Source: Lacinutrix sp. WUR7 (lineage in GTDB: Bacteria > Bacteroidota > Bacteroidia > Flavobacteriales > Flavobacteriaceae). From it: a stretch of DNA of 64,000 nt. Positions 1 through 64,000 of this stretch are shown one piece after another. The position numbers and the translations under genes were made by a program. Under the pieces are notes generated by a model. The model was given only the letters and a program-made list of their open reading frames with translations. It was not told the DNA's origin and did not search any database. Location of the stretch: assembly GCF_016864015.1 (NCBI RefSeq), contig NZ_CP045067.1, positions 655,001-719,000 on the forward strand. Direction: 5' to 3'. The number at the start of each line of letters is the position of its first letter. Position 1 is the stretch's first letter.

Positions 1-1540
1 CGCTGCTCTGAATCCGGATCAATTCGATTATAAAAAGTATTTAGAGAAACAATATATCTATCATCAAATATATGCTAGTAGTTCTACTCTTTTCCGCGTA
101 AGCGAAACCATACACACACCAATTGGTTATGCTGGTCTATTGCGAAATACTATAAACTCAAAGCTTAAAAAACATCATTTTAAAGCCGATGAGTTATCCA
201 TAATTAACGCATTAATTTTAGGACAACGACAAAACATAAGTAAGCATATTTACACTAATTATGTAAACGCTGGCGCTATTCATATTCTTGCTGTTTCTGG
301 CTTACATGTTGGTATTTTGTTACTGTTATTAAACACCATTTTCAAACCTTTAGAACGCATTAAAAAAGGAAAAATCTTAAAAATGATTATTATTCTAATC
401 CTTCTTTGGTGTTATGCGCTCATTGCGGGCGCATCTGCCTCTATTATTAGAGCGGCAACCATGTTTAGTGTTGTTGCTATTGGCATGCATTTAAAACGAC
501 CTAGTAACATTTATAACACCTTGGCTATTTCCGTTTTTTTCATCCTACTATTCAAGCCTTTGTTTCTGTTTGATGTGGGTTTTCAGTTAAGTTATATGGC
601 GGTTTTAGCCATTGTTTCTATTCAGCCTATACTTTACAAAATTTGGAAACCAAGATTTTGGGTCACCGATAAACTTTGGCAAATTACTACCGTTACCATT
701 GCAGCACAATTTGGTGTTTTACCCATTAGCTTGTTTTATTTTCATCAGTTTCCAGGACTGTTTTGGTTGTCTAATATTGTGGTGATTCCGTTGATAGGAA
801 TTATTCTTGCTAGTGGCATTATAGTAATTCTTTTGGCTTTATTGAATGCCTTACCACAATTTTTATCAGATAGTTTCGGAAGTATTATTAGCTTAATGAA
901 TACTTTTTTTGAATGGATTGCGAGTAAGGAACAATTCCTCTTTCAAGGCATCCCTTTTCATATCCTTTATGTGGTTACTTCGTATTTAATAATCATAGCA
1001 ATAGTGAGGATATATGTAAAGAGAAACTATACTACTTTGGTGTATTTATGTCTTGCCATATTAAGTTTACAAATAGCCATTATTTATACTAAATATGAAA
1101 ATAGCAAGAATGCTTTTATCGTCTTTCAGAAAAGCAGAAACACGATTATAGGTGTAAAAGGAAATAAAACGCTACAGGTTTTTCATAATTTAGATTCCAT
1201 TACCAATAACAAAACCATAGGTACTTTTGCTGTTGCTAATTTTACGGAAACGATTAAAGAAGACACTTTACGAGATCTCTTTTTATACCGAAACCATAAA
1301 ATCTTAATAGTGGACAGCCTTGGTATTTATAACCTAAAAAGTGTGCAACCGGATTTTGTTTTATTACGAAATTCGCCAAAGATAAATTTAGAAAGACTGA
1401 TTGATTCTATACAACCAAAAAGCATTATTGCAGATGGTAGCAATTACAAATCGTATGTAGCACGTTGGGAAGATACTTGTAAAAAAAGAAAACTCCCATT
1501 TCACCAAACTGGTAAAAAGGGAGCTTTTATATTAGAATAA
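1..1540 (+). CDS. comEC: ComEC/Rec2-family DNA-uptake channel protein, 5'-truncated
   Basis: The reading frame is open from base 2, so the gene starts before the window; the TTG at 140 is internal. The first residues (NPDQFDYKKYL) match the end of the N-terminal DUF4131 region of flavobacterial ComEC. The core competence domain follows, with the conserved HILAVSGLHVGIL segment and about eight hydrophobic helices. The C-terminal part is short and looks like the reduced metallo-beta-lactamase-like tail seen in Bacteroidota ComEC. ComEC family proteins form the inner-membrane channel for single-stranded DNA in natural transformation. The gene converges on a thioredoxin gene, with a hairpin between them. 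Family assignment is firm; whether the cell is competent cannot be seen here. Confidence 0.9.
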   Translation, partial: AALNPDQFDYKKYLEKQYIYHQIYASSSTLFRVSETIHTPIGYAGLLRNTINSKLKKHHFKADELSIINALILGQRQNISKHIYTNYVNAGAIHILAVSGLHVGILLLLLNTIFKPLERIKKGKILKMIIILILLWCYALIAGASASIIRAATMFSVVAIGMHLKRPSNIYNTLAISVFFILLFKPLFLFDVGFQLSYMAVLAIVSIQPILYKIWKPRFWVTDKLWQITTVTIAAQFGVLPISLFYFHQFPGLFWLSNIVVIPLIGIILASGIIVILLALLNALPQFLSDSFGSIISLMNTFFEWIASKEQFLFQGIPFHILYVVTSYLIIIAIVRIYVKRNYTTLVYLCLAILSLQIAIIYTKYENSKNAFIVFQKSRNTIIGVKGNKTLQVFHNLDSITNNKTIGTFAVANFTETIKEDTLRDLFLYRNHKILIVDSLGIYNLKSVQPDFVLLRNSPKINLERLIDSIQPKSIIADGSNYKSYVARWEDTCKKRKLPFHQTGKKGAFILE

Positions 1541-1544
1541 TCGC

Positions 1545-1563
1545 TTCTGAAACAAGTTCAGAA
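1545..1563. terminator. Hairpin between convergent comEC and thioredoxin genes
   Basis: A perfect 7-bp inverted repeat (TTCTGAA / TTCAGAA) with a 5-nt loop lies between the two stop codons. It resembles a second CTGAA-N5-TTCAG hairpin at 10353-10373, so it may be a dispersed repeat that also serves as a terminator. There is no clear T-run. Confidence 0.45.
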
Positions 1564-1572
1564 TACCAAAAT

Positions 1573-2121
1573 TTATCCTTTAAATTCTGGTTTAAATGCT
1601 AAATAATATGCATCAAATGCATCTTGCGTACTTAGTTCTTTATAGTCGTCAGTCGCAAATATTTTTAAGTACAATTCTATTTGAACTGGCGTTTGATATC
1701 CTTTTATAGGAGCAATCAACTCAGCCTTTTCATCTAAGTATACAATAGTAGGATAGGCATTTACTTGAAAAAATCTAGCCAATTGATGCGCGCTATTACG
1801 TCTCTTCGCTTTAGCAGGATCATAACTTGGATTGGTATATTCTTTTCCTTTATAGTTTGCAACTTCATTACCTTCGGCATTAAACTTTACCGCATAGAAA
1901 TTTTCATTTACATACGCTGCAACTTCCTTATTTTGAAAGGTGTTTTTATCCAACATTTTACATGGCCCACACCACTCGGTATACATGTCCATCAGGATTT
2001 TTTTAGGTTCTTTCTTCTGAAGCTCTAAAGCTTCTTCAAAAGAAACCCATTTAATTTCTTGTGCAGTAATAGAACCAATGGTTAAAACTGCGAGTAAAAG
2101 TGTAAGTGCTAAATTTTTCAT
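1573..2121 (-). CDS. Exported thioredoxin-fold protein
   Basis: The 182-aa product has a signal peptide (residues 1-20, ending SITAQE) and a thioredoxin fold with the active site WCGPC (Cys51, Cys54). The cis-proline region follows (NAYPTIVYLD). It resembles the Thioredoxin_7/DUF255-like exported thioredoxins of Bacteroidota, which act as periplasmic disulfide reductants or isomerases. It is the last gene of a minus-strand run after two peptide transporters and a dipeptidyl peptidase; the 74-bp gap makes cotranscription possible but unproven. The substrate is unknown. Confidence 0.88.
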   Translation of the reverse strand: MKNLALTLLLAVLTIGSITAQEIKWVSFEEALELQKKEPKKILMDMYTEWCGPCKMLDKNTFQNKEVAAYVNENFYAVKFNAEGNEVANYKGKEYTNPSYDPAKAKRRNSAHQLARFFQVNAYPTIVYLDEKAELIAPIKGYQTPVQIELYLKIFATDDYKELSTQDAFDAYYLAFKPEFKG

Positions 2122-2195
2122 TGTATATAAATAACTTATTTGTGGTTTGTATCTTTTCAGAATTACAGTCTCAAAGACTATTCCAAAATTACAAA

Positions 2196-3974
2196 TTATT
2201 TTACGTTATGCATTAATCTTTTAAGAATAGGGTTTAAAACGATCGATACCAAACCAACAGCAATTGGTACTAGTGTAAATATTAAAAAGAAAGTGGATAA
2301 ACCGTGTTCTTCCGAAATCTTATCAATCATTCCTCCCATGGTTCCTGCTGCTTTTTGTCCGATAGCAATGGCTAAATACCAAATACCAAACATAAAACCA
2401 ATCATTCTTCCTGGCACCAATTTACTTAAATACGACAGTCCAACAGGCGAAATACAAAGTTCTCCCATAGTATGGAATACATATGCAAATATTAAAAAGA
2501 ACATACTCACAGAAGCTGTTTGTGCTCCTTGCTCAATTCCCATGGTACCCATTACTAAAACACCAAATCCTAAACCTAAAAGTATTAGTCCTAAGCCATA
2601 TTTCATGGCAGCACTAGGATTGTATTTACTTTCCCACCATTTAGAAAATAGAGGAGCCAATGTAATAATAAAGAAGGAGTTTAAAATACCAAACCAAGAT
2701 GCTCCCACTTCTGTAGCATCTTTGCTAAATTCTCTGTTCACTTTCCAAATAACAATTCCCCAAAGTGCAACAAATGCTAAACTTAAAACAATGTTAGAGT
2801 ATGGGATTTTAGAATATGTTTTCTTAAACAATAAATACAGAACCCAAGTAATAATTGCTAAAGGCCCTACTGTTAAGATTAAATCTACAATTTTAAATAT
2901 CATTGCAGAGGAACCTACTAAAACTCTATCTGTGTAATCTCTAGCAAAAATGGTCATCGACCCTAAAGACTGCTCAAAAGCAGCAAAGAAAAATACGGTA
3001 AAAATTCCAAAAATAGAAACCGCAATAATTTTGTCTCTTATAATTTTTGAATATCTAGAAATTCTTGTAATTATTAAATATAAAAATAAAACAAGTGCAG
3101 TAAGTATGGTAACGTTAGAACCGTCTAAACCTCCAATACTAAAATCTAGCATATTCACATTTCCAACTTTAGACATTGGATCATTAAATAAATATAAAAC
3201 TCCACCTAAAGCAGAAAGCACTATTAATACTTTATCTACTCCTGTAAAAGGGTTTAATTTTTCTTCTGTTGGATTATGTTCTGTAGGACTAACTTCATTG
3301 ATGTTTTGTGGCAATTCTACTTCGTAGACTTTAGAAGGCTTTTCACCAATTTGTCCAAATAAGTCTTTAGCTAACCAGAATTGTAACATTCCTAAGAACA
3401 TAAAAATCCCTGCAAGACCAAATCCCCAAGACCATCCAATATTTTCTGCTAAATAACCACAAAGCATCATACCAAAAAATGCTCCAGCATTTACTCCCAT
3501 ATAAAATATGGTGTATGCTCCATCTTTTTTAGACTCTTTGCCTTTATACATTTCAGAAATCATTGAAGTCACATTCGGCTTGAAAAAACCGGTACCAATA
3601 ACTAATAATGCTAGACCTAAATACAAAGTAAATTGCGTTTCAAAAACCATAGATGCGTGACCTAGCATCATGACAAAACAACCAATGATAACTGCCCATT
3701 TATAACCTGTGATCTTATCTGCAACCCAACCACCAACAATTGGTGTTAAATATAAAAGGGATGCATAGGTACCAATTAATGCTAAAGCGTGTTCTCTTGG
3801 CCATTCCCATCCAGGATTATCACCTATTAAAGGAGCTGTTAAAAATAACACTAGAAGAATACGCATTCCATAAAATGAAAAACGTTCCCACATTTCCGTA
3901 AAAAACAATACAAACAATCCAGCTGGATGTCCAATTACTTTGTCTTTAAATAGATTTTCTATATCTGTATTCAT
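2196..3974 (-). CDS. POT/PTR-family proton-coupled oligopeptide transporter (copy 1)
   Basis: A 592-aa inner-membrane protein with 12-14 hydrophobic helices. POT signatures are visible: FFTEMWERFSFYGMR in the first helix (the ExxERFxYYG motif), GGWVADKITGYKWA, and a late GELCISPVGLSYLSKLVP segment. This family imports di- and tripeptides with protons. The loop around residues 210-250 is longer than in the neighbouring copy. It lies 44 bp downstream of a second POT gene, and both follow a dipeptidyl peptidase IV-like gene, so the run looks like a peptide-use operon. Substrate range cannot be told from sequence. Confidence 0.93.
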   Translation of the reverse strand: MNTDIENLFKDKVIGHPAGLFVLFFTEMWERFSFYGMRILLVLFLTAPLIGDNPGWEWPREHALALIGTYASLLYLTPIVGGWVADKITGYKWAVIIGCFVMMLGHASMVFETQFTLYLGLALLVIGTGFFKPNVTSMISEMYKGKESKKDGAYTIFYMGVNAGAFFGMMLCGYLAENIGWSWGFGLAGIFMFLGMLQFWLAKDLFGQIGEKPSKVYEVELPQNINEVSPTEHNPTEEKLNPFTGVDKVLIVLSALGGVLYLFNDPMSKVGNVNMLDFSIGGLDGSNVTILTALVLFLYLIITRISRYSKIIRDKIIAVSIFGIFTVFFFAAFEQSLGSMTIFARDYTDRVLVGSSAMIFKIVDLILTVGPLAIITWVLYLLFKKTYSKIPYSNIVLSLAFVALWGIVIWKVNREFSKDATEVGASWFGILNSFFIITLAPLFSKWWESKYNPSAAMKYGLGLILLGLGFGVLVMGTMGIEQGAQTASVSMFFLIFAYVFHTMGELCISPVGLSYLSKLVPGRMIGFMFGIWYLAIAIGQKAAGTMGGMIDKISEEHGLSTFFLIFTLVPIAVGLVSIVLNPILKRLMHNVK

Positions 3975-4018
3975 GTATATAATTAATTAAGTTAGTTCTG
4001 TTTTATCTAATCCTTTAC

Positions 4019-5608
4019 TTATTCAATTCCGTGCATTTTTCTTTTAAGCATAGGCGTTAACAGTAACATAATTACAGCTGCTGCAATTGGAATTACAGTA
4101 AATATTAAAAAGAAATTGGACAGTCCATATTTTTCTGAAATTGGATCTATATAACTTCCTGTAAAACCTCCTAAAAGGTTGGCAAAGAAATTCGCAGTAA
4201 ACCAAATACCAAACATTAAACTCACTAATTTAACAGGTGCTAATTTACTAACGTATGACAACCCAACTGGTGAAACACAAAGTTCTCCCATAGTATGCAA
4301 GAAATAGGCACCAACTAAGAATATTAAACTAACAGAAGCTGTTTTTGCTCCATCTGGAATTGCAGATGCTCCATAAGCTAAAATTCCAAATCCTAAACCT
4401 ACTAATAGTAAACCTATTGCAAACTTCACTGGCCCTGAAGGATTTAATTTACTTTCCCAAAGCTTAGAAAACAATGGTGCAAACAAAATAATAAATAAAG
4501 AGTTTAATACAGAGAACCATGACGCAGGAACTTCTGTTGCATCCGATTGAAATTCTCTATTTAACATCCAAATTACAATTATCCAAATAATCACGAAGCT
4601 TAAACCTAATAATATATTTGCTAAAGAGTATTTACTAAATGTTTGTTTAAACAGCATTGCTAAAACATAGGTAATTACCAACATTGGCACTACTGTTATT
4701 ATGGTATTCACGATTTTAAAAGTCATCGCTGCACTACCAACTAAAGCTCTATCTGTATAATCTGCTGCAAAAACGGTCATAGAACCACCTGCTTGTTCAA
4801 AAGCCCACCAGAAAAACACGACGAATAAAGAAAAGACACCAATTACAAACATTCTATCTCTTACTACTTTAGAGCTTTCTGCTTCTTCAATAACTTCTTC
4901 AATGTTATGTTCTAATTTTTCAACACTATGTTCTATTACGTCTTCAAAATCTTCCGATTGTTTCGGTGATAATCCAATTTTTCCAAATATTTTTTGAGTG
5001 AAATAAAATTGTAACATTCCTAAAAACATAAAAACACCAGCAAGTCCAAAACCAAAATGCCATCCTATATTTTCTCCAATGTAACCACATAAAAGAATAC
5101 CTAAAAATGCGCCTGCATTAATTCCCATATAGAAAATGGTATAACCACCATCTTTCTCTTTTCCTTGTGTTTTATACAATTGACCAACCATGGAAGAAAT
5201 ATTTGGTTTAAAAAAACCGTTTCCAATAATTAGACAAGTTAATCCAGCATAGAAAAACATAGATGTAATTCCTTCTAATGCCATGGAAGCATGACCTAAG
5301 GTCATAATAAAGGCTCCAAGCACAACAGCTCTTCGATACCCCATAAATTTATCTGCTATAAAACCACCAATAATTGGGGTTAAATAAACGAGTCCTGTAT
5401 ACCATCCATAAAGAACTAATGCATCGGCTCTACTCCATTCCCATCCACCATCTATAATAGTAGATACTAAAAACAGTACTAATAAAGCACGCATTCCATA
5501 GTAAGAAAAACGCTCCCACATTTCTGTAAAGAAAAGCACGAACAACCCAGCAGGATGTCCTAAAACTGTTTTTTGATTCTCCGCAGAACCTCCAAATTTA
5601 TATTCCAT
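4019..5608 (-). CDS. POT/PTR-family proton-coupled oligopeptide transporter (copy 2)
   Basis: A 529-aa membrane protein, clearly paralogous to the next gene downstream. The first 40 residues are nearly the same (GHPAGLFVLFFTEMWERFSYYG), and both carry the NGFFKPN/GTGFFKPN and GELCxSPVGLSY motifs. The central cytoplasmic loop (about residues 205-245) is acidic and charged. It lies 53 bp after the S9 peptidase. The pair probably arose by tandem duplication and then diverged in loop length; the two may differ in peptide preference. Function as a di/tripeptide importer rests on the family. Confidence 0.93.
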   Translation of the reverse strand: MEYKFGGSAENQKTVLGHPAGLFVLFFTEMWERFSYYGMRALLVLFLVSTIIDGGWEWSRADALVLYGWYTGLVYLTPIIGGFIADKFMGYRRAVVLGAFIMTLGHASMALEGITSMFFYAGLTCLIIGNGFFKPNISSMVGQLYKTQGKEKDGGYTIFYMGINAGAFLGILLCGYIGENIGWHFGFGLAGVFMFLGMLQFYFTQKIFGKIGLSPKQSEDFEDVIEHSVEKLEHNIEEVIEEAESSKVVRDRMFVIGVFSLFVVFFWWAFEQAGGSMTVFAADYTDRALVGSAAMTFKIVNTIITVVPMLVITYVLAMLFKQTFSKYSLANILLGLSFVIIWIIVIWMLNREFQSDATEVPASWFSVLNSLFIILFAPLFSKLWESKLNPSGPVKFAIGLLLVGLGFGILAYGASAIPDGAKTASVSLIFLVGAYFLHTMGELCVSPVGLSYVSKLAPVKLVSLMFGIWFTANFFANLLGGFTGSYIDPISEKYGLSNFFLIFTVIPIAAAVIMLLLTPMLKRKMHGIE

Positions 5609-5661
5609 GTTTATTTATTTTAGTTAGTTTATCCTTTAATATTTTTTTGTTCTTTGTTAAC

Positions 5662-7860
5662 TTATTTCTTAAGTCTTTTATCTCCAAGCTTATCGTTAAT
5701 AAAGTTTGTCATTTTTTTATACAAATGCAATCTGGTGTTACCACCATAAATACCGTGATTTTTATCTGGATAAATCATCCACTCAAACTGCTTATCGGCT
5801 TGTACCAAAGCTTCTACCATTCGCATGGTGTTTTGCACATGCACGTTATCATCCGCTGTACCGTGAATTAAAAGAAAATCTCCTGTTAATTTATCTACAT
5901 GATTTATTGGCGAGTTGTCATCATAACCACTTGCATTTTCTTGAGGTGTAGTCATATAACGTTCGGTATAAATAGAATCATAGAATCTCCAGCTAGTTAC
6001 AGGAGCAACAGCAATAGCCATTTTAAAGACATCGTTTCCTTTAAACAATGCATTACTACTCATAAAACCACCATAACTCCAACCCCAGATTCCAATTCTA
6101 GAAGCATCAATATAAGACCTTGCTCCTAATTGCTTAGCAGCTTCAATTTGGTCTTCAACTTCGTATTTACCCAATTCGTTTTGCGTTACTTTTTTAAAGT
6201 CGGCTCCTTTAAAACCTGTTCCTCTTCCATCTACACAAGCAATAATATAACCTTGTTGTGCTAAATGTTGGTACCAATAGTCATTTGCACCATTCCAACG
6301 ATTTGCAACCTGTTGTGATCCTGGTCCAGAATATTGATACATAAATAATGGGTATTCTTTATTCGCATCAAAATCTGCTGGTTTAATCATCCACATATTT
6401 AAATCGTTACCATTTACATTAATGGTTGAAAATTCCTTTTTAGAAGTGGTATACGCTAATACTTTTTTAGAAAGTGCATCATTATCTTTTATACTTTTCA
6501 CTAAATCTCCAGTCGAGGCATTGTTTAGTGTATATTCTGGCGGAGTTGTTGCGTTAGAAAACGTATTGATGAAGTATGTAAAATCTGCACTAAACGAAGC
6601 ATTATTTGTTCCTGTGCTTTTTGTAAGTCTTGTTTTATTATTTCCGTTTAAATCAATTTTATATACATCTCGATTTATAGAACCATTTTCTACAGACTGA
6701 TAATATATAACATCATTTTTTTCATCAAAACCATAGTAACTGGTTACTTCCCAGTTTCCTTTAGTGATTTGATTGATAAGTTTCCCTTTTTTATCATAAT
6801 GATAAATGTGGTTATACCCATCCTTTTCGCTCGTCCAAATAAAGCTATTATCCTTTAAAAAAGTAAGATTATCGGTTACATCTACATAGGCTTTATCCTT
6901 TTCTGCTAACACTAAATCTGTCTTACCTTTTTTAGCATCAATCATCCAAAGATCTAATTCATCTTGATGCCTGTTCATGTATTGCGCACTTAAGACATTT
7001 GCTTCATTCGTCCATTTTATTCTAGGAATATAAAAATCAGTATAGGCTTTTTCTAATTTTACTTCGGAAGCTTTATTCGATTTCAAATCGTATAAATGCA
7101 AAGAAACAACAGCATTTTTTTCACCTGCTTTTGGGTATTTAAAAACTTGCTGTGTTTGGTATAAAGCCGATCCATAAATATCCATAGAAAATTCAGGAAC
7201 CTCCGTTTCATCAAATCGTATAAACGCTAATCTATCACTAGCCGCATTCCATTCAAAAGCGCGAACAAATCCAAATTCTTCTTCATAAACCCAGTCGGTA
7301 ATACCATTAATAATTTTATTTTTTTCGCCATCGAAAGTGATTTGTTTCGTTTCACCGGAATTCAAATCTTTAACAAATAAATTATTATTTAAACCATAAG
7401 CTACCTTAGTTCCATCTGGTGAAAAGGTTGGTTCTTGTATTTTTTCTTCAGCAATTAAAGTTACCAAAGCATTTTTAGTATCATACACATAAAACTTCCC
7501 TAGGGTAGATCTTCTAAAAATAGACTCCACATCTGTAGCTAAAACAATCTTACTTTCATCATCACTAAACGTGTAATCTGAAAAATAAGGTATAGCTTCT
7601 AGGTTAGCAGAACTGACTAGAGTTTTCACTTTACTTAGTGTTTTATAATCGTAAACATCTATTGTTGTGATTCTTGAAGTTCTATCAAAATTTAAAACAG
7701 AGTATTGTTGTCCGTTTTTCATGGAATGCAAAGCATCCATTCTTTCGGTTCTAAAAGAACCATTCCAGATATCTTCAAGTGAAATGTTTTTAGTTTGCGC
7801 TGTTGTAGAGATTGCAGTTATAAAAAGGCAACTAAATAGGAAGAATTTAAAAGTTCGCAT
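5662..7860 (-). CDS. Dipeptidyl peptidase IV-like S9 serine peptidase
   Basis: A 732-aa exported peptidase. I place the start at the ATG at 7860 because a signal peptide follows directly (MRTFKFFLFSCLFITAIS); a longer frame reaches 7926 but adds an unlikely N-terminus. Residues 30-460 form the DPP IV N-terminal beta-propeller, including a DWVYEEE segment whose Glu residues bind the substrate N-terminus in this family. The C-terminal alpha/beta-hydrolase has the nucleophile in GWSYGG (about Ser595), Asp in HGTADD (about 670) and His in KNHG (about 702). It would remove X-Pro or X-Ala dipeptides in the periplasm. The two transporter genes directly downstream fit uptake of the products. Confidence 0.93.
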   Translation of the reverse strand: MRTFKFFLFSCLFITAISTTAQTKNISLEDIWNGSFRTERMDALHSMKNGQQYSVLNFDRTSRITTIDVYDYKTLSKVKTLVSSANLEAIPYFSDYTFSDDESKIVLATDVESIFRRSTLGKFYVYDTKNALVTLIAEEKIQEPTFSPDGTKVAYGLNNNLFVKDLNSGETKQITFDGEKNKIINGITDWVYEEEFGFVRAFEWNAASDRLAFIRFDETEVPEFSMDIYGSALYQTQQVFKYPKAGEKNAVVSLHLYDLKSNKASEVKLEKAYTDFYIPRIKWTNEANVLSAQYMNRHQDELDLWMIDAKKGKTDLVLAEKDKAYVDVTDNLTFLKDNSFIWTSEKDGYNHIYHYDKKGKLINQITKGNWEVTSYYGFDEKNDVIYYQSVENGSINRDVYKIDLNGNNKTRLTKSTGTNNASFSADFTYFINTFSNATTPPEYTLNNASTGDLVKSIKDNDALSKKVLAYTTSKKEFSTINVNGNDLNMWMIKPADFDANKEYPLFMYQYSGPGSQQVANRWNGANDYWYQHLAQQGYIIACVDGRGTGFKGADFKKVTQNELGKYEVEDQIEAAKQLGARSYIDASRIGIWGWSYGGFMSSNALFKGNDVFKMAIAVAPVTSWRFYDSIYTERYMTTPQENASGYDDNSPINHVDKLTGDFLLIHGTADDNVHVQNTMRMVEALVQADKQFEWMIYPDKNHGIYGGNTRLHLYKKMTNFINDKLGDKRLKK

Positions 7861-8023
7861 TAAAAATAATGATTTTATGAAATGAATGTCAAGTTTACTA
7901 AAAAATAAGCAAAAAACCGTAAACATTAACAGTAAATTGAAGTTGTAAATACTAAAAACAGCTTCGGTTTTAAGTTACAAAAACTTAAGTTACTTAAATG
8001 AAAACCATTAAAAATTGGAATAC

Positions 8024-8031
8024 TATCTTTG
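8024..8031 (+). promoter_or_regulatory. Possible -7 box of the HMG-CoA reductase gene
   Basis: TATCTTTG fits the Bacteroidota TAnnTTTG -7 element and lies 19 bp before the ATG at 8051. I see no good TTTG -33 element at the expected distance, so the call is tentative. Confidence 0.4.
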
Positions 8032-8050
8032 TGTTTCAAAAACATAGTAC

Positions 8051-9343
8051 ATGAGTGCACCTATTTCTGGCTTTTCTAAGTTAACGAAATCTAAAAAGAT
8101 AGATTGGATTGTAGAAACTTATTTTTCAAATAAGGAGGAAGCTAAAAAAATTATAAAGCAATATTGGAACACCAATATAACCCTTCAAAACTTACATGAT
8201 GAGTTTATAGAAAATACGATAACCAATTATTATCTACCATTTGGTGTTGCGCCTAATTTTTTAATAAATGGCAAGATGCATACCATACCAATGGCTATCG
8301 AAGAAAGTTCAGTAGTTGCTGCTGCTAGTAAAGCTGCCAAATTCTGGTTAGCACATGGTGGTTTTAAAACAAAAGTACTTTCTACCACTAAAATCGGACA
8401 AGTACATTTTATGTATTCTGGAGATTTTAAAACATTGGAAACCTTTTTTAACCGCATAAAAACACAACTGATTACAGATGTAAAACCCATAACCAAGAAT
8501 ATGGAAAAACGTGGTGGAGGTGTTTTAGATATTGTTTTAAAAGATAAAACCGAAGACATTTCTGGCTATTACCAACTACATGCAACCTTTGAAACACAAG
8601 ATGCTATGGGAGCCAATTTTATAAACTCTTGTTTAGAGCAATTTGCTAAAACGTTTAAAGCGGAAGCGGAAAAACAGTTACAAGACACCATAGAAATTGT
8701 AATGAGTATTTTATCTAATTACGTTCCCGATTGTTTAGTTCGCGCAGAAGTAAGTTGCAAATTAGAAGATCTACCAGAAGACGATTTTGATGCTGAAAAA
8801 TTTGTTCAAGCTGTTCGTATTGCAGAAGTAGAACCATACAGAGCAGTGACACACAACAAAGGAATCATGAATGGAATTGATGCTGTGGTTTTAGCAACTG
8901 GAAACGATTTTAGAGCAGTCGAAGCTGGCGTGCATGCCTATGCTGCTAGAAACGGAAAATATAGTAGTTTGACTCATGCTAAAATTGAAAATGGGGTATT
9001 TACCTTTTGGATGGAAATCCCGTTAGCATTAGGAACCGTTGGTGGATTAACGAATTTGCATCCTTTAGTAAAATTAGCTTTAGAACTTTTACATAAACCA
9101 AGCGCAAAGGAGTTAATGCAAATAGTTGCTGTTGCCGGATTAGCACAAAATTTTGGTGCTTTACGCTCTTTAACCACCACAGGAATTCAAGAAGGACACA
9201 TGAAAATGCACTTGATGAATATCTTAAACCAAATGGAAGCTACAGAAGCTGAAAAAGAAAAGATGGTACATCATTTTAAAACCAACACCGTTACGCATAG
9301 CGCGGTTGTAGAAGCTTTTAATGCTTTAAGATTGAAAAAATAA
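8051..9343 (+). CDS. mvaA: Hydroxymethylglutaryl-CoA reductase (class II type)
   Basis: A 430-aa soluble enzyme. Class II HMG-CoA reductase landmarks are present: an N-terminal ENTITNYYLPFGVAPNF stretch, EESSVVAAASKAA, the DAMGANFINS motif, GIDAVVLATGNDFRAVEAG, and GTVGG in the cofactor region. The enzyme links HMG-CoA and mevalonate. It is named degradative in some databases because of the Pseudomonas enzyme, but Bacteroidota that use the mevalonate route for isoprenoids carry this class, so a biosynthetic role is likely. A GHMP kinase starts 42 bp downstream in the same direction, which supports a mevalonate-pathway operon. It is divergent from the S9 peptidase operon. Confidence 0.93.
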   Translation: MSAPISGFSKLTKSKKIDWIVETYFSNKEEAKKIIKQYWNTNITLQNLHDEFIENTITNYYLPFGVAPNFLINGKMHTIPMAIEESSVVAAASKAAKFWLAHGGFKTKVLSTTKIGQVHFMYSGDFKTLETFFNRIKTQLITDVKPITKNMEKRGGGVLDIVLKDKTEDISGYYQLHATFETQDAMGANFINSCLEQFAKTFKAEAEKQLQDTIEIVMSILSNYVPDCLVRAEVSCKLEDLPEDDFDAEKFVQAVRIAEVEPYRAVTHNKGIMNGIDAVVLATGNDFRAVEAGVHAYAARNGKYSSLTHAKIENGVFTFWMEIPLALGTVGGLTNLHPLVKLALELLHKPSAKELMQIVAVAGLAQNFGALRSLTTTGIQEGHMKMHLMNILNQMEATEAEKEKMVHHFKTNTVTHSAVVEAFNALRLKK

Positions 9344-9385
9344 CAACGAATAAATTGTCCTTTCGAATTTATCGAAAAATTCCAC

Positions 9386-10339
9386 ATGAAGCATCAAACT
9401 TTTTATAGCCGCGGAAAATTATTACTTACTGGAGAATATGTAGTTCTAGATGGTGCTTTAGCACTTGCCGTACCTACAAAATTCGGACAGAGTTTAGTTG
9501 TTGAAGAAATAGAAGCACCTACAATTACCTGGAAAAGTTTCGATGAAAAGAAGCAGGTTTGGTTTGAAGCAGAATTTCATTTTGAGAACAATGAGATTTC
9601 TCTACATACTCAAAATGACAACGAGATTTCTAATAGACTTTTAGAAATCCTTCAAGCAGCTCAAGAACTTAATCCGCAGCTTTTAAAAGACAAGAAAGGC
9701 TTTAAAATAACTACGCTATTAGAATTCCCAAAAAACTGGGGACTTGGCACATCTTCTACGCTAATCCATAATATTGCGAGTTGGGCAAATGTAGATGCAT
9801 ACCAATTATTAGAGAAAACCTTCGGTGGAAGCGGTTATGATATTGCTTGTGCACAAAACGATTCGGCAATTACGTATCAATTGCATAATAGTGCGATTTC
9901 TAGACAAGCTCGAAACGACAAACGCACCGTAAATCCAATTTCTTTTAATCCTTCATTTAAAGAACATTTATATTTTGTGCATTTAAACAAAAAGCAAAAT
10001 AGTAGAGATGGTATTGCGCAATACAAAAAGAACAACTTTAATCTAGAAATAGCTCTTGCAGAAATAGATGCAATAACCAAAGACATGATTACTTGTAAGA
10101 CGCTGGATGCTTTCGATATTCTAATAGAAAAGCATGAACAAATCATTTCAGAAATCATACACTTAAAACCTGTTAAAGAAGTTCTTTTTAACGACTTTAA
10201 AGGAAGCATTAAAAGTCTTGGTGCTTGGGGAGGAGATTTTGTTTTGGTGAGTTCTAAAACCAATCCGACAGCATACTTTAAGAATAAAGGTTTTGATACT
10301 ATTTTAGCCTTTGATGAAATGGTTGCAAGTATTTATTAA
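9386..10339 (+). CDS. GYDIA-type GHMP kinase (mevalonate-kinase-like)
   Basis: A 317-aa small-molecule kinase of the GHMP superfamily. The N-terminus (FYSRGKLLLTGEYVVLDGALALAVP) is the usual GHMP substrate-binding start. The ATP loop reads WGLGTSSTL, a form of PxGxGxSS, at about residues 117-125. GGSGYDIACA is the signature that gives the GYDIA group its name. A C-terminal GAWGGDF segment matches GHMP motif 3. Context with HMG-CoA reductase suggests a mevalonate or phosphomevalonate kinase step, but the exact substrate of this group is not settled from sequence. Confidence 0.85.
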   Translation: MKHQTFYSRGKLLLTGEYVVLDGALALAVPTKFGQSLVVEEIEAPTITWKSFDEKKQVWFEAEFHFENNEISLHTQNDNEISNRLLEILQAAQELNPQLLKDKKGFKITTLLEFPKNWGLGTSSTLIHNIASWANVDAYQLLEKTFGGSGYDIACAQNDSAITYQLHNSAISRQARNDKRTVNPISFNPSFKEHLYFVHLNKKQNSRDGIAQYKKNNFNLEIALAEIDAITKDMITCKTLDAFDILIEKHEQIISEIIHLKPVKEVLFNDFKGSIKSLGAWGGDFVLVSSKTNPTAYFKNKGFDTILAFDEMVASIY

Positions 10340-10352
10340 GTGTTAGTATTAG

Positions 10353-10373
10353 ATGCTGAATCTAGTTCAGCAT
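10353..10373. repeat. Short palindromic hairpin
   Basis: A perfect 8-bp inverted repeat (ATGCTGAA / TTCAGCAT) with a 5-nt loop, 13 bp after the GHMP kinase stop. It is close in sequence to the hairpin at 1545-1563. It is probably a dispersed intergenic repeat that may stabilise or end the mevalonate transcript. Confidence 0.5.
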
Positions 10374-10482
10374 GATTTCGTTTGTTTACAACTTATCACT
10401 TAAATACGACACTTCAGAAACTCCCTTTTGAACATCCTTTGTTTTATCCTGAATTTTACCTTGTTAAAACAAACAAGATATC

Positions 10483-11118
10483 ATGGAAGAAACAATTAAA
10501 ATTTTCATTTACATACATGCCTTTTTTGGCGGACTAGGATTAATATCTGGAATTGGAAGTATTATAATGAAGAAAGGAAGTATTCCGCATAAAAGAATGG
10601 GAAAGCTATTTTCTATAGGGATGATAACTAGCTCCATAATTTCCATTCCTATTACTTTTATGCCAAATCACGGAAACACTTTTCTTTGTTTAATAGGTCT
10701 TTTTACTATTTACTTAGTGATTTCTGGAAACCAAATATTGACATTTAAATCTAAAAGTAAACTGTATGCTAATGCTATAGATAAAATAATTTCTGGAAGC
10801 ATGATGTTCCTATCTATAGCGATGATTTTATTTGGGCTATATGGATTATTCCAAGAAATAACTGGAAACATCCTTTATCTCATTTTTGGTGGTTTCGGAC
10901 TTTTACTAACCATAAAAGATTTTATATTCTACAAAAACTTTAAAGCGCTCAAAAATGGTTGGTTGAAAAATCATGTAGGAAAGATGATTGGAGCATTCAT
11001 AGCCTCTGTTACTGCATTTATAGTTGCAGGATTAGGCATTGGAAGCATCCTTTCTTGGATCTTACCTTCTATTATTGGAACCATTTACATACTATATTGG
11101 AAAAGGAAATTACAATAA
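10483..11118 (+). CDS. Small multi-pass membrane protein (DUF2306-like)
   Basis: A 211-aa protein with about six or seven hydrophobic helices. The first helix (IFIYIHAFFGGLGLISGIGSI) is followed by a conserved-looking PHKRMGKLFSIGM segment, as in DUF2306-like integral membrane proteins where a helix carries HxxxG and a short cytoplasmic loop carries HRxxG. No enzymatic motif is visible. It stands alone between the mevalonate genes (144-bp gap) and a strong terminator, so it may have its own promoter. The function is unknown. Confidence 0.7.
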   Translation: MEETIKIFIYIHAFFGGLGLISGIGSIIMKKGSIPHKRMGKLFSIGMITSSIISIPITFMPNHGNTFLCLIGLFTIYLVISGNQILTFKSKSKLYANAIDKIISGSMMFLSIAMILFGLYGLFQEITGNILYLIFGGFGLLLTIKDFIFYKNFKALKNGWLKNHVGKMIGAFIASVTAFIVAGLGIGSILSWILPSIIGTIYILYWKRKLQ

Positions 11119-11153
11119 ATCTATCCTAAAACAAGTTTCGAAGAACCAATAAA

Positions 11154-11187
11154 AAAAGCCCTTTCAGATTTCTCTAAAAGGGCTTTT
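11154..11187. terminator. Bidirectional rho-independent terminator
   Basis: An A-run, then a stem AAAAGCCCTTT / AAAGGGCTTTT with a 12-nt loop, then a T-run. It separates the plus-strand membrane protein gene from the convergent ppiD gene and has A/T runs on both sides, so it can work in both directions. Confidence 0.85.
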
Positions 11188-11212
11188 ATATTTATAATAC
11201 ATTATGCTATTA

Positions 11213-13336
11213 CTATTGCACTGTATTTGCTCTGTTATCTTCAATATCAGAAGCTTCTTTTAAAGCTGTGTATAATCTTGAATCTATTGCTGTTTGTTTT
11301 TGTTGTCCTACTTGGTTAGCAAAAGCTTGGTAGTTTGCTAATTCTACCGCTGGAGTAGCTTTAGTTACTTGTACCATATAAACACCGTTTTCACCAACAA
11401 TTAATTTAGAAGTTTCTCCTTCTTCTAAACCAAAAGCAGCACCTACAACTTTAGGCTCTCTACCAACACCTGTAACGGTTGGCGTTTTCATATTAACCGC
11501 TAAAGCAGTTCTTATGGTTTGTCCTTCTGCACTTGCTAAAGCTTCTAATGTAGTTGCAGAAATTCTACTTTTAATCATGTCTGCTTTTTTAGCTTTACGT
11601 ATTGCTGGTAACGCAGTAACAGATGCATCTTGTATATTCATTAAACCTGCCTTGTTTTTAGCAGTTAATTGTACTACTGCAAAACCATTAGATATTGCGA
11701 ATTTCTTAACATCACCAACTTCTGCATCTTCTTCAAATGTCCAACGAACAAGTGCTCTTTGGTTATTTAAACCAGGAATATTCTCATCTAAAACTTTAAT
11801 TCCGTTTACCGGACGAACCGCATAGTTATTTTCTTTAGCTACATCTTGAAACTTTCCGTTTGCAACTGCATTTTCAAAACTAGCAGCATCTCTAAATACT
11901 TTAGAAATGGTAGCTTCACTAGGCTCAATTTTTCTTGCAATTGTTCCTACCTTAATAGTACGTTGCATATTTTTTTGTCCTAAAATTTCAATGATATGAA
12001 AACCAAAAACAGTTTCAACAACACCAAAGTCACCAGTATTATTTTCAAAAGCAAAGTCTCTAAATTCTGGAACCATTGCATTGTATGTAAACCAATCTAG
12101 AACTCCTTCTTTTTCATTACTTACTTTGTCTGCTGAAAAATCTAATAAGCTAACAAACTTAGAAGGTGAAGATTTAACAACGTTCATAATACTATCTGCA
12201 GTTACTTTAGCTTGCTCTTTCGTTTGCACTGTTTCTGCTGTTGCAGAACGAGACCCTACAAAAGGTAATAATATATGTCTAGCTTTTACAGAATCTGGCA
12301 TTTGAGTTACTGCAACAACTTTAGAAATTTTAAAGTGGTTTGCGTCTTTATATGGTCCAAATACTTCACCTACATTTAAATTAAAAATACTATCTGCAAC
12401 TGCTGTTGGTAAATCTGCCTTTTTAATAAAACGGTTATCAAATTTAATATCTGAATTAGCATTAACAAATAGCTCGTTATCTTTAGCTTTTAAGAAACTA
12501 GAAACCGTATCATTTCTTTTTGTAATTTCATTATAAACTATTTGATCTTTTAAAAGATTTCTCAAGTTTTGTTTAATTGCATTTTCATCTTCAAGAGATG
12601 CAACTTCATTAAACTGTACATAATTGATATCTCTAGAAGCTTCTACTGTATATTGCTTCACGTGGCTGTTCATGTAATTTGTGATCTCACTATTAGAAAC
12701 AGTAACGGTACTATCTGCAATAGAAGAAAAAGGAACTTGAATAAATTTAATATCTACTTGGTCTCCTTCTAATTTATGTTGTAATTCCCCTTCAGCAAGT
12801 GTACCAACCATTCCTGCTTTAACCATGTTCACATAGTTTTGGTTAAGTGCGTTTGCAGCTACTCCTTCTTCATAATCAATCCATTGTTGGTATGCTACTG
12901 CAGAAGTCTCTTTTAAGTTAGCAATGTACTCATTCATTTTATTTTCATCAAAAACACCTGCTTCATTTTGAAAATCTGCATTATTAGCTAAGCTAGTTTT
13001 TAATAAATCACGCATTTGGTCCTTTTCAACTGTAAAACCTAAAGCATCAAATTGTGTTTCCATTACTGCTTGACGTACTTCTTGGTTCCAAACGTTATTC
13101 ATAGCTTGTGTGCTAGTTCCGTTTCCACCCATTTGACGTTGCATTGCTTCTACTTTTTGCATAAAAGCTTCACGAGTAATGTCTTTGCCGTTTATTGTAG
13201 CGACTACATTTTGTGATTTTGCTGTAAGTGCATCACTGTTTTTAAACAAATCTGCTAATACAAATGAGAATAATGCTAAAGCAATAACTGCTATTAGTAC
13301 TAATGATTGTTTTCTAATGTTATTTAAAATTGCCAT
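11213..13336 (-). CDS. ppiD: PpiD-like periplasmic peptidyl-prolyl isomerase/chaperone
   Basis: A 707-aa protein anchored by one N-terminal helix (residues 13-32, VLIAVIALALFSFVLADLF) with the rest in the periplasm. A SurA/PpiD-type N-terminal chaperone region is followed by a parvulin domain at about 345-455, starting VKARHILLPF and ending VETVFGFHIIEIL. The helical C-terminal region matches the SurA_N_3/PpiD architecture. This family assists folding of outer-membrane proteins near the translocon. It is the last gene of a minus-strand envelope run, 196 bp after the CNNM/CBS gene, so it may also have its own promoter. Confidence 0.92.
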   Translation of the reverse strand: MAILNNIRKQSLVLIAVIALALFSFVLADLFKNSDALTAKSQNVVATINGKDITREAFMQKVEAMQRQMGGNGTSTQAMNNVWNQEVRQAVMETQFDALGFTVEKDQMRDLLKTSLANNADFQNEAGVFDENKMNEYIANLKETSAVAYQQWIDYEEGVAANALNQNYVNMVKAGMVGTLAEGELQHKLEGDQVDIKFIQVPFSSIADSTVTVSNSEITNYMNSHVKQYTVEASRDINYVQFNEVASLEDENAIKQNLRNLLKDQIVYNEITKRNDTVSSFLKAKDNELFVNANSDIKFDNRFIKKADLPTAVADSIFNLNVGEVFGPYKDANHFKISKVVAVTQMPDSVKARHILLPFVGSRSATAETVQTKEQAKVTADSIMNVVKSSPSKFVSLLDFSADKVSNEKEGVLDWFTYNAMVPEFRDFAFENNTGDFGVVETVFGFHIIEILGQKNMQRTIKVGTIARKIEPSEATISKVFRDAASFENAVANGKFQDVAKENNYAVRPVNGIKVLDENIPGLNNQRALVRWTFEEDAEVGDVKKFAISNGFAVVQLTAKNKAGLMNIQDASVTALPAIRKAKKADMIKSRISATTLEALASAEGQTIRTALAVNMKTPTVTGVGREPKVVGAAFGLEEGETSKLIVGENGVYMVQVTKATPAVELANYQAFANQVGQQKQTAIDSRLYTALKEASDIEDNRANTVQ

Positions 13337-13532
13337 TTTTGGTATAAATTTTATTCAATATAGTGGGCGAAAATACCATTTTCTATTTAATAATAAAAGG
13401 TTATTTGTATAAAATGAATTTGAAATGGAATCTGTATCCGAATTTGAATTTAAAACAGCGCTTAAAGCGGAAGTTAAAACGGAAATTTTTAAGCTAAAAC
13501 TGTTTACTGATACTGAAAACTGGGACTATAGA

Positions 13533-14822
13533 CTAATCGTCTTCTAAAACTTTAAGTTCTACTAAATCTATTTTTGTATTTGAAACTTCTAAGATGGTAA
13601 ATTGAAAATTCTCTATAATTACAACCTCATCCTTTTCAGGTATTTCTTCGGTATGTGCAACAATTAATCCTCCAAGCGTTTCGTAATTTTCTTCGTCTGG
13701 CAAATTAATTTTAAACGTTTCGTTTATGTAATCGACTTCTATTCTTGCCGAAAACTTAAAATGCTTTTCGTCTAATTTTTCTTCTATCAAAACTATAGTA
13801 TCATGCTCATCTTCAATTTCACCAAAGAGTTCTTCTACAATATCTTCAACAGTCATAATACCAGAAGTCCCTCCATATTCATCTAATACAACGGCAATAC
13901 TTTTACGTTTTTTAATTAACACATTAAGCACATCATTTATTAGCATGGTTTCTGGCACAAACTCAACAGGAAGTATGATTGATTTTATTGTTTTAGGCTT
14001 TTTAAAAAGCTCGAAAGAATGTACATAGCCTAAAATATCATCTATATTTTCTTTATAGACGATCACTTTAGAGCAACCTGTTTCGGTAAAAATACTATTT
14101 AGATTTTTAAGAGATTCATTAAGTTCTACAGCAATAATCTCTGTTCTAGGTACCATTACTTCTCTAGACTTTACCTCAGCAAATTCTAAGGCATTTTGAA
14201 AAATCTGAATTTCGGTATCAATATCATCGTCCTCTTCTACAGATTCCATTTGCTCACTAATATAGTTACCTAGTTCTACTTTAGTAAAAGCTAGTTGCAC
14301 TTGATCTCCTTCGGTTTTAAAGAACTTCTTTAGTACAAAATCAGAAATCCAAAGTACAAAGTCGGAAATAAAAGTAAATAGCACATAAAATATATATGCA
14401 GGAAAAGCCAATATTTTTAATAAAGAATTGGCATAGATTTGGAAGAAAACCTTAGGTAAAAACTCCGCTGTTATTAATATTACAATAGTTGAAATTATAG
14501 TTTGTGTTAATAAACTAAAATCTACAAATAGATAGTTCACAATACTATTACTGGATGGTAACATAGAATGAAACCAATTTACCAACAAGTCTCCCATAAA
14601 AAAACCATAAACAACTAATGCTATATTGTTACCAATTAACATGGTTGCAATAAATTTAGAAGGTTTTACAGTAAGTTTAGAAAGTATTTTTGCTAAAAAG
14701 CCATCTTGCTTTTTTTCTATTTCTATATGTATTTTATTAGAAGATACATACGCGATTTCCATACCCGAAAAAAAGGCAGAAAGTATTAAACAAACAATGA
14801 TTATAACAACGTAAATACTCAT
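13533..14822 (-). CDS. CNNM/CBS-pair/CorC-domain membrane protein
   Basis: A 429-aa protein. Residues 1-190 form the CNNM (DUF21) transmembrane domain with about four helices. A CBS pair follows (about 200-330, with MVPRTEIIAVE and DEYGGTSGIMTVEDIVEELFGEI), then a CorC_HlyC domain (about 345-425). The family includes hemolysin-C-like proteins and magnesium or cobalt efflux factors; some Bacteroidota members are gliding proteins (GldE), but nothing here points to that one. It starts on the stop codon of the 64-aa gene (1-nt overlap), showing translational coupling. Confidence 0.88.
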   Translation of the reverse strand: MSIYVVIIIVCLILSAFFSGMEIAYVSSNKIHIEIEKKQDGFLAKILSKLTVKPSKFIATMLIGNNIALVVYGFFMGDLLVNWFHSMLPSSNSIVNYLFVDFSLLTQTIISTIVILITAEFLPKVFFQIYANSLLKILAFPAYIFYVLFTFISDFVLWISDFVLKKFFKTEGDQVQLAFTKVELGNYISEQMESVEEDDDIDTEIQIFQNALEFAEVKSREVMVPRTEIIAVELNESLKNLNSIFTETGCSKVIVYKENIDDILGYVHSFELFKKPKTIKSIILPVEFVPETMLINDVLNVLIKKRKSIAVVLDEYGGTSGIMTVEDIVEELFGEIEDEHDTIVLIEEKLDEKHFKFSARIEVDYINETFKINLPDEENYETLGGLIVAHTEEIPEKDEVVIIENFQFTILEVSNTKIDLVELKVLEDD

Positions 14823-15016
14823 TACTTCGCGTTATTATTGTCTTCAAATTTTTTGTTGAACTTTTTGCGAAAGAAAAACATAAATATCGCTAAAGCTGTA
14901 AAAGCCAAAGATATATAGGTTCTGTTTTTATCTATACTCCAATTAGAAACGGCATCATACAAAAATAATGCGGCGAAAAACAAGTATATATATTGAAAAA
15001 ACTTAGCGGTTTTCAT
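14822..15016 (-). CDS. Small 64-aa membrane protein
   Basis: A 64-aa protein with two hydrophobic helices (about residues 8-24 and 35-49) joined by a short polar loop and ending in a Lys-rich tail (FFRKKFNKKFEDN). It sits between lptC (43 bp upstream) and the CNNM/CBS gene (1-nt stop/start overlap), so it is almost surely translated as part of the operon. I know no function. Its position suggests a helper in envelope biogenesis. Confidence 0.75.
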   Translation of the reverse strand: MKTAKFFQYIYLFFAALFLYDAVSNWSIDKNRTYISLAFTALAIFMFFFRKKFNKKFEDNNNAK

Positions 15017-15059
15017 TTTTGATATTTAGGTTGAAAGTTATTATTAGCAAAGATAAGTA

Positions 15060-15611
15060 TTATTCCTCAAGTGTGATAATACCATCTATTTCTAAAACTT
15101 GTGCTTGTTTAAATTCGGAATCGGAATCAAACCCCTTCCCATTTATTAGGTCTCTACCTTGTCTAAAGGTTACTGGTTTGTTTGTAAACAACCATTCTTT
15201 GGTTTGATCATAGTACAATTGCTCTGCAAATAAGGTGTCTTTTTTATGTGAAGTCACCACCACATTACCTTGTAGATCTATGAGGTTTGTTTCTTTATAT
15301 GAAATAGCATAATCTGCTATAACGGTGTTTTTTTGATTTAAATCATCATACATGTGTAAGATAATACCATCAGGAAACTCATTATACCCAAAATCTCTAT
15401 TGGTAAAGTCTAGCATTTTCGGACTAATAAGATTTGCTGTTACTCTACCAGAATCTGTATATTTCAGGTTGATATTTTCAGCAATACCAATGGGTTGATT
15501 TTCTGAAACACCTATCTTTTGCACCTCGTTAAAGTTGCTTTTACATGAAAAAAGCATAGCCACAGTTAAAACTGTGGCTATGCTATTTATATATAAACTT
15601 TTATTTTGCAT
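15060..15611 (-). CDS. lptC: LptC-like LPS-export periplasmic lipoprotein
   Basis: A 183-aa protein with a signal sequence and a lipobox-like cysteine (AMLFSC, Cys23). The body is the beta-jellyroll LptC/OstA-like repeat (GRVTANLISPKMLDF, DLQGNVVVTSHKKDTLFAEQLYYD). LptC carries lipopolysaccharide from the LptBFG ABC transporter to the periplasmic bridge. Its start overlaps the stop of the upstream TPR gene by one base (TAATG). Codons 10-19 lie inside a perfect long hairpin at 15553-15584, unusual for coding DNA. Confidence 0.85.
   Translation of the reverse strand: MQNKSLYINSIATVLTVAMLFSCKSNFNEVQKIGVSENQPIGIAENINLKYTDSGRVTANLISPKMLDFTNRDFGYNEFPDGIILHMYDDLNQKNTVIADYAISYKETNLIDLQGNVVVTSHKKDTLFAEQLYYDQTKEWLFTNKPVTFRQGRDLINGKGFDSDSEFKQAQVLEIDGIITLEE
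15553..15584. repeat. 32-bp near-perfect palindrome in the lptC leader codons
   Basis: A 15-bp fully paired stem (15553-15567 with 15570-15584) around a 2-nt loop, starting 27 nt inside lptC and covering the hydrophobic signal-peptide codons. In mRNA it would form a very stable hairpin just after the initiation region. It could slow or tune lptC translation, or mark an RNA-processing or termination point inside the operon. Confidence 0.85.
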
Positions 15612-16939
15612 TATATGCTTGGTACGGTTATACTTCTACCAATCCAACATCCAATATTAATAGTTTGTCCTGCTTTTCCAGAAGAGAAAATCTCTGACTT
15701 ACTTGGAGCTTTAGCTTCATAATTCTTAGCTAAACTAGTACTACCAGCTTTTCTTGCTTCTGCAGCAGCTAACCAGAATACAGCTCTTTTGTTAAAGTTT
15801 GTATCTCCACAACTGTTTGCACTAGCTGCATACATTCTAGCAATCTGATCGTATGGTTTTTTATCTGATGGGTTAGCAGCTAAAGATTTCATAAAGAATT
15901 CTCTTGCTTTACCGTAGCTACCTTTTTGTTTAAAGTCTCTAGCTATTGTATTGTATAACTTAGCTTTTCTAAAAGGATCCGTTTCTAAACGTAACGTTTG
16001 ATCAAAGTATTGTTGCTCTCCTGTTATTAAGTATAAGTAATATGATGTTTTTGCGTTTGGTTCAATGCTGTTTTTTTGTTTTACCACTTTAACAAACATT
16101 GGATCTTCTTTACATCCTTTTTCATATAACTTGTTCATTGCTCTTTGTAACCAAACACCATCATTCTTGTTTTCTTCGTAATCTTTTTGGTATAAAGGAA
16201 TCAAGTTTTCACAGTTTGCTCTATCTCCTAATTTTGCATCTACACTGCCTGCAATTTGATCAAACACTCTTAAATAACCTTCGTATTGTCTTTTATATTG
16301 ACCTTCTTTTTTAGTTAAAGAAGTTCCTGCTTCTTCTTTAGCAATAAGTTTATTAAGACCATCAGAGTTTTTCTCTATTTCTGTATCCATTTTATCTACA
16401 ACATCATCATATTTATTAAATAGATCTTGTGCAGATTTTTTTCCACTATCATATAAATCTACCATTAATGAGAAATAGATGTATAACGCTTTAGGATTTC
16501 TGAAGTTTTTTAAATCTGTAGTATATGCTTTATCAAATGCATTGTACACTTGTTCATCACTTAAACCTAATTCGGTTTTGTAATCATACATTAATTGAGC
16601 TTTGTCTGATAAAAGATCTCCAACTTTCGTTTTACTTGGAAAGTTCTCTAACTTTTCATCCCAAAGTTTTAAAAGGTCATTGATATAAGCAACTTTTTCG
16701 GCTCCTGTAGAATTTTCAATTTTATGCTTTAATATTTTCTCACCATCTACTGGAATTGCGTTATTAAATTTCGGGTATTTAGTACGCACTTCCATCCAAG
16801 GCTCATAAGCTGCGTCATAATTCCCTGCTTTCACATATTCGTGAAAGATCGAAAGTTTAGTCATTGCTTCTTCGTTTTGAGCAAAGCCAAAACCTAGTCC
16901 TAGAAATAAGATTATTATTAGTGTAATTTTCGTTTTCAT
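15611..16939 (-). CDS. Exported TPR-repeat protein
   Basis: A 442-aa protein with a signal peptide if started at the ATG at 16939 (MKTKITLIIILFLGLGFGFAQ); an upstream ATG at 16966 would put a charged stretch before it and overlap the preceding gene. The mature part is helical with TPR-like pairs (KLYNTIARDFKQKGSYGKAREFFMKSLAANP, KPYDQIARMYAAS). Cysteines occur in the C-terminal third. It lies between an outer-membrane protein and lptC in a coupled operon, suggesting an envelope assembly or scaffold role. The exact job is unknown. Confidence 0.8.
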   Translation of the reverse strand: MKTKITLIIILFLGLGFGFAQNEEAMTKLSIFHEYVKAGNYDAAYEPWMEVRTKYPKFNNAIPVDGEKILKHKIENSTGAEKVAYINDLLKLWDEKLENFPSKTKVGDLLSDKAQLMYDYKTELGLSDEQVYNAFDKAYTTDLKNFRNPKALYIYFSLMVDLYDSGKKSAQDLFNKYDDVVDKMDTEIEKNSDGLNKLIAKEEAGTSLTKKEGQYKRQYEGYLRVFDQIAGSVDAKLGDRANCENLIPLYQKDYEENKNDGVWLQRAMNKLYEKGCKEDPMFVKVVKQKNSIEPNAKTSYYLYLITGEQQYFDQTLRLETDPFRKAKLYNTIARDFKQKGSYGKAREFFMKSLAANPSDKKPYDQIARMYAASANSCGDTNFNKRAVFWLAAAEARKAGSTSLAKNYEAKAPSKSEIFSSGKAGQTINIGCWIGRSITVPSI

Positions 16940-16958
16940 CTTCTTAATGTTTTTGGTG

Positions 16959-18272
16959 TTAATCATATTTACTTTTTTGGAACCATCTATCGTTCAAAGA
17001 TAAACTTAATTGGAAATTAATAAAATTCTCTTGAATTAAATTTTTGTTAGTTGTTCCACGTTTACCAACTTCAAAACCTAAGTTTGCATTAGAGAATATA
17101 TTGCCAACTGGTAATCCTACTCCAAAAGATATGCCAAACTCATCTATGGACTCACCATTTACAACTAATCCTGTTTTTTCGGTTCTAAATCCGGCACGAT
17201 AAACTACACGTTTTAAATAGGATTTATATGCATTATAATCTGGGATATAAAAACCACCTAAAGAAAAGGTATTACCATTTTCGTAAGTTGTTTCTGTATT
17301 AGCAGAAGTATAAAGCGCATTACTAAACTTACTAGTTTCTTGAAAAACACTTTCCACACCTACAAACCATTTTCTGGCTTCACCAATACCAACACCAAAA
17401 GAAAAGGTAGCAGGTAATGTTAATGTAGTTTCTTTTAATCCTTTTTCTTCTAGATTTGCATCTAATGTATTTATTACAAACTCTTGTTCTGAAGTAGGAT
17501 TAATATTAATAGTATTAATAGATCTTTCGTTTTTAGATTTTAAATCACTTTTAGGAGAAAAGGTTACTCCAGAAGTTAATTCTAATTTATTACTCAATTT
17601 CGTTTTATACGTAACACCAAGATTATAGCTTAAACCACTTAAGTCTGATCTATTATCTTCTCTTGTTTGGTATTGCACTAAATCACCATCATTGTACACA
17701 TACTCAATAGTACTTCCTTCTATGTTTCCAAAATTATATTGTGCATCTACACCAACACTTAAAGCATCTGTTAATTGGTATCCTGCAGATAAGTAGGTTC
17801 TATTAACACCACCTTCCCCTTTATATTTATTGACAATTCCATCATCACTATAGTTTTCTAACTTATATCCAACAGAGGTATAAGGCATTAAACCAAAACC
17901 AATCCCTAATTTCCCTAAAGGTAACGAAACAGCTATATAATCGAAAGTGGAAGATGAAGTACGATCACTGTTAGCATCACTTTCAAGCTTTGTAGAGTTA
18001 TGACCACCTCCAACAGAAAACGTCATTGGTCTACCTTCGTCATTATATGGAAATTGCGACACATTTTTCCCTCCATAGGAGGCAGGATTTCTTAGGTTAA
18101 CATGTATACTATCTGTATAAATACTAAGCCCTCCCATACTTCTATTTTCTACTGTACCTTTAAATTTAAGGCTACCAATTCCATAAAACGAATATGGTGA
18201 AGAAGTACCTTCTTGAGCGAAACTTTGAATTGCGAAAAAAGCAATAAAAACTATAACCAGTTTTTTTATCAT
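16959..18272 (-). CDS. FadL/OmpP1-like outer-membrane beta-barrel protein
   Basis: A 437-aa protein with a signal peptide (residues 1-19, FAIQSFAQ) and a long pattern of alternating polar and hydrophobic strands. The N-terminal part has YSFYGIGSLKFKGTVENRSMGGL and VNLRNPASYGG, features of the OmpP1/FadL/TodX group in Bacteroidota. Such barrels let hydrophobic compounds cross the outer membrane, but the substrate is not predictable. It starts on the stop codon of coaX (1-nt overlap) and is followed 19 bp later by the TPR gene. Confidence 0.82.
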   Translation of the reverse strand: MIKKLVIVFIAFFAIQSFAQEGTSSPYSFYGIGSLKFKGTVENRSMGGLSIYTDSIHVNLRNPASYGGKNVSQFPYNDEGRPMTFSVGGGHNSTKLESDANSDRTSSSTFDYIAVSLPLGKLGIGFGLMPYTSVGYKLENYSDDGIVNKYKGEGGVNRTYLSAGYQLTDALSVGVDAQYNFGNIEGSTIEYVYNDGDLVQYQTREDNRSDLSGLSYNLGVTYKTKLSNKLELTSGVTFSPKSDLKSKNERSINTININPTSEQEFVINTLDANLEEKGLKETTLTLPATFSFGVGIGEARKWFVGVESVFQETSKFSNALYTSANTETTYENGNTFSLGGFYIPDYNAYKSYLKRVVYRAGFRTEKTGLVVNGESIDEFGISFGVGLPVGNIFSNANLGFEVGKRGTTNKNLIQENFINFQLSLSLNDRWFQKSKYD

Positions 18273-19000
18273 TAGTGTGTATTATATTGTAAAATAAAAT
18301 TTAATCCCTCTAAAAGGAAATTTGAGTTGGCAAATATGCTACTTTTTAATTGTTTAGACAAAAAATTAGCGTCTCCTCCTGTTAAAATAATTGTTAAATC
18401 AGGGTATTTTAACTTATATTTCTGAATTGCCCCATCCAATTCAAGCAAAACACCTTGAACAACACCAGAATGCATCGAGGTCGCTGTAGCGTCTCCAACA
18501 ATACTTTTTGGCATCTCTGTATCTAATAACGGTAAATTTGCTGTAAAATGATTTAATGCTTTATAACGCATTCGTATCCCTGGAGATATTGCACCTCCTA
18601 GATATTCATTTTCAGCCGTAATAAAATCAAAAGTAATACAAGTTCCTGCATCAATGATTAAAACATTTTTATCTGGAAATTGTTGCACAGAAGCACTAAC
18701 TAAAGCAATTCTATCAATTCCTAAGGTTTTTGGCGTGCTGTATAAATTTGTAAAAGGAATACTCGTTTCATGATTTAAGACAAGTATGTCATAATATTTT
18801 TCAAGATAAGCAATATCTGTTTTTCTTAATTTTCCAACGGAAGAAAAAATAGTTTTATTAATATTTTTATATTCTTTTCTTATCTTTCTTAATGTTTTTG
18901 AAACCTCTTTACTTTTCACCTTACAGCTATAAATCATCTTATCCTGCTGAAAAACAGCAATTTTGACAAAAGAATTTCCAACATCAATAATTAAGTTCAT
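18272..19000 (-). CDS. coaX: Type III pantothenate kinase
   Basis: A 242-aa enzyme of the ASKHA fold that phosphorylates pantothenate, the first step of coenzyme A synthesis. Visible motifs are the N-terminal phosphate loop IIDVGNSFVKIA, the central LIIDAGTCITFD, the substrate segment GGAISPGIRMRYKALNHFTANLP, and ILTGGDA near the C-terminus. Length is normal for CoaX. It is the first gene of the minus-strand envelope operon (coaX, OMP, TPR, lptC and on), a common order in Flavobacteriaceae. Confidence 0.95.
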   Translation of the reverse strand: MNLIIDVGNSFVKIAVFQQDKMIYSCKVKSKEVSKTLRKIRKEYKNINKTIFSSVGKLRKTDIAYLEKYYDILVLNHETSIPFTNLYSTPKTLGIDRIALVSASVQQFPDKNVLIIDAGTCITFDFITAENEYLGGAISPGIRMRYKALNHFTANLPLLDTEMPKSIVGDATATSMHSGVVQGVLLELDGAIQKYKLKYPDLTIILTGGDANFLSKQLKSSIFANSNFLLEGLNFILQYNTH

Positions 19001-19128
19001 ATTTTTTTCTTAAAGCTTCAAATTTACAAAATGCGTTATAAAAAATATTCTAAATTCCACTTTAATAATTACTTAAAGCCATATTTTAGATTTCAATAAA
19101 AAAAAATAAAAATTTTTTCAATTTTTCC

Positions 19129-19159
19129 TTTGTGAATAATAAAAAGGTGTCTATATTTG
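19129..19159 (+). promoter_or_regulatory. Primary-sigma promoter of tRNA-Phe
   Basis: TTTG at 19129-19132 and TATATTTG at 19152-19159 are separated by 19 nt, an exact fit to the Bacteroidota TTTG-N19-TAnnTTTG consensus. Predicted transcription starts about 15 bp before the mature tRNA. Confidence 0.85.
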
Positions 19160-19180
19160 CACTCGCAATTTTATGCTACT

Positions 19181-19256
19181 GGTGCCTTAGCTCAGTTGGT
19201 AGAGCAATGGACTGAAAATCCATGTGTCCCTGGTTCGATTCCTGGAGGCACCACCA
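19181..19256 (+). tRNA. tRNA-Phe (GAA)
   Basis: A 76-nt cloverleaf. The acceptor stem GGTGCCT pairs with AGGCACC, the D-arm carries CTCAGTTGGTAGAG, the anticodon loop is CTGAAAA with anticodon GAA, and the T-arm contains GGTTCGATTCC. The 3' CCA is encoded. A perfect promoter precedes it and a strong terminator follows, so it is a single-gene unit. Confidence 0.98.
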
Positions 19257-19290
19257 AAAAAAACCCGATTCAAATGAATCGGGTTTTTTG
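19257..19290 (+). terminator. Rho-independent terminator of tRNA-Phe
   Basis: An A-run, then the 11-bp stem AAACCCGATTC / GAATCGGGTTT with a 4-nt loop, then a run of Ts, beginning directly after the tRNA CCA end. Confidence 0.93.
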
Positions 19291-19568
19291 GTTTTTATAA
19301 CGACTATTAAATAATCAAGCAACTTATAACTAACCAATCTTCTGTAATAAACCCTTATATATTTATTTAAAACACACTGTTTTTTATGTCCGTTATTTTT
19401 TTTATCACAACTAGCATGGTAACGCATAAAAAGAGATTTACCCTTTATTATATTTTTTAAATAAAGACTAGCACAAAATGCAACCTTAAAGTAAGCTTGT
19501 TTTCTTTTATCGAATAAAACCACTAATGCAAAGCAACCATTTTACTAGAGCTTCTTTTAGCGCTTCTT
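19291..19568. other. Gene-free stretch after tRNA-Phe
   Basis: AT-rich DNA without a supported gene. A minus-strand frame across it reads through the tRNA complement (ending in the typical tRNA-antisense peptide) and is not coding. I see no repeat or attachment-site duplication of the tRNA 3' end here, so there is no sign of an integrated element. Confidence 0.6.
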
Positions 19569-19748
19569 TTAGTTAATTTTCATATTAACATCTTCTGCCT
19601 CAAAGTCGAATTTCTTAAGGTATGGTCTAAACTCGACTAAACCTTTTTCAAATGCACTAGTTATTGGCGATTCACTAATATAATCTATACAAGAATTTTC
19701 TGTATTTACTTTTTCAAAATCTTGAGAATTTGTTGATTGAGATAACAT
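19569..19748 (-). CDS. Possible small 59-aa acidic protein
   Basis: An ATG at 19748 opens a 59-codon frame (starts MLSQSTNSQDFEK, ends AEDVNMKIN) rich in Glu, Asp, Asn and Ser with a single Cys. It is 52 bp downstream of the pseudo-histidine-kinase gene on the same strand. The composition (SPITSAFEKGLVEFRPYLKKFDFEAED) looks like protein rather than noise. A 20-bp near-identical direct repeat links the end of the kinase gene to the region just before this start. Function unknown; it may be the last gene of the sigma54-linked operon. Confidence 0.45.
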   Translation of the reverse strand: MLSQSTNSQDFEKVNTENSCIDYISESPITSAFEKGLVEFRPYLKKFDFEAEDVNMKIN

Positions 19749-19804
19749 ATCTATTTAATTTTATTTAGTCCATTTATTATATTCATCTATTTAATTGTAT
19801 TTAG
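19749..19804. repeat. 20-bp direct repeat, 36-bp period
   Basis: Two copies (19749-19768 and 19785-19804) differ at one base. The second covers the stop codon of the kinase gene and the first ends at the start codon of the 59-aa frame. It looks like a local slippage duplication. Confidence 0.65.
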
Positions 19805-21645
19805 AGAGTAGTAGGTAAAACCACTTTAAAAATAGAGCCACTTTTAACACTGCTATTAACAGTTATCATCCCATTTAAGTTATCTACCGCATTTTTAACA
19901 ATATAAAGACCTAAACCATGCCCAGGCTCTTCATACTTGTTAGCTCTGTAATACAAATCATAAATTTTATTAATATTATTTTTATATATACCAACGCCAT
20001 TATCTTCAATGCTAATCTCCACTTCCTCTAGCGATGTTTTTACTTTAATATTTACGAAAGATTTTTCGTTTTCTTTTTGCTCTTTAGAGTATTTTATAGC
20101 ATTGTTAATTAAATTTTGAAGAATAGAATCTATCATTTCCGGATTTGAATTAAATCCAAAATCATCTACAACATCCACATGAAACTTTATGTTCTTAAAT
20201 TTACTAGCACCATTTAGAGACACTAGCGTACTCTTAATAGTTTCAGAAAAATCAATTTTTTTTATTTCTTTTTTCTTAACCTTAACTTTAGATACTTGAG
20301 AAAGGTTTTCTGAGAGTTCCTTTCCGTTTTTTATAATAGGATCTAACATTCCTATTAAAAGAGCTAATCTGTCCTCGTCTGGCTCTTCTTTTAGCAAACT
20401 AAGCGCTTCTTCTATAGAAGATATTGGCGCTTTAATATCTTGAGCAGAACGACATAAAAACAACTCTAGCTCTTCGGTTTTTCTTTTCAGTTTATTTTCT
20501 AGAGATTTACGATGTGTTATTTCCACCATCATTGCGCAATAAAAATCATTTTCACCTACACTCCCATTGCTCAATGCAAACTCTACCGGAAATTGCTCTC
20601 CGTTTTTACGCAAACAACACATTTCTACTATTTCAACATTCTGCTTATTCTTTATTTGCTGTACTGCTCTTAACAATTCTTTTATATTACCATTTCTGTA
20701 TTTTTTAGACATTAAAACAGTTAATGATCTACCAATTATTTCTTTCTCTTTATATCCAAAAGCAGCCTCTGCTCCCTTATTCCATTCTGTAACATTACCT
20801 TTATCATTTGTTACTACAATCACCCCAACATTAATAGACTTATAGATGGTTCTAAATTTAGCCTCACTATTGATAAGGTTTTCACTAACCCCTTTAAACT
20901 TCGTGATTTCATGCAAAGCAATGGTTGAAGAGACAATGGCACCCAAACGGTCATAATTAGGAGAAACTATGGCAGAAAAGAATATTTTTTTTCCGTTGGA
21001 ATCAAAATCATATAACTCAAACTTGTGTGTTAATTTATCGGTATAGACTTTATCTACATTTTTTTTAAAGGATTCGAAATTTACAGGAATAAAATAATCA
21101 TAGATATACGTATTAATTAATTCTTCAATTTCTTTATTACAAAAAGACTTATTTGCATTTAAAATTTTACCATGTCTTGAAACCGTAAAGGCATGGAAAG
21201 GCATTTCTTTTAAAAAACTCTCATTTAGTAACTGACGCTGTAAAAGTGCTTCATTATCGATATAGTACCTTGTAACATCCTTATAAATAGACAGGTACCT
21301 TAAAGCCTTTTCTCCATTATTTTGCATAGGTATAATGGTGGTGTCTAACCAAAACATTTTTCCTGTAGCGGATACATCTTTTAAAATACCACTCCATTTA
21401 TTCCCCATTTTAATGGTTCTCCACAAGTTTTTATATTTTTTTTCGGCGTGTAGAGGAGACCTTAACAACTCGTGTGTTTCACCAATAAGCTTATTAGTAT
21501 TACATTCTAAAATATCACAGAATGCTTGATTTGCGAATTCAATTCTTCCAAATGAATCTGTTAAAGTAACTACAGAGTTCTCGATAAAATCATTAAGCAC
21601 GTTCTCATTAAATGTATTTGGTAGTTTATATTTAATTGCTTCCAT
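19801..21645 (-). CDS. Triple-PAS histidine-kinase-like protein without the phospho-acceptor histidine
   Basis: A 614-aa cytoplasmic protein with no membrane helix. PAS domains lie at about 15-130, 145-250 and 262-380, then a dimerisation helix and a HATPase_c domain. In the H-box, where this family reads S-x-H-D-L-K-x-P, the sequence is RSAQDIKAPISS, so the phosphorylated His is Gln402 (codon at 20440-20442). The ATP site looks whole: N-box NLINNAIKYS (510-519), G1 DNGVG (548-552), G2 GHGLGL (575-580). It may thus bind ATP and signals but not autophosphorylate at the usual site. It overlaps the preceding small gene by 14 nt, showing coupling. PAS1 begins ENSVVTLTDSFGRIEFAN, like a redox or ligand PAS. 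Confidence 0.85.
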   Translation of the reverse strand: MEAIKYKLPNTFNENVLNDFIENSVVTLTDSFGRIEFANQAFCDILECNTNKLIGETHELLRSPLHAEKKYKNLWRTIKMGNKWSGILKDVSATGKMFWLDTTIIPMQNNGEKALRYLSIYKDVTRYYIDNEALLQRQLLNESFLKEMPFHAFTVSRHGKILNANKSFCNKEIEELINTYIYDYFIPVNFESFKKNVDKVYTDKLTHKFELYDFDSNGKKIFFSAIVSPNYDRLGAIVSSTIALHEITKFKGVSENLINSEAKFRTIYKSINVGVIVVTNDKGNVTEWNKGAEAAFGYKEKEIIGRSLTVLMSKKYRNGNIKELLRAVQQIKNKQNVEIVEMCCLRKNGEQFPVEFALSNGSVGENDFYCAMMVEITHRKSLENKLKRKTEELELFLCRSAQDIKAPISSIEEALSLLKEEPDEDRLALLIGMLDPIIKNGKELSENLSQVSKVKVKKKEIKKIDFSETIKSTLVSLNGASKFKNIKFHVDVVDDFGFNSNPEMIDSILQNLINNAIKYSKEQKENEKSFVNIKVKTSLEEVEISIEDNGVGIYKNNINKIYDLYYRANKYEEPGHGLGLYIVKNAVDNLNGMITVNSSVKSGSIFKVVLPTTL

Positions 21646-22045
21646 AAAAATTATTTATAGTTTCTACACAATACGCTTTTGCAGATTCTAGATTATTAAA
21701 CACACTAAAAGGTGTGCTAGGCTCATAAATTCTTTTATAAGAAGCTACCACTAATTTAATTCCAATAGTATTAAAAACATAAGCTTCAGACATCCTAAGT
21801 TTCACTAAGGTTGGTGAATTCGCCAATAAATTAGCAGATTCACGCGTAAAAGTCCCTTGAGAATCTCTTGTATCTATTAAAAAAGGCATAGGTTTTCCTT
21901 TACATAATTTATCTATTGCATGTATAAATAATGCTACGCTTTCTGTTCCAAATTTATAATTAGTACTATTGTTTCTAAACTGACAGTAAAGAATACCACT
22001 ATCTGTCCAAAATTTCGAATTTCCTATTTTGATTATATTATCCAT
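21632..22045 (-). CDS. Small STAS-like protein, paralogue B
   Basis: I choose the ATG at 22045 (137 aa, MDNIIKIGNSKFW), 1 bp after the stop of the upstream paralogue; a longer frame to 22093 would overlap that gene. The product has an alternating alpha/beta pattern with KFWTDSGILYCQF near the N-terminus and PMPFLIDTRDSQGTFTRES in the middle. It resembles the SpoIIAA/STAS-like small proteins (DUF7793 type) common in Flavobacteriaceae, though I cannot confirm the family. Its neighbour shares the KFWxDxxIxYC motif, so the two are tandem duplicates. Position before a pseudokinase suggests a protein-protein switch. Confidence 0.65.
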   Translation of the reverse strand: MDNIIKIGNSKFWTDSGILYCQFRNNSTNYKFGTESVALFIHAIDKLCKGKPMPFLIDTRDSQGTFTRESANLLANSPTLVKLRMSEAYVFNTIGIKLVVASYKRIYEPSTPFSVFNNLESAKAYCVETINNFYGSN

Positions 22046-22046
22046 A

Positions 22047-22469
22047 CTAATTATCACTGTTTTTAGAATTAAAAACCGCATAATTTTGATCACTATATTG
22101 TATGGCTGAATTTGAATTTTTGAAAATTAAATTTGGCACATTAGAATCACTAAAGAGGACATAAAATGAAAGAAGAATTTTTTGCTTATAGCTTTTTACT
22201 AAAAATGCTTTTGACAAGACAGCATTTTTTATTTTAGGATTGTTAGATAAAAGTTTAAATAGCTTAACTAAAAGAGGATTATCAATCTCTTTAAAATTAA
22301 ATATTATAGGCAAATAAGTGCCATTTGATAATTTAGAAATAGATTCGTGAAATAAATTCTCAAAATCATTATAGGAATAATTTACTTCAGAATTATTATA
22401 CAACTTACAATAAATAATATTTTGGTCTACCCAAAATTTAATATTATTGATTCGTATTTCGTTTTTCAT
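22047..22469 (-). CDS. Small STAS-like protein, paralogue A
   Basis: About 140 aa starting at the ATG at 22469 (MKNEIRINNIKFWVDQ); an ATG three codons earlier (22478) is also possible. It shares with the next gene the KFWVDQNIIYCKLYNN N-terminus and the alpha/beta layout, but its middle is more diverged (YLPIIFNFKEIDNPLLVK). It is the first gene after a sigma54-like promoter at 22493-22509 and two dyads, so it probably heads the controlled operon. No catalytic motif is seen; a regulatory binding role is a guess. Confidence 0.62.
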   Translation of the reverse strand: MKNEIRINNIKFWVDQNIIYCKLYNNSEVNYSYNDFENLFHESISKLSNGTYLPIIFNFKEIDNPLLVKLFKLLSNNPKIKNAVLSKAFLVKSYKQKILLSFYVLFSDSNVPNLIFKNSNSAIQYSDQNYAVFNSKNSDN

Positions 22470-22492
22470 TATTATCATTTTGAAAAACTAAA

Positions 22493-22509
22493 TTCAATAG
22501 GAGTGCCAA
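22493..22509 (-). promoter_or_regulatory. Sigma54-type -24/-12 promoter candidate
   Basis: On the minus strand it reads TTGGCAC-TCCTA-TTGAA. The -24 element is a full match, the spacer is the required 5 nt, and the -12 element has TTG but A instead of C. Predicted start near 22482, just before the first small paralogue. The upstream gene encodes a sigma54 activator. Confidence 0.65.
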
Positions 22510-22592
22510 AATATATTTTAAAATAAAATACATTTGTAAAATACTAATAATCAACCTATTAAAATCTTGTTTTAAAAAAAAGGAAGAACAAA

Positions 22593-22614
22593 AACTAACG
22601 ACATACCGTTAGTT
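22593..22614. promoter_or_regulatory. Dyad A, candidate activator-binding site
   Basis: Perfect inverted repeat AACTAACG-N6-CGTTAGTT, centred about 97 bp upstream of the -24 element. On the minus strand it matches dyad B at 16 of 19 positions. This fits an upstream activating sequence for the sigma54 activator encoded next to it. Confidence 0.65.
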
Positions 22615-22634
22615 CCGAAAGGAATAATACGTGG

Positions 22635-22650
22635 TAACGGTATTCCGTTA
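22635..22650. promoter_or_regulatory. Dyad B, candidate activator-binding site
   Basis: Perfect inverted repeat TAACGG-TATT-CCGTTA, 39 bp centre-to-centre from dyad A and about 136 bp upstream of the -24 element. Its last three bases are the stop codon of the activator gene. It shares AACTAACGG on the minus strand with dyad A. Confidence 0.62.
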
Positions 22651-25600
22651 GTTGCTTTTGGTTTTTGAAATCCCTAATTTAGTCATTCGATCTCGCAAAG
22701 TACTAGGCTTTAATTCTAGCATAACTGCTGCTCCTTTTGGTCCGCTAATTTTCCAATTACATTGCTCAAGTACCTGAACAATATGATTACGTTGCACAGA
22801 GTCTAAAGATAAATCTTGGTTGTTAATTGGTTTTACTTTTTGTGTAGAAGATTCAAAACCTGGAATCACTAATGTTTCTTTACTTGATAATATAGAAGCT
22901 CGTTCTATTAAATTTTCTAATTCTCTAATATTCCCTGGCCAATTATATGCTCTCAATTGACTCATAGCATCATCTGTAATATATTTAATGCTCTTTCCGT
23001 AAGCCTTATTAAATTTATCTACAAAATGCTCTACCAACAAAGGAATATCATCCTTTCGTTCTCTTAATGGCGGAACTTCAATTGGAAAGACATTAAGTCT
23101 AAAAAATAAGTCTTCCCTAAATTGTTTTTTCTCAACCTCCTCTTTAAGGTTTCTATTTGTTGCCGCAATTACCCTAACGTCTAACTTCTTTAATCCGCTA
23201 CTTCCACCAACGACCTCAATTTCTCCTTCTTGTAAAAATCTTAATATTTTGGGCTGCATATCTAAAGGTAACTCGCCAATTTCATCTAAAAATAAAGTAC
23301 CACCATCTGCTAATTCAAATTTTCCAACTTTATCATTTATCGCTCCTGTAAACGAACCCTTTTTATGACCAAACAACTCACTCTCCATTAACTCTCTAGG
23401 TATTGCAGAGCAGTTCACTTTAATTAATGGCTTATTATTACGCGAACTAGTATTATGCACTGCTCTAGCTAACAATTCTTTTCCAGTACCAGATTCTCCT
23501 AACAATAATACCGTAGCGGTTGTTGGTGCTACTTTTTCAACTTCTGTTAACACGTTACTAAATGCTTCACTTCCGTACACCATCTCCTCATAGTTAAATA
23601 CTAAATCTAACTCATTACGCAAATAAACATTTTCCTGCTCTAACTGCTCTTTTAAGGTATTTAACTCTCTATTAGCTTCTGTAAGTTTCTGATTCGTAAT
23701 TACTATTTTATTATCTGCTATTTTACGTTCAGAGCTTTCAATCATTAAAGACACAATACTAGCTATTGAGGTAACAAAGCTTTCTTCATCCGCACTAAAC
23801 ACTCTGTTTTCTAACTTACTCTCAAAACTAATAATACCATAATAATTATCACTACCATGAATTAACACATCAATTCTAGAAGATATTTTATTAGGAATAT
23901 AAAACTGTGTTGCAAAAGCTTTAGTTATCGGATTAGAATTTACGTCCGCTATATTAATACTGTTTTTATTCTTAAAAGCATTAAAATAATTTGGGAATTT
24001 CTCTTCATCTATCAATAACTCATATTCCTTAAATACATCATCTGCAGCATTATAAAACAACCTACTAGCCAGTTCGGATTGGTTCTTTTTATATTCCCAA
24101 ATAGTCACAATATCTACATCCAAAGCCTCAGCAGATGTAACTGCAATCTTTTTTAATGAAGAATTAAAATCCTCTCCAATAAGCGCAGCTAGTTTTAAAA
24201 TAACATCCTTTTTCTGCGTTGATTTTACAGCAATATCTTCTAGTGCTTTTTTAACTTTCTCCTCTTCTGAAACATCTTTAATTGTTGCAAATATAGCTAC
24301 AGTTTCTCCCTCATCGTTTTTTATAATCCCTGTTAAAAATGAAGCTACAAAATTACTTCCATCTTTTTTAACAAATTCTAATTGAAAGGATAGCGCTTCG
24401 CCTTTTGCTACCTCACTCTTAATTCTCAACATATTCTCACGGTCCTTCTCTTGCGCAAATGGATATGGCAATTCTAGACCTATAAGTTCATTTTCCGAAT
24501 AGCCTAAAATATCACATAGTGAATCGTTTACTTTTAATATAGCTCCCTCTAAGTCTACTATAAGCAAACCTTCCTGCATAGACATTACAAGGTTATCTGA
24601 AAACTCATTGGCTCTTTTTAAGTCTAACTCTGTTTTTTTACGTTCGGTAATATCTTGCGTGGTTCCTATTAATTTTTCAGCATTACCATTGCTATCAAAA
24701 ACCAATTCACCAATTCCATGTACCCATACCTCTTCTTTATTATCTACTTTTAAAATTCGATATTCTTTATTAAACTTTTCATGATTTTTTAAAATATTAA
24801 TTTCAAAATAGTTTGTTATTGCTTCTTGGTCTTCTGGGTGAACAATAGAAATCCAGCTTTCCACGCTTTTAACAAAAGATTTTTTGACCCCGAAAATCTC
24901 ATCCAATACATCTGAACTTTCCCAAGTAGCCTTTTTAACATCTACGGAATAGGTACCAATATGAGCTACTATTTGAGATTGCCTTAAATTATATTCACTC
25001 TCCAAAAGCTGTACTTCTGACTGTTTACGTTGGGATATATCTTGAATAGTTCCAAAAAACTCAATAGACTGATCTGCATGTTTAATAACTTGACCTAAAG
25101 CATGAATCCATTTTAATTGCTTTTTCTTTTTTGTTATTACTCTAAATTCTAAATCAAATGCTTCTCCTGTTTCCACACTCTTTTTAAACATTTCTTTATC
25201 TAAAACCGCATCCTCTGAATGAATAATATCTGCCCAATCCTTAAAGAATAAATCCACATTTTCATCTATCTCTAAAATTTTTCTAAAAGCTGTGGAAGCT
25301 TCTATTTTTTGTGTTTTCAGATTTAAGCTATAGCTACCAATTTTTGCTATTTTTTGAGCTTCTAACAATGATCTTTCGTTTTCTTGCAGTTTTTTTTCTG
25401 CTTGCTTACGTTGTGATATATCTTGTATTGTAGCAATATTAGCTATAATTTCTCCTTTATTATTTTTAACAAATGAAGCTGACATTAAAACAGGAAATCG
25501 CTCTCCGTTTTTTCGCATTAAAGTTAACTCGACTTTACTATATTCCCCTTTTAGTATGTTTGCATAGGTTTCTTGAATTTCATCCTGCTTTTCTGGTGGC

Positions 25601-27903
25601 CAATAATTAAACGGGGCTTTTTGACCAACTAATTCTTCTTTTGTAAAACGCAACATTTTACAAAGCGCTGGATTTGCTTCTATTTGCACACCTTCTAAAT
25701 TCACTACAGACAAACCTTCGTTTAAATTTAGAATAAGGTTTTCAGAAAAATCTTTAGCAAGTTTTAAATCTATTTCAGCCTTTTTACGTTCTGTAATATC
25801 TTGTACCGTAGAGAAATTTGCTGTTTTTACGCCATTATCATCATAAATGCTAGAAATTAAAACATGTACAGGAAAACGTTCGCCGTTTTTACGCATATAG
25901 ACGTTTTCGTATTCCTTTTTATTAATATTTTGTGATAATAATTTATAGCGCTCACTATTCTCTTTTTCAAATTCTGATGGTGAATACGGGTATGGACGCT
26001 TCACTCCTATTAATTCTTTTTCTGTAAAACCTGTCATTTTACAAAAAGATGGATTTACACTAATTATTTCTGATTCTAAATTTATAGCTACTAAGCCTTC
26101 CTGCATTCCATTTAAAAGACTAGAAGAGAATTCATTGGCTTTTTTTAAGTCTAATTCAATGTTTTTACGCTGGGTAATATCTTGAATAGTACCAATCATT
26201 TTTGCAGGATTGTCTTTATCATCAAAAATCAATTTCCCAATACCATGTACCCAAAACTCTTCTTTAGAATCTTGCTTTAAAATCCTGTACTCTTTGTTAA
26301 ATTTCTTATTATTTATAACACAAAATTCAAAATAGCTGGAGATTTCTTCTCTATCCTCTGGATGAATAAGTTCTGTCCAGCCCTCCATCGTTTTAGCGTA
26401 CGCTTTATCGATACAAAAAATATTATATAAAAACGCAGACCCTTCCCAAGTCATTGTTTTTAAATTTATAACATAAGATCCTATATTACCAACTATTTGA
26501 GATTGTCTTAAATGGTATTCGCTTTCCTGTATTTTTATTTCTGCTTTTTTACGCTCTGTAATGTCCCGTGCAATAGCAAGGATTTTACCATCCTTTTGCA
26601 ATTTTGCAGATACTTCAACTTCATATAAAGAATTGTCTTTTCGTCTAAATTTTCTGGGAAAAACAATAGCTTCCCCTTGGAGTAATTTTCCATGATTCTC
26701 TGAATCTTGAACAAACTCTCCTATATTGAAATCATAAATATTTAATTTCAAAAACTCCTCATCGGTATACCCTAAGTTAGTATAAGAAGCTTTATTATAA
26801 TCATATATTGTTCCATCTAAAGAGTACGTTATTATAGCGTCACTAGCTTGATCTACTAATGCTTTGTATGATTCTTCTTTTTTAATAATTTCATTTACAA
26901 TTCTAATCTTCTCAAGCGCAATATTAACTAAACTCACAGTAAAATTAAGCTCTCTAATATCACTAAAAGAAGGTGCGCTAATAGACTTGCTGTAAATAGC
27001 AAAAGTACCTATAACCGTATTATTTTTGGAAAAAATTGGAATAGACCAACAAGATTTTAAATCGTATTCTAATGCAATATCTTTATAATCTTTCCATAAA
27101 ACATCGGTGCTTATATCTGACACAACAACCGGTTTTTTAATAAATGCTGCTGTACCACAAGAACCTACATTCGCTCCAATAGGAATTCTTTTTATAGATA
27201 AACTGTATGCTTCTGGCAATGAAGGTGAAGATACTAAATCAAGATGTATACCGTCTGGATCTAACAAACTAATCGATCCATAATAATCTGGATATATAGA
27301 CTGATAGTTTAAAAGTAATCGATCAAAGATTTCATGTAAAGGTGTGTTTACTACAATTAAATCTAGTATTTCATTTTTATGTATTAATAATCGTTGTGCT
27401 TTTTCTCGTTCTAGAACCTCACTTTCAAGGTCTATTTTCTTTTGTTCAAGCTTACTAATTAGTCGCTTACTATAAAGCTTTAAAACTTCTTCTTCACTAA
27501 ATTCTACATTTTTTACAACTTTTTCTTCTGGTTTATTTTCAGCAAAAACCTCTTGAATTACAGATAGTATTTTATTTTGATCTGCTGGTTTTCTTAAAAA
27601 TTGAACCGCTCCCAATTTTAGTGCAAAATCTTCATCAAGTGCTTCTGTATATGTAGAGGTGTAAAAAACAAAAGGAATATCCTTAAATAATTCTTCTTTT
27701 TTACAAGCCTGACAAAATAGATAGCCATCCATAACAGGCATTAAAATATCTGAGATTATTAGGTCTACTTTATTTATATGTAATTTTTCTAAACCTTCTT
27801 TACCGTCTCTAGCTTCTACAACTAAATAGCCTTCTTCTTCCAGTATAACTCTTAGTAAATATAGATTTTCAAAAGTATCATCTACTATTAATATAGTTTT
27901 CAT
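22648..27903 (-). CDS. Giant sigma54-dependent activator, REC-GAF-PAS(7)-GAF-AAA+-HTH
   Basis: A 1751-aa soluble regulator; usual sigma54 activators have 400-550 aa. Order: receiver domain 1-120 with phospho-Asp52 (ISDILMP); GAF about 175-335; seven PAS/PAC units about 340-1215, several ending DITERKK or DISQRKQ; second GAF about 1225-1385; short coiled coil; AAA+ about 1440-1680 with Walker A GESGTGKE (1469-1476), GSFTGA sigma54-contact loop (1516-1521), Walker B TLFLDEIGE and GNIRELEN; Fis/NorR-type HTH about 1700-1750 (KGAAVMLELKPSTLRDRM). GAFTGA has Ser for Ala, a known tolerated variant. PAS2-PAS3 and PAS6-PAS7 are a duplicated pair. It starts 7 bp after the single-domain response regulator. 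Two dyads at its 3' end are likely its own sites. Confidence 0.92.
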   Translation of the reverse strand: MKTILIVDDTFENLYLLRVILEEEGYLVVEARDGKEGLEKLHINKVDLIISDILMPVMDGYLFCQACKKEELFKDIPFVFYTSTYTEALDEDFALKLGAVQFLRKPADQNKILSVIQEVFAENKPEEKVVKNVEFSEEEVLKLYSKRLISKLEQKKIDLESEVLEREKAQRLLIHKNEILDLIVVNTPLHEIFDRLLLNYQSIYPDYYGSISLLDPDGIHLDLVSSPSLPEAYSLSIKRIPIGANVGSCGTAAFIKKPVVVSDISTDVLWKDYKDIALEYDLKSCWSIPIFSKNNTVIGTFAIYSKSISAPSFSDIRELNFTVSLVNIALEKIRIVNEIIKKEESYKALVDQASDAIITYSLDGTIYDYNKASYTNLGYTDEEFLKLNIYDFNIGEFVQDSENHGKLLQGEAIVFPRKFRRKDNSLYEVEVSAKLQKDGKILAIARDITERKKAEIKIQESEYHLRQSQIVGNIGSYVINLKTMTWEGSAFLYNIFCIDKAYAKTMEGWTELIHPEDREEISSYFEFCVINNKKFNKEYRILKQDSKEEFWVHGIGKLIFDDKDNPAKMIGTIQDITQRKNIELDLKKANEFSSSLLNGMQEGLVAINLESEIISVNPSFCKMTGFTEKELIGVKRPYPYSPSEFEKENSERYKLLSQNINKKEYENVYMRKNGERFPVHVLISSIYDDNGVKTANFSTVQDITERKKAEIDLKLAKDFSENLILNLNEGLSVVNLEGVQIEANPALCKMLRFTKEELVGQKAPFNYWPPEKQDEIQETYANILKGEYSKVELTLMRKNGERFPVLMSASFVKNNKGEIIANIATIQDISQRKQAEKKLQENERSLLEAQKIAKIGSYSLNLKTQKIEASTAFRKILEIDENVDLFFKDWADIIHSEDAVLDKEMFKKSVETGEAFDLEFRVITKKKKQLKWIHALGQVIKHADQSIEFFGTIQDISQRKQSEVQLLESEYNLRQSQIVAHIGTYSVDVKKATWESSDVLDEIFGVKKSFVKSVESWISIVHPEDQEAITNYFEINILKNHEKFNKEYRILKVDNKEEVWVHGIGELVFDSNGNAEKLIGTTQDITERKKTELDLKRANEFSDNLVMSMQEGLLIVDLEGAILKVNDSLCDILGYSENELIGLELPYPFAQEKDRENMLRIKSEVAKGEALSFQLEFVKKDGSNFVASFLTGIIKNDEGETVAIFATIKDVSEEEKVKKALEDIAVKSTQKKDVILKLAALIGEDFNSSLKKIAVTSAEALDVDIVTIWEYKKNQSELASRLFYNAADDVFKEYELLIDEEKFPNYFNAFKNKNSINIADVNSNPITKAFATQFYIPNKISSRIDVLIHGSDNYYGIISFESKLENRVFSADEESFVTSIASIVSLMIESSERKIADNKIVITNQKLTEANRELNTLKEQLEQENVYLRNELDLVFNYEEMVYGSEAFSNVLTEVEKVAPTTATVLLLGESGTGKELLARAVHNTSSRNNKPLIKVNCSAIPRELMESELFGHKKGSFTGAINDKVGKFELADGGTLFLDEIGELPLDMQPKILRFLQEGEIEVVGGSSGLKKLDVRVIAATNRNLKEEVEKKQFREDLFFRLNVFPIEVPPLRERKDDIPLLVEHFVDKFNKAYGKSIKYITDDAMSQLRAYNWPGNIRELENLIERASILSSKETLVIPGFESSTQKVKPINNQDLSLDSVQRNHIVQVLEQCNWKISGPKGAAVMLELKPSTLRDRMTKLGISKTKSN

Positions 27904-27910
27904 CCCTTAA

Positions 27911-28279
27911 TTATGCTTTAAATATACACTCCATTTGTTTCACAAAAGTATCTGGATTAATAGGTTTCTCTATATATCCATTTGCGCCAACTTCCATTGC
28001 TTTTTCTTTATCTCCTCCCATAGCATATGATGTCACTGCAATAATAACAGTACTTTTTGGCAAACCATTACACCTTAATTTACTGCATATTTCATAACCA
28101 TCCATATCTGGTAATTGAATATCTATCAAAATAATTTCAGGATGTTTTTCATGTGCTAAATGTAATCCATCCACTCCATTATAAGCCTTAATTACATCAT
28201 AATTACTACTTGTAAGCAAATACGAAAGCATATACATATTTTGTTCGTTATCTTCTATGATTAAAATGGCAGGCTTCAT
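27911..28279 (-). CDS. Single-domain response regulator (DivK/CheY-like)
   Basis: A 122-aa receiver domain alone, started at the ATG at 28279 (MKPAILIIEDNEQN); a longer frame to 28306 adds nine unlikely residues. Acidic pocket EDN, phospho-Asp53 (LIDIQLPDMDG), Thr in VTSYAM and Lys in YIEKPIN are all present, so it should be active. With no output domain it probably shuttles phosphate or docks, as DivK-type proteins do. It lies between the CHASE kinase (69 bp after it) and the giant activator (7 bp before it), a good place for a phosphorelay step. Confidence 0.9.
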   Translation of the reverse strand: MKPAILIIEDNEQNMYMLSYLLTSSNYDVIKAYNGVDGLHLAHEKHPEIILIDIQLPDMDGYEICSKLRCNGLPKSTVIIAVTSYAMGGDKEKAMEVGANGYIEKPINPDTFVKQMECIFKA

Positions 28280-28348
28280 TTTTACGTGTATAAAATTTAA
28301 TATCAATAAGTTAAGCGCTAAATATATTAAAATTGGTCTTAAAAATAA

Positions 28349-30505
28349 TTAATAATTAAATTTATTATTACAGGAATACTCTATCGGAAACCGAATTATA
28401 AAGTTACTACCTTTTCCTAGTTCACTTTCTACTTGAATTGTGCCTCCTAATTTTTCGATTAAATTTTTACTAATAGCCAATCCAAGACCTGTACCCTCAT
28501 GCTTTCTACTAAGACCGCCTTCTAACTGAATAAAAGGCATAAATAATTTATTAATATCCTTTTCGTTTATTCCAATTCCTTGATCTATAATTTGAGTTAT
28601 AAGCACATCATCTTTAACATTTACTTTAATTTGTATACCTCCTTTTTCAGAAAACTTAATGGCATTAGAAAGTATGTTTAATAAAATCTGTTCAATACGC
28701 CTTTCATCACTTACTAATGTAATATCAAAATTAGAAATTTCTGTATGTAATTCAATCCCTTTTTTTGAAGCCTGTGGCATTAAAAAGTCTATTGTTTTTT
28801 CTAATGTTGTTAGATAATCGAAAGGATAAAAGGAAACTCTTAACTTACCTGCTTCTATTTTAGAAATATCTAAAATATCATTAATTAAACCTAATAAATG
28901 TGAACCGCTATCTTTTACCATGGAGAGTTGCTTTTTTTGTTCTGTATTTAACGGCCCTGCCAATTCTTTTAATAATATGCCTGTAAACCCAATAATAGAG
29001 TTCATTGGTGTTCTCAACTCATGCGACATGGTTGCTAAAAATGCGGACTTCATTAAATCTGCTGACTGCGCTTTCACCTTTTCTTTTTCTAATTCGGCAG
29101 ATTGGAGATTTATATCTTCTAAAAGATTTAATAAAGCTTCTTTACTATCATTAAGCTCCTCGGTTCTTAAGCCTACTAATTTCTCTAGATTATTCTTATA
29201 ATTTAATAATTCTTTTTCGTTTTGAATTCTTTCTGTAATATCTGAAGCAGTACCAATATACCCATAAATATTGTTTTGTGCATCTATTAGCTTGCTGCCT
29301 TTAACAATAAGCCAAGTGGTATTTCCTTTTTTATCTAAGAACTTCAGTTCCGAATTAAAATCACTTCCATATACTACTGCCTGCTGCCATTCATGCATTA
29401 CCCTATCTTTATCTTCTGGATGTATGGCATTTATCCAGCCAGAACCCATTGCCTCTTTAAATGTCATACCAGAATATTTCATCCATTCGTCATTTACATA
29501 ATTAATCATTCCTTCATTATCTGAAGAAAAGATAGCTACTTGGGCATTAGAAGCTAAACTTCTAAATAATGCTTCGCTTTTTTTAACTTTTTCGGATGTG
29601 ATGTCATAAACTAACTTTAAGTGTTTTTCCTGTTCTGAAAGTTTCGAAGTAATCAAATTATTTAACCGAGCAGATCGCCCTGCAAAAAACCACACGATCC
29701 AACCACTAAAAAAGGCTAATACAACACCACCCGCAGAGGACCATATTGCCGTATTAAATGTTTTTTCTAATGGCACAACATACAGCTTCCATTCTCCTAT
29801 AGACATTTCTACAGGTATCGCATATTCTTTATAAGGAGAGATATCATTTTCTAAAAAAAAATCCTCATTCCCCGTTTCAGGGTTTACCCTAGACAACTGA
29901 TAAATAAAACGATTTTCTTCCGAATTTTCAACAACTAGCTCACTAAAAAATGTAGAAATTTTGGTAACCACCGCAGAAAACCCAACAAATTTATCATCTA
30001 TAAAAATAGGCTGCCTACTCACCATACCAACACCGCCTTGCTTTAGATTAACTGGGCCTGCGATAAAAAAATCTCTTCTTTTTATGGTAGTGACTGATCC
30101 ACTTCGTGCTTCGGGACTTGTTAGAATATTAAAACCAATAACTTCATTATTCTCTAAAGGATAAACATGCGTAATAAATCCCTTACCATCTACTAATTCT
30201 ACAACATCAAAATACTTACTTCTACCTAGTAATTCTGCGGCTATGTTATCAAAATCTTCAGGAATTCCATTTCTTTCCACAATATATTCTAATAATTTTG
30301 TAGCAGAATAACTGTACATGACTAGCGATTGCAGTTTTTCTTTTATTAAACTTGCTTGATTGTTTATTTCTCGCTTTTGCTCATTATTGTTTATCACATA
30401 CTCCTGATAAGCAACATATTGTGTGGTAAAAAGCAGTATAAAAAAAACAAAGAGTCCTAAAACCAAAGGTTTTTTAAAAAAAAGAGGTGAATTACTTTTG
30501 TTCAT
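28349..30505 (-). CDS. CHASE-PAS membrane histidine kinase
   Basis: A 718-aa inner-membrane kinase. Helix 1 at 13-30, periplasmic CHASE domain 55-245 (ITHVYPLENNEVIGFN, GPVNLKQGGVGMVSRQPIF), helix 2 at 252-274, PAS 310-430, coiled coil 435-485, HisKA with intact H-box MSHELRTP (His495), and HATPase_c with ILLNILSNAIKFS, DQGIGI and GTGLGL. There is no C-terminal receiver, so it must pass phosphate to a separate regulator; the next gene encodes one. CHASE domains sense small extracellular ligands, identity unknown here. Its PAS is closely related to PAS 3-5 of the neighbouring 1443-aa protein, which suggests exchange of modules inside the locus. Confidence 0.93.
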   Translation of the reverse strand: MNKSNSPLFFKKPLVLGLFVFFILLFTTQYVAYQEYVINNNEQKREINNQASLIKEKLQSLVMYSYSATKLLEYIVERNGIPEDFDNIAAELLGRSKYFDVVELVDGKGFITHVYPLENNEVIGFNILTSPEARSGSVTTIKRRDFFIAGPVNLKQGGVGMVSRQPIFIDDKFVGFSAVVTKISTFFSELVVENSEENRFIYQLSRVNPETGNEDFFLENDISPYKEYAIPVEMSIGEWKLYVVPLEKTFNTAIWSSAGGVVLAFFSGWIVWFFAGRSARLNNLITSKLSEQEKHLKLVYDITSEKVKKSEALFRSLASNAQVAIFSSDNEGMINYVNDEWMKYSGMTFKEAMGSGWINAIHPEDKDRVMHEWQQAVVYGSDFNSELKFLDKKGNTTWLIVKGSKLIDAQNNIYGYIGTASDITERIQNEKELLNYKNNLEKLVGLRTEELNDSKEALLNLLEDINLQSAELEKEKVKAQSADLMKSAFLATMSHELRTPMNSIIGFTGILLKELAGPLNTEQKKQLSMVKDSGSHLLGLINDILDISKIEAGKLRVSFYPFDYLTTLEKTIDFLMPQASKKGIELHTEISNFDITLVSDERRIEQILLNILSNAIKFSEKGGIQIKVNVKDDVLITQIIDQGIGINEKDINKLFMPFIQLEGGLSRKHEGTGLGLAISKNLIEKLGGTIQVESELGKGSNFIIRFPIEYSCNNKFNY

Positions 30506-30547
30506 AATAAAGCAAAATTAAATAGATTACTTTTTTTTACGGTGGTT

Positions 30548-33500
30548 TTATTTGTCATTTTTTAACTGCAACTCTTTAATAATACCTTTCAACTCTTTCA
30601 TTTTTAATTCCCTCCCAACAAATAATTTATTCATACGTTCTAATTGATTATTTTTTAAATGCACCTCTTCGGTTCTTACTTCAATTAGTTCTTCCAGATT
30701 ATTTCTGTATTTTTCTAATTCTGCTTCGGCATTTTTCTTTTCTGTTATATCCAAAACAGTGAACAAAACGTGTCCTTCATTATATAACTGAAGCGCTTGT
30801 AAAGATATTAATACAAAAAGCTCTCTTCCCGCTTCCATTATGTATTTTAATTCCATATTGGTTACATACCCTTTTTCACTAAATTGCCCCCATAGCTTAT
30901 TTTCATTTTCTTTATTATCTGGACTATCTAGATCGAACAATACTATTTCTTCTGCTGTTTTCCCTAACATGTTTTCTCTTTCAAACCCGACAATGTTTGC
31001 AAACGCTTTGTTTACTTCAATAATCTTTTTTTCTTTATTAAGAATAGCTTTCCCTACAACATTGGATTCAAAAGCTTTAGAGAATTTTTCTTCATTTTCT
31101 TTTAATGCTATTTCTGCTTTATCTTTACTTGTAATATCTATTACGGCAATCAACCAATGAGTTTCGCCTACAATATCAAGGGCTTCAGCAGAAATTGATA
31201 AGATTATTTTCTTTCCACTTGTTAAAGTTCTAGTCATGATTTCATTACTTAAAAAACCATTCTTTAATACTTTTTCTATTAACCTTTCTTTTTGTTCGTA
31301 GTACGCCGAATTGAGCACTTCGACCTTAGTTTCTTTAAAAGATTTACCAATTAAATTCTCTCGAGTGGTTTCAAAAATATTCGCCATAGCCTCATTAACA
31401 TCAATCCTTATTTGATTTTTATTAACAATAGAATAACCAATTATATTTGACTCAAACACTTTAGAGAATTTATCCTCACTCTCTTTTATATTTTGTTCTG
31501 ATTCTATGCGTTCTGAAACGTCCTGCACCAAAGACAAAACAGTTTCTACTTGTCCATCTGGAGATTGTAAAACAGAATTATTCCATTGGCAATAAATCAC
31601 CTTTCCATTTTTGGTATTATTACGATTAATAATCTTGTTGTTTTTTACTATTCCATTCATTAATTGATAAGAAATAATCTCTGTGGATGCATAATCTTCT
31701 TCGTAAACGAGATTTAAATCATTAAAATGTTTTCCTACAACTTCCTGCTCTTTCCAACCAAATATATTTTCAGCTTGTACGGACCAGTTATAAATAATTA
31801 AATTCTCATCCCATTCAATTACTGCTAACGGAGAGTTATTTAAATGCATTGTAAGACGTTGATGTGCCTTCCTGATTTCTTCGTCTATTTTTTTACGCTC
31901 GGTTACATCTCGAATAATTCCTATTAAAAATTGATTACCCGCAACATCAATAAATCTTGTTTTTTTTGTTGAAATTATTCTTGATCCTTTCCCCTTTAAT
32001 GTTAAAGTTTCTTCACTAACACTCTCCATACCAGTCACTAGAACTTGCTTATCTCTTTGTAAAAAAAGATCTCTTTCCTTTACAGAAACACTTTCTGCTA
32101 AAGTTTTACCAATTGCAGCAGCCCTTTCTACATTAAAAATAGAACAAAACGCATCATTGACCAATAGTATTCTACTTTGCTCATCTTTCACAAAAACAGG
32201 ATCACCAATGTTGTTTAGTATGTTATCTAGATACTTTTCGTTTTTAATGATTTGATCTTCCACTTCTTTACGTTCGGTAACATCGATTAGCGTTCCTATA
32301 TAACCATACAACTCATTGTTAGCATCATACAAACCAGTAGCTTTAGCAGAAAGCCATGTGGTTACACCTTCTCGATTTAGAAATCTTAAATCTGTTCTAT
32401 ATTCGGTTCCTGAAGAAATAGCTTTTTGCCATATATCAATAACTCTATCTTTATCTTCTGGGTGTATCGCGTTTTGCCAACCAAGACCTAAAGCTTCATC
32501 AAAAGGGATTCCAGAATATTTTATCCATTCTTGATTTACATAATTGCAAGCACCATCTTTGTTGGTCTGAAAAATTCCAACAGGTGCATTAGATGATAAT
32601 CGTCTAAATAATTGCTCACTATTTATTAACTTTTCTTCAGATTCTTTACGTTCTGTAACATCTACAATCGTTCCTATATAACCATACAATTCATTATTAT
32701 GATTAAATAAGCTAGTTGCTTTTGCGGAAACCCATTTTGTTTCTCCTTTTTTATTTAGCAATCTAAATTCGGAAACTAAGTCAACCCCAGTAGAAACTGC
32801 TTGTCCCCATTCTCCCATAATCCTATCTTTATCCTCTGGGTGAATAGCATTGGACCAACCAAAACCTAAGGACTCCTCAAAGGTCATTTCTGAATATTTC
32901 ATCCATTCTTCATTAACATAATTACAAACACCATCTTTATCTGTTTGATAAATTCCAACCGGTGCATTAGATGTTAATCGTTTAAATAACTGCTCACTAT
33001 TTATTAATTTTTGTTCTGCTTTTTTCTTTTCTGTAACATCAATAGCCATTCCTATATAGCCATATAAATTATTTTGTGCATCGTAGGTTCCTATCGTTTT
33101 AACAGACACCCATACGACCTTATTATCTTTATGGAGAAACCTAAAATCGGTTTCAAGTTCACTTTCTCCAGATAAAACATATACCTCCCATTCTTTAAGA
33201 ATTCTTGCTTCATCATCGGGATGAATAGCTTTGGCCCATCCAGGCCCCATAGCATCTTCATAGGACAACCCTGCATATTCTAACCATCTTTCGTTTACAT
33301 AATTACAAGAACCTTCTGCATCTGTTTGGTAGATCCCAGCTGGTGCTTTAGATGTTAAACGTTTAAATAACTGCTCACTGTTTCTTAACTTATCTTCAGC
33401 TTCTTTACGGGCAGTAATATCTTTAGCAACTACACCTAATGCTATAGGGTTGTCCGTTACCTTATCTTTAATTAAGAAACCAGACATTTCCGTAGGGATT

Positions 33501-34879
33501 AAATCTCCTGTTTTTAAATTTTTAAAGTGTGTTTCTCCGCTCCATCCATTAGATTCAAAAATACTAGGCATGTGCTCATTGGCAATCCTATCCCGATAAT
33601 CTTCGGGAAAAAAATCAGAAATAGAAGCTGGCATTTTTTCATCCGGCCCTAATCCCATTAATTGCCTACCATTATCATTTAAATAAAGAGGCTCTCCTTC
33701 TAAAGTTGCTAAACCAATAAAATCCTCATTAGTCTCTATTAAAGACAGTAACATTTGATTATTAGCATCTGTTTTTTTCTGTTTGGAGATATCTGTATAA
33801 TAGATTATCAATCCGTTTGGAGATGGGTAAATTCTATTCTCAAACCATTTATCTAGCGGTTCATAATAATCATCAAAGTATATCGTTTCTTGTGTTTCAA
33901 CAGCTTTATAATACGCCTTATAAAAAGAACGCCCTACACCTTCCGGAAACTCGGTCCAAATGTGTTTTCCTATTAATGATTCTGAAGATCGCCCCAAAAG
34001 TTCCGCAGCTTTTTTATTAACATACGTATAACACCAATTAGTGTCTAGAGATATAAAACCACCTGAAATGCTATTTAAAGAAGTTTCTAATTGAGAGGTT
34101 AAATTTTTCTCCAATTCTTGCTTTTCAGTCTTTAGTTGTAAATATTTTTTTTCATACCTCAATATGGAAAAAACATTACGCTCTTGATTGGCAATAAAAG
34201 AAGTATTACTTTTCTCATTATCTATATACTTTAAATAAACATATAGAATGACAGAAAATACTAGCGCAGCAATAACTTTACCTATAAGGTTACCTACTAA
34301 TAAATTATAAAAATCAGCAGTTCCCAAGTAGAGCGTTGTATTAAAAATAAACGCGTCAAAAACAAAAACTACTAATAGTGAAATAAAGAGTGTAAAAAAG
34401 AAAAATTGCTTTTTGATTATTGAAATCAAAAATTGATAGATTATTACTAGACATAGAAAATCTAGAAACAACAAGACTGTACCAGTAATGAAATACTTAT
34501 CGTCTACTAAAAAAGCAAAGGTAGATTCTATATCCACCAAGTTTTCCGAATGCATAATACCAAACAATGCGGACAAAAGGAGATTGGAAATAATAATTCC
34601 TAAAATAAGAGCTCTAGCACTAGTAACACCTTCTTTAATATAAATCAATAAGACCGCAAATAAAAGCGAACTAAATATAATAACGGATGTTGGATAAATT
34701 ATTAGCTCATCTAAAACAGTAAAGCTTATCATGTCCCCAGAAAGGGCTTGTAAATATCTAACAGCTCCTAAAAAAAGATATAGAGGAGCTAATCCTAATA
34801 CGTTTCTAAATTTAAATAATAAAAGAATACTAGAAGATATGAGTAAAAACTCAATCAGTATTATAGTATATATACTCAT
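30548..34879 (-). CDS. Membrane sensor with about nine PAS domains and no output domain
   Basis: A 1443-aa protein. Residues 1-230 hold about seven hydrophobic helices (a MASE-like membrane sensor, exact family not recognised), then a short coiled coil, then nine PAS/PAC units of about 125 aa to residue 1390. PAS 3, 4 and 5 are near repeats (each with NSEQLFKRL or similar, NAPVGIYQT, AIHPEDKDRI, YGYIGT and DVTERK). PAS 8 and 9 form another pair. The chain ends in a coiled coil (NNLEELIEVRTEEVHLKN) with no kinase, cyclase, phosphodiesterase or receiver domain. The CHASE kinase 42 bp downstream carries a matching helix (NNLEKLVGLRTEEL), so the two may form a complex. No frameshift joins them. 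It is the first gene of the signalling block. Confidence 0.88.
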   Translation of the reverse strand: MSIYTIILIEFLLISSSILLLFKFRNVLGLAPLYLFLGAVRYLQALSGDMISFTVLDELIIYPTSVIIFSSLLFAVLLIYIKEGVTSARALILGIIISNLLLSALFGIMHSENLVDIESTFAFLVDDKYFITGTVLLFLDFLCLVIIYQFLISIIKKQFFFFTLFISLLVVFVFDAFIFNTTLYLGTADFYNLLVGNLIGKVIAALVFSVILYVYLKYIDNEKSNTSFIANQERNVFSILRYEKKYLQLKTEKQELEKNLTSQLETSLNSISGGFISLDTNWCYTYVNKKAAELLGRSSESLIGKHIWTEFPEGVGRSFYKAYYKAVETQETIYFDDYYEPLDKWFENRIYPSPNGLIIYYTDISKQKKTDANNQMLLSLIETNEDFIGLATLEGEPLYLNDNGRQLMGLGPDEKMPASISDFFPEDYRDRIANEHMPSIFESNGWSGETHFKNLKTGDLIPTEMSGFLIKDKVTDNPIALGVVAKDITARKEAEDKLRNSEQLFKRLTSKAPAGIYQTDAEGSCNYVNERWLEYAGLSYEDAMGPGWAKAIHPDDEARILKEWEVYVLSGESELETDFRFLHKDNKVVWVSVKTIGTYDAQNNLYGYIGMAIDVTEKKKAEQKLINSEQLFKRLTSNAPVGIYQTDKDGVCNYVNEEWMKYSEMTFEESLGFGWSNAIHPEDKDRIMGEWGQAVSTGVDLVSEFRLLNKKGETKWVSAKATSLFNHNNELYGYIGTIVDVTERKESEEKLINSEQLFRRLSSNAPVGIFQTNKDGACNYVNQEWIKYSGIPFDEALGLGWQNAIHPEDKDRVIDIWQKAISSGTEYRTDLRFLNREGVTTWLSAKATGLYDANNELYGYIGTLIDVTERKEVEDQIIKNEKYLDNILNNIGDPVFVKDEQSRILLVNDAFCSIFNVERAAAIGKTLAESVSVKERDLFLQRDKQVLVTGMESVSEETLTLKGKGSRIISTKKTRFIDVAGNQFLIGIIRDVTERKKIDEEIRKAHQRLTMHLNNSPLAVIEWDENLIIYNWSVQAENIFGWKEQEVVGKHFNDLNLVYEEDYASTEIISYQLMNGIVKNNKIINRNNTKNGKVIYCQWNNSVLQSPDGQVETVLSLVQDVSERIESEQNIKESEDKFSKVFESNIIGYSIVNKNQIRIDVNEAMANIFETTRENLIGKSFKETKVEVLNSAYYEQKERLIEKVLKNGFLSNEIMTRTLTSGKKIILSISAEALDIVGETHWLIAVIDITSKDKAEIALKENEEKFSKAFESNVVGKAILNKEKKIIEVNKAFANIVGFERENMLGKTAEEIVLFDLDSPDNKENENKLWGQFSEKGYVTNMELKYIMEAGRELFVLISLQALQLYNEGHVLFTVLDITEKKNAEAELEKYRNNLEELIEVRTEEVHLKNNQLERMNKLFVGRELKMKELKGIIKELQLKNDK

Positions 34880-35194
34880 ATGATGATTCGGTTAAGCTAG
34901 GGGCCTTAAAAATACACTTTTTACTTTAAAAGCAACAAGAATAATTGATTTTTAAAGCTACAAACCAATAAAATCATACTGATAACTAAGCAATTACACG
35001 AAAATTTATAATATCGTTAGAAATAACAAGGTTTAAGAGACACAACTAAATACCAATCCATGTTAGACACATTTTAATAATAGTTAATAATTAAAATATT
35101 TACTCTCCATTTTTACAAGTATGAAGTTTGAATTTCTTTTCTATTAATCACTATTTAAAAATAGTATATTAGCTTGTTAGAAAAAAAAGACAAA
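34880..35194. other. Divergent intergenic region between the sensor block and guaD
   Basis: AT-rich DNA of about 315 bp that must hold promoters for the minus-strand signalling genes and the plus-strand purine genes. I find no clear TTTG-N19-TAnnTTTG pair, no sigma54 element and no copy of the AACTAACGG dyad. Confidence 0.5.
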
Positions 35195-35668
35195 ATGAGT
35201 AATAAAGACCAATTTATGAAAGAAGCTGTAAACGCAGCTTTAAAAGGAATGAATAACAATGAAGGTGGACCATTTGGTTGTGTAGTTGTTAAAGACGGAA
35301 AAATTGTAGGACGCGGAAACAATAAAGTAACCTCAACAAACGATCCTACTGCACATGCAGAAGTTACCGCTATTAGAGATGCGTGCAAAAATTTAGATTC
35401 TTTTCAATTAGACGGTTGCGAAATTTACACCTCTTGCGAACCTTGCCCTATGTGTTTAGGTGCTATTTACTGGGCTAGACCAGATAAAGTATATTATGGA
35501 AGCAATCAAGTAGATGCGGCAAATATTGGATTTGATGATGAATTTATTTACAAAGAAATCCCTTTACCTTATGCCGAAAGAAGCATTCCTTTCGAACAAT
35601 TAGCGCGTGAAATTGCTTTAGAACCTTTTCAAGAATGGACTAAAAAACAAGATAAAACGGAGTATTAA
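35195..35668 (+). CDS. guaD: Guanine deaminase, cytidine-deaminase fold
   Basis: A 157-aa zinc deaminase starting at the ATG at 35195 (MSNKDQFMKEAV); a TTG further upstream is not needed. Zinc and catalytic motifs are HAEVTAIRDAC and SCEPCPMC. The C-terminal tail (IPLPYAERSIPFEQLAREIALEPFQEW) is typical of the short, domain-swapped GuaD type rather than tRNA adenosine deaminase. Guanine deaminase makes xanthine, the substrate of the xanthine dehydrogenase encoded just downstream, which strongly supports the call. Confidence 0.88.
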   Translation: MSNKDQFMKEAVNAALKGMNNNEGGPFGCVVVKDGKIVGRGNNKVTSTNDPTAHAEVTAIRDACKNLDSFQLDGCEIYTSCEPCPMCLGAIYWARPDKVYYGSNQVDAANIGFDDEFIYKEIPLPYAERSIPFEQLAREIALEPFQEWTKKQDKTEY

Positions 35669-35683
35669 ACAATATATTAGGTC

Positions 35684-35781
35684 CGTTCGAGTGATCAAAA
35701 TGCGGTACAAACGCATTAAAAATCTGGAAACATCAAAAACTTCTCGATACAAAATTCCAAAAAAGGAATTTCACTCGAACG
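35684..35781. repeat. Intergenic element with 11-bp terminal inverted repeats
   Basis: CGTTCGAGTGA at 35684-35694 is the exact reverse complement of TCACTCGAACG at 35771-35781. The inner part contains CTTCTCGATAC and a TTCC-A-rich-GGAA small dyad. The parts resemble short dispersed repeats common in Bacteroidota intergenic DNA. It separates guaD from xdhA. Confidence 0.6.
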
Positions 35782-35828
35782 AACCACATAGTTAGGTTTC
35801 CTATTTATTTACCATTGAAACAACCAAC

Positions 35829-37238
35829 ATGATCACCTTCATCTTAAATAACAAAACCATTAAAACCTCGGAGCATTCCGGAACTACTTTATTGGATTTT
35901 GTTCGCTACCAACAACGTCTCACAGGAACCAAAATTGGTTGTCGTGAAGGCGATTGCGGTGCTTGTACACTTTTAGTAGGTACGTTAACAAACGACACTA
36001 TAGAATACCAAAGTATTACATCGTGTATTTCTCCTTTAGGAAATGCGCATGGCAAGCATATAGTAACGGTGGAAGGCACAAACCTAAAGAACAAACTAAC
36101 CACAGCGCAAGAAGCTATGAAAGCAAATTACGCAACACAATGCGGATTTTGCACTCCTGGTTTTGTAGTTGCTTTAACTGGTTTTGCTTTGTCTAATTCG
36201 GATAAAAATTACAGTAATGCTATTGACGCTATAAGCGGAAATATTTGCAGGTGCACAGGATATAAATCCATTGAAAAAGCAGCGCATCAAGTGGTTGAAA
36301 AACTAGAAAACAAAAAGGAAACTACTTTGGATTGGCTCATTGAAAATGCATTCATTCCAAATTATTTTGAAAGTATTCCGAAACGTTTAAAAGACATTGA
36401 AATTAAAGATTTAAAGCAACCAAAAGGAAAATACGTTTCTGGAGGAACCGATTTATACGTGCAACAAGCAGATAGTTTAGCAGACAATGACGTACATCTT
36501 ATTGCCGAAAAAGACTATTTAAAAGGCATTTCTATTGAAAACGACATTTGCACCATTGGAACCAACTCTACGGTTTCCGATTTATGGAATCACACCGAAT
36601 TAAACAGTATTTTACCAAACTTAAGAAAACACTTAAAATTAGTTTCTTCAGAACAAATTAGAAATATGGCTTCCTTAGGAGGAAACTTAGTTAATGCTTC
36701 ACCAATTGGAGACATGACCATATTCTTTTTATCGCTTAATAGTACTATTACGATATTAAATTCCAAAGAAAAAGAACGAACAATTTCCTTGAAAAATTTT
36801 TATCAAGGTTACAAAACATACGATTTAAAAGACGATGAACTTTTAAAGAGCATCCAATTTAAATTACCAACCGAACATTCTTTTTTCAATTTCGAAAAAG
36901 TTTGTAAACGAACCCATTTAGATATTGCTAGTGTCAATTCGGCTATTCATATTTCAATTAAAAAGGAAACGATTTCCGAAGCGCACGTTTCTATTGGTGG
37001 CGTTGCCGCTATTCCGAAGTATTTACACAATACCTCAACATTTTTAATAGGAAAACCACTCACCTCTGAAACGATATTGGAAGCTAACGAGATACTTCAA
37101 AAGGAAATCGCACCAATTAGCGATGTTCGTGGCACAAGCGACTATAAACGTTTGCTAGGAAGACAATTATTCTTTGCACATTTCACAGCTTTATTTCCGA
37201 AGAAATTCACATTAAACGACTTTATTCAACATGCATAA
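35829..37238 (+). CDS. xdhA: Xanthine dehydrogenase, FeS/FAD subunit
   Basis: A 469-aa small subunit. Residues 1-80 form a plant-type [2Fe-2S] ferredoxin domain (GCREGDCGAC, Cys38, Cys43, Cys46). Residues 85-160 hold the second [2Fe-2S] domain (QCGFCTPGF and NICRCTGY). FAD_binding_5 occupies about 185-350 (KYVSGGTDLYV, MASLGGNLVNASPIGD), and a CO-dehydrogenase flavoprotein C-terminal domain ends the chain. It passes electrons from the Mo site to NAD. It overlaps xdhB by 8 bp, so the subunits are translationally coupled. Confidence 0.94.
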   Translation: MITFILNNKTIKTSEHSGTTLLDFVRYQQRLTGTKIGCREGDCGACTLLVGTLTNDTIEYQSITSCISPLGNAHGKHIVTVEGTNLKNKLTTAQEAMKANYATQCGFCTPGFVVALTGFALSNSDKNYSNAIDAISGNICRCTGYKSIEKAAHQVVEKLENKKETTLDWLIENAFIPNYFESIPKRLKDIEIKDLKQPKGKYVSGGTDLYVQQADSLADNDVHLIAEKDYLKGISIENDICTIGTNSTVSDLWNHTELNSILPNLRKHLKLVSSEQIRNMASLGGNLVNASPIGDMTIFFLSLNSTITILNSKEKERTISLKNFYQGYKTYDLKDDELLKSIQFKLPTEHSFFNFEKVCKRTHLDIASVNSAIHISIKKETISEAHVSIGGVAAIPKYLHNTSTFLIGKPLTSETILEANEILQKEIAPISDVRGTSDYKRLLGRQLFFAHFTALFPKKFTLNDFIQHA

Positions 37239-39567
37239 AAACAAAGAAAATAAAGTACTAGACACGAAGTTAGATGCCGTTTCAAAATCATTAAAACAAA
37301 GCATTAAAAACTTAGACTCCTACACGCATGTTCGTGGAGAATCGCTGTATGTGGATGACATAAACGTTAGACAAGGCACCTTTCATGCAGTAGTTTTTGA
37401 TGCACCAAAAGCACACGGAAAAATAAAAAGTATCAATTATTCTAAAGCGAAAGCTTTGGAAGGTGTTGAGCGTATTTTCACCTACAAAGATGTTCCTGGT
37501 GAAAACGAAATTGGTGGTATTATTGCTGACGAACCTTTATTTGCTGAAGAGGAAGTGCATTTCTGGGGAATGCCAATTGCTTTAATTGTTGCCGAATCGG
37601 AATTTATTGCAAGAAAAGCAAGAGCTTTAATCGAAATTAAAATTGAAGATTTACCAGTAATTACCACTGCTAAAGAAGCAAAAGCAAAAGGAAGCTTTAT
37701 CAATGCTCCACGATCTTTTAGTTTAGGAGATACCGAAAAAGCATTCGCAAATTGCGACTATGTTTTTGAAGGGGAAACCTTTTCTAACGGACAAGAACAT
37801 TTATACATTGAAGCGCAAGGTGCTTATGCCGAACCTATGGAAAATGGTAACATAAAAGTGACTTCTTCTACACAAGGCCCAACGGCTGTACAAAAAACTA
37901 TAGCGAAAGTTTTAGGTATTGCGATGCATAAAATTGAAGTCGATGTGACACGTCTTGGTGGCGGATTTGGAGGTAAAGAAGACCAAGCTACTCCTTGGGC
38001 TGTGATGGCTGCTTTGGCTACTTATCATTTAAATCAGTCGGTGAAATTAATATTGAATCGTCATGACGATTTACGCATGACTGGAAAACGGCATCCGTAT
38101 GAAAGCACGTATAAAATCGGACTTTCTAAAGACTTAAAAATACTAGCCTACCAAACGGAATTTTTACAAAATTCTGGTGCCGCAGCAGATTTATCTCCCG
38201 CTATTGCAGAACGCACATTATTTCACGCTACCAACAGTTATTACGTACCAAACGTAACCACAAAAGTATTGAGTTGCAAAACCAATTTACCACCAAATAC
38301 TGCGTTTAGAGGTTTTGGTGGCCCACAAGGTATGTTTGTAATCGAGTCGGCAATTGCGAAAGCTGCTCATGAAATTGGAGTTTCAACAAGAAAAATTCAA
38401 GAAGCGAATTTACTAGACGAAAACGATACATTTTCGTACGGACAAATAGCTAAAAAAGTAGAAGCCAAAAACACATGGCATGCTGCTAAAAAAATATTCA
38501 ATAGTGACGTTTTAGAACAACAAGTTGCGGACTTCAATAAAAACAATACCGCGTTTAAAAAAGGGATTTCGTTTATGCCAATTACTTTTGGTATTTCGTT
38601 TACCAACACACCTATGAATCACGCACGTGCTTTGGTGCATATCTATTTAGATGGAAGCATTGGTATTAGTACTGCAGCCGTAGAAATGGGGCAAGGTGTA
38701 AACACCAAAATGATGCAAATTGCTGCCAATGTATTTTCTGTTTCTATGGAAAAGATTAAGATCGAAACTACCAATACCACTAGAGTTGCAAACACATCAC
38801 CTTCTGCCGCGAGTTCTACTGCAGATTTAAATGGAAAAGCAACCTTAATGGCTTGTAATGCTTTAGTGGAAAGATTAAAAACAGTAGCTTCGGAAGACTT
38901 AAATGTTTCGGAAGACAGTATATCTTTAAAAAAGGAAGCTGTTTTTGTAAACGGAAAGAAATCCGAATTATCATGGACAAACCTCATCAGTAGTGCCATG
39001 TTGAAACGTGTTGCTTTGACGGAAAATGCACATTATGCAACGCCTGAAATTCACTTTGACAAAACAAAAGAAAAAGGACACCCTTTTGCTTATCACGTTT
39101 ACGGAACAGCCATCACCACAACAACCATAGATTGCACGCGTGGTACTTATGAATTTGATTCCGTGAAAATAGTACACGATTACGGGAAAAGCATGAGTGA
39201 AGGTATTGATTTAGGACAAGTAGAAGGCGCATTAATTCAAGGAATTGGCTGGATGACCATGGAAGAGATTGCCTATAATAAAGACGGAAGATTATTGTCT
39301 AACGCACTATCTACATATAAAGTTCCGGATATCTTTTCTGTACCAAAAACAGTAGAAGTGATTCCAGTAGAAACGGAAGGAAATGATATGGCTATTTTAA
39401 AATCGAAAGCCGTTGGAGAACCTCCTTTAATGTATGGAATTGGCGCTTATTTTGCGCTTCAAAATGCTATAAAAGCTTTTAATCCAAACTACGATTTACA
39501 ATTTCATGCACCAATGACACCTGAAAAGGTATTGATGAGTTTGTATGAAAACAAGTATAAATTATAA
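37231..39567 (+). CDS. xdhB: Xanthine dehydrogenase, molybdopterin-binding subunit
   Basis: A 778-aa large subunit of the molybdenum hydroxylase family. Residues 35-145 form the aldehyde-oxidase a/b-hammerhead domain (HVRGESLYVDDI). Mo-cofactor motifs are GGGFGGKEDQATPWA, NTAFRGFGGPQG, EMGQGVNTKMMQIAA and the catalytic-Glu segment KAVGEPPLMYGIGAYFAL. With guaD and xdhA it turns guanine to xanthine and urate. Its stop overlaps the start of the acetyltransferase gene by one base. Urate-processing genes are not in the window. Confidence 0.94.
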   Translation: MHKNKENKVLDTKLDAVSKSLKQSIKNLDSYTHVRGESLYVDDINVRQGTFHAVVFDAPKAHGKIKSINYSKAKALEGVERIFTYKDVPGENEIGGIIADEPLFAEEEVHFWGMPIALIVAESEFIARKARALIEIKIEDLPVITTAKEAKAKGSFINAPRSFSLGDTEKAFANCDYVFEGETFSNGQEHLYIEAQGAYAEPMENGNIKVTSSTQGPTAVQKTIAKVLGIAMHKIEVDVTRLGGGFGGKEDQATPWAVMAALATYHLNQSVKLILNRHDDLRMTGKRHPYESTYKIGLSKDLKILAYQTEFLQNSGAAADLSPAIAERTLFHATNSYYVPNVTTKVLSCKTNLPPNTAFRGFGGPQGMFVIESAIAKAAHEIGVSTRKIQEANLLDENDTFSYGQIAKKVEAKNTWHAAKKIFNSDVLEQQVADFNKNNTAFKKGISFMPITFGISFTNTPMNHARALVHIYLDGSIGISTAAVEMGQGVNTKMMQIAANVFSVSMEKIKIETTNTTRVANTSPSAASSTADLNGKATLMACNALVERLKTVASEDLNVSEDSISLKKEAVFVNGKKSELSWTNLISSAMLKRVALTENAHYATPEIHFDKTKEKGHPFAYHVYGTAITTTTIDCTRGTYEFDSVKIVHDYGKSMSEGIDLGQVEGALIQGIGWMTMEEIAYNKDGRLLSNALSTYKVPDIFSVPKTVEVIPVETEGNDMAILKSKAVGEPPLMYGIGAYFALQNAIKAFNPNYDLQFHAPMTPEKVLMSLYENKYKL

Positions 39568-40136
39568 TGAAAACACAGGTTAACGAGCAAGTTTTTGATG
39601 TTTTTCCAGAATTAGAAAGTGATCGACTTCTTTTCAGAGCTTATAAAAAAGGAGATGCGCAAACACTTTTAAATACGAGAAGTCATAACGCTGTTTCTAA
39701 ATATATGGATACTGCAATTCCTAAACGAGTTGAAGATACCGAAAAGCGAATTGAAGGCTACAATAATGCATTCCATGAACGCAAAGGAATTACATGGACT
39801 ATCATTGAAAAAAGCAGTAATAAACCAATAGGTGATTTCGGAATTTGGCGAATTGACAGACAAAATTCAAGAGGTGAAATTGGTTATATTTTACATCCAG
39901 ACTTTTGGGGAAAAGGCTACATGACTGAAGCTTTCAATACACTAATTCGTTTTGGTTTTGACGACTTAAATCTTCACAGTTATGAAGCTAATGTCAATAC
40001 CGAAAATAAAAACTCAAAAGCAATATTACTTAAATTTGGATTTAAATTGGAAGCACATTTTAGAGAAAACTTCTATTATGATGGTCAATTTTTAGATAGT
40101 GAAATTTATTGCTTAATAAAATCAGATTTAAACTAG
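39567..40136 (+). CDS. GNAT acetyltransferase (RimJ/RimL type)
   Basis: A 189-aa N-acetyltransferase. The start (FPELESDRLLFRAYKKGDAQTLLN) and the acetyl-CoA motif region (RGEIGYILHPDFWGKGYMTEAFNTLIRFGF) are those of RimJ/RimL-like GNAT proteins, and NxxSKAILLKFGFKLEAHFREN is the usual C-terminal motif. The substrate is unknown. Stop/start overlap with xdhB puts it in the purine operon, though a role in purine use is not evident. Confidence 0.9.
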   Translation: MKTQVNEQVFDVFPELESDRLLFRAYKKGDAQTLLNTRSHNAVSKYMDTAIPKRVEDTEKRIEGYNNAFHERKGITWTIIEKSSNKPIGDFGIWRIDRQNSRGEIGYILHPDFWGKGYMTEAFNTLIRFGFDDLNLHSYEANVNTENKNSKAILLKFGFKLEAHFRENFYYDGQFLDSEIYCLIKSDLN

Positions 40137-40140
40137 ATAG

Positions 40141-40632
40141 ATTATCAAACTACATTACAAAAAACAAAACATCCTTAAAGGTGCACTTATTTACTGTGCT
40201 GGAGATACTATTGCTGCACTGTTATTACATGAGTTTTCCTGGTATCGTTTATTAGGTATGATGTTTATTGGTGCAACATTTTACGCATTTGAAATTCCAA
40301 ATTATTTCGATTGGATTGTAAAAAAGACACAGTTCTTAAAAGGCATTAAAGCAACATTAACCAAAACGATTTTGGCTATCGCTTATTTTAATCCGTTGTG
40401 GATTGCTAGACATTTATTGTTTATTAAATTATTTTCTGGTCAGTTTGAAGCGATTGGTTTTCACCTTTTAGAGATTGCCTTTTGGTCGTTTTTGGTAAAT
40501 ATCCCTATTTCATTTACTGCGAATTATATTATTCAAAACCGATTTAAATTGAAATGGCGTTTTATGGGATCCGCTGTGTTTTCAGCAATTATGGCGATTT
40601 ATTATGCTTTGAGTGAGACGATTTTCTCCTAG
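40141..40632 (+). CDS. Small membrane protein, possibly Mpv17-like, without a normal start codon
   Basis: The first ATG is at 40258 (124 aa), but the frame is open back to 40141 and the added residues look like genuine protein (HYKKQNILKGALIYCAGDTIAALLLHEF, a helix joining smoothly to the next). No ATG, GTG or TTG begins this extension; its first codon is ATT, 4 bp after the acetyltransferase stop. The full product would have four helices. GALIYCAGDTIA and the C-terminal P-x4-NYxI-x6-KLxWR pattern faintly recall Mpv17/PMP22 proteins. It may use ATT, or the start may have mutated. Confidence 0.5.
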   Translation: MIKLHYKKQNILKGALIYCAGDTIAALLLHEFSWYRLLGMMFIGATFYAFEIPNYFDWIVKKTQFLKGIKATLTKTILAIAYFNPLWIARHLLFIKLFSGQFEAIGFHLLEIAFWSFLVNIPISFTANYIIQNRFKLKWRFMGSAVFSAIMAIYYALSETIFS

Positions 40633-40663
40633 ATTCCCCATCCCTTTCCTGAACACCCCTAAA

Positions 40664-40679
40664 GTCCCCTCGAGGGGAC
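40664..40679. repeat. 16-bp perfect palindrome
   Basis: GTCCCCTCGAGGGGAC lies 32 bp after the membrane-protein stop, followed at about 40709 by a smaller ATCCC-ATTA-GGGAT hairpin. It may act as a terminator or be a dispersed palindrome. Confidence 0.6.
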
Positions 40680-40805
40680 ATTCCTAAAAATAAACTTTGG
40701 TACTACTATCCCATTAAGGGATATTCAAACGAAAATATATTTTTATTGAAGATACCGAGCAGAACTTATTAAGGATGTGTTTTTTTTAATCAACCACATC
40801 ACACA

Positions 40806-41055
40806 GTTGCGCCTTTTGTTGGTGTTTTACCAACATAAAACAAAATAATCTAAAAAGCAGTTGGTGAAAAACACCAACTATGGCATCGCTTAATACGATA
40901 AATGCGCCTTTGTTGGTGTTTTCCACCAACAAAAATAAAAAAAAAGACCAAAAAGCAGTTGCGCCTTTGTTGGTGTTTTTCACCAACAAATAATAAAAAA
41001 ACCACAAAAGCAGTTGATGGAAAACGCCAACTTCGGCATCGCTAAATACAATAAA
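40806..41055. repeat. Composite repeat array with GTTGGTG dyads (five units)
   Basis: Units run L-S-L-L-S: L at 40806-40859, 40903-40957 and 40958-41012 (54-55 bp), S at 40860-40902 and 41013-41055 (43 bp). Each L unit holds the dyad TTGTTGGTG / CACCAACAA (degraded in the first). Each S unit starts with a smaller dyad such as GTTGGTG-N5-CACCAAC and ends GGCATCGCT(T/A)AATAC. Unit contact is direct with no spacers, unlike CRISPR. The 40633-41086 stretch has no gene; a frame crossing it is only repeat sequence. Confidence 0.85.
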
Positions 41056-41086
41056 TTAAAAATATCCATATTCAGTCTTTACAGGT

Positions 41087-41605
41087 TTATCCAAACCATT
41101 TTATATCTTCCTTTCCCAAAAGCGAATACTCAGTAATAGCATAATGTTTCAAAACAGCATCCAACAAATAATCTCGAACTACAAAAAGGAGATGTTGATT
41201 TTCATCCAACATATATTTTGGAATTAATACTTCCGCGGAACGATGCAAGCCTTCCTTATTCAATTCTAGTTTCCCTATTTCATCAATAATTAGATATCGA
41301 TTTTCAGTTTCTGAAGCAGTAGAAATCAAATAATCATTCGCTTCTTTAAAAGCCGCTTTTAAAAATTTAAAGCTTCCTATTGTAATAACATCTTCAGATT
41401 CAACTTCAGCTTCCGCTTCTAGATTAAAATCCTCGTTCTTCTTTATTTTCAAAAAATATCGTTTTCCATTTTCATTATCCGGACATAACAATCCATCGAC
41501 ATCATCCCTATCGTTAATCCAATCGACATCATCCCTATCGTTAATCCAATCGAATAAAGCGGTTGTTTTCCCAGTTCTAATCGCTCCTGTAAGTATATAA
41601 ATCAT
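41087..41605 (-). CDS. THEP1-like P-loop NTPase with a 9-residue internal duplication
   Basis: A 172-aa nucleotide-binding protein. Walker A is GAIRTGKT (residues 7-14) and Walker B is LIIDEIGKLEL, the form seen in THEP1-type nucleoside triphosphatases. Directly after the P-loop helix the nine residues DWINDRDDV occur twice, encoded by a perfect 27-bp tandem repeat (41496-41549). A middle acidic segment (NLEAEAEVESED) is also unusual. Its start overlaps the stop of the membrane protein gene (ATGA type), so the two products probably work together. Neighbouring xdhC hints at a role linked to molybdenum enzymes, but this is a guess. Confidence 0.75.
   Translation of the reverse strand: MIYILTGAIRTGKTTALFDWINDRDDVDWINDRDDVDGLLCPDNENGKRYFLKIKKNEDFNLEAEAEVESEDVITIGSFKFLKAAFKEANDYLISTASETENRYLIIDEIGKLELNKEGLHRSAEVLIPKYMLDENQHLLFVVRDYLLDAVLKHYAITEYSLLGKEDIKWFG
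41496..41549. repeat. Perfect 27-bp tandem duplication inside the NTPase gene
   Basis: Two adjacent identical 27-bp units in frame, coding DWINDRDDV twice. Exact identity points to a very recent slippage event. Confidence 0.95.
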
Positions 41606-42609
41606 TCCGAAGGGATTTTAAAATGAATACAATTAGAAATGCTATTCGCTATAAAATATTTAAATCTGGTATAGCCTTTTAGGTATTTTGTTTCTTTCCA
41701 TGTAAAGGAAATTATCTGTCGGAAATACGGAAACAAATCCATCGCATTCGCAATATCGTCTTGATACTTCGATTCTTTTTTTGCAAGATATTTCCTGATT
41801 AATTTTAGCGCAAAAGGCCCTAAAACCAAATACCAAAGCATTAAAAACAAAAAGCTTCTCGCAATAATATATATTGCTTTTTGCCATCCGAATAAAGTGC
41901 CTCCAAAAAAAGTAAATGCCAAAACAATGATTGCGACTGTGATTAACCAAATCCAAATTACTTTAGACTTCAATCCCTTTTTTGTTTTTTTTTCTTCCGA
42001 AGTAAAAACGGAAGCTACTAAAGAGAAACTCGTTTCCTCTTTTTCCGAAATAATACCAATCATACTTTTAATGAATATTCCTGCCAGCAGTCCGCCAATG
42101 CCATACACCAAAAGATAAATAGTTATTAAAACGGATGTTGCAGATGTTTGAGTAATAAAGTTGATTTTTTCTTGAATCCAAGTCCCATAAATATTGATAG
42201 CTTCCCAAAAATCTGTACCATAAATAATAGTTAATTTTAATAATTTCTGAAGTGCAGATTGCAAGAAGGTTATCATTCCTAAAACGATTAATGTTATTCC
42301 TTTCCATGAGAAATTAGAAAACAAAAAGGCTCCAAAAACAGCTTGAAAACTCACAGAAATATAGGCTGTAAATGGCGAATACGGACTCACTGCCATCTTA
42401 ATAATCAAGACAATTACTAGTGCTTTTAAAATAGATTTCCATTTATTTTCGGCATAAAAAGCGATTAAGCTAATGAGTAAAACGGCTATTCCTCCAACAA
42501 TTAATCCAGTGAATGGCGAATTAAACACATGTAGAAAACCACCAAGTCCAGACTCGTTTAAAGCCCAAAGCGCGGTTAGTTTATCGATGATGGATTTGTT
42601 GTTTTTCAT
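41602..42609 (-). CDS. Multi-pass membrane protein of unknown function
   Basis: A 335-aa protein with about eight hydrophobic helices (clear ones near residues 35-52, 62-75, 85-97, 103-118, 160-185, 215-240 and 245-265) and a charged loop around 190-210 (SEKEETSF, SEEKKTKKG). I recognise no family. It is coupled to the downstream NTPase by a 4-nt overlap and lies 94 bp after xdhC. A transporter-like unit with the NTPase is possible, but the NTPase is not an ABC type. Confidence 0.7.
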   Translation of the reverse strand: MKNNKSIIDKLTALWALNESGLGGFLHVFNSPFTGLIVGGIAVLLISLIAFYAENKWKSILKALVIVLIIKMAVSPYSPFTAYISVSFQAVFGAFLFSNFSWKGITLIVLGMITFLQSALQKLLKLTIIYGTDFWEAINIYGTWIQEKINFITQTSATSVLITIYLLVYGIGGLLAGIFIKSMIGIISEKEETSFSLVASVFTSEEKKTKKGLKSKVIWIWLITVAIIVLAFTFFGGTLFGWQKAIYIIARSFLFLMLWYLVLGPFALKLIRKYLAKKESKYQDDIANAMDLFPYFRQIISFTWKETKYLKGYTRFKYFIANSISNCIHFKIPSE

Positions 42610-42703
42610 CTTTAGTTCCTACGAAAACAGGAATCTTTTATTTTTTAACCTTCTTTGTTAAGACTTCGACAAGCTCAGTCTGACAACTAGGAATCTTATT
42701 GTA
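42610..42703. repeat. Dispersed-repeat remnants between xdhC and the membrane protein gene
   Basis: A weak TTCCT / AGGAA hairpin at 42616-42633 resembles the stronger ones in the arsenosugar region. At 42661-42685 the stretch CTTCGACAAGCTCAGTCTGA matches a very common bacterial intergenic repeat. Confidence 0.5.
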
Positions 42704-43474
42704 TTAATTTTTATAATACACTTGAAGTAATTGCGCAACTACGCTAATCGCTATTTCTTTTGGTGTATCTCCTCCAATATCTAAACCTATCGGACAAACC
42801 ACATTGGTCATTCCTTCAGGTATATCCATCTCTTTAATAAGCATGTTATTAAAACGGACTTTTTTTGTTTTACTACCAATTAACCCTAAGAATTTAGTTT
42901 CGTTTTTTAGAGCCATCGCTATAATATCAAAATCGATAGCATGGTTATGCGTTAGCACTAACACATAACTGTTACTCCCCCATTTTACGGCGTCATTAAA
43001 GGTTTTAAAATCTGTTTCGCTAGTTTGATGTGTGGTAATATTTGCATCTAATTCTAGGTTAGAAAACCAATCCTCACGAGAATCTATTAGATGTACTTTA
43101 AAAGGTGTATCGGCTAATAGTTTACAGATTTCAACGCCAATATGTCCTGCTCCAAATAAAAATAATTCTGGGGATTGATGCATAGGTTCTATTATAAATT
43201 CTACTTTTCCGCCGCAGCATTGTTCAAATTCTGGACCTAAAGTGTAGCTGGATTCGATAATTCTATTCTCTTGCAATGCAATTATTGCCTCGTCTATAGC
43301 TTTAAATTCTAGCTTTCCGCCTCCAATGGTTCCGTGAATTTGCTTGTCTTTAGTAACAAGCATTCTAGAACCAACCACACATGGCGTTGAACCTAAACAT
43401 TTTGTAACGGTAATGAACGCTACAGGTATATGTTTTTCTTTAAATTCTGCTAAAAGAGTAATCCAGTTTTGCAT
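42704..43474 (-). CDS. xdhC: XdhC-family molybdenum-hydroxylase maturation protein
   Basis: A 256-aa protein. The N-terminal XdhC/CoxI domain has KCLGSTPCVVGSRMLV and GTIGGGKLEFKAIDEA; a Rossmann domain follows (LFGAGHIGVEICKLL, LIDSRED) and ends with PIGLDIGGDTPKEIAISVVAQLL. XdhC proteins bind molybdenum cofactor, help sulfurate it and insert it into xanthine dehydrogenase. Here it is on the opposite strand from xdhAB, about 3 kb away, in its own minus-strand group. Confidence 0.92.
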   Translation of the reverse strand: MQNWITLLAEFKEKHIPVAFITVTKCLGSTPCVVGSRMLVTKDKQIHGTIGGGKLEFKAIDEAIIALQENRIIESSYTLGPEFEQCCGGKVEFIIEPMHQSPELFLFGAGHIGVEICKLLADTPFKVHLIDSREDWFSNLELDANITTHQTSETDFKTFNDAVKWGSNSYVLVLTHNHAIDFDIIAMALKNETKFLGLIGSKTKKVRFNNMLIKEMDIPEGMTNVVCPIGLDIGGDTPKEIAISVVAQLLQVYYKN

Positions 43475-43479
43475 AAAAG

Positions 43480-44721
43480 TTATTTGACTTCTAATTTTTT
43501 AATCAGCTTACCAACCGTCATCCCTTGAAATAGTATAGAGAACACCACAACCACATAGGTAATTACCAAGAACAAATCACGCTCCATTACTTGCGTAAGA
43601 CCTAAAGCTAGTGCGATGGAAATTCCGCCACGCAATCCTCCCCAAGTCATAATTAAATTCGTTTTTGGTACGAAGTCTAATTTTTTCTCAAAGAATTTAA
43701 TAGGTATTAATAAAGAAATATATCTACACAATAACACCAAAGGTATCGCGATTAAACCTGCCAATAAATATTCCAATTCAAAAGTTAACACTAACATTTC
43801 CATTCCTATCAAGACAAATAAAAGGGTATTTAAAAGAATATCTATCAACTCCCAAAACTTATCGACATAGGTTTCTGTGGTTTCCGACATTGCGGAATCC
43901 CGAACCGTATCATTACCTACAACTAATCCAGCAGTAACCATTGCTAAAGGCGCCGAAATATGCAACTTTTGCGCTAATACTGTTCCTGCCATAACAGCAG
44001 CTAATGTGATAATTACTTCAATATCATAATCATCTATAGACTTCATCAATCTGTAGGTAATCCATCCTAAAATTAAACCTAAAGCAATACCGCCAATAAC
44101 TTCTAAACCAAATAATTCAACTACTTCTAAAGCGCTAACATTTTCAATTCCTAAGTCGGCAATTTTATAAATGGTTAAGAATATAACAACACCAACACCA
44201 TCATTAAATAAAGACTCTCCAACAATCTTGGTTTCCAATCTTTTTGGTGCTCCTGCTTGTTTAAGTATTCCTAAAACAGCAATAGGATCGGTTGGTGATA
44301 TTAAAGCACCAAATAATAAACAGTAAATAAAATCTACATGTAACCCCACAATTGGCAATGCATAAAACATAATGACACCAACTAAAAATGTGGAAATTAA
44401 AACACCAAATGTAGCAAAAGCTAAAACAGGCCATCGCTGTACTTTTAGTTGTTCAAAATTAGTATGCAAAGCTCCTGCAAAAAGTAAAAAACTAAGCATG
44501 ACATCTAATAAAACGGACTTAAAATCAATTTGTGTTATGATAAACTTCTCCGCATTTAATAAAGTATCATCAAAATAACTTAACGCAAATACGGCAAGTG
44601 TGAACACAATAGTAATTAGCATTAAGCCAATAGTGTTAGGCATTTTTAAAAATCGTACATTTATATAACCAAAAACGGCAGATATAAGTACTAGTATAGA
44701 GGCGATTACAAAATAATCCAT
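43480..44721 (-). CDS. CPA1-family Na+/H+ antiporter
   Basis: A 413-aa inner-membrane protein with about 12 helices. CPA1/NhaP landmarks are GALISPTDPIAVLGILK, VGESLFNDGVGVVIF (ion-binding Asp pair in FNDG) and TWGGLRGGISIALAL. The family exchanges Na+ or K+ for protons. No C-terminal regulatory domain follows the membrane part. It ends 5 bp before xdhC, so they may share a transcript, but no functional link is apparent. Confidence 0.93.
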   Translation of the reverse strand: MDYFVIASILVLISAVFGYINVRFLKMPNTIGLMLITIVFTLAVFALSYFDDTLLNAEKFIITQIDFKSVLLDVMLSFLLFAGALHTNFEQLKVQRWPVLAFATFGVLISTFLVGVIMFYALPIVGLHVDFIYCLLFGALISPTDPIAVLGILKQAGAPKRLETKIVGESLFNDGVGVVIFLTIYKIADLGIENVSALEVVELFGLEVIGGIALGLILGWITYRLMKSIDDYDIEVIITLAAVMAGTVLAQKLHISAPLAMVTAGLVVGNDTVRDSAMSETTETYVDKFWELIDILLNTLLFVLIGMEMLVLTFELEYLLAGLIAIPLVLLCRYISLLIPIKFFEKKLDFVPKTNLIMTWGGLRGGISIALALGLTQVMERDLFLVITYVVVVFSILFQGMTVGKLIKKLEVK

Positions 44722-44857
44722 AAAAAATATATTTATTGCTAATTTAAAAATTTATATCTTTTAACTATCATTAATTACGGATTATGAAACCAGCATGCTA
44801 ATAAGGCATCACACCAACCAATATGGAATAGCGAACAGCATGTAATACATAGAAAAC

Positions 44858-46312
44858 ATGAAAAGGGTATATATAGACTTGCATTGTCATCCAGCTTTAA
44901 AACCTTACGGCAAGAGTTTTAAATACGAACCAACAAAACAAAACCACTTAAATGCGGGAAGAAAAAATTCTATCTGGCATTATAGTCCGCCTAACTTTCT
45001 AGAACGTCAAGTAAATAAAATACTAACGCTAACTAAATTTACACAAACCGATTTAAGCGCATTAGCAAAAGCAAATTGCCAAGTGGTTGTGATTTCATTA
45101 TATCCTTTTGAAAAACATTTCCTAAAAAAAAGAATGCTAGGCTTTAAGTTTGTTTCCGATATTTTAACCAACCTTGCAGCAGGAGTTAGTCATTCTAGAA
45201 TTGACAATATAAGAAGTCATAATAGCTATTTTCAAGATCTGAAGTTTGAATACGATTACTATCTACAACTAGATAATTTTGCCCAAAAGATTGGAGATGT
45301 GACCTACACCTACAGAATGACGAATAGTTTTTCTGAAGTAGAAGAAAACATTGCAAAATCTACAGACACCAGAAAAATAATTAGCCTAGTACCAACGATT
45401 GAAGGCGCACATGCTTTTGAAACCGGATTACTTTTAGACAAAAACACAGGAGACGAACAAACCGTTTTAAACAATATAGAAGAAGTAAAAAATTGGGACC
45501 ACAAACCTCTTTTCATCACCTTAGCACATCATTTTTACAATGAAATTTGCGGACATGCAAGAAGCATTAATATTGGCGCCATAAAAGACAATCAAAATAG
45601 AGGATTAAATACAGACATTACCGATCTTGGTTTTAAAGTAATCGATAAACTTCTAGATAACACCAATAATGAACGCATACTCATAGACGTAAAACACATG
45701 AGTACCGCATCAAGAAAAACATACTATCATTTATTAGAAACGAAATATGCCGACCAAAACATTCCAATAATTGTAAGTCATGGTGCTGCAAATGGAAAAC
45801 GTTCTATTGAAGAATGGAACGAAAAAGATTCCGCTTTAAGCAATCAATTTAGCGATTTAGATATTAATTTTTACGACGCCGAAATACTTCGTATTGCAAA
45901 ATCTAAAGGAATCTTTGGCTTACAACTAGACGAACGACGAATAGGAAGCAAAAAAGCCGTTAAGAGTTCTAGAATTTACATGCCAAACAAAAAAAGTCGA
46001 TTGCGAAATAAGTCCGAACTCATCTGGAACCAAATACAACATTGCGCAGAAATTCTAAACAAAAACAATCTCTTTTGCTGGGAAACGCTCGCTATTGGGT
46101 CCGATTTTGATGGTATTGTAAACCCGATTAAAGGACTTTGGACCAGCGAAAACATCAAAGACATAGAACCCTATTTGGTAGAAAGAGCCGAAGCTTATTT
46201 AAAAGACCACCAGCAAGATTTAATCCCAATCAATCAAATTCCGGCACAAGAAATCATAGATCGCGTACTATTTATAAACGCCGAAACCTTTTTAAAAACC
46301 AACTTCAAGTAA
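44858..46312 (+). CDS. M19 (renal dipeptidase)-like metallohydrolase
   Basis: A 484-aa amidohydrolase-fold protein with no signal peptide. Metal-site motifs of the M19 family are visible in order: DLHCHP (residues 7-12), TIEGAHAF (metal-bridging Glu), LAHHFYN, IDVKHMS, IVSHGA and GSDFDG near the C-terminus. Classical M19 enzymes cleave dipeptides and some diastereomers. Here the long insert around 40-130 and the lack of an export signal suggest another substrate. It is divergent from the antiporter and precedes the arsenosugar genes by 81 bp; a link to them is possible but not shown. Confidence 0.75.
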   Translation: MKRVYIDLHCHPALKPYGKSFKYEPTKQNHLNAGRKNSIWHYSPPNFLERQVNKILTLTKFTQTDLSALAKANCQVVVISLYPFEKHFLKKRMLGFKFVSDILTNLAAGVSHSRIDNIRSHNSYFQDLKFEYDYYLQLDNFAQKIGDVTYTYRMTNSFSEVEENIAKSTDTRKIISLVPTIEGAHAFETGLLLDKNTGDEQTVLNNIEEVKNWDHKPLFITLAHHFYNEICGHARSINIGAIKDNQNRGLNTDITDLGFKVIDKLLDNTNNERILIDVKHMSTASRKTYYHLLETKYADQNIPIIVSHGAANGKRSIEEWNEKDSALSNQFSDLDINFYDAEILRIAKSKGIFGLQLDERRIGSKKAVKSSRIYMPNKKSRLRNKSELIWNQIQHCAEILNKNNLFCWETLAIGSDFDGIVNPIKGLWTSENIKDIEPYLVERAEAYLKDHQQDLIPINQIPAQEIIDRVLFINAETFLKTNFK

Positions 46313-46393
46313 AAATAATTTTTTGTTATGTTTTATAGTTCTTTTCGACATAAACTGTATATTCATTTTTTAGGAATATATTAAAACGACAAG

Positions 46394-46729
46394 ATGCCAA
46401 AAACATATTACGATCCAGCAGATTTAAGAAAGTTTGGGAAAATCACCGAATGGAGTGAAGAACTAGGAAATAAATTCTTCGATTATTACTCCAAAGTCTT
46501 CGAAGAAGGCGCCCTAACTGCTCGTGAAAAATCACTTATTGCCTTAGCCGTTGCCCACACAGAGCAATGCCCTTATTGCATTGACGCGTATACCAAAGAC
46601 GGACTGCAAAGAGGTGTCACCAAAGAAGAAATGATGGAAGCCATTCATGTTGGCGCAGCAATTAAAAGTGGAGCAACCTTGGTGCATGGTGTGCAAATGA
46701 TGAATAAAGTAAACAAATTAGATGGTTAA
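46394..46729 (+). CDS. Arsenosugar-cluster peroxidase-like (AhpD/CMD fold) protein
   Basis: A 111-aa protein of the carboxymuconolactone decarboxylase/AhpD fold. The redox pair is EQCPYCIDAYTKDGL (CxxC) with a nearby Ala-His (VAHTEQ), as in alkylhydroperoxidase D. Proteins of this form are routinely found beside arsS and named arsenosugar biosynthesis-associated peroxidase-like. The likely job is thiol-redox handling of an arsenic intermediate or of oxidative stress. It begins the plus-strand cluster; arsS starts 183 bp later after repeat elements. Confidence 0.87.
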   Translation: MPKTYYDPADLRKFGKITEWSEELGNKFFDYYSKVFEEGALTAREKSLIALAVAHTEQCPYCIDAYTKDGLQRGVTKEEMMEAIHVGAAIKSGATLVHGVQMMNKVNKLDG

Positions 46730-46734
46730 AATTT

Positions 46735-46832
46735 GGGCGTTACACTACTCCGTAAAAACTATGTAGTGTCGGGCTTTCCAATACAATCTTTTGCAAAAAA
46801 AGCAAAAGGATTTCCATTGCAATCCCTAACGC
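46735..46832. repeat. Dispersed element, copy 1 (GGGCGTTA...CCCTAACGC)
   Basis: The element starts GGGCGTTAC and ends CAATCCCTAACGC, with GTCGGGCTTTC inside. It contains two hairpins (ACACTAC / GTAGTGT and CTTTTGC / GCAAAAG). Its ends and the inner GTCxGGCTTTC match a second element at 52195-52270. Confidence 0.65.
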
Positions 46833-46833
46833 A

Positions 46834-46907
46834 GAAATCCTCACGAAAGTGGGGAACTCATGAAATTTAATAGCAATAATAAAAAGATTCCCACCTTCGT
46901 GGGGAAT
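46834..46907. repeat. Two REP-like hairpins before arsS
   Basis: A first copy at about 46836-46856 (ATCCTCAC / AGTGGGGA) and a second at 46887-46907 (ATTCCCAC / GTGGGGAAT) lie in opposite orientation. The second ends 4 bp before the arsS start codon. They belong to the same TTCC-x-GGAA family as those near arsM. Confidence 0.65.
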
Positions 46908-46911
46908 ACAT

Positions 46912-47976
46912 ATGCCAAAATTAAAAACACAATCCCTTCATAAGCAAGAAAGCGAATTAGCTGTTGCAAACAAACAATTAGAAATACTCTCTAATGGCAT
47001 ATTTAAAAGTGGTGAATTACCAACTTTTAAAGATAAAATTTCCGAAACTGGTCAATTTCCGCTGCAAGCGAAAAAATTAGAAATACTACAAATTAACGTT
47101 GGTTACATGTGTAATCAAGTGTGTGAGCATTGCCATGTAGACGCAGGTCCAGACCGAAAGGAAATCATGACACAAGAGACCATGCAACAAATTTTGGATG
47201 TTATAAAAACAACAGGCGCACATACTTTAGACTTAACAGGAGGCGCTCCAGAAATGAATCCTAATTTTAGATGGTTTGTAGAAGAAGCTTCCAAAATCGG
47301 AGTTAAAGATTTTATTGTACGCTCTAACTTAACCATTATTCGTGCGAACAAAAAGTATCACGATTTACCAGAATTTTTCAAAAAGCACAACATACATGTC
47401 GTAAGTTCTATGCCACACTGGACTAGAGGAAAAACCGACAAACAACGTGGTGAAGGTGTTTTTGATATGTCCATAAAAGCTTTACAAGAGCTAAATGCTG
47501 TTGGTTATGGTATGCCAGGAAGCGATTTAAAATTAGATTTAGTTTACAATCCTTCCGGAGCCTTTTTACCTGGTGACCAAATGTCCATGGAAAAAGACTT
47601 TAAAAAAGCCTTACTAGAAGATTTCAGTATACAGTTTCATAACTTATTTGCGATTACAAACTTGCCAATTGCGCGTTTTTTAGATTATTTAATAGCTTCC
47701 GAAAACTACGAAGATTACATGTATTCTTTAGTAGAAGCGTATAATCCAACTGCGGTACAAAACGTAATGTGCACCAATACCTTATCGGTAAGCTGGGATG
47801 GTTATTTATTTGATTGCGATTTTAATCAAATGCTAGAATTACCAGTAAATAGTAAATCGAAACACATCTCGCAGTACAAAACAGAACTGCTAGAAGGACG
47901 AAACATTATCATTTCACAACACTGTTACGGTTGTACTGCAGGAGCTGGAAGCAGCTGTCAAGGTAGTGTTGCCTAA
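46912..47976 (+). CDS. arsS: Arsenosugar biosynthesis radical SAM protein ArsS
   Basis: A 354-aa radical SAM enzyme. The [4Fe-4S] motif is CNQVCEHC (Cys67, Cys71, Cys74) followed by HVDAGPDRKEIM, and a TGGAPEMNP SAM-binding segment follows. The C-terminus has MCTNTLSVSWDGYLFDCDFNQ and HCYGCTAGAGSSCQG, matching the DUF3641 domain of ArsS. The enzyme transfers the 5'-deoxyadenosyl group of SAM to a methylated arsenic, giving the ribose-carbon skeleton of arsenosugars. The nearby ArsM and purine nucleoside phosphorylase fit steps before and after it. Confidence 0.94.
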   Translation: MPKLKTQSLHKQESELAVANKQLEILSNGIFKSGELPTFKDKISETGQFPLQAKKLEILQINVGYMCNQVCEHCHVDAGPDRKEIMTQETMQQILDVIKTTGAHTLDLTGGAPEMNPNFRWFVEEASKIGVKDFIVRSNLTIIRANKKYHDLPEFFKKHNIHVVSSMPHWTRGKTDKQRGEGVFDMSIKALQELNAVGYGMPGSDLKLDLVYNPSGAFLPGDQMSMEKDFKKALLEDFSIQFHNLFAITNLPIARFLDYLIASENYEDYMYSLVEAYNPTAVQNVMCTNTLSVSWDGYLFDCDFNQMLELPVNSKSKHISQYKTELLEGRNIIISQHCYGCTAGAGSSCQGSVA

Positions 47977-48022
47977 ACAGAATAATGCTTTCTAACAAAC
48001 CATCTATAACTCACACTACTAA

Positions 48023-49372
48023 ATGAGCGTCTTAAATTACCAATGGACACTAATCATTGTATCGAGTGTAGTGCTTTTTTTTATTTCGCCTTTAGCAAAA
48101 ACTACAGATCAATTTTTTAAGGCTGTTCGTAAAAAAAAAGCACCAAACACTTTAATACTTACTGGTAGTCTTATAATTTCTTGGATTTTCGCCAAGAGTA
48201 TTACCAATGCCGCAAACCTAGGTTTAGATTTTGGTATTGTTGGCGGTGTAGCTTATGCTGGTTATTATTTATCCTTTGCAGTTGCTGGATTGCTTATTTA
48301 TAAATTACGGACTATTGGCGGATTCACAAGCATCCATCACTTTTTAACTACCAAATTTGGTAAAGGTGCCATGGCACTATTTTCTATGCTTATTGCTGTT
48401 CGTCTATTTAATGAAGTTTGGAGTAACACCATGGTAATTGGTAGTTATTTTGGCGACATTGGTAGTGCAAACTACTATTGGTCTATTATAATTTTCACAG
48501 CTTTAACTTTAGCGTATGCTATAAAAGGCGGACTAAGCAGTTCCATTTTTACCGATGTTATTCAAATGGTTTTGTTTGCCATTTTATTACTAATCATTCT
48601 TTGGAATATATTTTCCATAGAAACCTTCCACGTAAAAGATGTTGTTACTTCAGGAACTTGGAGTTTCGAACTGGGATTAAACCTATTTTTCGCAGCCATT
48701 ATTCAATCCTTTAGCTATCCTTTTCATGACCCAGTTTTAACAGATAGAGCTTTTATTAGTTCTCCTAAAGTCACTAGAAAAAGTTTTTTATGGGCAAGTG
48801 TACTCGGTGCAATCTGTATCATACTTTTCAGCATAATTGGTGTCTATGCACAAACCCAAGGTTTTAAAGGGCAAGCTGCAGTAGAAGTGGGTAAAGCTTT
48901 TGGCGTGATTATATTATTAGTGATTAATTTTATAATGATAACTTCTGCTGCCTCCACATTAGACTCCACGTTTTCCTCCTTTTCCAAATTACTAGCTGTA
49001 GATTTAGGAATGATAAATGATGTGTCTTTCGGAAGAGCATCTATGGCAGCAATTGCTATTCTAGGAACGTTACCAGTTTTTCTAGATGTAGAAATACTAT
49101 CTGCAACTACCATTTCAGGAACTATGGTGATTGGCCTAACACCAGTTTTTATTTTCTGGAATATCAAAGTGCCAAAAATTAGTTTTTACTTGAGTACTAT
49201 TTGTGGCTTGATATTTGGTTTTATTTTACTGTTTGAAATTTTTCCGAAGGCACTCATTTATACCAACGGAAAATACGCAGATTTACTTTGGGTAAATGTA
49301 TGGGGAATACTAAGTTGTTGTGTCTTGTATTTCCTTCCGAAATGGATAAATAACAACAAACAAAACCTATAA
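48023..49372 (+). CDS. Sodium:solute symporter-like transporter
   Basis: A 449-aa membrane protein with about 12-13 helices, of the SSS family (GGFTSIHHFLTTKFGKGAMAL, SFSYPFHDPVLTDRAF, SAASTLDSTFSSFSK resembling the SSS sodium-site helix). It is found 47 bp after arsS and 29 bp before a phosphoesterase in the same direction. The position suggests transport of an arsenic compound, its precursor or a product, but the family does not tell the substrate. Confidence 0.83.
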   Translation: MSVLNYQWTLIIVSSVVLFFISPLAKTTDQFFKAVRKKKAPNTLILTGSLIISWIFAKSITNAANLGLDFGIVGGVAYAGYYLSFAVAGLLIYKLRTIGGFTSIHHFLTTKFGKGAMALFSMLIAVRLFNEVWSNTMVIGSYFGDIGSANYYWSIIIFTALTLAYAIKGGLSSSIFTDVIQMVLFAILLLIILWNIFSIETFHVKDVVTSGTWSFELGLNLFFAAIIQSFSYPFHDPVLTDRAFISSPKVTRKSFLWASVLGAICIILFSIIGVYAQTQGFKGQAAVEVGKAFGVIILLVINFIMITSAASTLDSTFSSFSKLLAVDLGMINDVSFGRASMAAIAILGTLPVFLDVEILSATTISGTMVIGLTPVFIFWNIKVPKISFYLSTICGLIFGFILLFEIFPKALIYTNGKYADLLWVNVWGILSCCVLYFLPKWINNNKQNL

Positions 49373-49400
49373 AAAATTTTCACTTTCGTAGAAAAAAATT

Positions 49401-50228
49401 ATGGATTCAAATACAGAAGACTTAGGAAAAATATCAGGAAAAGTATTGCTTTTTGGCGGCGTTTATAGTAACCTTCAAGCCTTAGAAGCTTTAAAACAAG
49501 TGGCTATAAACGAAAACATCCGTCCCGAAAACTGCATTTGTACTGGTGATATTATTGGCTATTGCGCACAACCAGAAGAAACCATACAATACTTTCAAGA
49601 TTGGAAAGCCAAAAGCATTGTTGGTAATGTAGAAATACAATTACGCGAAGGAGCAGAAGATTGTGGTTGCGACTTTAAAGAAGGTTCTCGTTGTTATGGC
49701 TTTTCGCAACTTTGGTATCCGTTTGCACAAAGTAAACTTTCAAAAGAATCCTTAGATTACATAGCAACGCTTCCTAATTATATTCAGTTTACTTATGCCA
49801 AAAAACAAGTAATGGTTGTACATGGTTCTTATTTTAATACTTCCGAATTCCTTTTTAAATCTTCACCTTGGCAACGTAAGCAAACAAATTTTAACGCGAC
49901 CAAAAGCGAGGTTATTATTGCAGGTCATTGCGGTTTACCTTTTCACCAATCACAAGAAGATAAATTATGGTTAAATCCTGGTGTTATTGGTATGCCTGCA
50001 AATGACGGAAAACCTAGCGTATGGTATGCTATTTTAGAAGATAAAGACAATAAACTAAGCTTTAACCATCATACGTTAAACTATAATCATCAGCTAACAA
50101 ACGCATTAATGCAAAACGGCTTACTACCAGAAGCGTATGCAAAAACCATTGTTACAGGCATTTGGGACAACACCGAAATATTACCTATTGCAGAAAGTAA
50201 TGCACAAGGTTTAGAAATACAACTATAA
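49401..50228 (+). CDS. Metallophosphoesterase-fold protein lacking the first metal motif
   Basis: A 275-aa protein. Calcineurin-type phosphoesterases begin DxHGN; here the matching place reads FGGVYSNLQALEAL, so the Asp and His metal ligands are missing. Later motifs remain in part: CTGDIIGYCAQPEE, GNVEIQL for GNHD, VVHGSYF, and AGHCGLPFHQ for GHTHxP. Several Cys residues (CGCDFKEGSRC) are unusual. It may bind one metal, or have become an arsenic- or nucleotide-binding protein. It lies in the arsenosugar gene run between a symporter and a rhodanese. Confidence 0.72.
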   Translation: MDSNTEDLGKISGKVLLFGGVYSNLQALEALKQVAINENIRPENCICTGDIIGYCAQPEETIQYFQDWKAKSIVGNVEIQLREGAEDCGCDFKEGSRCYGFSQLWYPFAQSKLSKESLDYIATLPNYIQFTYAKKQVMVVHGSYFNTSEFLFKSSPWQRKQTNFNATKSEVIIAGHCGLPFHQSQEDKLWLNPGVIGMPANDGKPSVWYAILEDKDNKLSFNHHTLNYNHQLTNALMQNGLLPEAYAKTIVTGIWDNTEILPIAESNAQGLEIQL

Positions 50229-50261
50229 AAAGATTAACTTTATTTTTTTGATATAAAACAT

Positions 50262-50774
50262 ATGAAATCCGTATTGCTATTTTTACTCATATTTACCTCC
50301 TTCTCGCTTCACGCGCAAGAGTCTCTTGAAAAGTTATTGAAAAAACACAATATTAAAAGTGTTCCTTATATTTCTGTGCAAGAATTGGCTATGCCTAAAA
50401 CGGAAGCAATTATTTTGGATGCAAGAGAAATAGACGAATATAACACCAGTCATCTTCAAGATGCAATATTTGTTGGTTACAATCATTTTAATTTAGCCGA
50501 AACTACTAAAATTTTAAAAGACAAAGAGCAACAAATAGTGGTCTATTGTTCTTTAGGAATTCGATCGGAAGATGTTGCAGAAAAACTCCAAGAAGCAGGA
50601 TATAAAAATGTTTTAAACTTATATGGAGGGATTTTCGAATGGAAAAACAATAACTTCCCAGTATATAATCTAGAAGAAAAAGAAACCGAAGACGTACATA
50701 CATTTTCTAAAACATGGAGCAAATGGCTCTTAAAAGGAAATAGAATTTTTAAAGAAGAAAAAGAAGATGAATAA
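50262..50774 (+). CDS. Exported rhodanese-like protein
   Basis: A 170-aa protein with a signal peptide (residues 1-18, SFSLHAQ). The rhodanese domain carries LDAREIDEYNTSHLQDAIFVGY and the active-site loop VYCSLGIRSEDVAEKL (catalytic Cys in CSLGIRS). It overlaps the next gene by 8 bp. Rhodaneses move sulfur and can also reduce arsenate (the Acr2/Cdc25 fold is related). The role here is unknown, but a periplasmic sulfur or arsenic transfer is plausible. Confidence 0.85.
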   Translation: MKSVLLFLLIFTSFSLHAQESLEKLLKKHNIKSVPYISVQELAMPKTEAIILDAREIDEYNTSHLQDAIFVGYNHFNLAETTKILKDKEQQIVVYCSLGIRSEDVAEKLQEAGYKNVLNLYGGIFEWKNNNFPVYNLEEKETEDVHTFSKTWSKWLLKGNRIFKEEKEDE

Positions 50775-51378
50775 AAACCTTATAATCGTCTTTACAAGAA
50801 ATCCAGAACTTGGTAAAGTAAAAACACGTTTAGCAAAAACGATTGGTGATGCTTCTGCATTAAACATTTACAGCTTTTTACTAGAACACACCGAAAAAAC
50901 AATTAGAAATATAGATAGCGACAAAGCGGTTTATTACTCTGTAGCAATCCATAATCAAGATATTTGGGATAATACCATCTACCAAAAACACTTACAAGAA
51001 GGAGAAGATTTAGGAATACGAATGCTGCATGCATTTCAAAACGGCTTCGCCAAAGGCTATGAAAAAGTGATTATTGTTGGTAGTGATCTATTCGATTTAA
51101 AAGAAAAATACATTGAAGAAGCTTTTCAAAAGTTAGACAAACGCGATGTTATTATTGGTCCTGCCGAAGATGGAGGTTATTATTTATTAGGGATGAAAAC
51201 GCTTCACGAAGAAGTTTTTAAAGACAAAAAATGGGGCACTTCATCCGTTTTTAAAGACACCACAAAAGATTTACACAAATTTAAAATCCATCAACTAGAA
51301 AAGTTAAATGATATTGATACTTTTGAAGATATGGAAAACAATTCCACATTAAAAAAATTAATACTTACAGATGATTAA
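50767..51378 (+). CDS. TIGR04282-type arsenosugar glycosyltransferase/nucleotidyltransferase
   Basis: A 203-aa GT-A fold protein. The start (IIVFTRNPELGKVKTRLAKTIGD) is the typical nucleotide-binding N-terminus of the DUF2064/TIGR04282 group. GSDLFDL and PAEDGGYYLLGMK are the acceptor and metal motifs. The group is named after arsenosugar clusters, and its presence with ArsS and ArsM supports that pathway. It overlaps both neighbours by 8 bp, so rhodanese, this gene and the phosphorylase are coupled. Confidence 0.88.
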   Translation: MNKNLIIVFTRNPELGKVKTRLAKTIGDASALNIYSFLLEHTEKTIRNIDSDKAVYYSVAIHNQDIWDNTIYQKHLQEGEDLGIRMLHAFQNGFAKGYEKVIIVGSDLFDLKEKYIEEAFQKLDKRDVIIGPAEDGGYYLLGMKTLHEEVFKDKKWGTSSVFKDTTKDLHKFKIHQLEKLNDIDTFEDMENNSTLKKLILTDD

Positions 51379-52183
51379 ATTTATAAACGAAACTGTAGAA
51401 TACTTGCAAGAGAAAGGTTTTGACAAACCAGAAATTGGAATTATTCTTGGTACCGGACTCGGACAACTTATTGATGAAATAGAAATTATTGCAGAAGCAA
51501 GCTATAATCACATTCCAAACTTTCCAACAGCAACCGTAGAATTTCACAAAGGAAAACTTATTTATGGTGAATTAGCAGGAAAAAAAGTGGTGGTTATGCA
51601 AGGACGTTTTCATGTATATGAAGGCTATACTTTACAAGATGTTACTTTCCCTGTTCGTATTATGGAAAAACTTGGAATTAACACTTTATTAGTTTCTAAT
51701 GCATCTGGTGCAATAAATACCGACTATAAAAAAGGCGAATTAATGTTAATTGAAGACCACATCAATCTTCAAGGAAGCTCTCCTCTAGCATTCAAAGGAG
51801 TTTCAGAATTAGGGGAACGTTTTACAGACATGAGCGCACCTTATGATGCTAAAATTAATGAATCCTTTAAAACTATAGCCAAAGCAAACAACATAAAACT
51901 ACACGAAGGTGTTTACGCAAGTGTTGTTGGACCGCAATTAGAAACAAGAGCAGAATATAGAATGCTTAAAATTATTGGTGCAGATGCCGTTGGAATGAGT
52001 ACGGTTCCAGAAATTATTGTTGCTAATCATTTAAAATTAAAAACCGCAGCAGTGTCAGTTTTAACCGATGAATGCGACCCAAGTAATCTAAAACCTGTAA
52101 ACATTAATGAAATTATTGCCATGGCTGCCAAAGCAGAACCAGACATGATTACATTGTTTAAGGAATTAATAAAAAGTATTTAG
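51371..52183 (+). CDS. Purine-nucleoside phosphorylase
   Basis: A 270-aa enzyme of the trimeric PNP family: ILGTGLGQLID (phosphate loop), MQGRFHVYEGY, SNASGAINTDYKKGELMLIEDHINL, GPQLETRAEYRM and the purine-binding VGMSTVPEIIVANH with a following DECDP. The general role is cleavage of purine nucleosides. Embedded in the arsenosugar run, it could remove adenine from the 5'-deoxy-5'-dimethylarsinoyl adenosine that ArsS forms, freeing the ribose for glycosylation; this is inference. Confidence 0.92.
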   Translation: MIKFINETVEYLQEKGFDKPEIGIILGTGLGQLIDEIEIIAEASYNHIPNFPTATVEFHKGKLIYGELAGKKVVVMQGRFHVYEGYTLQDVTFPVRIMEKLGINTLLVSNASGAINTDYKKGELMLIEDHINLQGSSPLAFKGVSELGERFTDMSAPYDAKINESFKTIAKANNIKLHEGVYASVVGPQLETRAEYRMLKIIGADAVGMSTVPEIIVANHLKLKTAAVSVLTDECDPSNLKPVNINEIIAMAAKAEPDMITLFKELIKSI

Positions 52184-52194
52184 TAAAATAATTA

Positions 52195-52510
52195 GGGCGT
52201 TACCACAAGGGTCAGGCTTTCGACAGTCGCTCTCTGCGAGGAGCTCCAACAAAGCCTCAATCCTTAACGCGCTTACTAGGATGAAAAAAAACATAGGATT
52301 TGAATTTTAAAGGCAAAAAATCAAGTCCCAAATCAATGCCTAAGCATTGACCATTGAAATGCAGAATATAAAAATTAAATCGTTAAAAATTTTTGAAGCC
52401 TTGGAAAAAATTTAGATTTAGTTTTTGGTTTTTATTCCCAATAAAGGAATAAAAAATTCCTCATTTCAATTTGATTTTTTGATTCGTTTTGTATCCAGAC
52501 AAAATGAATA
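52195..52510. repeat. Intergenic composite of dispersed repeats; copy 2 of GGGCGTTA element
   Basis: The 52184-52564 gap has no gene. At 52195-52270 a second GGGCGTTAC...CAATCCTTAACGC element carries GTCAGGCTTTC and hairpins GGCTTT / AAAGCC and GCTC / GAGC. Further on are a TCAATGC-CTAA-GCATTGA hairpin (52333-52350) and a TATTCC / GGAATA dyad. The stretch near 52460-52510 (GATTCGTTTTGTATCCAGAC) looks like common flavobacterial repeat sequence. Confidence 0.6.
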
Positions 52511-52538
52511 TAAAATAATATTAATAATTAATAAAAAG

Positions 52539-52558
52539 ATTCCTGCCTACGCAGGAAT
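52539..52558. repeat. REP-like hairpin just before arsM
   Basis: Perfect 8-bp inverted repeat ATTCCTGC-CTAC-GCAGGAAT ending 6 bp before the arsM start codon. The 17 bases GCAGGAATGAAAACATG through the start codon are identical at the next hydroxylase gene. Confidence 0.85.
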
Positions 52559-52564
52559 GAAAAC

Positions 52565-53533
52565 ATGAGTTACCTAGAAACCACACACGACGTATACAAA
52601 GAAGCAGCACTAACTCCAGATGTTGGATTATGCTGTACTACGAATCCTATTTGGGAATTACCAGGATTAAAAATCCCAAAAATAATGCAAGAAATGAATT
52701 ATGGTTGTGGTTCTACAGTGCACGCTCGTGATTTAACCAACAATCCTAAAATGCTTTATGTTGGTGTTGGTGGCGGAATGGAACTTTTACAATTCGCATA
52801 TTTTAATCGCCAAAAAGGTGGTGTTGTCGGTATTGATGTTGTGGACGAAATGCTAGAAGCTTCTCGTAAAAACTTTATCGAAGCCGAAGCACAAAATCCT
52901 TGGTTTAAATCGGAATTTGTAGACCTTGTAAAAGGAGATGCATTAAACCTTAATGTAGCCGATAACTCTATTGATGTTGCTGCGCAAAACTGCTTATTCA
53001 ATATTTTTAAAGCGGAAGATTTAAAGAAGGCAATAGAAGAAATGTATCGTGTTTTAAAACCACATGGAAAACTGGTGATGAGCGATCCTACTTGCGAGCA
53101 ACCAATGAATGATACTTTACGTAACGACGAAAGATTAAGAGCTTTATGCTTAAGTGGAAGCTTACCAATTGCAGAGTACGTAAAAGCACTAACCGATGCT
53201 GGTTTTGGAACTATTGAAATTAGAGCTAGAAAACCATACCGAATTCTAGATCCTAAAACCTACCCAACAGAAGAATTAATCTATATAGAATCTATTGAAG
53301 TAGCTGCTATTAAAGATCCAATGCCAAAAGATGGACCTTGTATTTTTACTGGAAAAGCTGCTATTTATTATGGCGATCAAGATTATTTTGATGATAAAGA
53401 AGGACATATATTATTAAAAAATCAACCATTGGCAATTTGCGATAAAACAGCAAAAGCATTACAAGCATTAAACAGAGACGACATTTACTTTTCAGAATCT
53501 ACTTTCCATTATGATGGTGGAGGTTGTTGTTAA
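52565..53533 (+). CDS. arsM: Arsenosugar-type arsenite methyltransferase ArsM
   Basis: A 322-aa SAM methyltransferase. The Rossmann motif I is MLYVGVGGGMELL, followed by VGIDVVDEML and GDALNLNVADNSIDVAAQNCLFN. Cysteines that could bind arsenite are Cys23-Cys24 (GLCCTTNP), Cys48 (YGCGS), CEQP and the C-terminal GGGCC. This form, longer than detoxifying ArsM with its own C-terminal domain, is the one found beside arsS. It should make methylated arsenic for ArsS. It is flanked on both sides by short hairpin repeats. Confidence 0.92.
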   Translation: MSYLETTHDVYKEAALTPDVGLCCTTNPIWELPGLKIPKIMQEMNYGCGSTVHARDLTNNPKMLYVGVGGGMELLQFAYFNRQKGGVVGIDVVDEMLEASRKNFIEAEAQNPWFKSEFVDLVKGDALNLNVADNSIDVAAQNCLFNIFKAEDLKKAIEEMYRVLKPHGKLVMSDPTCEQPMNDTLRNDERLRALCLSGSLPIAEYVKALTDAGFGTIEIRARKPYRILDPKTYPTEELIYIESIEVAAIKDPMPKDGPCIFTGKAAIYYGDQDYFDDKEGHILLKNQPLAICDKTAKALQALNRDDIYFSESTFHYDGGGCC

Positions 53534-53553
53534 ATTCCTGCGAAGGCAGGAAT
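53534..53553. repeat. REP-like hairpin just after arsM
   Basis: Perfect 8-bp inverted repeat ATTCCTGC-GAAG-GCAGGAAT one base after the arsM stop codon, in opposite orientation to the one before arsM. It may serve to stop transcription or protect the transcript. Confidence 0.85.
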
Positions 53554-53593
53554 CTCATGAATGATAACTTAAACAATTGCACAACACATTGCA

Positions 53594-53619
53594 TGTCATT
53601 TTGAGCGTAGTCGAAAAAT
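53594..53619. repeat. Dispersed GTCATTTTGAGCG-type repeat
   Basis: The stretch TGTCATTTTGAGCGTAGTCG, continuing GAAAAAT, resembles a repeat widely seen in bacterial intergenic DNA (TGTCATTTCGAGCG-like). It sits between arsM and the hydroxylase gene. Confidence 0.5.
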
Positions 53620-53654
53620 TTTAAAAATAAAATATTTAAGAACTAACAAAACAA

Positions 53655-53675
53655 GGTTCCTGTCTTCGCAGGAAT
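53655..53675. repeat. REP-like hairpin before the hydroxylase gene
   Basis: TTCCTG (53657-53662) pairs with CAGGAA (53669-53674). The following 17 bases up to and including the ATG (53668-53684) are identical to those before arsM. Confidence 0.8.
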
Positions 53676-53681
53676 GAAAAC

Positions 53682-54575
53682 ATGGAAAAATACATAGACA
53701 TCATAAAAAATTCCTATTCGGGATATTTCAATTACCTGAAAAATGAGCTAATTACCCTTAACCATTGGGATAATTATTTTTACGGATTAATTGTAATTTC
53801 ATTAGTCGTTTGGGGTTTAGAAATTGCTTTTCCTTGGCGTAAAAATCAATCTATTTTTAGAAAAGATTTTTGGCTGGATACTTTTTATATGTTTTTCAAT
53901 TTCTTTATACTAAATCTTATTGTCCTTATTGCTTTATCCAATACTGCAGCAACATTTTTTAATGATATTTTAGGCATAGTCGGTTTATCTATTTCTAGCT
54001 TCCAATTGTTTGATGTAGATGATTTACCTAAAGTGTTAGGCTTATTTATTTTCTTTTTGGTGAGCGATTTTATGCAATGGAATACGCATCGTTTATTGCA
54101 TCGTGTTCCTCTGTTTTGGAACTTCCATAAAGTGCATCATTCGGTGAAAGAAATGGGCTTTGCAGCACATTTACGCTACCATTGGATGGAACCTGTAATC
54201 TATAAATCTATTTTATATATTCCTCTTGCAATTATTGGTGGTTTCGACGCGCAAGATGTGGCAATTGTTCACTTTTTCGCAATTACCATCGGACACTTAA
54301 ACCACGCTAATTTAGGTTGGGATTATGGCTTTTTAAAATACGTGTTTAACAATCCGAAAATGCACATTTGGCATCATGTAAAAGAGCTTCCTGAAGGAAC
54401 GACATATGGTATTAACTACGGCATTACATTAAGTATTTGGGATTATCTTTTTAAGACAAACCATATACCTTATGACGGTAGAGATATAGAACTAGGTTTT
54501 GAAGGAGATGAAGATTTTCCAAAAGATTTTATTCATCAAGAATTATATCCTTTACATAAAAACACCTCTAAATAA
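53682..54575 (+). CDS. Fatty-acid hydroxylase/sterol desaturase family membrane protein
   Basis: A 297-aa membrane di-iron protein with helices at about 30-50, 65-90 and 120-140 and around 180. Histidine clusters are HRLLH (about 140), HKVHH (about 151), HLNHAN (about 205) and HIWHH (about 229), the complete ligand set. The family hydroxylates or desaturates lipid chains, sterols or ether lipids. Its place inside the arsenosugar run and shared leader with arsM hint at a lipid-related arsenic product, but this is speculation. Confidence 0.87.
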   Translation: MEKYIDIIKNSYSGYFNYLKNELITLNHWDNYFYGLIVISLVVWGLEIAFPWRKNQSIFRKDFWLDTFYMFFNFFILNLIVLIALSNTAATFFNDILGIVGLSISSFQLFDVDDLPKVLGLFIFFLVSDFMQWNTHRLLHRVPLFWNFHKVHHSVKEMGFAAHLRYHWMEPVIYKSILYIPLAIIGGFDAQDVAIVHFFAITIGHLNHANLGWDYGFLKYVFNNPKMHIWHHVKELPEGTTYGINYGITLSIWDYLFKTNHIPYDGRDIELGFEGDEDFPKDFIHQELYPLHKNTSK

Positions 54576-54631
54576 GTCACTTCTTATGTAAGGTAAAGTA
54601 ACCTGAATTGACAAATAGAAAAACAAATAAC

Positions 54632-55558
54632 ATGAAACATTTTAGTCTTATTTTTTTTGCAATTCTAATTACTTCTTGTTGTAGTGCGAAACAAGTTGTA
54701 ACAGATCAAGAAATAGTAAAAGTGGAAACTATAGTTGTTTCGGAAACCGCGAAACAAGTCGAAATGGAAGCTGAAGTTGAAGAAGATTCTGACGCTTCGG
54801 AAGAAGTTGTCGAAGAAAATAATAAAGCAATAATTATTGGAGAGAATACAACTATAAAAATGCCTGGACTTATCGTTAGCATAAATAAAAAAGATAGTAT
54901 TACTTCAAATCTACACCTTCTAAATCATCACCGATGGGAATGGTTACTTGGTGAACATGTTTCAGATAATGGTAACGTTGATTATCTAGGCTTCAAAAAA
55001 AGTAAAAATCAATTAAGAGACTACATTACTCATTTATCCGAAAACCTTCCAACGGAAGCTTGGACCAAAGAAGACAAACTAGCTTATTGGATTAACGCAT
55101 ACAACGCATTGACAGTGGATTTAATTATTAGAAATTATCCTATAAAAAGCATCAAAGATATTAAAGATCCTTGGGACCAACGCCTTTGGCAACTTGGTGA
55201 AAAATGGTATAATTTAAACGAAATTGAGCATGAAATACTTCGTAAAATGGAAGAGCCAAGAATTCATTTCGCTATTGTTTGCGCCTCTTTTTCTTGTCCG
55301 AAATTACAAAACGAAGCCTTCACAGCTTCCAAATTAGAAGCACAATTAACCAATGCTACCAAAGCATTTTTGGCAGATGCTAATAGAAATGAAATAGCTT
55401 CCGATAAAATTAAAATCTCGAAGATTTTTCAATGGTTTTCTAAAGACTTCAAACAAAACGGAAGCCTTATAGATTTCTTAAATACATATTCCGAAGTAAA
55501 AATCGATTCCAAAGCTAAAAAAAGCTACAAAGATTATAACTGGGAGTTGAATGACTAA
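54632..55558 (+). CDS. DUF547 lipoprotein in the arsenosugar cluster
   Basis: A 308-aa protein started at the ATG at 54632, which gives a lipoprotein signal (FAILITSCCSAKQ); an upstream non-ATG start adds charged residues. An acidic low-complexity linker (about 30-65, EAEVEEDSDASEEVVEE) precedes the DUF547 domain (about 95-300) with YWINAYNALTVDLI and FAIVCASFSCPKL. It overlaps the glycosyltransferase by 8 bp. DUF547 has a conserved Cys and His and may be a thiol-dependent enzyme; no activity is known to me. A second DUF547 gene is at 62176. Confidence 0.85.
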   Translation: MKHFSLIFFAILITSCCSAKQVVTDQEIVKVETIVVSETAKQVEMEAEVEEDSDASEEVVEENNKAIIIGENTTIKMPGLIVSINKKDSITSNLHLLNHHRWEWLLGEHVSDNGNVDYLGFKKSKNQLRDYITHLSENLPTEAWTKEDKLAYWINAYNALTVDLIIRNYPIKSIKDIKDPWDQRLWQLGEKWYNLNEIEHEILRKMEEPRIHFAIVCASFSCPKLQNEAFTASKLEAQLTNATKAFLADANRNEIASDKIKISKIFQWFSKDFKQNGSLIDFLNTYSEVKIDSKAKKSYKDYNWELND

Positions 55559-56300
55559 AATTTCCATTATTATTCCAATGTTAAATGAAGCAGAAAACAT
55601 TAAAAATCTGCTAGAGCATCTATTGGAAAAAAGTACACCACAAAATATTGCAGAGATTATTGTGGCAGATGGCGGAAGTACAGATGGTTCGCAAAAAATC
55701 GTTACTAATTTCGGGGCTGTTTTCACCGAAAGGTCTCCAATAGATTCCGACTGCGCTCCACCAGACATCTACCTAATAAATTCAGAAAAAGGAAGAGCTA
55801 AACAAATGAATCTTGGTGCGAAAGCAGCTTCCGGAGATCTTTTATATTTTTTACATGCCGATTCTTTTCCGCCGAAAAACTTTGACCAACTACTACTAAA
55901 TGAAGTTGAAAAAGGAAATCTTGCGGGTTGTTTTAGGCTTCAGTTTAAAAGTAATCATTGGTGGTTAGGTATAGCAAGTTGGTTTACTAAATTTAATTGG
56001 AAAGCTTGTCGCGGTGGTGACCAAAGTCAGTTTATTACAAGAACGTTATTTAGCGAAATTGGAGGTTATGATGAGACTTTCACTATTTACGAAGACTATA
56101 TTTTAATTAATGCGCTTTATACTAGAAAGGAATTTGTAGTCATTAATAAAAAAATACAAACCTCAGCAAGACTATATGAAATACATGGAGTTTGGAAATT
56201 ACAATATCATTTTTGGATGATCTATATTAAGAAATGGTTTGGTGCAAGTGCGGAAGATTTATATAAATATTACAACAATTACATAAATGTTAAAAAGTAA
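55551..56300 (+). CDS. TIGR04283-type arsenosugar glycosyltransferase (GT2)
   Basis: A 249-aa GT-A glycosyltransferase: IIIPMLNEAENIKNLLEHL, VADGGSTDGSQKI, NSEKGRAKQMNLGAKAASGDLLYFLHADSFPP and GGYDETFTIYEDYILI. Its C-terminus is GVWKLQYHFWMIYIKKWFG and on. This group (TIGR04283) is named from arsenosugar clusters and presumably adds a sugar or glycerol unit. The C-terminal 33 codons recur, mutated, at 57900-58001 beyond the next gene, so the locus has been rearranged here. Confidence 0.88.
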   Translation: MTKISIIIPMLNEAENIKNLLEHLLEKSTPQNIAEIIVADGGSTDGSQKIVTNFGAVFTERSPIDSDCAPPDIYLINSEKGRAKQMNLGAKAASGDLLYFLHADSFPPKNFDQLLLNEVEKGNLAGCFRLQFKSNHWWLGIASWFTKFNWKACRGGDQSQFITRTLFSEIGGYDETFTIYEDYILINALYTRKEFVVINKKIQTSARLYEIHGVWKLQYHFWMIYIKKWFGASAEDLYKYYNNYINVKK

Positions 56301-56373
56301 TAAAATTTACTTAAGATTAAATTAAAATGAATGTTTAGGTATTGACAATCTATATATTCGTAAAAAAATATAG

Positions 56374-57888
56374 ATGAAACACCTCTACTTTAGCCTTTTA
56401 TTATTCTTTGGTATTATAAACCTTTCTCATGCACAAGATTTAATTGCTGCAAAAATAATAGACTCTATAACCCAAAACCCTATACCTTATGCAACAATTT
56501 CGCTAAATAATACCAGCGGAGTTATAAGTAATGATTTTGGGGTTTTTCATTTAAATATTAAGAAAAAATTCACTAAATCAGATTCCTTATTCATTAGCTG
56601 TTTAGGTTATGAGACGAAACAACTATCTATTAAAAGTGTCACAGATAGTATTATTTCTTTAAGTCCGAAATCTATTGACTTAGACGAGGTTTTAATTAGC
56701 AATAAAAATTATTCCATGGATGAGATTATAGACTTCATAAAAGACAGTTTACCAACAAACTATAGTCATGATCCACAAAAAAGCAAACTATTTTTCAGAC
56801 AATCATACCACTCGAATATTGTTAAAAATAATGTTGTCATTGAAAAAACAACCATTCCGGAATTCAATCAAAATTTCATAGATAGTATATTACGAGTATT
56901 ACCTAAAAAATCGAGTAATTATACAGAAATCCTAGGAGTACTTTATAAAAATAATGACACAGATGCTATCAGTAAATTAGATATAATAAAAGCCTCCGAA
57001 TTATACGATAAAAACAATGAAATAGATTCAGAAAAACTCGAAGAAAAGTTTAATGCAATTGCAAGAAAACATATAAAAAGAGACTCTTATTTTAAAATAA
57101 AATCAGGTTGGTTTGGAACCAAAACAGAAATAGATTCTTCCCTTTTTGAAACTCCAGAAGAAAAAGAATCTGTCGCATATTTAGAGGCTAAAAAAAAGGA
57201 AGAAAAAGAGCGTAAAGAAAACTTTATAAAGTACAGAAAAATAACAATATCTAACTTAGAAAATAAAGGATTTTTAAATGAAGACTCCAACCTAAACATC
57301 ATTCATAAGTCTAATAGATACGAATTTGAATTATTAGACTATGCTTTTTTAAATGGTAATTTTGTTTATAAAATTGCTTTTAAACCAAAACGAGGTGAAG
57401 ATTATAAAGGCACGATGTATGTTAATACAGATGATTTCGCTATTATTCGTTTAGATTATGAAAACGTAAAAGCACTTCGAGATTTTAGTCTATTGGGAGT
57501 ATCTGTAAACCATTATTTACAAAGAGGTACAATCATTTACGAAAAAAACAAAGCAGATACATACGGTTTAAAATATTTTGAAATTGTAGATGGTGAAAGT
57601 GTTGGAATTAAAAGACCACTAAAAATTATTGAAAAAAACAAAAATGTAAAAGGAAGACGTAAACAAAATGAGGTTTCTGCGAACATAAATTTAAAGATAA
57701 CAAACATTAACAAAAAAGAATTAGTTGTTTTTGAAAACGATAATATTACCAAAGAGACTTTTAATAATTTTAAAGAAAAAGCAGCTATTAAGCCAACTTA
57801 CTTACCTCACTACGATCCTGATTTCTGGGAAGGATATAACGTAATAGAACCAAATCAAGCAATTAAAAACTTTAAAAGTATCGAGTAA
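56374..57888 (+). CDS. Exported carboxypeptidase-regulatory-like domain protein
   Basis: A 504-aa protein with a signal peptide (1-20, INLSHAQ). Residues 22-105 form a CarboxypepD_reg-like beta-sandwich (IAAKIIDSITQNPIPYATISL, ISCLGYETKQLSIK) as at the N-terminus of many Bacteroidota surface proteins. The rest is Lys- and Glu-rich, with beta-strands toward the C-terminus (GTMYVNTDDFAIIRLDYENV). No TonB plug or barrel is evident. The function is unknown. It seems to be inserted between a full glycosyltransferase gene and a copy of that gene's 3' end. Confidence 0.75.
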   Translation: MKHLYFSLLLFFGIINLSHAQDLIAAKIIDSITQNPIPYATISLNNTSGVISNDFGVFHLNIKKKFTKSDSLFISCLGYETKQLSIKSVTDSIISLSPKSIDLDEVLISNKNYSMDEIIDFIKDSLPTNYSHDPQKSKLFFRQSYHSNIVKNNVVIEKTTIPEFNQNFIDSILRVLPKKSSNYTEILGVLYKNNDTDAISKLDIIKASELYDKNNEIDSEKLEEKFNAIARKHIKRDSYFKIKSGWFGTKTEIDSSLFETPEEKESVAYLEAKKKEEKERKENFIKYRKITISNLENKGFLNEDSNLNIIHKSNRYEFELLDYAFLNGNFVYKIAFKPKRGEDYKGTMYVNTDDFAIIRLDYENVKALRDFSLLGVSVNHYLQRGTIIYEKNKADTYGLKYFEIVDGESVGIKRPLKIIEKNKNVKGRRKQNEVSANINLKITNINKKELVVFENDNITKETFNNFKEKAAIKPTYLPHYDPDFWEGYNVIEPNQAIKNFKSIE

Positions 57889-57899
57889 ATCAAGTTAAT

Positions 57900-58001
57900 G
57901 ACTGGAAACTACAATATCACTTCTTGGCTATTTATACAAAGAAGGTTTTAGGTGCTTCCGCAGAAGATTTATATGCTTATTATAGAAAGCATATTGAGTA
58001 A
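57900..58001 (+). pseudogene. C-terminal remnant of a TIGR04283 glycosyltransferase
   Basis: The frame reads DWKLQYHFLAIYTKKVLGAS, then AEDLYAYYRKHIE and a stop at 57999-58001. The intact glycosyltransferase at 55551-56300 ends WKLQYHFWMIYIKKWFGASA, EDLYKYYNNYINVKK. About two thirds of the residues agree. There is no start or upstream enzyme domain, so it is a leftover of a second or original copy. Confidence 0.88.
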
Positions 58002-58006
58002 ATAGA

Positions 58007-58744
58007 TTATTTGTTTCTCCCTTTTTCATTAGGATATAAAGTGTGCACCTCTTCACTTTGAAAAAAATCTTTAGTATCTATATCTAATGCAGAAAGCTTC
58101 CCTTTAAAAGCAACTCCGGTATCTACATTCCAAACATTTATAGCATTGGTTGGTGTATATAAATTAAAGTTCGTGGTTGGTGTATGTCCGATATAAATCT
58201 CGTAGTAATGCTTTAATCTATTTGGGTAAATAATAGAATCCTTTGTGATGCTTTTATCCATGATTAACGCCATTTCCCAAAGCGTTCTATCAGAATAAAA
58301 ATTTACAGTATCCCATTCTCTTTCCACACCATGCATAGACGTAAATCCGGCATGTAAAAACAATCTTTTTTCATCATCTACTAGGTAAAGACACATGTCT
58401 TTAAAAAACTGGAGATGTTCTTTTTTATCGGCTTCGGAAACCCCTTTATAACTCGCTATGGTTTCTTTTCCTCCATGTAGATACCACGTTTCATTTATGG
58501 TTCCGGTTTCTAACCATAGTTCACACCAAACATCATGATTTCCTTTTATAAAAACACATTCATATTCTTTTGCAAATGCAATTAAAAACTGAATCACTTG
58601 TGCTGAATCACTCCAACCATCTACATAGTCGCCAAGAAAAATAAAACGATCCTCTTTCTTAATTTCTATGCGTTCTAATAATTGCTCCAAGGCTTTTAGT
58701 CCGCCATGAATATCTCCTATTGCAAGTGTTCTATTATGTTTCAT
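58007..58744 (-). CDS. PPP-family serine/threonine phosphatase-like metallophosphoesterase
   Basis: A 245-aa cytosolic phosphatase with the full PPP motif set: GDIHGG (residues 9-14), GDYVDGW (38-44), GNHD (68-71), LHAGF and GHTPT near the C-terminus. Such enzymes dephosphorylate proteins or diadenosine tetraphosphate (ApaH-like). It stands alone, divergent from nothing close and convergent with the remnant glycosyltransferase tail (5 bp apart). Unlike the other phosphoesterase in the window, all metal ligands are present. Confidence 0.9.
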   Translation of the reverse strand: MKHNRTLAIGDIHGGLKALEQLLERIEIKKEDRFIFLGDYVDGWSDSAQVIQFLIAFAKEYECVFIKGNHDVWCELWLETGTINETWYLHGGKETIASYKGVSEADKKEHLQFFKDMCLYLVDDEKRLFLHAGFTSMHGVEREWDTVNFYSDRTLWEMALIMDKSITKDSIIYPNRLKHYYEIYIGHTPTTNFNLYTPTNAINVWNVDTGVAFKGKLSALDIDTKDFFQSEEVHTLYPNEKGRNK

Positions 58745-58867
58745 TTATTATTTGGTAGCAAAATATATAGTTAAAAAACGAATGGTAAATATTAGCATTC
58801 TAGGCTTCAAAACAAAAATTAGTATTTTATTAAAACGTTAGTTCTTTATTACATTAATATTGGTGAT

Positions 58868-60133
58868 TTAGAAATATTGCCCGATTCCAAAGACTAAACC
58901 TTGTGTTTCTCCTTTAGTAATTCCGAAGCCATAATCGATTCTAAAAACGGCATTAAAGATTCGTTTATGTATGAATCTAAAACCAAAACCAGGATACACT
59001 CTAATATTTTTGGACTCCCCAAAATCACCTAAATCTCCACCAGGATTTCTCCAAGTACCAGCATCTATAAAAGCATTCCCTTGAATGGCTAACCAATCTT
59101 TATCCAATAACGTGTGTCTATATTCGGTATTCACAACAATAGCGCCTGTACCCCTATCAATGGTATTACCAACACCTCTTAAATTGACATTATTATCTAC
59201 AGAAAAAGGAGCAAATGGAGTTTCATCATTAGTTGCTAAACCAACGCGCAATCTACTTGCCCAATTTCCTTTACCTCCTACTCTTTTGTAATAATGTAAA
59301 TCATTCCATCCAATTACAAAATCAGAGACATCTTGACTCGTTGCAGTGACATATTGTATGTTAAACAAACTTCTAAATCCGGACACATATTGGTAATCAT
59401 AATCCAGATTATTAAACTCATAAATACCTTTATATAATAATTTATTAATAGACAGTTCTTGTGGCACCGAAGGATTAGTAGCACCATTTATATAGTTATA
59501 TTCCTCTAAAAAATAATTCACACCTATTTCAAAACGGTTCTTAAAATTAGGCTGATATAATGTTAAAACTTCATAAGATTTATTCTTGTACTTGTAATTT
59601 GCAGTAGTACCATTAAAGAAAACTGGCTCTTCCGTATTTAAGTTTTGATGATTGATTGCTAAACCAAATTCTCTACTAAATAAAAAAGGGGCTCTGAAAT
59701 TGATTCCATAAGAACTAAAGATATCCTTCTGATAAAAACCGCCAAAAATAATATTCTGACCTAATGCATTAAACTCATAAACACCCAAACGATAAGCAAA
59801 TTCATCATCATTGGTGGTATAAATACTTACCGAAGGAATAATGGTGAAATTCTCTTCAATATTATAAAACACATTATAACTATTATTATGCGAAAAAAAC
59901 ACTTGATAATACGCGTGAGCAACAGCTGGCAAACGTTTTAATCGTTTAATATCTTCTTCTAAAATAGTGGAATCTAAAACTTTTCCTGCTTTTGCCTTAG
60001 ATATTTTTTTAACTAGAGACGACTTTAGTTTTTTATTACCTTGAATTTTTAAATCCAAAATAACTTTATCCTGGGCCACAGCAAAAGTAGATATGAAAGC
60101 AATAATTAGTATAACTATTTTTCTATTCCACAT
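58868..60133 (-). CDS. Short Omp85 protein (one POTRA plus BamA-type barrel)
   Basis: A 421-aa outer-membrane protein with a signal peptide (ISTFAVAQ). A single POTRA domain lies at about 22-95 (VILDLKIQGNKKLKSSLVKKI), then a 16-stranded-type surface-antigen barrel ends GLVFGIGQYF with a terminal Phe. NVNLRGVGNTIDRG in the barrel corresponds to the conserved RGF/RGY lock of Omp85 loop 6. Full BamA has five POTRAs, so this is one of the small Omp85 variants of unknown cargo. It follows the GH113-like gene with a 5-bp gap, so they form an operon. Confidence 0.85.
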   Translation of the reverse strand: MWNRKIVILIIAFISTFAVAQDKVILDLKIQGNKKLKSSLVKKISKAKAGKVLDSTILEEDIKRLKRLPAVAHAYYQVFFSHNNSYNVFYNIEENFTIIPSVSIYTTNDDEFAYRLGVYEFNALGQNIIFGGFYQKDIFSSYGINFRAPFLFSREFGLAINHQNLNTEEPVFFNGTTANYKYKNKSYEVLTLYQPNFKNRFEIGVNYFLEEYNYINGATNPSVPQELSINKLLYKGIYEFNNLDYDYQYVSGFRSLFNIQYVTATSQDVSDFVIGWNDLHYYKRVGGKGNWASRLRVGLATNDETPFAPFSVDNNVNLRGVGNTIDRGTGAIVVNTEYRHTLLDKDWLAIQGNAFIDAGTWRNPGGDLGDFGESKNIRVYPGFGFRFIHKRIFNAVFRIDYGFGITKGETQGLVFGIGQYF

Positions 60134-60138
60134 CTTTT

Positions 60139-61137
60139 TTAGGCTTGAAAATATGCTTTAATTATTTTTTCTACAGGCTTATTCTGCGGTGTAAACCTAT
60201 TGTTTTTTTCTCCGCCAACATTGGCATGATCGTGAAACCATTTCCATACAAATCCTCCTGCAAACCAATCTTCTTTCCAAAAAGTATCAAATAATGCAAT
60301 AGTTGTATTATTCTGTGCTTCCAGGTTTACAACATCCAAACCTCTTTCAGAGTTCCAAGGTTCTTTCCCTGCGTAATCGGCACTTCTATAACCAAACTCT
60401 GTAAATAAAATTGGTTTTTTATATCTATCTGAAATCTCTTTTATTACGGATTTATGCATTTTCCAACCTTCCAAACATTCTGCTACCGTTGGTGTTTTAC
60501 TAGCACTAACCGGAAAATAAGCATCTACTCCAATATAATCTAACTGACTCCAAAAAGGAGTTCGTTTAAACTCGTCCCAATTTGCTGCATAGGTGAGTTT
60601 TCCTTTGTACACTTTTCTTATCTCTACAATTAGTGCACTCCAATATGCTGGTCTGTTGGTTACAAATTGTTCTAACTCTGTACCAACACAAAAGATATCG
60701 GCATTAATTTCTTGGGCTAGTTTTGCATACTCAAGAATAAAACTAGAATACGAACTTTCTAATTTTTCCCAATCCGTTTCGGATTCCATTTTTATGTAAC
60801 CCGTAAATTGCCCTCGAGAAACCCAAATTTGGGGTTTAATCATTATTTTTATGCCTTTTGCTTCTAAGCTTTTTGCATACTGTTCAGCGCCTACTCTACT
60901 TTCTCCATACCATTGCCTCTCCGTATTGTAAACAACTTCGGGATGTTCCAGTTCTCTAATAAACCCAAAAGGCATTACTGCAGCAAAATTGGCATTAATA
61001 TCTTTTACCGGATTTACATGTTCTTCTGTTACAGCAGTTCTGGAAGCTACAAAACTTACACCATTAATTTTTGTTTGTGATGAGCAGGACTGTAACGTGC
61101 AGATTATAGCTGTAAAAAGAAGCTTTATGTATTTCAT
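60139..61137 (-). CDS. GH113-like glycoside hydrolase lipoprotein
   Basis: A 332-aa TIM-barrel protein with a lipoprotein signal (TAIICTLQSCSSQTK). GTELEQF (general acid/base Glu) and FTEFGYRSADYAGKEPW (nucleophile Glu) are arranged as in GH113 beta-mannanases, and IKPQIWVSRGQF and YIGVDAYFP match the barrel strands. The family cleaves mannan or mannosides; a wider clan GH-A role cannot be ruled out. Its product is at the cell surface or in the periplasm. It is cotranscribed with the Omp85 gene. Confidence 0.82.
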   Translation of the reverse strand: MKYIKLLFTAIICTLQSCSSQTKINGVSFVASRTAVTEEHVNPVKDINANFAAVMPFGFIRELEHPEVVYNTERQWYGESRVGAEQYAKSLEAKGIKIMIKPQIWVSRGQFTGYIKMESETDWEKLESSYSSFILEYAKLAQEINADIFCVGTELEQFVTNRPAYWSALIVEIRKVYKGKLTYAANWDEFKRTPFWSQLDYIGVDAYFPVSASKTPTVAECLEGWKMHKSVIKEISDRYKKPILFTEFGYRSADYAGKEPWNSERGLDVVNLEAQNNTTIALFDTFWKEDWFAGGFVWKWFHDHANVGGEKNNRFTPQNKPVEKIIKAYFQA

Positions 61138-61162
61138 ACTATTCTATTATTCACGAAATATA

Positions 61163-61199
61163 AGAAAAAGATCCCGCTAATACAGCCGGATCTTTTTCT
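61163..61199. terminator. Rho-independent terminator between minus-strand operons
   Basis: A 12-bp stem AGAAAAAGATCC / GGATCTTTTTCT with a 13-nt loop lies 26 bp past the end of the beta-barrel gene at 61226. The A/T-rich arms allow termination in both directions. Confidence 0.8.
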
Positions 61200-61225
61200 A
61201 AACACTTTTAAAAATATTCCTGTTT

Positions 61226-62146
61226 TTATAGTAATGCTCTAAGTCCTAAACTAAAAGTACTACCTAGTCCTTGAAAATTATTTCCTCTTACAATTTTACC
61301 ATAAGAAGCTTCTAAATTTAACACTTTGGTCAATTGGTATTTACCACCAAAACCTAATTGCGTATAATTTTGTTCAAAATCATTTCCTAAATCTATTAAA
61401 AATGCTTGTTGTGCATTTACAAACAAGGTAGATTTAGAAGATGGAAAATAACTTAAAAAAGCACTTACCGGAAGAAACAAACTATTATTAGCAAAACGCT
61501 CACCTACATTAACAGCATCTCCACTTGCAATAGCATCTGAAGTGGATTCCCCAAAATTAAATCCGAAATCGGCTTCCGTAAATATTTGCCAATCGCCACC
61601 ACCAAACGTTTTATCGTAGAAAAATTTTGTTTCCCAAAACGTACTTCTCTTATCTAAATATGCAGGAACATCTTTGTCTTTAAAGATTGGTAAATACACC
61701 GAACTTGTAAAAGAGAAGTTAGGCACACTTGCAAAAGGTTGCACTCTAATAGAAGGCGCTATAGTTGTCAAACCGCTTCTAGAATCTACACCGTTGTTTT
61801 CAAAATCGAAAACACTAAAAGCGTCTTGTCCGCCATAATTATTTGCTCGTACCTGAATAATCAAACCAACATTAATTCTTGCATTTTTACTAACCCCAGT
61901 ATAAATCTCAGTGGTATTGGTGAAAAAATTCTCTCTATCAATATCAAAAGATTTCCCTGTTCCTGCTCCTGTTTTTTTTGTTTGTGTATACAGGCTATTA
62001 AAAAATTTAATATCCCATTGCCCTTTATTTAATAATTTACTTGGTGTAAACTCCTGAACATTACTTCTTGCTGGCTCTTTTTCTTCTTGTGCAAACCCAA
62101 CAAAGCTTATTGCTAATGCGATTGCTAATACGATTACTTTTTTCAT
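61226..62146 (-). CDS. Outer-membrane beta-barrel protein of unknown function
   Basis: A 306-aa protein with a signal peptide (1-19, ISFVGFAQ) and amphipathic strands throughout, ending FSLGLRALL. It contains TPSKLLNKGQWDIKFFNSLYTQTK near the N-terminus and no known enzymatic motif. It resembles small barrels annotated only as transporter or hypothetical in Flavobacteriaceae. It lies 29 bp after a DUF547 gene, an arrangement that suggests a joint envelope role. Confidence 0.72.
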   Translation of the reverse strand: MKKVIVLAIALAISFVGFAQEEKEPARSNVQEFTPSKLLNKGQWDIKFFNSLYTQTKKTGAGTGKSFDIDRENFFTNTTEIYTGVSKNARINVGLIIQVRANNYGGQDAFSVFDFENNGVDSRSGLTTIAPSIRVQPFASVPNFSFTSSVYLPIFKDKDVPAYLDKRSTFWETKFFYDKTFGGGDWQIFTEADFGFNFGESTSDAIASGDAVNVGERFANNSLFLPVSAFLSYFPSSKSTLFVNAQQAFLIDLGNDFEQNYTQLGFGGKYQLTKVLNLEASYGKIVRGNNFQGLGSTFSLGLRALL

Positions 62147-62175
62147 TTTTATGATTTCGTTTTATTCTTAGTTAG

Positions 62176-62892
62176 TTATTGGTTGTTTATTTTCCAGTTG
62201 TATTCAAAATACGTTAGCTTATAATCTGTTGGTATTTTTTCGGTTCTAATGGTATTTATATATTCTATTTCAGTTTTACCGTTCTTCGTAAAATCTTCTT
62301 TATACCATTCTAATATTTTAGAACCAGCAACACTTTTATTTTTAGCATTTACTTTAATAAAATAATCTCCGTTTAAAGCCAATTGTGTTTGCTTTTGTAA
62401 TTGCGCTTCTAAAGTAGTTGGTAAGTATGCTTTACTAATTAATGGCGGACAACCAACAGCGCCACAAACTAAAACAAAATGAAATCGAGGATCTTTAAAT
62501 TCTGCTCGTAACAACTTGTTTTCTATAGTATTTAAGGATACTTTTTTACCCGCTACATGATGTAATGTCTTATCGAAAAAACCACTATCATCTAATGGTG
62601 ATTTTGTTGGATAGTTATCCACCAATCCTTTAATTACCGATAAATTATACGCATTTATCCAAAAGGCTTGGTAATTTGCGGTATCACTTTTAGAAACCGT
62701 TATTCCTTCCGCTATTTTTAAAACGGCATCTAAAGATTTGGTATCTTTTTTTATCGCATCATAGGCAACTTTTCCGTGTAAAACATTTGCTTTAAAAAAA
62801 GCATCCGCTTGTGTAAAAAAGGTTTCTAAGTTTTGCGCTTTCGCGGAAAAACCTCCTAATAAAATTAATGCTACTAGTATTATTTTTTTCAT
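62176..62892 (-). CDS. Exported DUF547 protein
   Basis: A 238-aa protein started at the ATG at 62892, giving a signal peptide (ILLGGFSAKAQ); a longer frame to 62940 adds a charged stretch. The DUF547 domain shows FWINAYNLSVIKGLVDNYP, the conserved HFVLVCGAVGCPPL with Cys, and a C-terminal YFEYNWKINNQ. It is related to the DUF547 gene at 54632, but with a Sec signal rather than a lipobox and without the acidic linker. Together with the barrel gene downstream it may form a two-gene operon; the role is unknown. Confidence 0.85.
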   Translation of the reverse strand: MKKIILVALILLGGFSAKAQNLETFFTQADAFFKANVLHGKVAYDAIKKDTKSLDAVLKIAEGITVSKSDTANYQAFWINAYNLSVIKGLVDNYPTKSPLDDSGFFDKTLHHVAGKKVSLNTIENKLLRAEFKDPRFHFVLVCGAVGCPPLISKAYLPTTLEAQLQKQTQLALNGDYFIKVNAKNKSVAGSKILEWYKEDFTKNGKTEIEYINTIRTEKIPTDYKLTYFEYNWKINNQ

Positions 62893-63149
62893 TTTAATAT
62901 GTTTTAATTCTTTTCTGTTACTCCTAAAAAATGCAGACAAAACGAATATCTTAATCGGTATAACTTTCGCTTCAGTCTAAAACACCTCTAGAAACTTTCA
63001 AAAAAATATTAAAAAAACTCTGGTCTCCATGCTTGAAAAAACCTTACAAAGCCACGTAGTTTATATCTATTCTAAATACCTCCTTCAGATTAAGTTTTTA
63101 TCTTGTATAACGACCTAATCACAATAGAATTAAAAAACCAAACTAAAAT

Positions 63150-64000
63150 ATGGAACATGTAGTTATTATAGGAAATGGTATTTCCGGCGTAACAGTAGCC
63201 CGACATATTCGAAAAAATTCCAATAAAAAGATCACTATCATCTCTGCCGAAACAGATTACTTTTTCTCGCGTACTGCACTAATGTACATATACATGGGAC
63301 ATATGAAGTTTGAGCATACACAACCTTATGAGAATTCGTTTTGGGAAAAAAATCGCATCGAATTAAAAAAAGGTTTTGTAACCTCCATAGATACCGAATC
63401 TAAAACACTGCAATTTGCAGAAGGCGACAGCTTACAATACGACAAATTAGTAATTGCGACTGGAAGTAAACCTAACAAATTTGGTTGGCCAGGACAAGAT
63501 TTAGAAGGTGCACAAGGTTTATATAGCAAACAAGATTTAGATAGTATAGAGCGTAATGCACCAGACAACAAAACCTGTAAACGTGCGGTTATTGTTGGTG
63601 GCGGATTAATAGGAATTGAATTAGCCGAAATGCTAAACTCTAGAAGTATTCCCGTAACTTTTTTAGTTAGAGAAAATAGTTTTTGGAACGGTGTTTTACC
63701 AGAAGGAGAAAGCGCGATGATTAATAGACATATAAAAAATCACCATATCGATTTACGATTAGGTTTCAATTTAAAGGAAATTAAATCGGATGAAAACGGC
63801 AAAGTAAAATCCATCGTTATTACCGAAACTGAAGAAGAAATAGACTGTAATGTTGTTGGTTTAACCGCAGGTGTTTCCCCAAATATCGATTTCCTTAAAT
63901 CTTCCACTATTGAAATTAATAGAGGTGTTTTAGTCAACAGACATTTAGAAACCAATATTCCAGATGTTTATGCGATTGGCGATTGTGCCGAGCAACGCGA
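63150..64000 (+). CDS. NAD(P)/FAD-dependent oxidoreductase, 3'-truncated
   Basis: The first 283 residues are in the window and the frame is open to the last base. The N-terminal FAD loop is VVIIGNGISGVTVARHI (GxGxxG). Then follow IATGSKPNKF, a second Rossmann loop VIVGGGLIGIELAEML, and VYAIGDCAEQR at the edge, the order of Pyr_redox_2 enzymes such as rubredoxin or nitrite reductase flavoproteins. YFFSRTALMYIYMG near the N-terminus is the segment next to FAD in this subgroup. The redox partner is not visible. It is divergent from the DUF547 gene. Confidence 0.92.
   Translation, partial: MEHVVIIGNGISGVTVARHIRKNSNKKITIISAETDYFFSRTALMYIYMGHMKFEHTQPYENSFWEKNRIELKKGFVTSIDTESKTLQFAEGDSLQYDKLVIATGSKPNKFGWPGQDLEGAQGLYSKQDLDSIERNAPDNKTCKRAVIVGGGLIGIELAEMLNSRSIPVTFLVRENSFWNGVLPEGESAMINRHIKNHHIDLRLGFNLKEIKSDENGKVKSIVITETEEEIDCNVVGLTAGVSPNIDFLKSSTIEINRGVLVNRHLETNIPDVYAIGDCAEQR

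Follow-up and report, generated by a model that had tools for sequence, protein, structure and literature searches.

A probable pseudo-histidine kinase with glutamine at the phosphorylation site in Lacinutrix

What can a histidine kinase do when it has no histidine to phosphorylate? The question is raised by a minus-strand gene of Lacinutrix sp. WUR7, which lies in the stretch of 64,000 nucleotides analyzed here (the window; its genome is G000 in our numbering) and whose domains and neighbors are collected in Table 1. A sequence-only reading had claimed that Gln stands at the place of the phospho-accepting His, and this was borne out: residue 402 of the translated ORF is Gln, the CAA codon is read at 20442-20440 on the minus strand as claimed, and the H-box (FLCRSAQDIKAPIS) holds no phospho-accepting His. 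The N-box (QNLINNAIKYS), the G1-box (DNGVGI) and the G2-box (GHGLGLYIV), which had been described as intact, are all found, and Pfam recognizes three PAS domains and HATPase_c, the latter with 77 bits. The nearest solved kinase cores of residues 374-611 are 6azr, 5uht, 2c2a and 3dge (E 1.6e-19 to 1.2e-18), the first three of which we take to be HK853, and the nearest PDB entry of PAS1 is 3ewk (entry title 'Sensor protein'), presumably the flavin PAS of MmoS. Our preferred reading, with a probability of about 0.6, is a pseudo-histidine kinase that selection has retained: its two-component output would have been taken apart before two Lacinutrix species diverged, and it would now act through contact with another protein.

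Table 1. Features of the locus in the window, from the head of the gene row to the regulator stump; domain borders of the kinase are approximate.
Feature	Position	Strand	Remarks
Sensory protein, head of same-strand gene row	30548..34879	-	1443 aa; PAS-like repeats by eye
PAS histidine kinase, intact His (MSHELRTPMNS), presumed input to activator	28349..30505	-	718 aa
Single-domain receiver, by resemblance; candidate alternative regulator	27911..28306	-	131 aa, upstream of activator
REC-GAF-multi-PAS-sigma54 AAA+-HTH activator, presumed for the operon	22648..27903	-	1751 aa
Presumed activator-binding palindrome ACGGAATACCGT	22637..22648	-	
Presumed activator site, second copy (imperfect), ACGGTATGTCGT	22598..22609	-	
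Sigma54 -24/-12 element TGGCACTCCTATTG	22495..22508	-	TGGCAC-N5-TTG
DUF7793 protein A	22047..22478	-	143 aa; Pfam
DUF7793 protein B	21632..22045	-	137 aa, counted from ATG 22045; 14-base overlap with the kinase start
Pseudo-histidine kinase	19801..21645	-	614 aa, ATG start; ORF, box and Pfam reading
Domains of the pseudo-histidine kinase			PAS1 ~20-130; PAS2 ~140-255; PAS3 ~260-380; DHp with Gln402 ~381-470; HATPase/CA ~471-614
CAA codon, Gln402 at the place of the phospho-accepting His	20440..20442	-	
C-terminal stump of cognate single-domain response regulator	19569..19748	-	59 aa; match to residues 100-155 of the 163-aa frame of G400

Two further observations on the protein were set aside. 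Pfam HisKA gave no match in the Gln402 protein at E<=0.1, and this was dropped as a sign of degeneration; it is uninformative because the His-bearing orthologue of G400 is likewise unmatched (at E<=0.01), and three other orthologues fall below the cut-off. An AlphaFold model of the kinase, made from an alignment of two sequences, had a pLDDT of 33.

Gln402 is common to the window's genome and Lacinutrix himadriensis E4-9a (G397), whose kinases are 92% identical and both carry codon CAA. His stands at the site in 20 of the 22 genomes whose orthologue spans residue 402, the other two being the Gln pair; the count is made up of 17 His orthologues aligned at first, three added (G088, G200 and G232) and the two with Gln. 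The nearest His-bearing orthologue, that of G400, is from the same genus, 71% identical, and has codon CAT. Orthologues were searched in 397 genomes of the family (20 at E<=1e-60), in seven genomes of the genus (four found), in 395 relatives that were mostly the same set (20 at E<=1e-50) and in the genera of G029 (1 genome, 1 match), G346 (10, 3), G070 (1, 1) and G110 (5, 1). A partial archaeal match (L041, 26%) and the paralogues of the window's own genome were not counted as orthologues, and the L. himadriensis orthologue, present as L040 and L038 on one contig, was counted once. Among the 18 matches within the own genome, 15 other kinase genes align at residue 402 and all have His; L016 stops short of the site and appears to be part of L003's gene, and L014 appears to be part of L011's.

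According to the sequence-only reading, His in the orthologues would suggest a strain mutation or a sequencing error. The His orthologues do exist, but the implication is wrong, because the two species share the Gln, the altered helix around it, the loss of the regulator and the purifying selection that followed. Since it is also present in L. himadriensis, Gln402 is evidently neither a sequencing error nor a strain mutation. His was probably ancestral at residue 402 and would have been lost before the split of the two Gln species, because the codon, the helix changes and the edge of a nearby deletion are common to both.

That deletion concerns the regulator. Directly downstream of the kinase, a single receiver of ~150 aa is found in 18/18 loci with an intact kinase (G400, G091, G294, G024, G130, G110, G302, G107, G321, G038, G306, G175, G070, G108, G233, G088, G200 and G232); the receiver of G400 was checked by Pfam Response_reg, and G038 was scored as intact, its 612-aa frame holding the kinase, although a stop lies close to where its match begins. 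At the locus of the Gln402 kinase the intact cognate regulator is missing and a stump is all that stands there, with ~98 N-terminal codons lost and the portion with the phospho-accepting Asp gone. In both G000 and G397 a deletion of ~300 bases precedes the stump, whose first residue is the Met in 'IYMLSSS', and the edge of the deletion looks alike in the two species. Altogether the kinase module is changed or missing in nine loci, eight of which are without an intact regulator there: remnants are present in G000, G397 and G168, and no regulator was found in the ~15-17 kb examined around each of the loci of G345, G346, G403, G406 and G008. The ninth, G029, has a PAS-only protein, yet the regulator is retained. 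In a tree built from the AAA+ end of the activator in 26 genomes (without G233 and G232) the Gln pair forms one branch (92/89), and the kinase change corresponds to five events on the best tree and at least two by well-supported branches. A comparison of kinase loss with regulator loss gave a median p of 1, on few pairs: 2 if the well-supported branches are taken and 5 if all are.

The stump may possibly be a retained small protein in itself. Between the two species 13 of its 59 codons have a residue change, against a neutral expectation of 18.8 (P 0.008 given an open frame), and the open frame survives in 25% of neutral simulations. Against the stump as a gene, a similar leftover is found in G168 (L084:9755-10167), from a gene broken further upstream; there no kinase gene separates DUF7793 B from what is left of the broken regulator, of which the C-terminal tail (YLNRFDSEAEDV) is surprisingly well conserved. 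A mirror image is seen in G198 (L066:6224-7363), where His and the downstream regulator are kept and the ATP site carries N515Y, D548Y, G550S and G552T (window numbering); instead of a kinase, this orthologue may be a phosphatase or a phosphotransfer protein.

Other relatives have dispensed with the kinase module altogether. PAS-only orthologues, without the residue-402 region, stand beside the DUF7793 pair and the activator in five genomes, and their frames end before or at the kinase module: in G345 of the same genus (414 aa), in G029, G346 and G406 (273) and in G403 (265). Pfam finds PAS domains alone in the proteins of G345 and G346. As these frames are conserved (dN/dS among G346, G403 and G406 0.05-0.14, with saturated dS of >2 in two of the three pairs) and no kinase motifs were found in the 1.5 kb downstream in G346, G403, G029 and G345, the PAS half exists as a genuine protein of its own, with no kinase, and the PAS-only relatives suggest that it works without phosphotransfer. 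Within the genus, G345 lacks the kinase module, G168 lacks the whole kinase gene while DUF7793 is kept, and neither the kinase nor DUF7793 was found in G398 or in G399 (a draft, 84% complete); in addition, the kinase frame of G008 is broken.

Because the kinase is dispensable in G345 and G168, the Gln form could represent one step of a gradual loss, in which the regulator was truncated, the kinase became useless, the His was lost and the kinase is disappearing, so that only the PAS/DUF7793 part, or nothing, matters. The missing genes in the genus and, in G008, the broken frame and the lack of a regulator in the ~15-17 kb examined agree with such a decay. We nevertheless consider it unlikely, as the 614-codon frame is intact in both Gln species at a whole-gene dS of ~0.43 and a neutral simulation of the CA stretch gave a stop in 85% of the runs, with 39 changed residues on average in the runs that stayed open against 19 observed. 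The dN/dS values point the same way. With the Gln form found in two species there is one pairwise estimate (Nei-Gojobori pairs, a mean over the entire period since the split), which is 0.08 for PAS1-2, 0.04 for PAS3, 0.10 for DHp (bootstrap 95% 0.02-0.26), 0.15 for CA (0.08-0.23) and 0.15 for DHp and CA together, the last within the range of the neighbors in the same species pair (DUF7793 A 0.22, DUF7793 B 0.16, activator 0.11, coaX 0.19 and omp 0.12). Moreover, the residues of the N-, G1- and G2-boxes are identical in the two species. These results show that the kinase region has been under purifying selection since the two species split, and with the rest of the kinase conserved it therefore probably signals in some other way. 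The earlier proposal, a kinase that binds ATP and is unable to autophosphorylate at the usual residue, thus holds in part: the kinase fold has an intact ATP site, the normal phospho-acceptor is not available, and the protein has been retained by selection. The roles proposed in the same reading, an allosteric partner and a non-phosphorylating switch, are conjectural.

In the Gln pair the regulator-docking surface adjoining residue 402, in the first DHp helix, is altered as well. The 20 His proteins have Leu404 (+2 from the His) in 20/20, Tyr398 (-4) and Gly413 (+11) in 19/20 each, and Ala411 (+9) and Leu414 (+12) in 17/20 each, and the Gln pair carries L404I, Y398C/S, G413E, A411I and L414A. 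The sole residue other than Gly at 413 among the His proteins is an Asp, in the broken gene of G008. In an alignment of 16 His rows (those first used, without G008, G088, G200 and G232) over residues 256-614, 41 columns are invariant and six of them are altered in both Gln proteins (D375E, Y398C/S, H402Q, L404I, A411I and G413E). Five of the six fall in 396-416, a stretch with nine of the 41 invariant columns (hypergeometric P 9e-4), and in CA none of the nine invariant columns is altered in both proteins, with F562 altered in one. When each His orthologue was left out in turn as a control, 13 had no change in 396-416, two had one, and one (G198) had two. The clustering weakens with the number of rows: with 19, all three altered columns fall in the stretch (P 0.013), and with all 20 His rows both of two do (P 0.13), only 13 columns being invariant in the latter case because the G008 gene is cut short. 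The stretch was picked after the alignment had been viewed, and we place weight on the per-site counts.

The altered sites include positions known from other kinases. The specificity residues T250, L254 and A255 of EnvZ are given as +7, +11 and +12 from H243 in PMC2991266, and for DivL PMC4211667 describes two contacts to DivK~P, Gly561 (+11), which was modelled, and Tyr562 (+12), whose Ala mutant loses binding. Gly413 has the same offset as the EnvZ specificity site and the DivL-DivK contact. One could imagine a DivL-like sensor with a new partner, in which the docking face (+9, +11 and +12) would be re-specified for another receiver, either the one at 27911-28306 or the activator's, whose phosphorylation state would control the pseudo-kinase or which the pseudo-kinase would sequester. 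This would fit the position of the changes, the presence of two other receivers and an intact kinase just upstream, and a DHp that is 95.6% identical between the two species. However, 398, 404 and 411, outside the specificity set, are altered too, and counterparts of both receivers are also found beside intact His kinases (e.g. in G400, G130 and G070), so that the upstream receivers did not arrive with the Gln; two sequences are, furthermore, too few for a co-variation test. On balance such a new receiver partner seems quite unlikely to us.

If a receiver is not the partner, the operon itself offers candidates. On the minus strand the order is the 1443-aa protein, the His kinase, the receiver, the activator, a short gap, DUF7793 A, DUF7793 B, the Gln402 kinase and the 59-codon frame. 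That the kinase is encoded with two small proteins behind a sigma54 promoter had been claimed before and was confirmed, with the small proteins being two DUF7793 proteins and a TGGCAY-N5-TTG element occurring in 22/26 activator/DUF7793 intergenic stretches (0.04 expected from mononucleotide shuffles); these represent 24 of the 28 loci studied, without G233, G088, G200 and G232. The element was not found in G130, G302, G008 and the first stretch of G168. For the TGGCAC-N5-TTG pattern alone, 0.9 chance occurrences are expected per window. A palindrome, ACGG-N4-CCGT, is present in 21/26 of the same stretches (0.014 expected), mostly <=15 bases from the activator's stop, and the exact ACGGWATWCCGT occurs once in the 3.99-Mb genome, at 22637..22648. 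The sequence-only reading did not contain the loss of the regulator, the PAS-only relatives, or the neighboring activator and the presumed single site that goes with it.

The activator itself varies. Its open frames range from 729 to 2262 aa between genomes (including G400, L067:3874-10659), with the AAA+ end conserved, and the difference in length looks like a gain or loss of sensory domains. A fused receiver in the activator as the substitute for the lost regulator was considered over 26 activators, where the kinase is lost or altered in 7/12 with a receiver vs. 3/14 without. The idea was dropped as unproven (Fisher p 0.11), with relatives counted repeatedly and receivers also standing beside intact kinases.

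The DUF7793 proteins themselves give a weak STAS-like hint. An AlphaFold model from four sequences has a pLDDT of 61, and in VIA-align this low-confidence model matches RsbS/stressosome STAS proteins over nearly the full length with Z 6.3-7.2, which is in the noise range and tied by crotonase-fold enzymes; the best Foldseek E is 0.08. At E<=10 none of 31 DUF7793 proteins matched a Pfam STAS family, a profile of the 31 against PDB sequences gave a best E of 0.08, to an unrelated entry, and a search of the open-access literature on DUF7793 returned no match. The kinases SpoIIAB, RsbW and RsbT act on STAS proteins. By analogy, the retained GHKL ATPase might act on, or be gated by, DUF7793 in a partner switch, for which the STAS-like match and the frame overlap between DUF7793 and the kinase could be quoted; with a model of that confidence, scores that enzymes of another fold equal and no STAS match in Pfam, we regard it as highly improbable.

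In the preferred reading of a maintained pseudo-kinase acting by contact, the operon would be switched on by the adjacent sigma54 activator, and the PAS domains may sense a redox or metabolic cue, as the nearest entry of PAS1 hints. Driven by PAS and probably by ATP, the DHp/CA dimer would then change, and the signal would be handed to a protein partner by contact rather than by phosphate. Of the possible partners, the operon's own DUF7793 proteins would be the likeliest, since PAS and DUF7793 remain together in relatives without the kinase module; the kinase-DUF7793 link is one of gene order alone, and G168 has DUF7793 without the PAS protein. A bolder version, which we hold to be doubtful, is that a two-component system was turned, at its original locus, into a phosphotransfer-free switch, in which the PAS sensor and an ATP-driven dimer control DUF7793, possibly STAS-like, by contact. 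One genus would then show the stages side by side: a His kinase with its regulator, a Gln kinase with a regulator stump, a PAS-only protein, and DUF7793 alone.

To our knowledge few cases of pseudo-histidine kinases are known, chiefly DivL. This Caulobacter crescentus protein, with Tyr550 for His, resembles the Gln402 kinase, according to PMC4211667, in being multi-PAS, with full DHp and CA, a non-His residue at the phosphorylation site and the other boxes retained (PMC5361649 is a commentary on DivL). The two differ in that DivL keeps its docking surface (Gly561 and Tyr562) and DivK, whereas the Lacinutrix pair has Gly to Glu at +11, Leu to Ala at +12 and a regulator stump; also, the Tyr of DivL is described as conserved across alphaproteobacteria (Ala in one) and Gln402 is found in two species of one genus. 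A ChrS pseudokinase variant of Corynebacterium glutamicum, which according to PMC9491836 has a laboratory frameshift in its CA domain and works with its regulator ChrA via another kinase, shares the trait of an inactivated histidine kinase and still alters signalling though catalytically inactive; in contrast, the Gln402 kinase keeps CA and has lost the His and the regulator. The closest solved relatives of residues 374-611 are HK853-type HisKA/HATPase_c kinases (3dge is HK853 in PMC4211667). Their H-box SHELRTP/SHELRAP with His aligns to SAQDIKAP of the Gln402 kinase, and HK853 has a cognate regulator, RR468, where the Gln402 kinase has a stump.

The pseudo-histidine kinase as a kind is thus already known from DivL, and new here are the Gln residue, the altered docking face with the lost regulator, and the series of states in one genus. 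The Gln form is unreported among the matches listed in the open-access literature on His-lacking or pseudo-histidine kinases and on Lacinutrix histidine kinases. In one clade the phospho-acceptor and the partner regulator have been lost and the docking face has changed, all seen together, and a close His-bearing sister gene, PAS-only relatives and measurable selection on the remainder are also at hand; therefore the role of a sensor kinase without phosphotransfer is testable by allele swaps between close species.

A further observation concerns secreted proteins beside the system. In G400 two presumed secreted-protein genes (signal peptides by eye) lie in the locus between two such promoters, and G168 has them at the same place; the coordinates beside the system are L089:6409-9842 and 9915-10068, L044:10755-14200 and L084:4969-8444. 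One of the families gave a match to the T9SS sorting tail below Pfam's cut-off. In G000 and G397 the secreted-protein genes are outside the locus (G000:C1:3666411-3669841), accompanied by a TGGCACTCCTTTTG element and by palindrome near-copies that have 1 and 2 mismatches and a spacing of 39 bases in each of the two species. Taken singly, each such match is not far from chance for its locus. Because a sigma54-like element and palindrome near-copies sit at the secreted-protein genes too, the activator may drive both these and the DUF7793-kinase operon.
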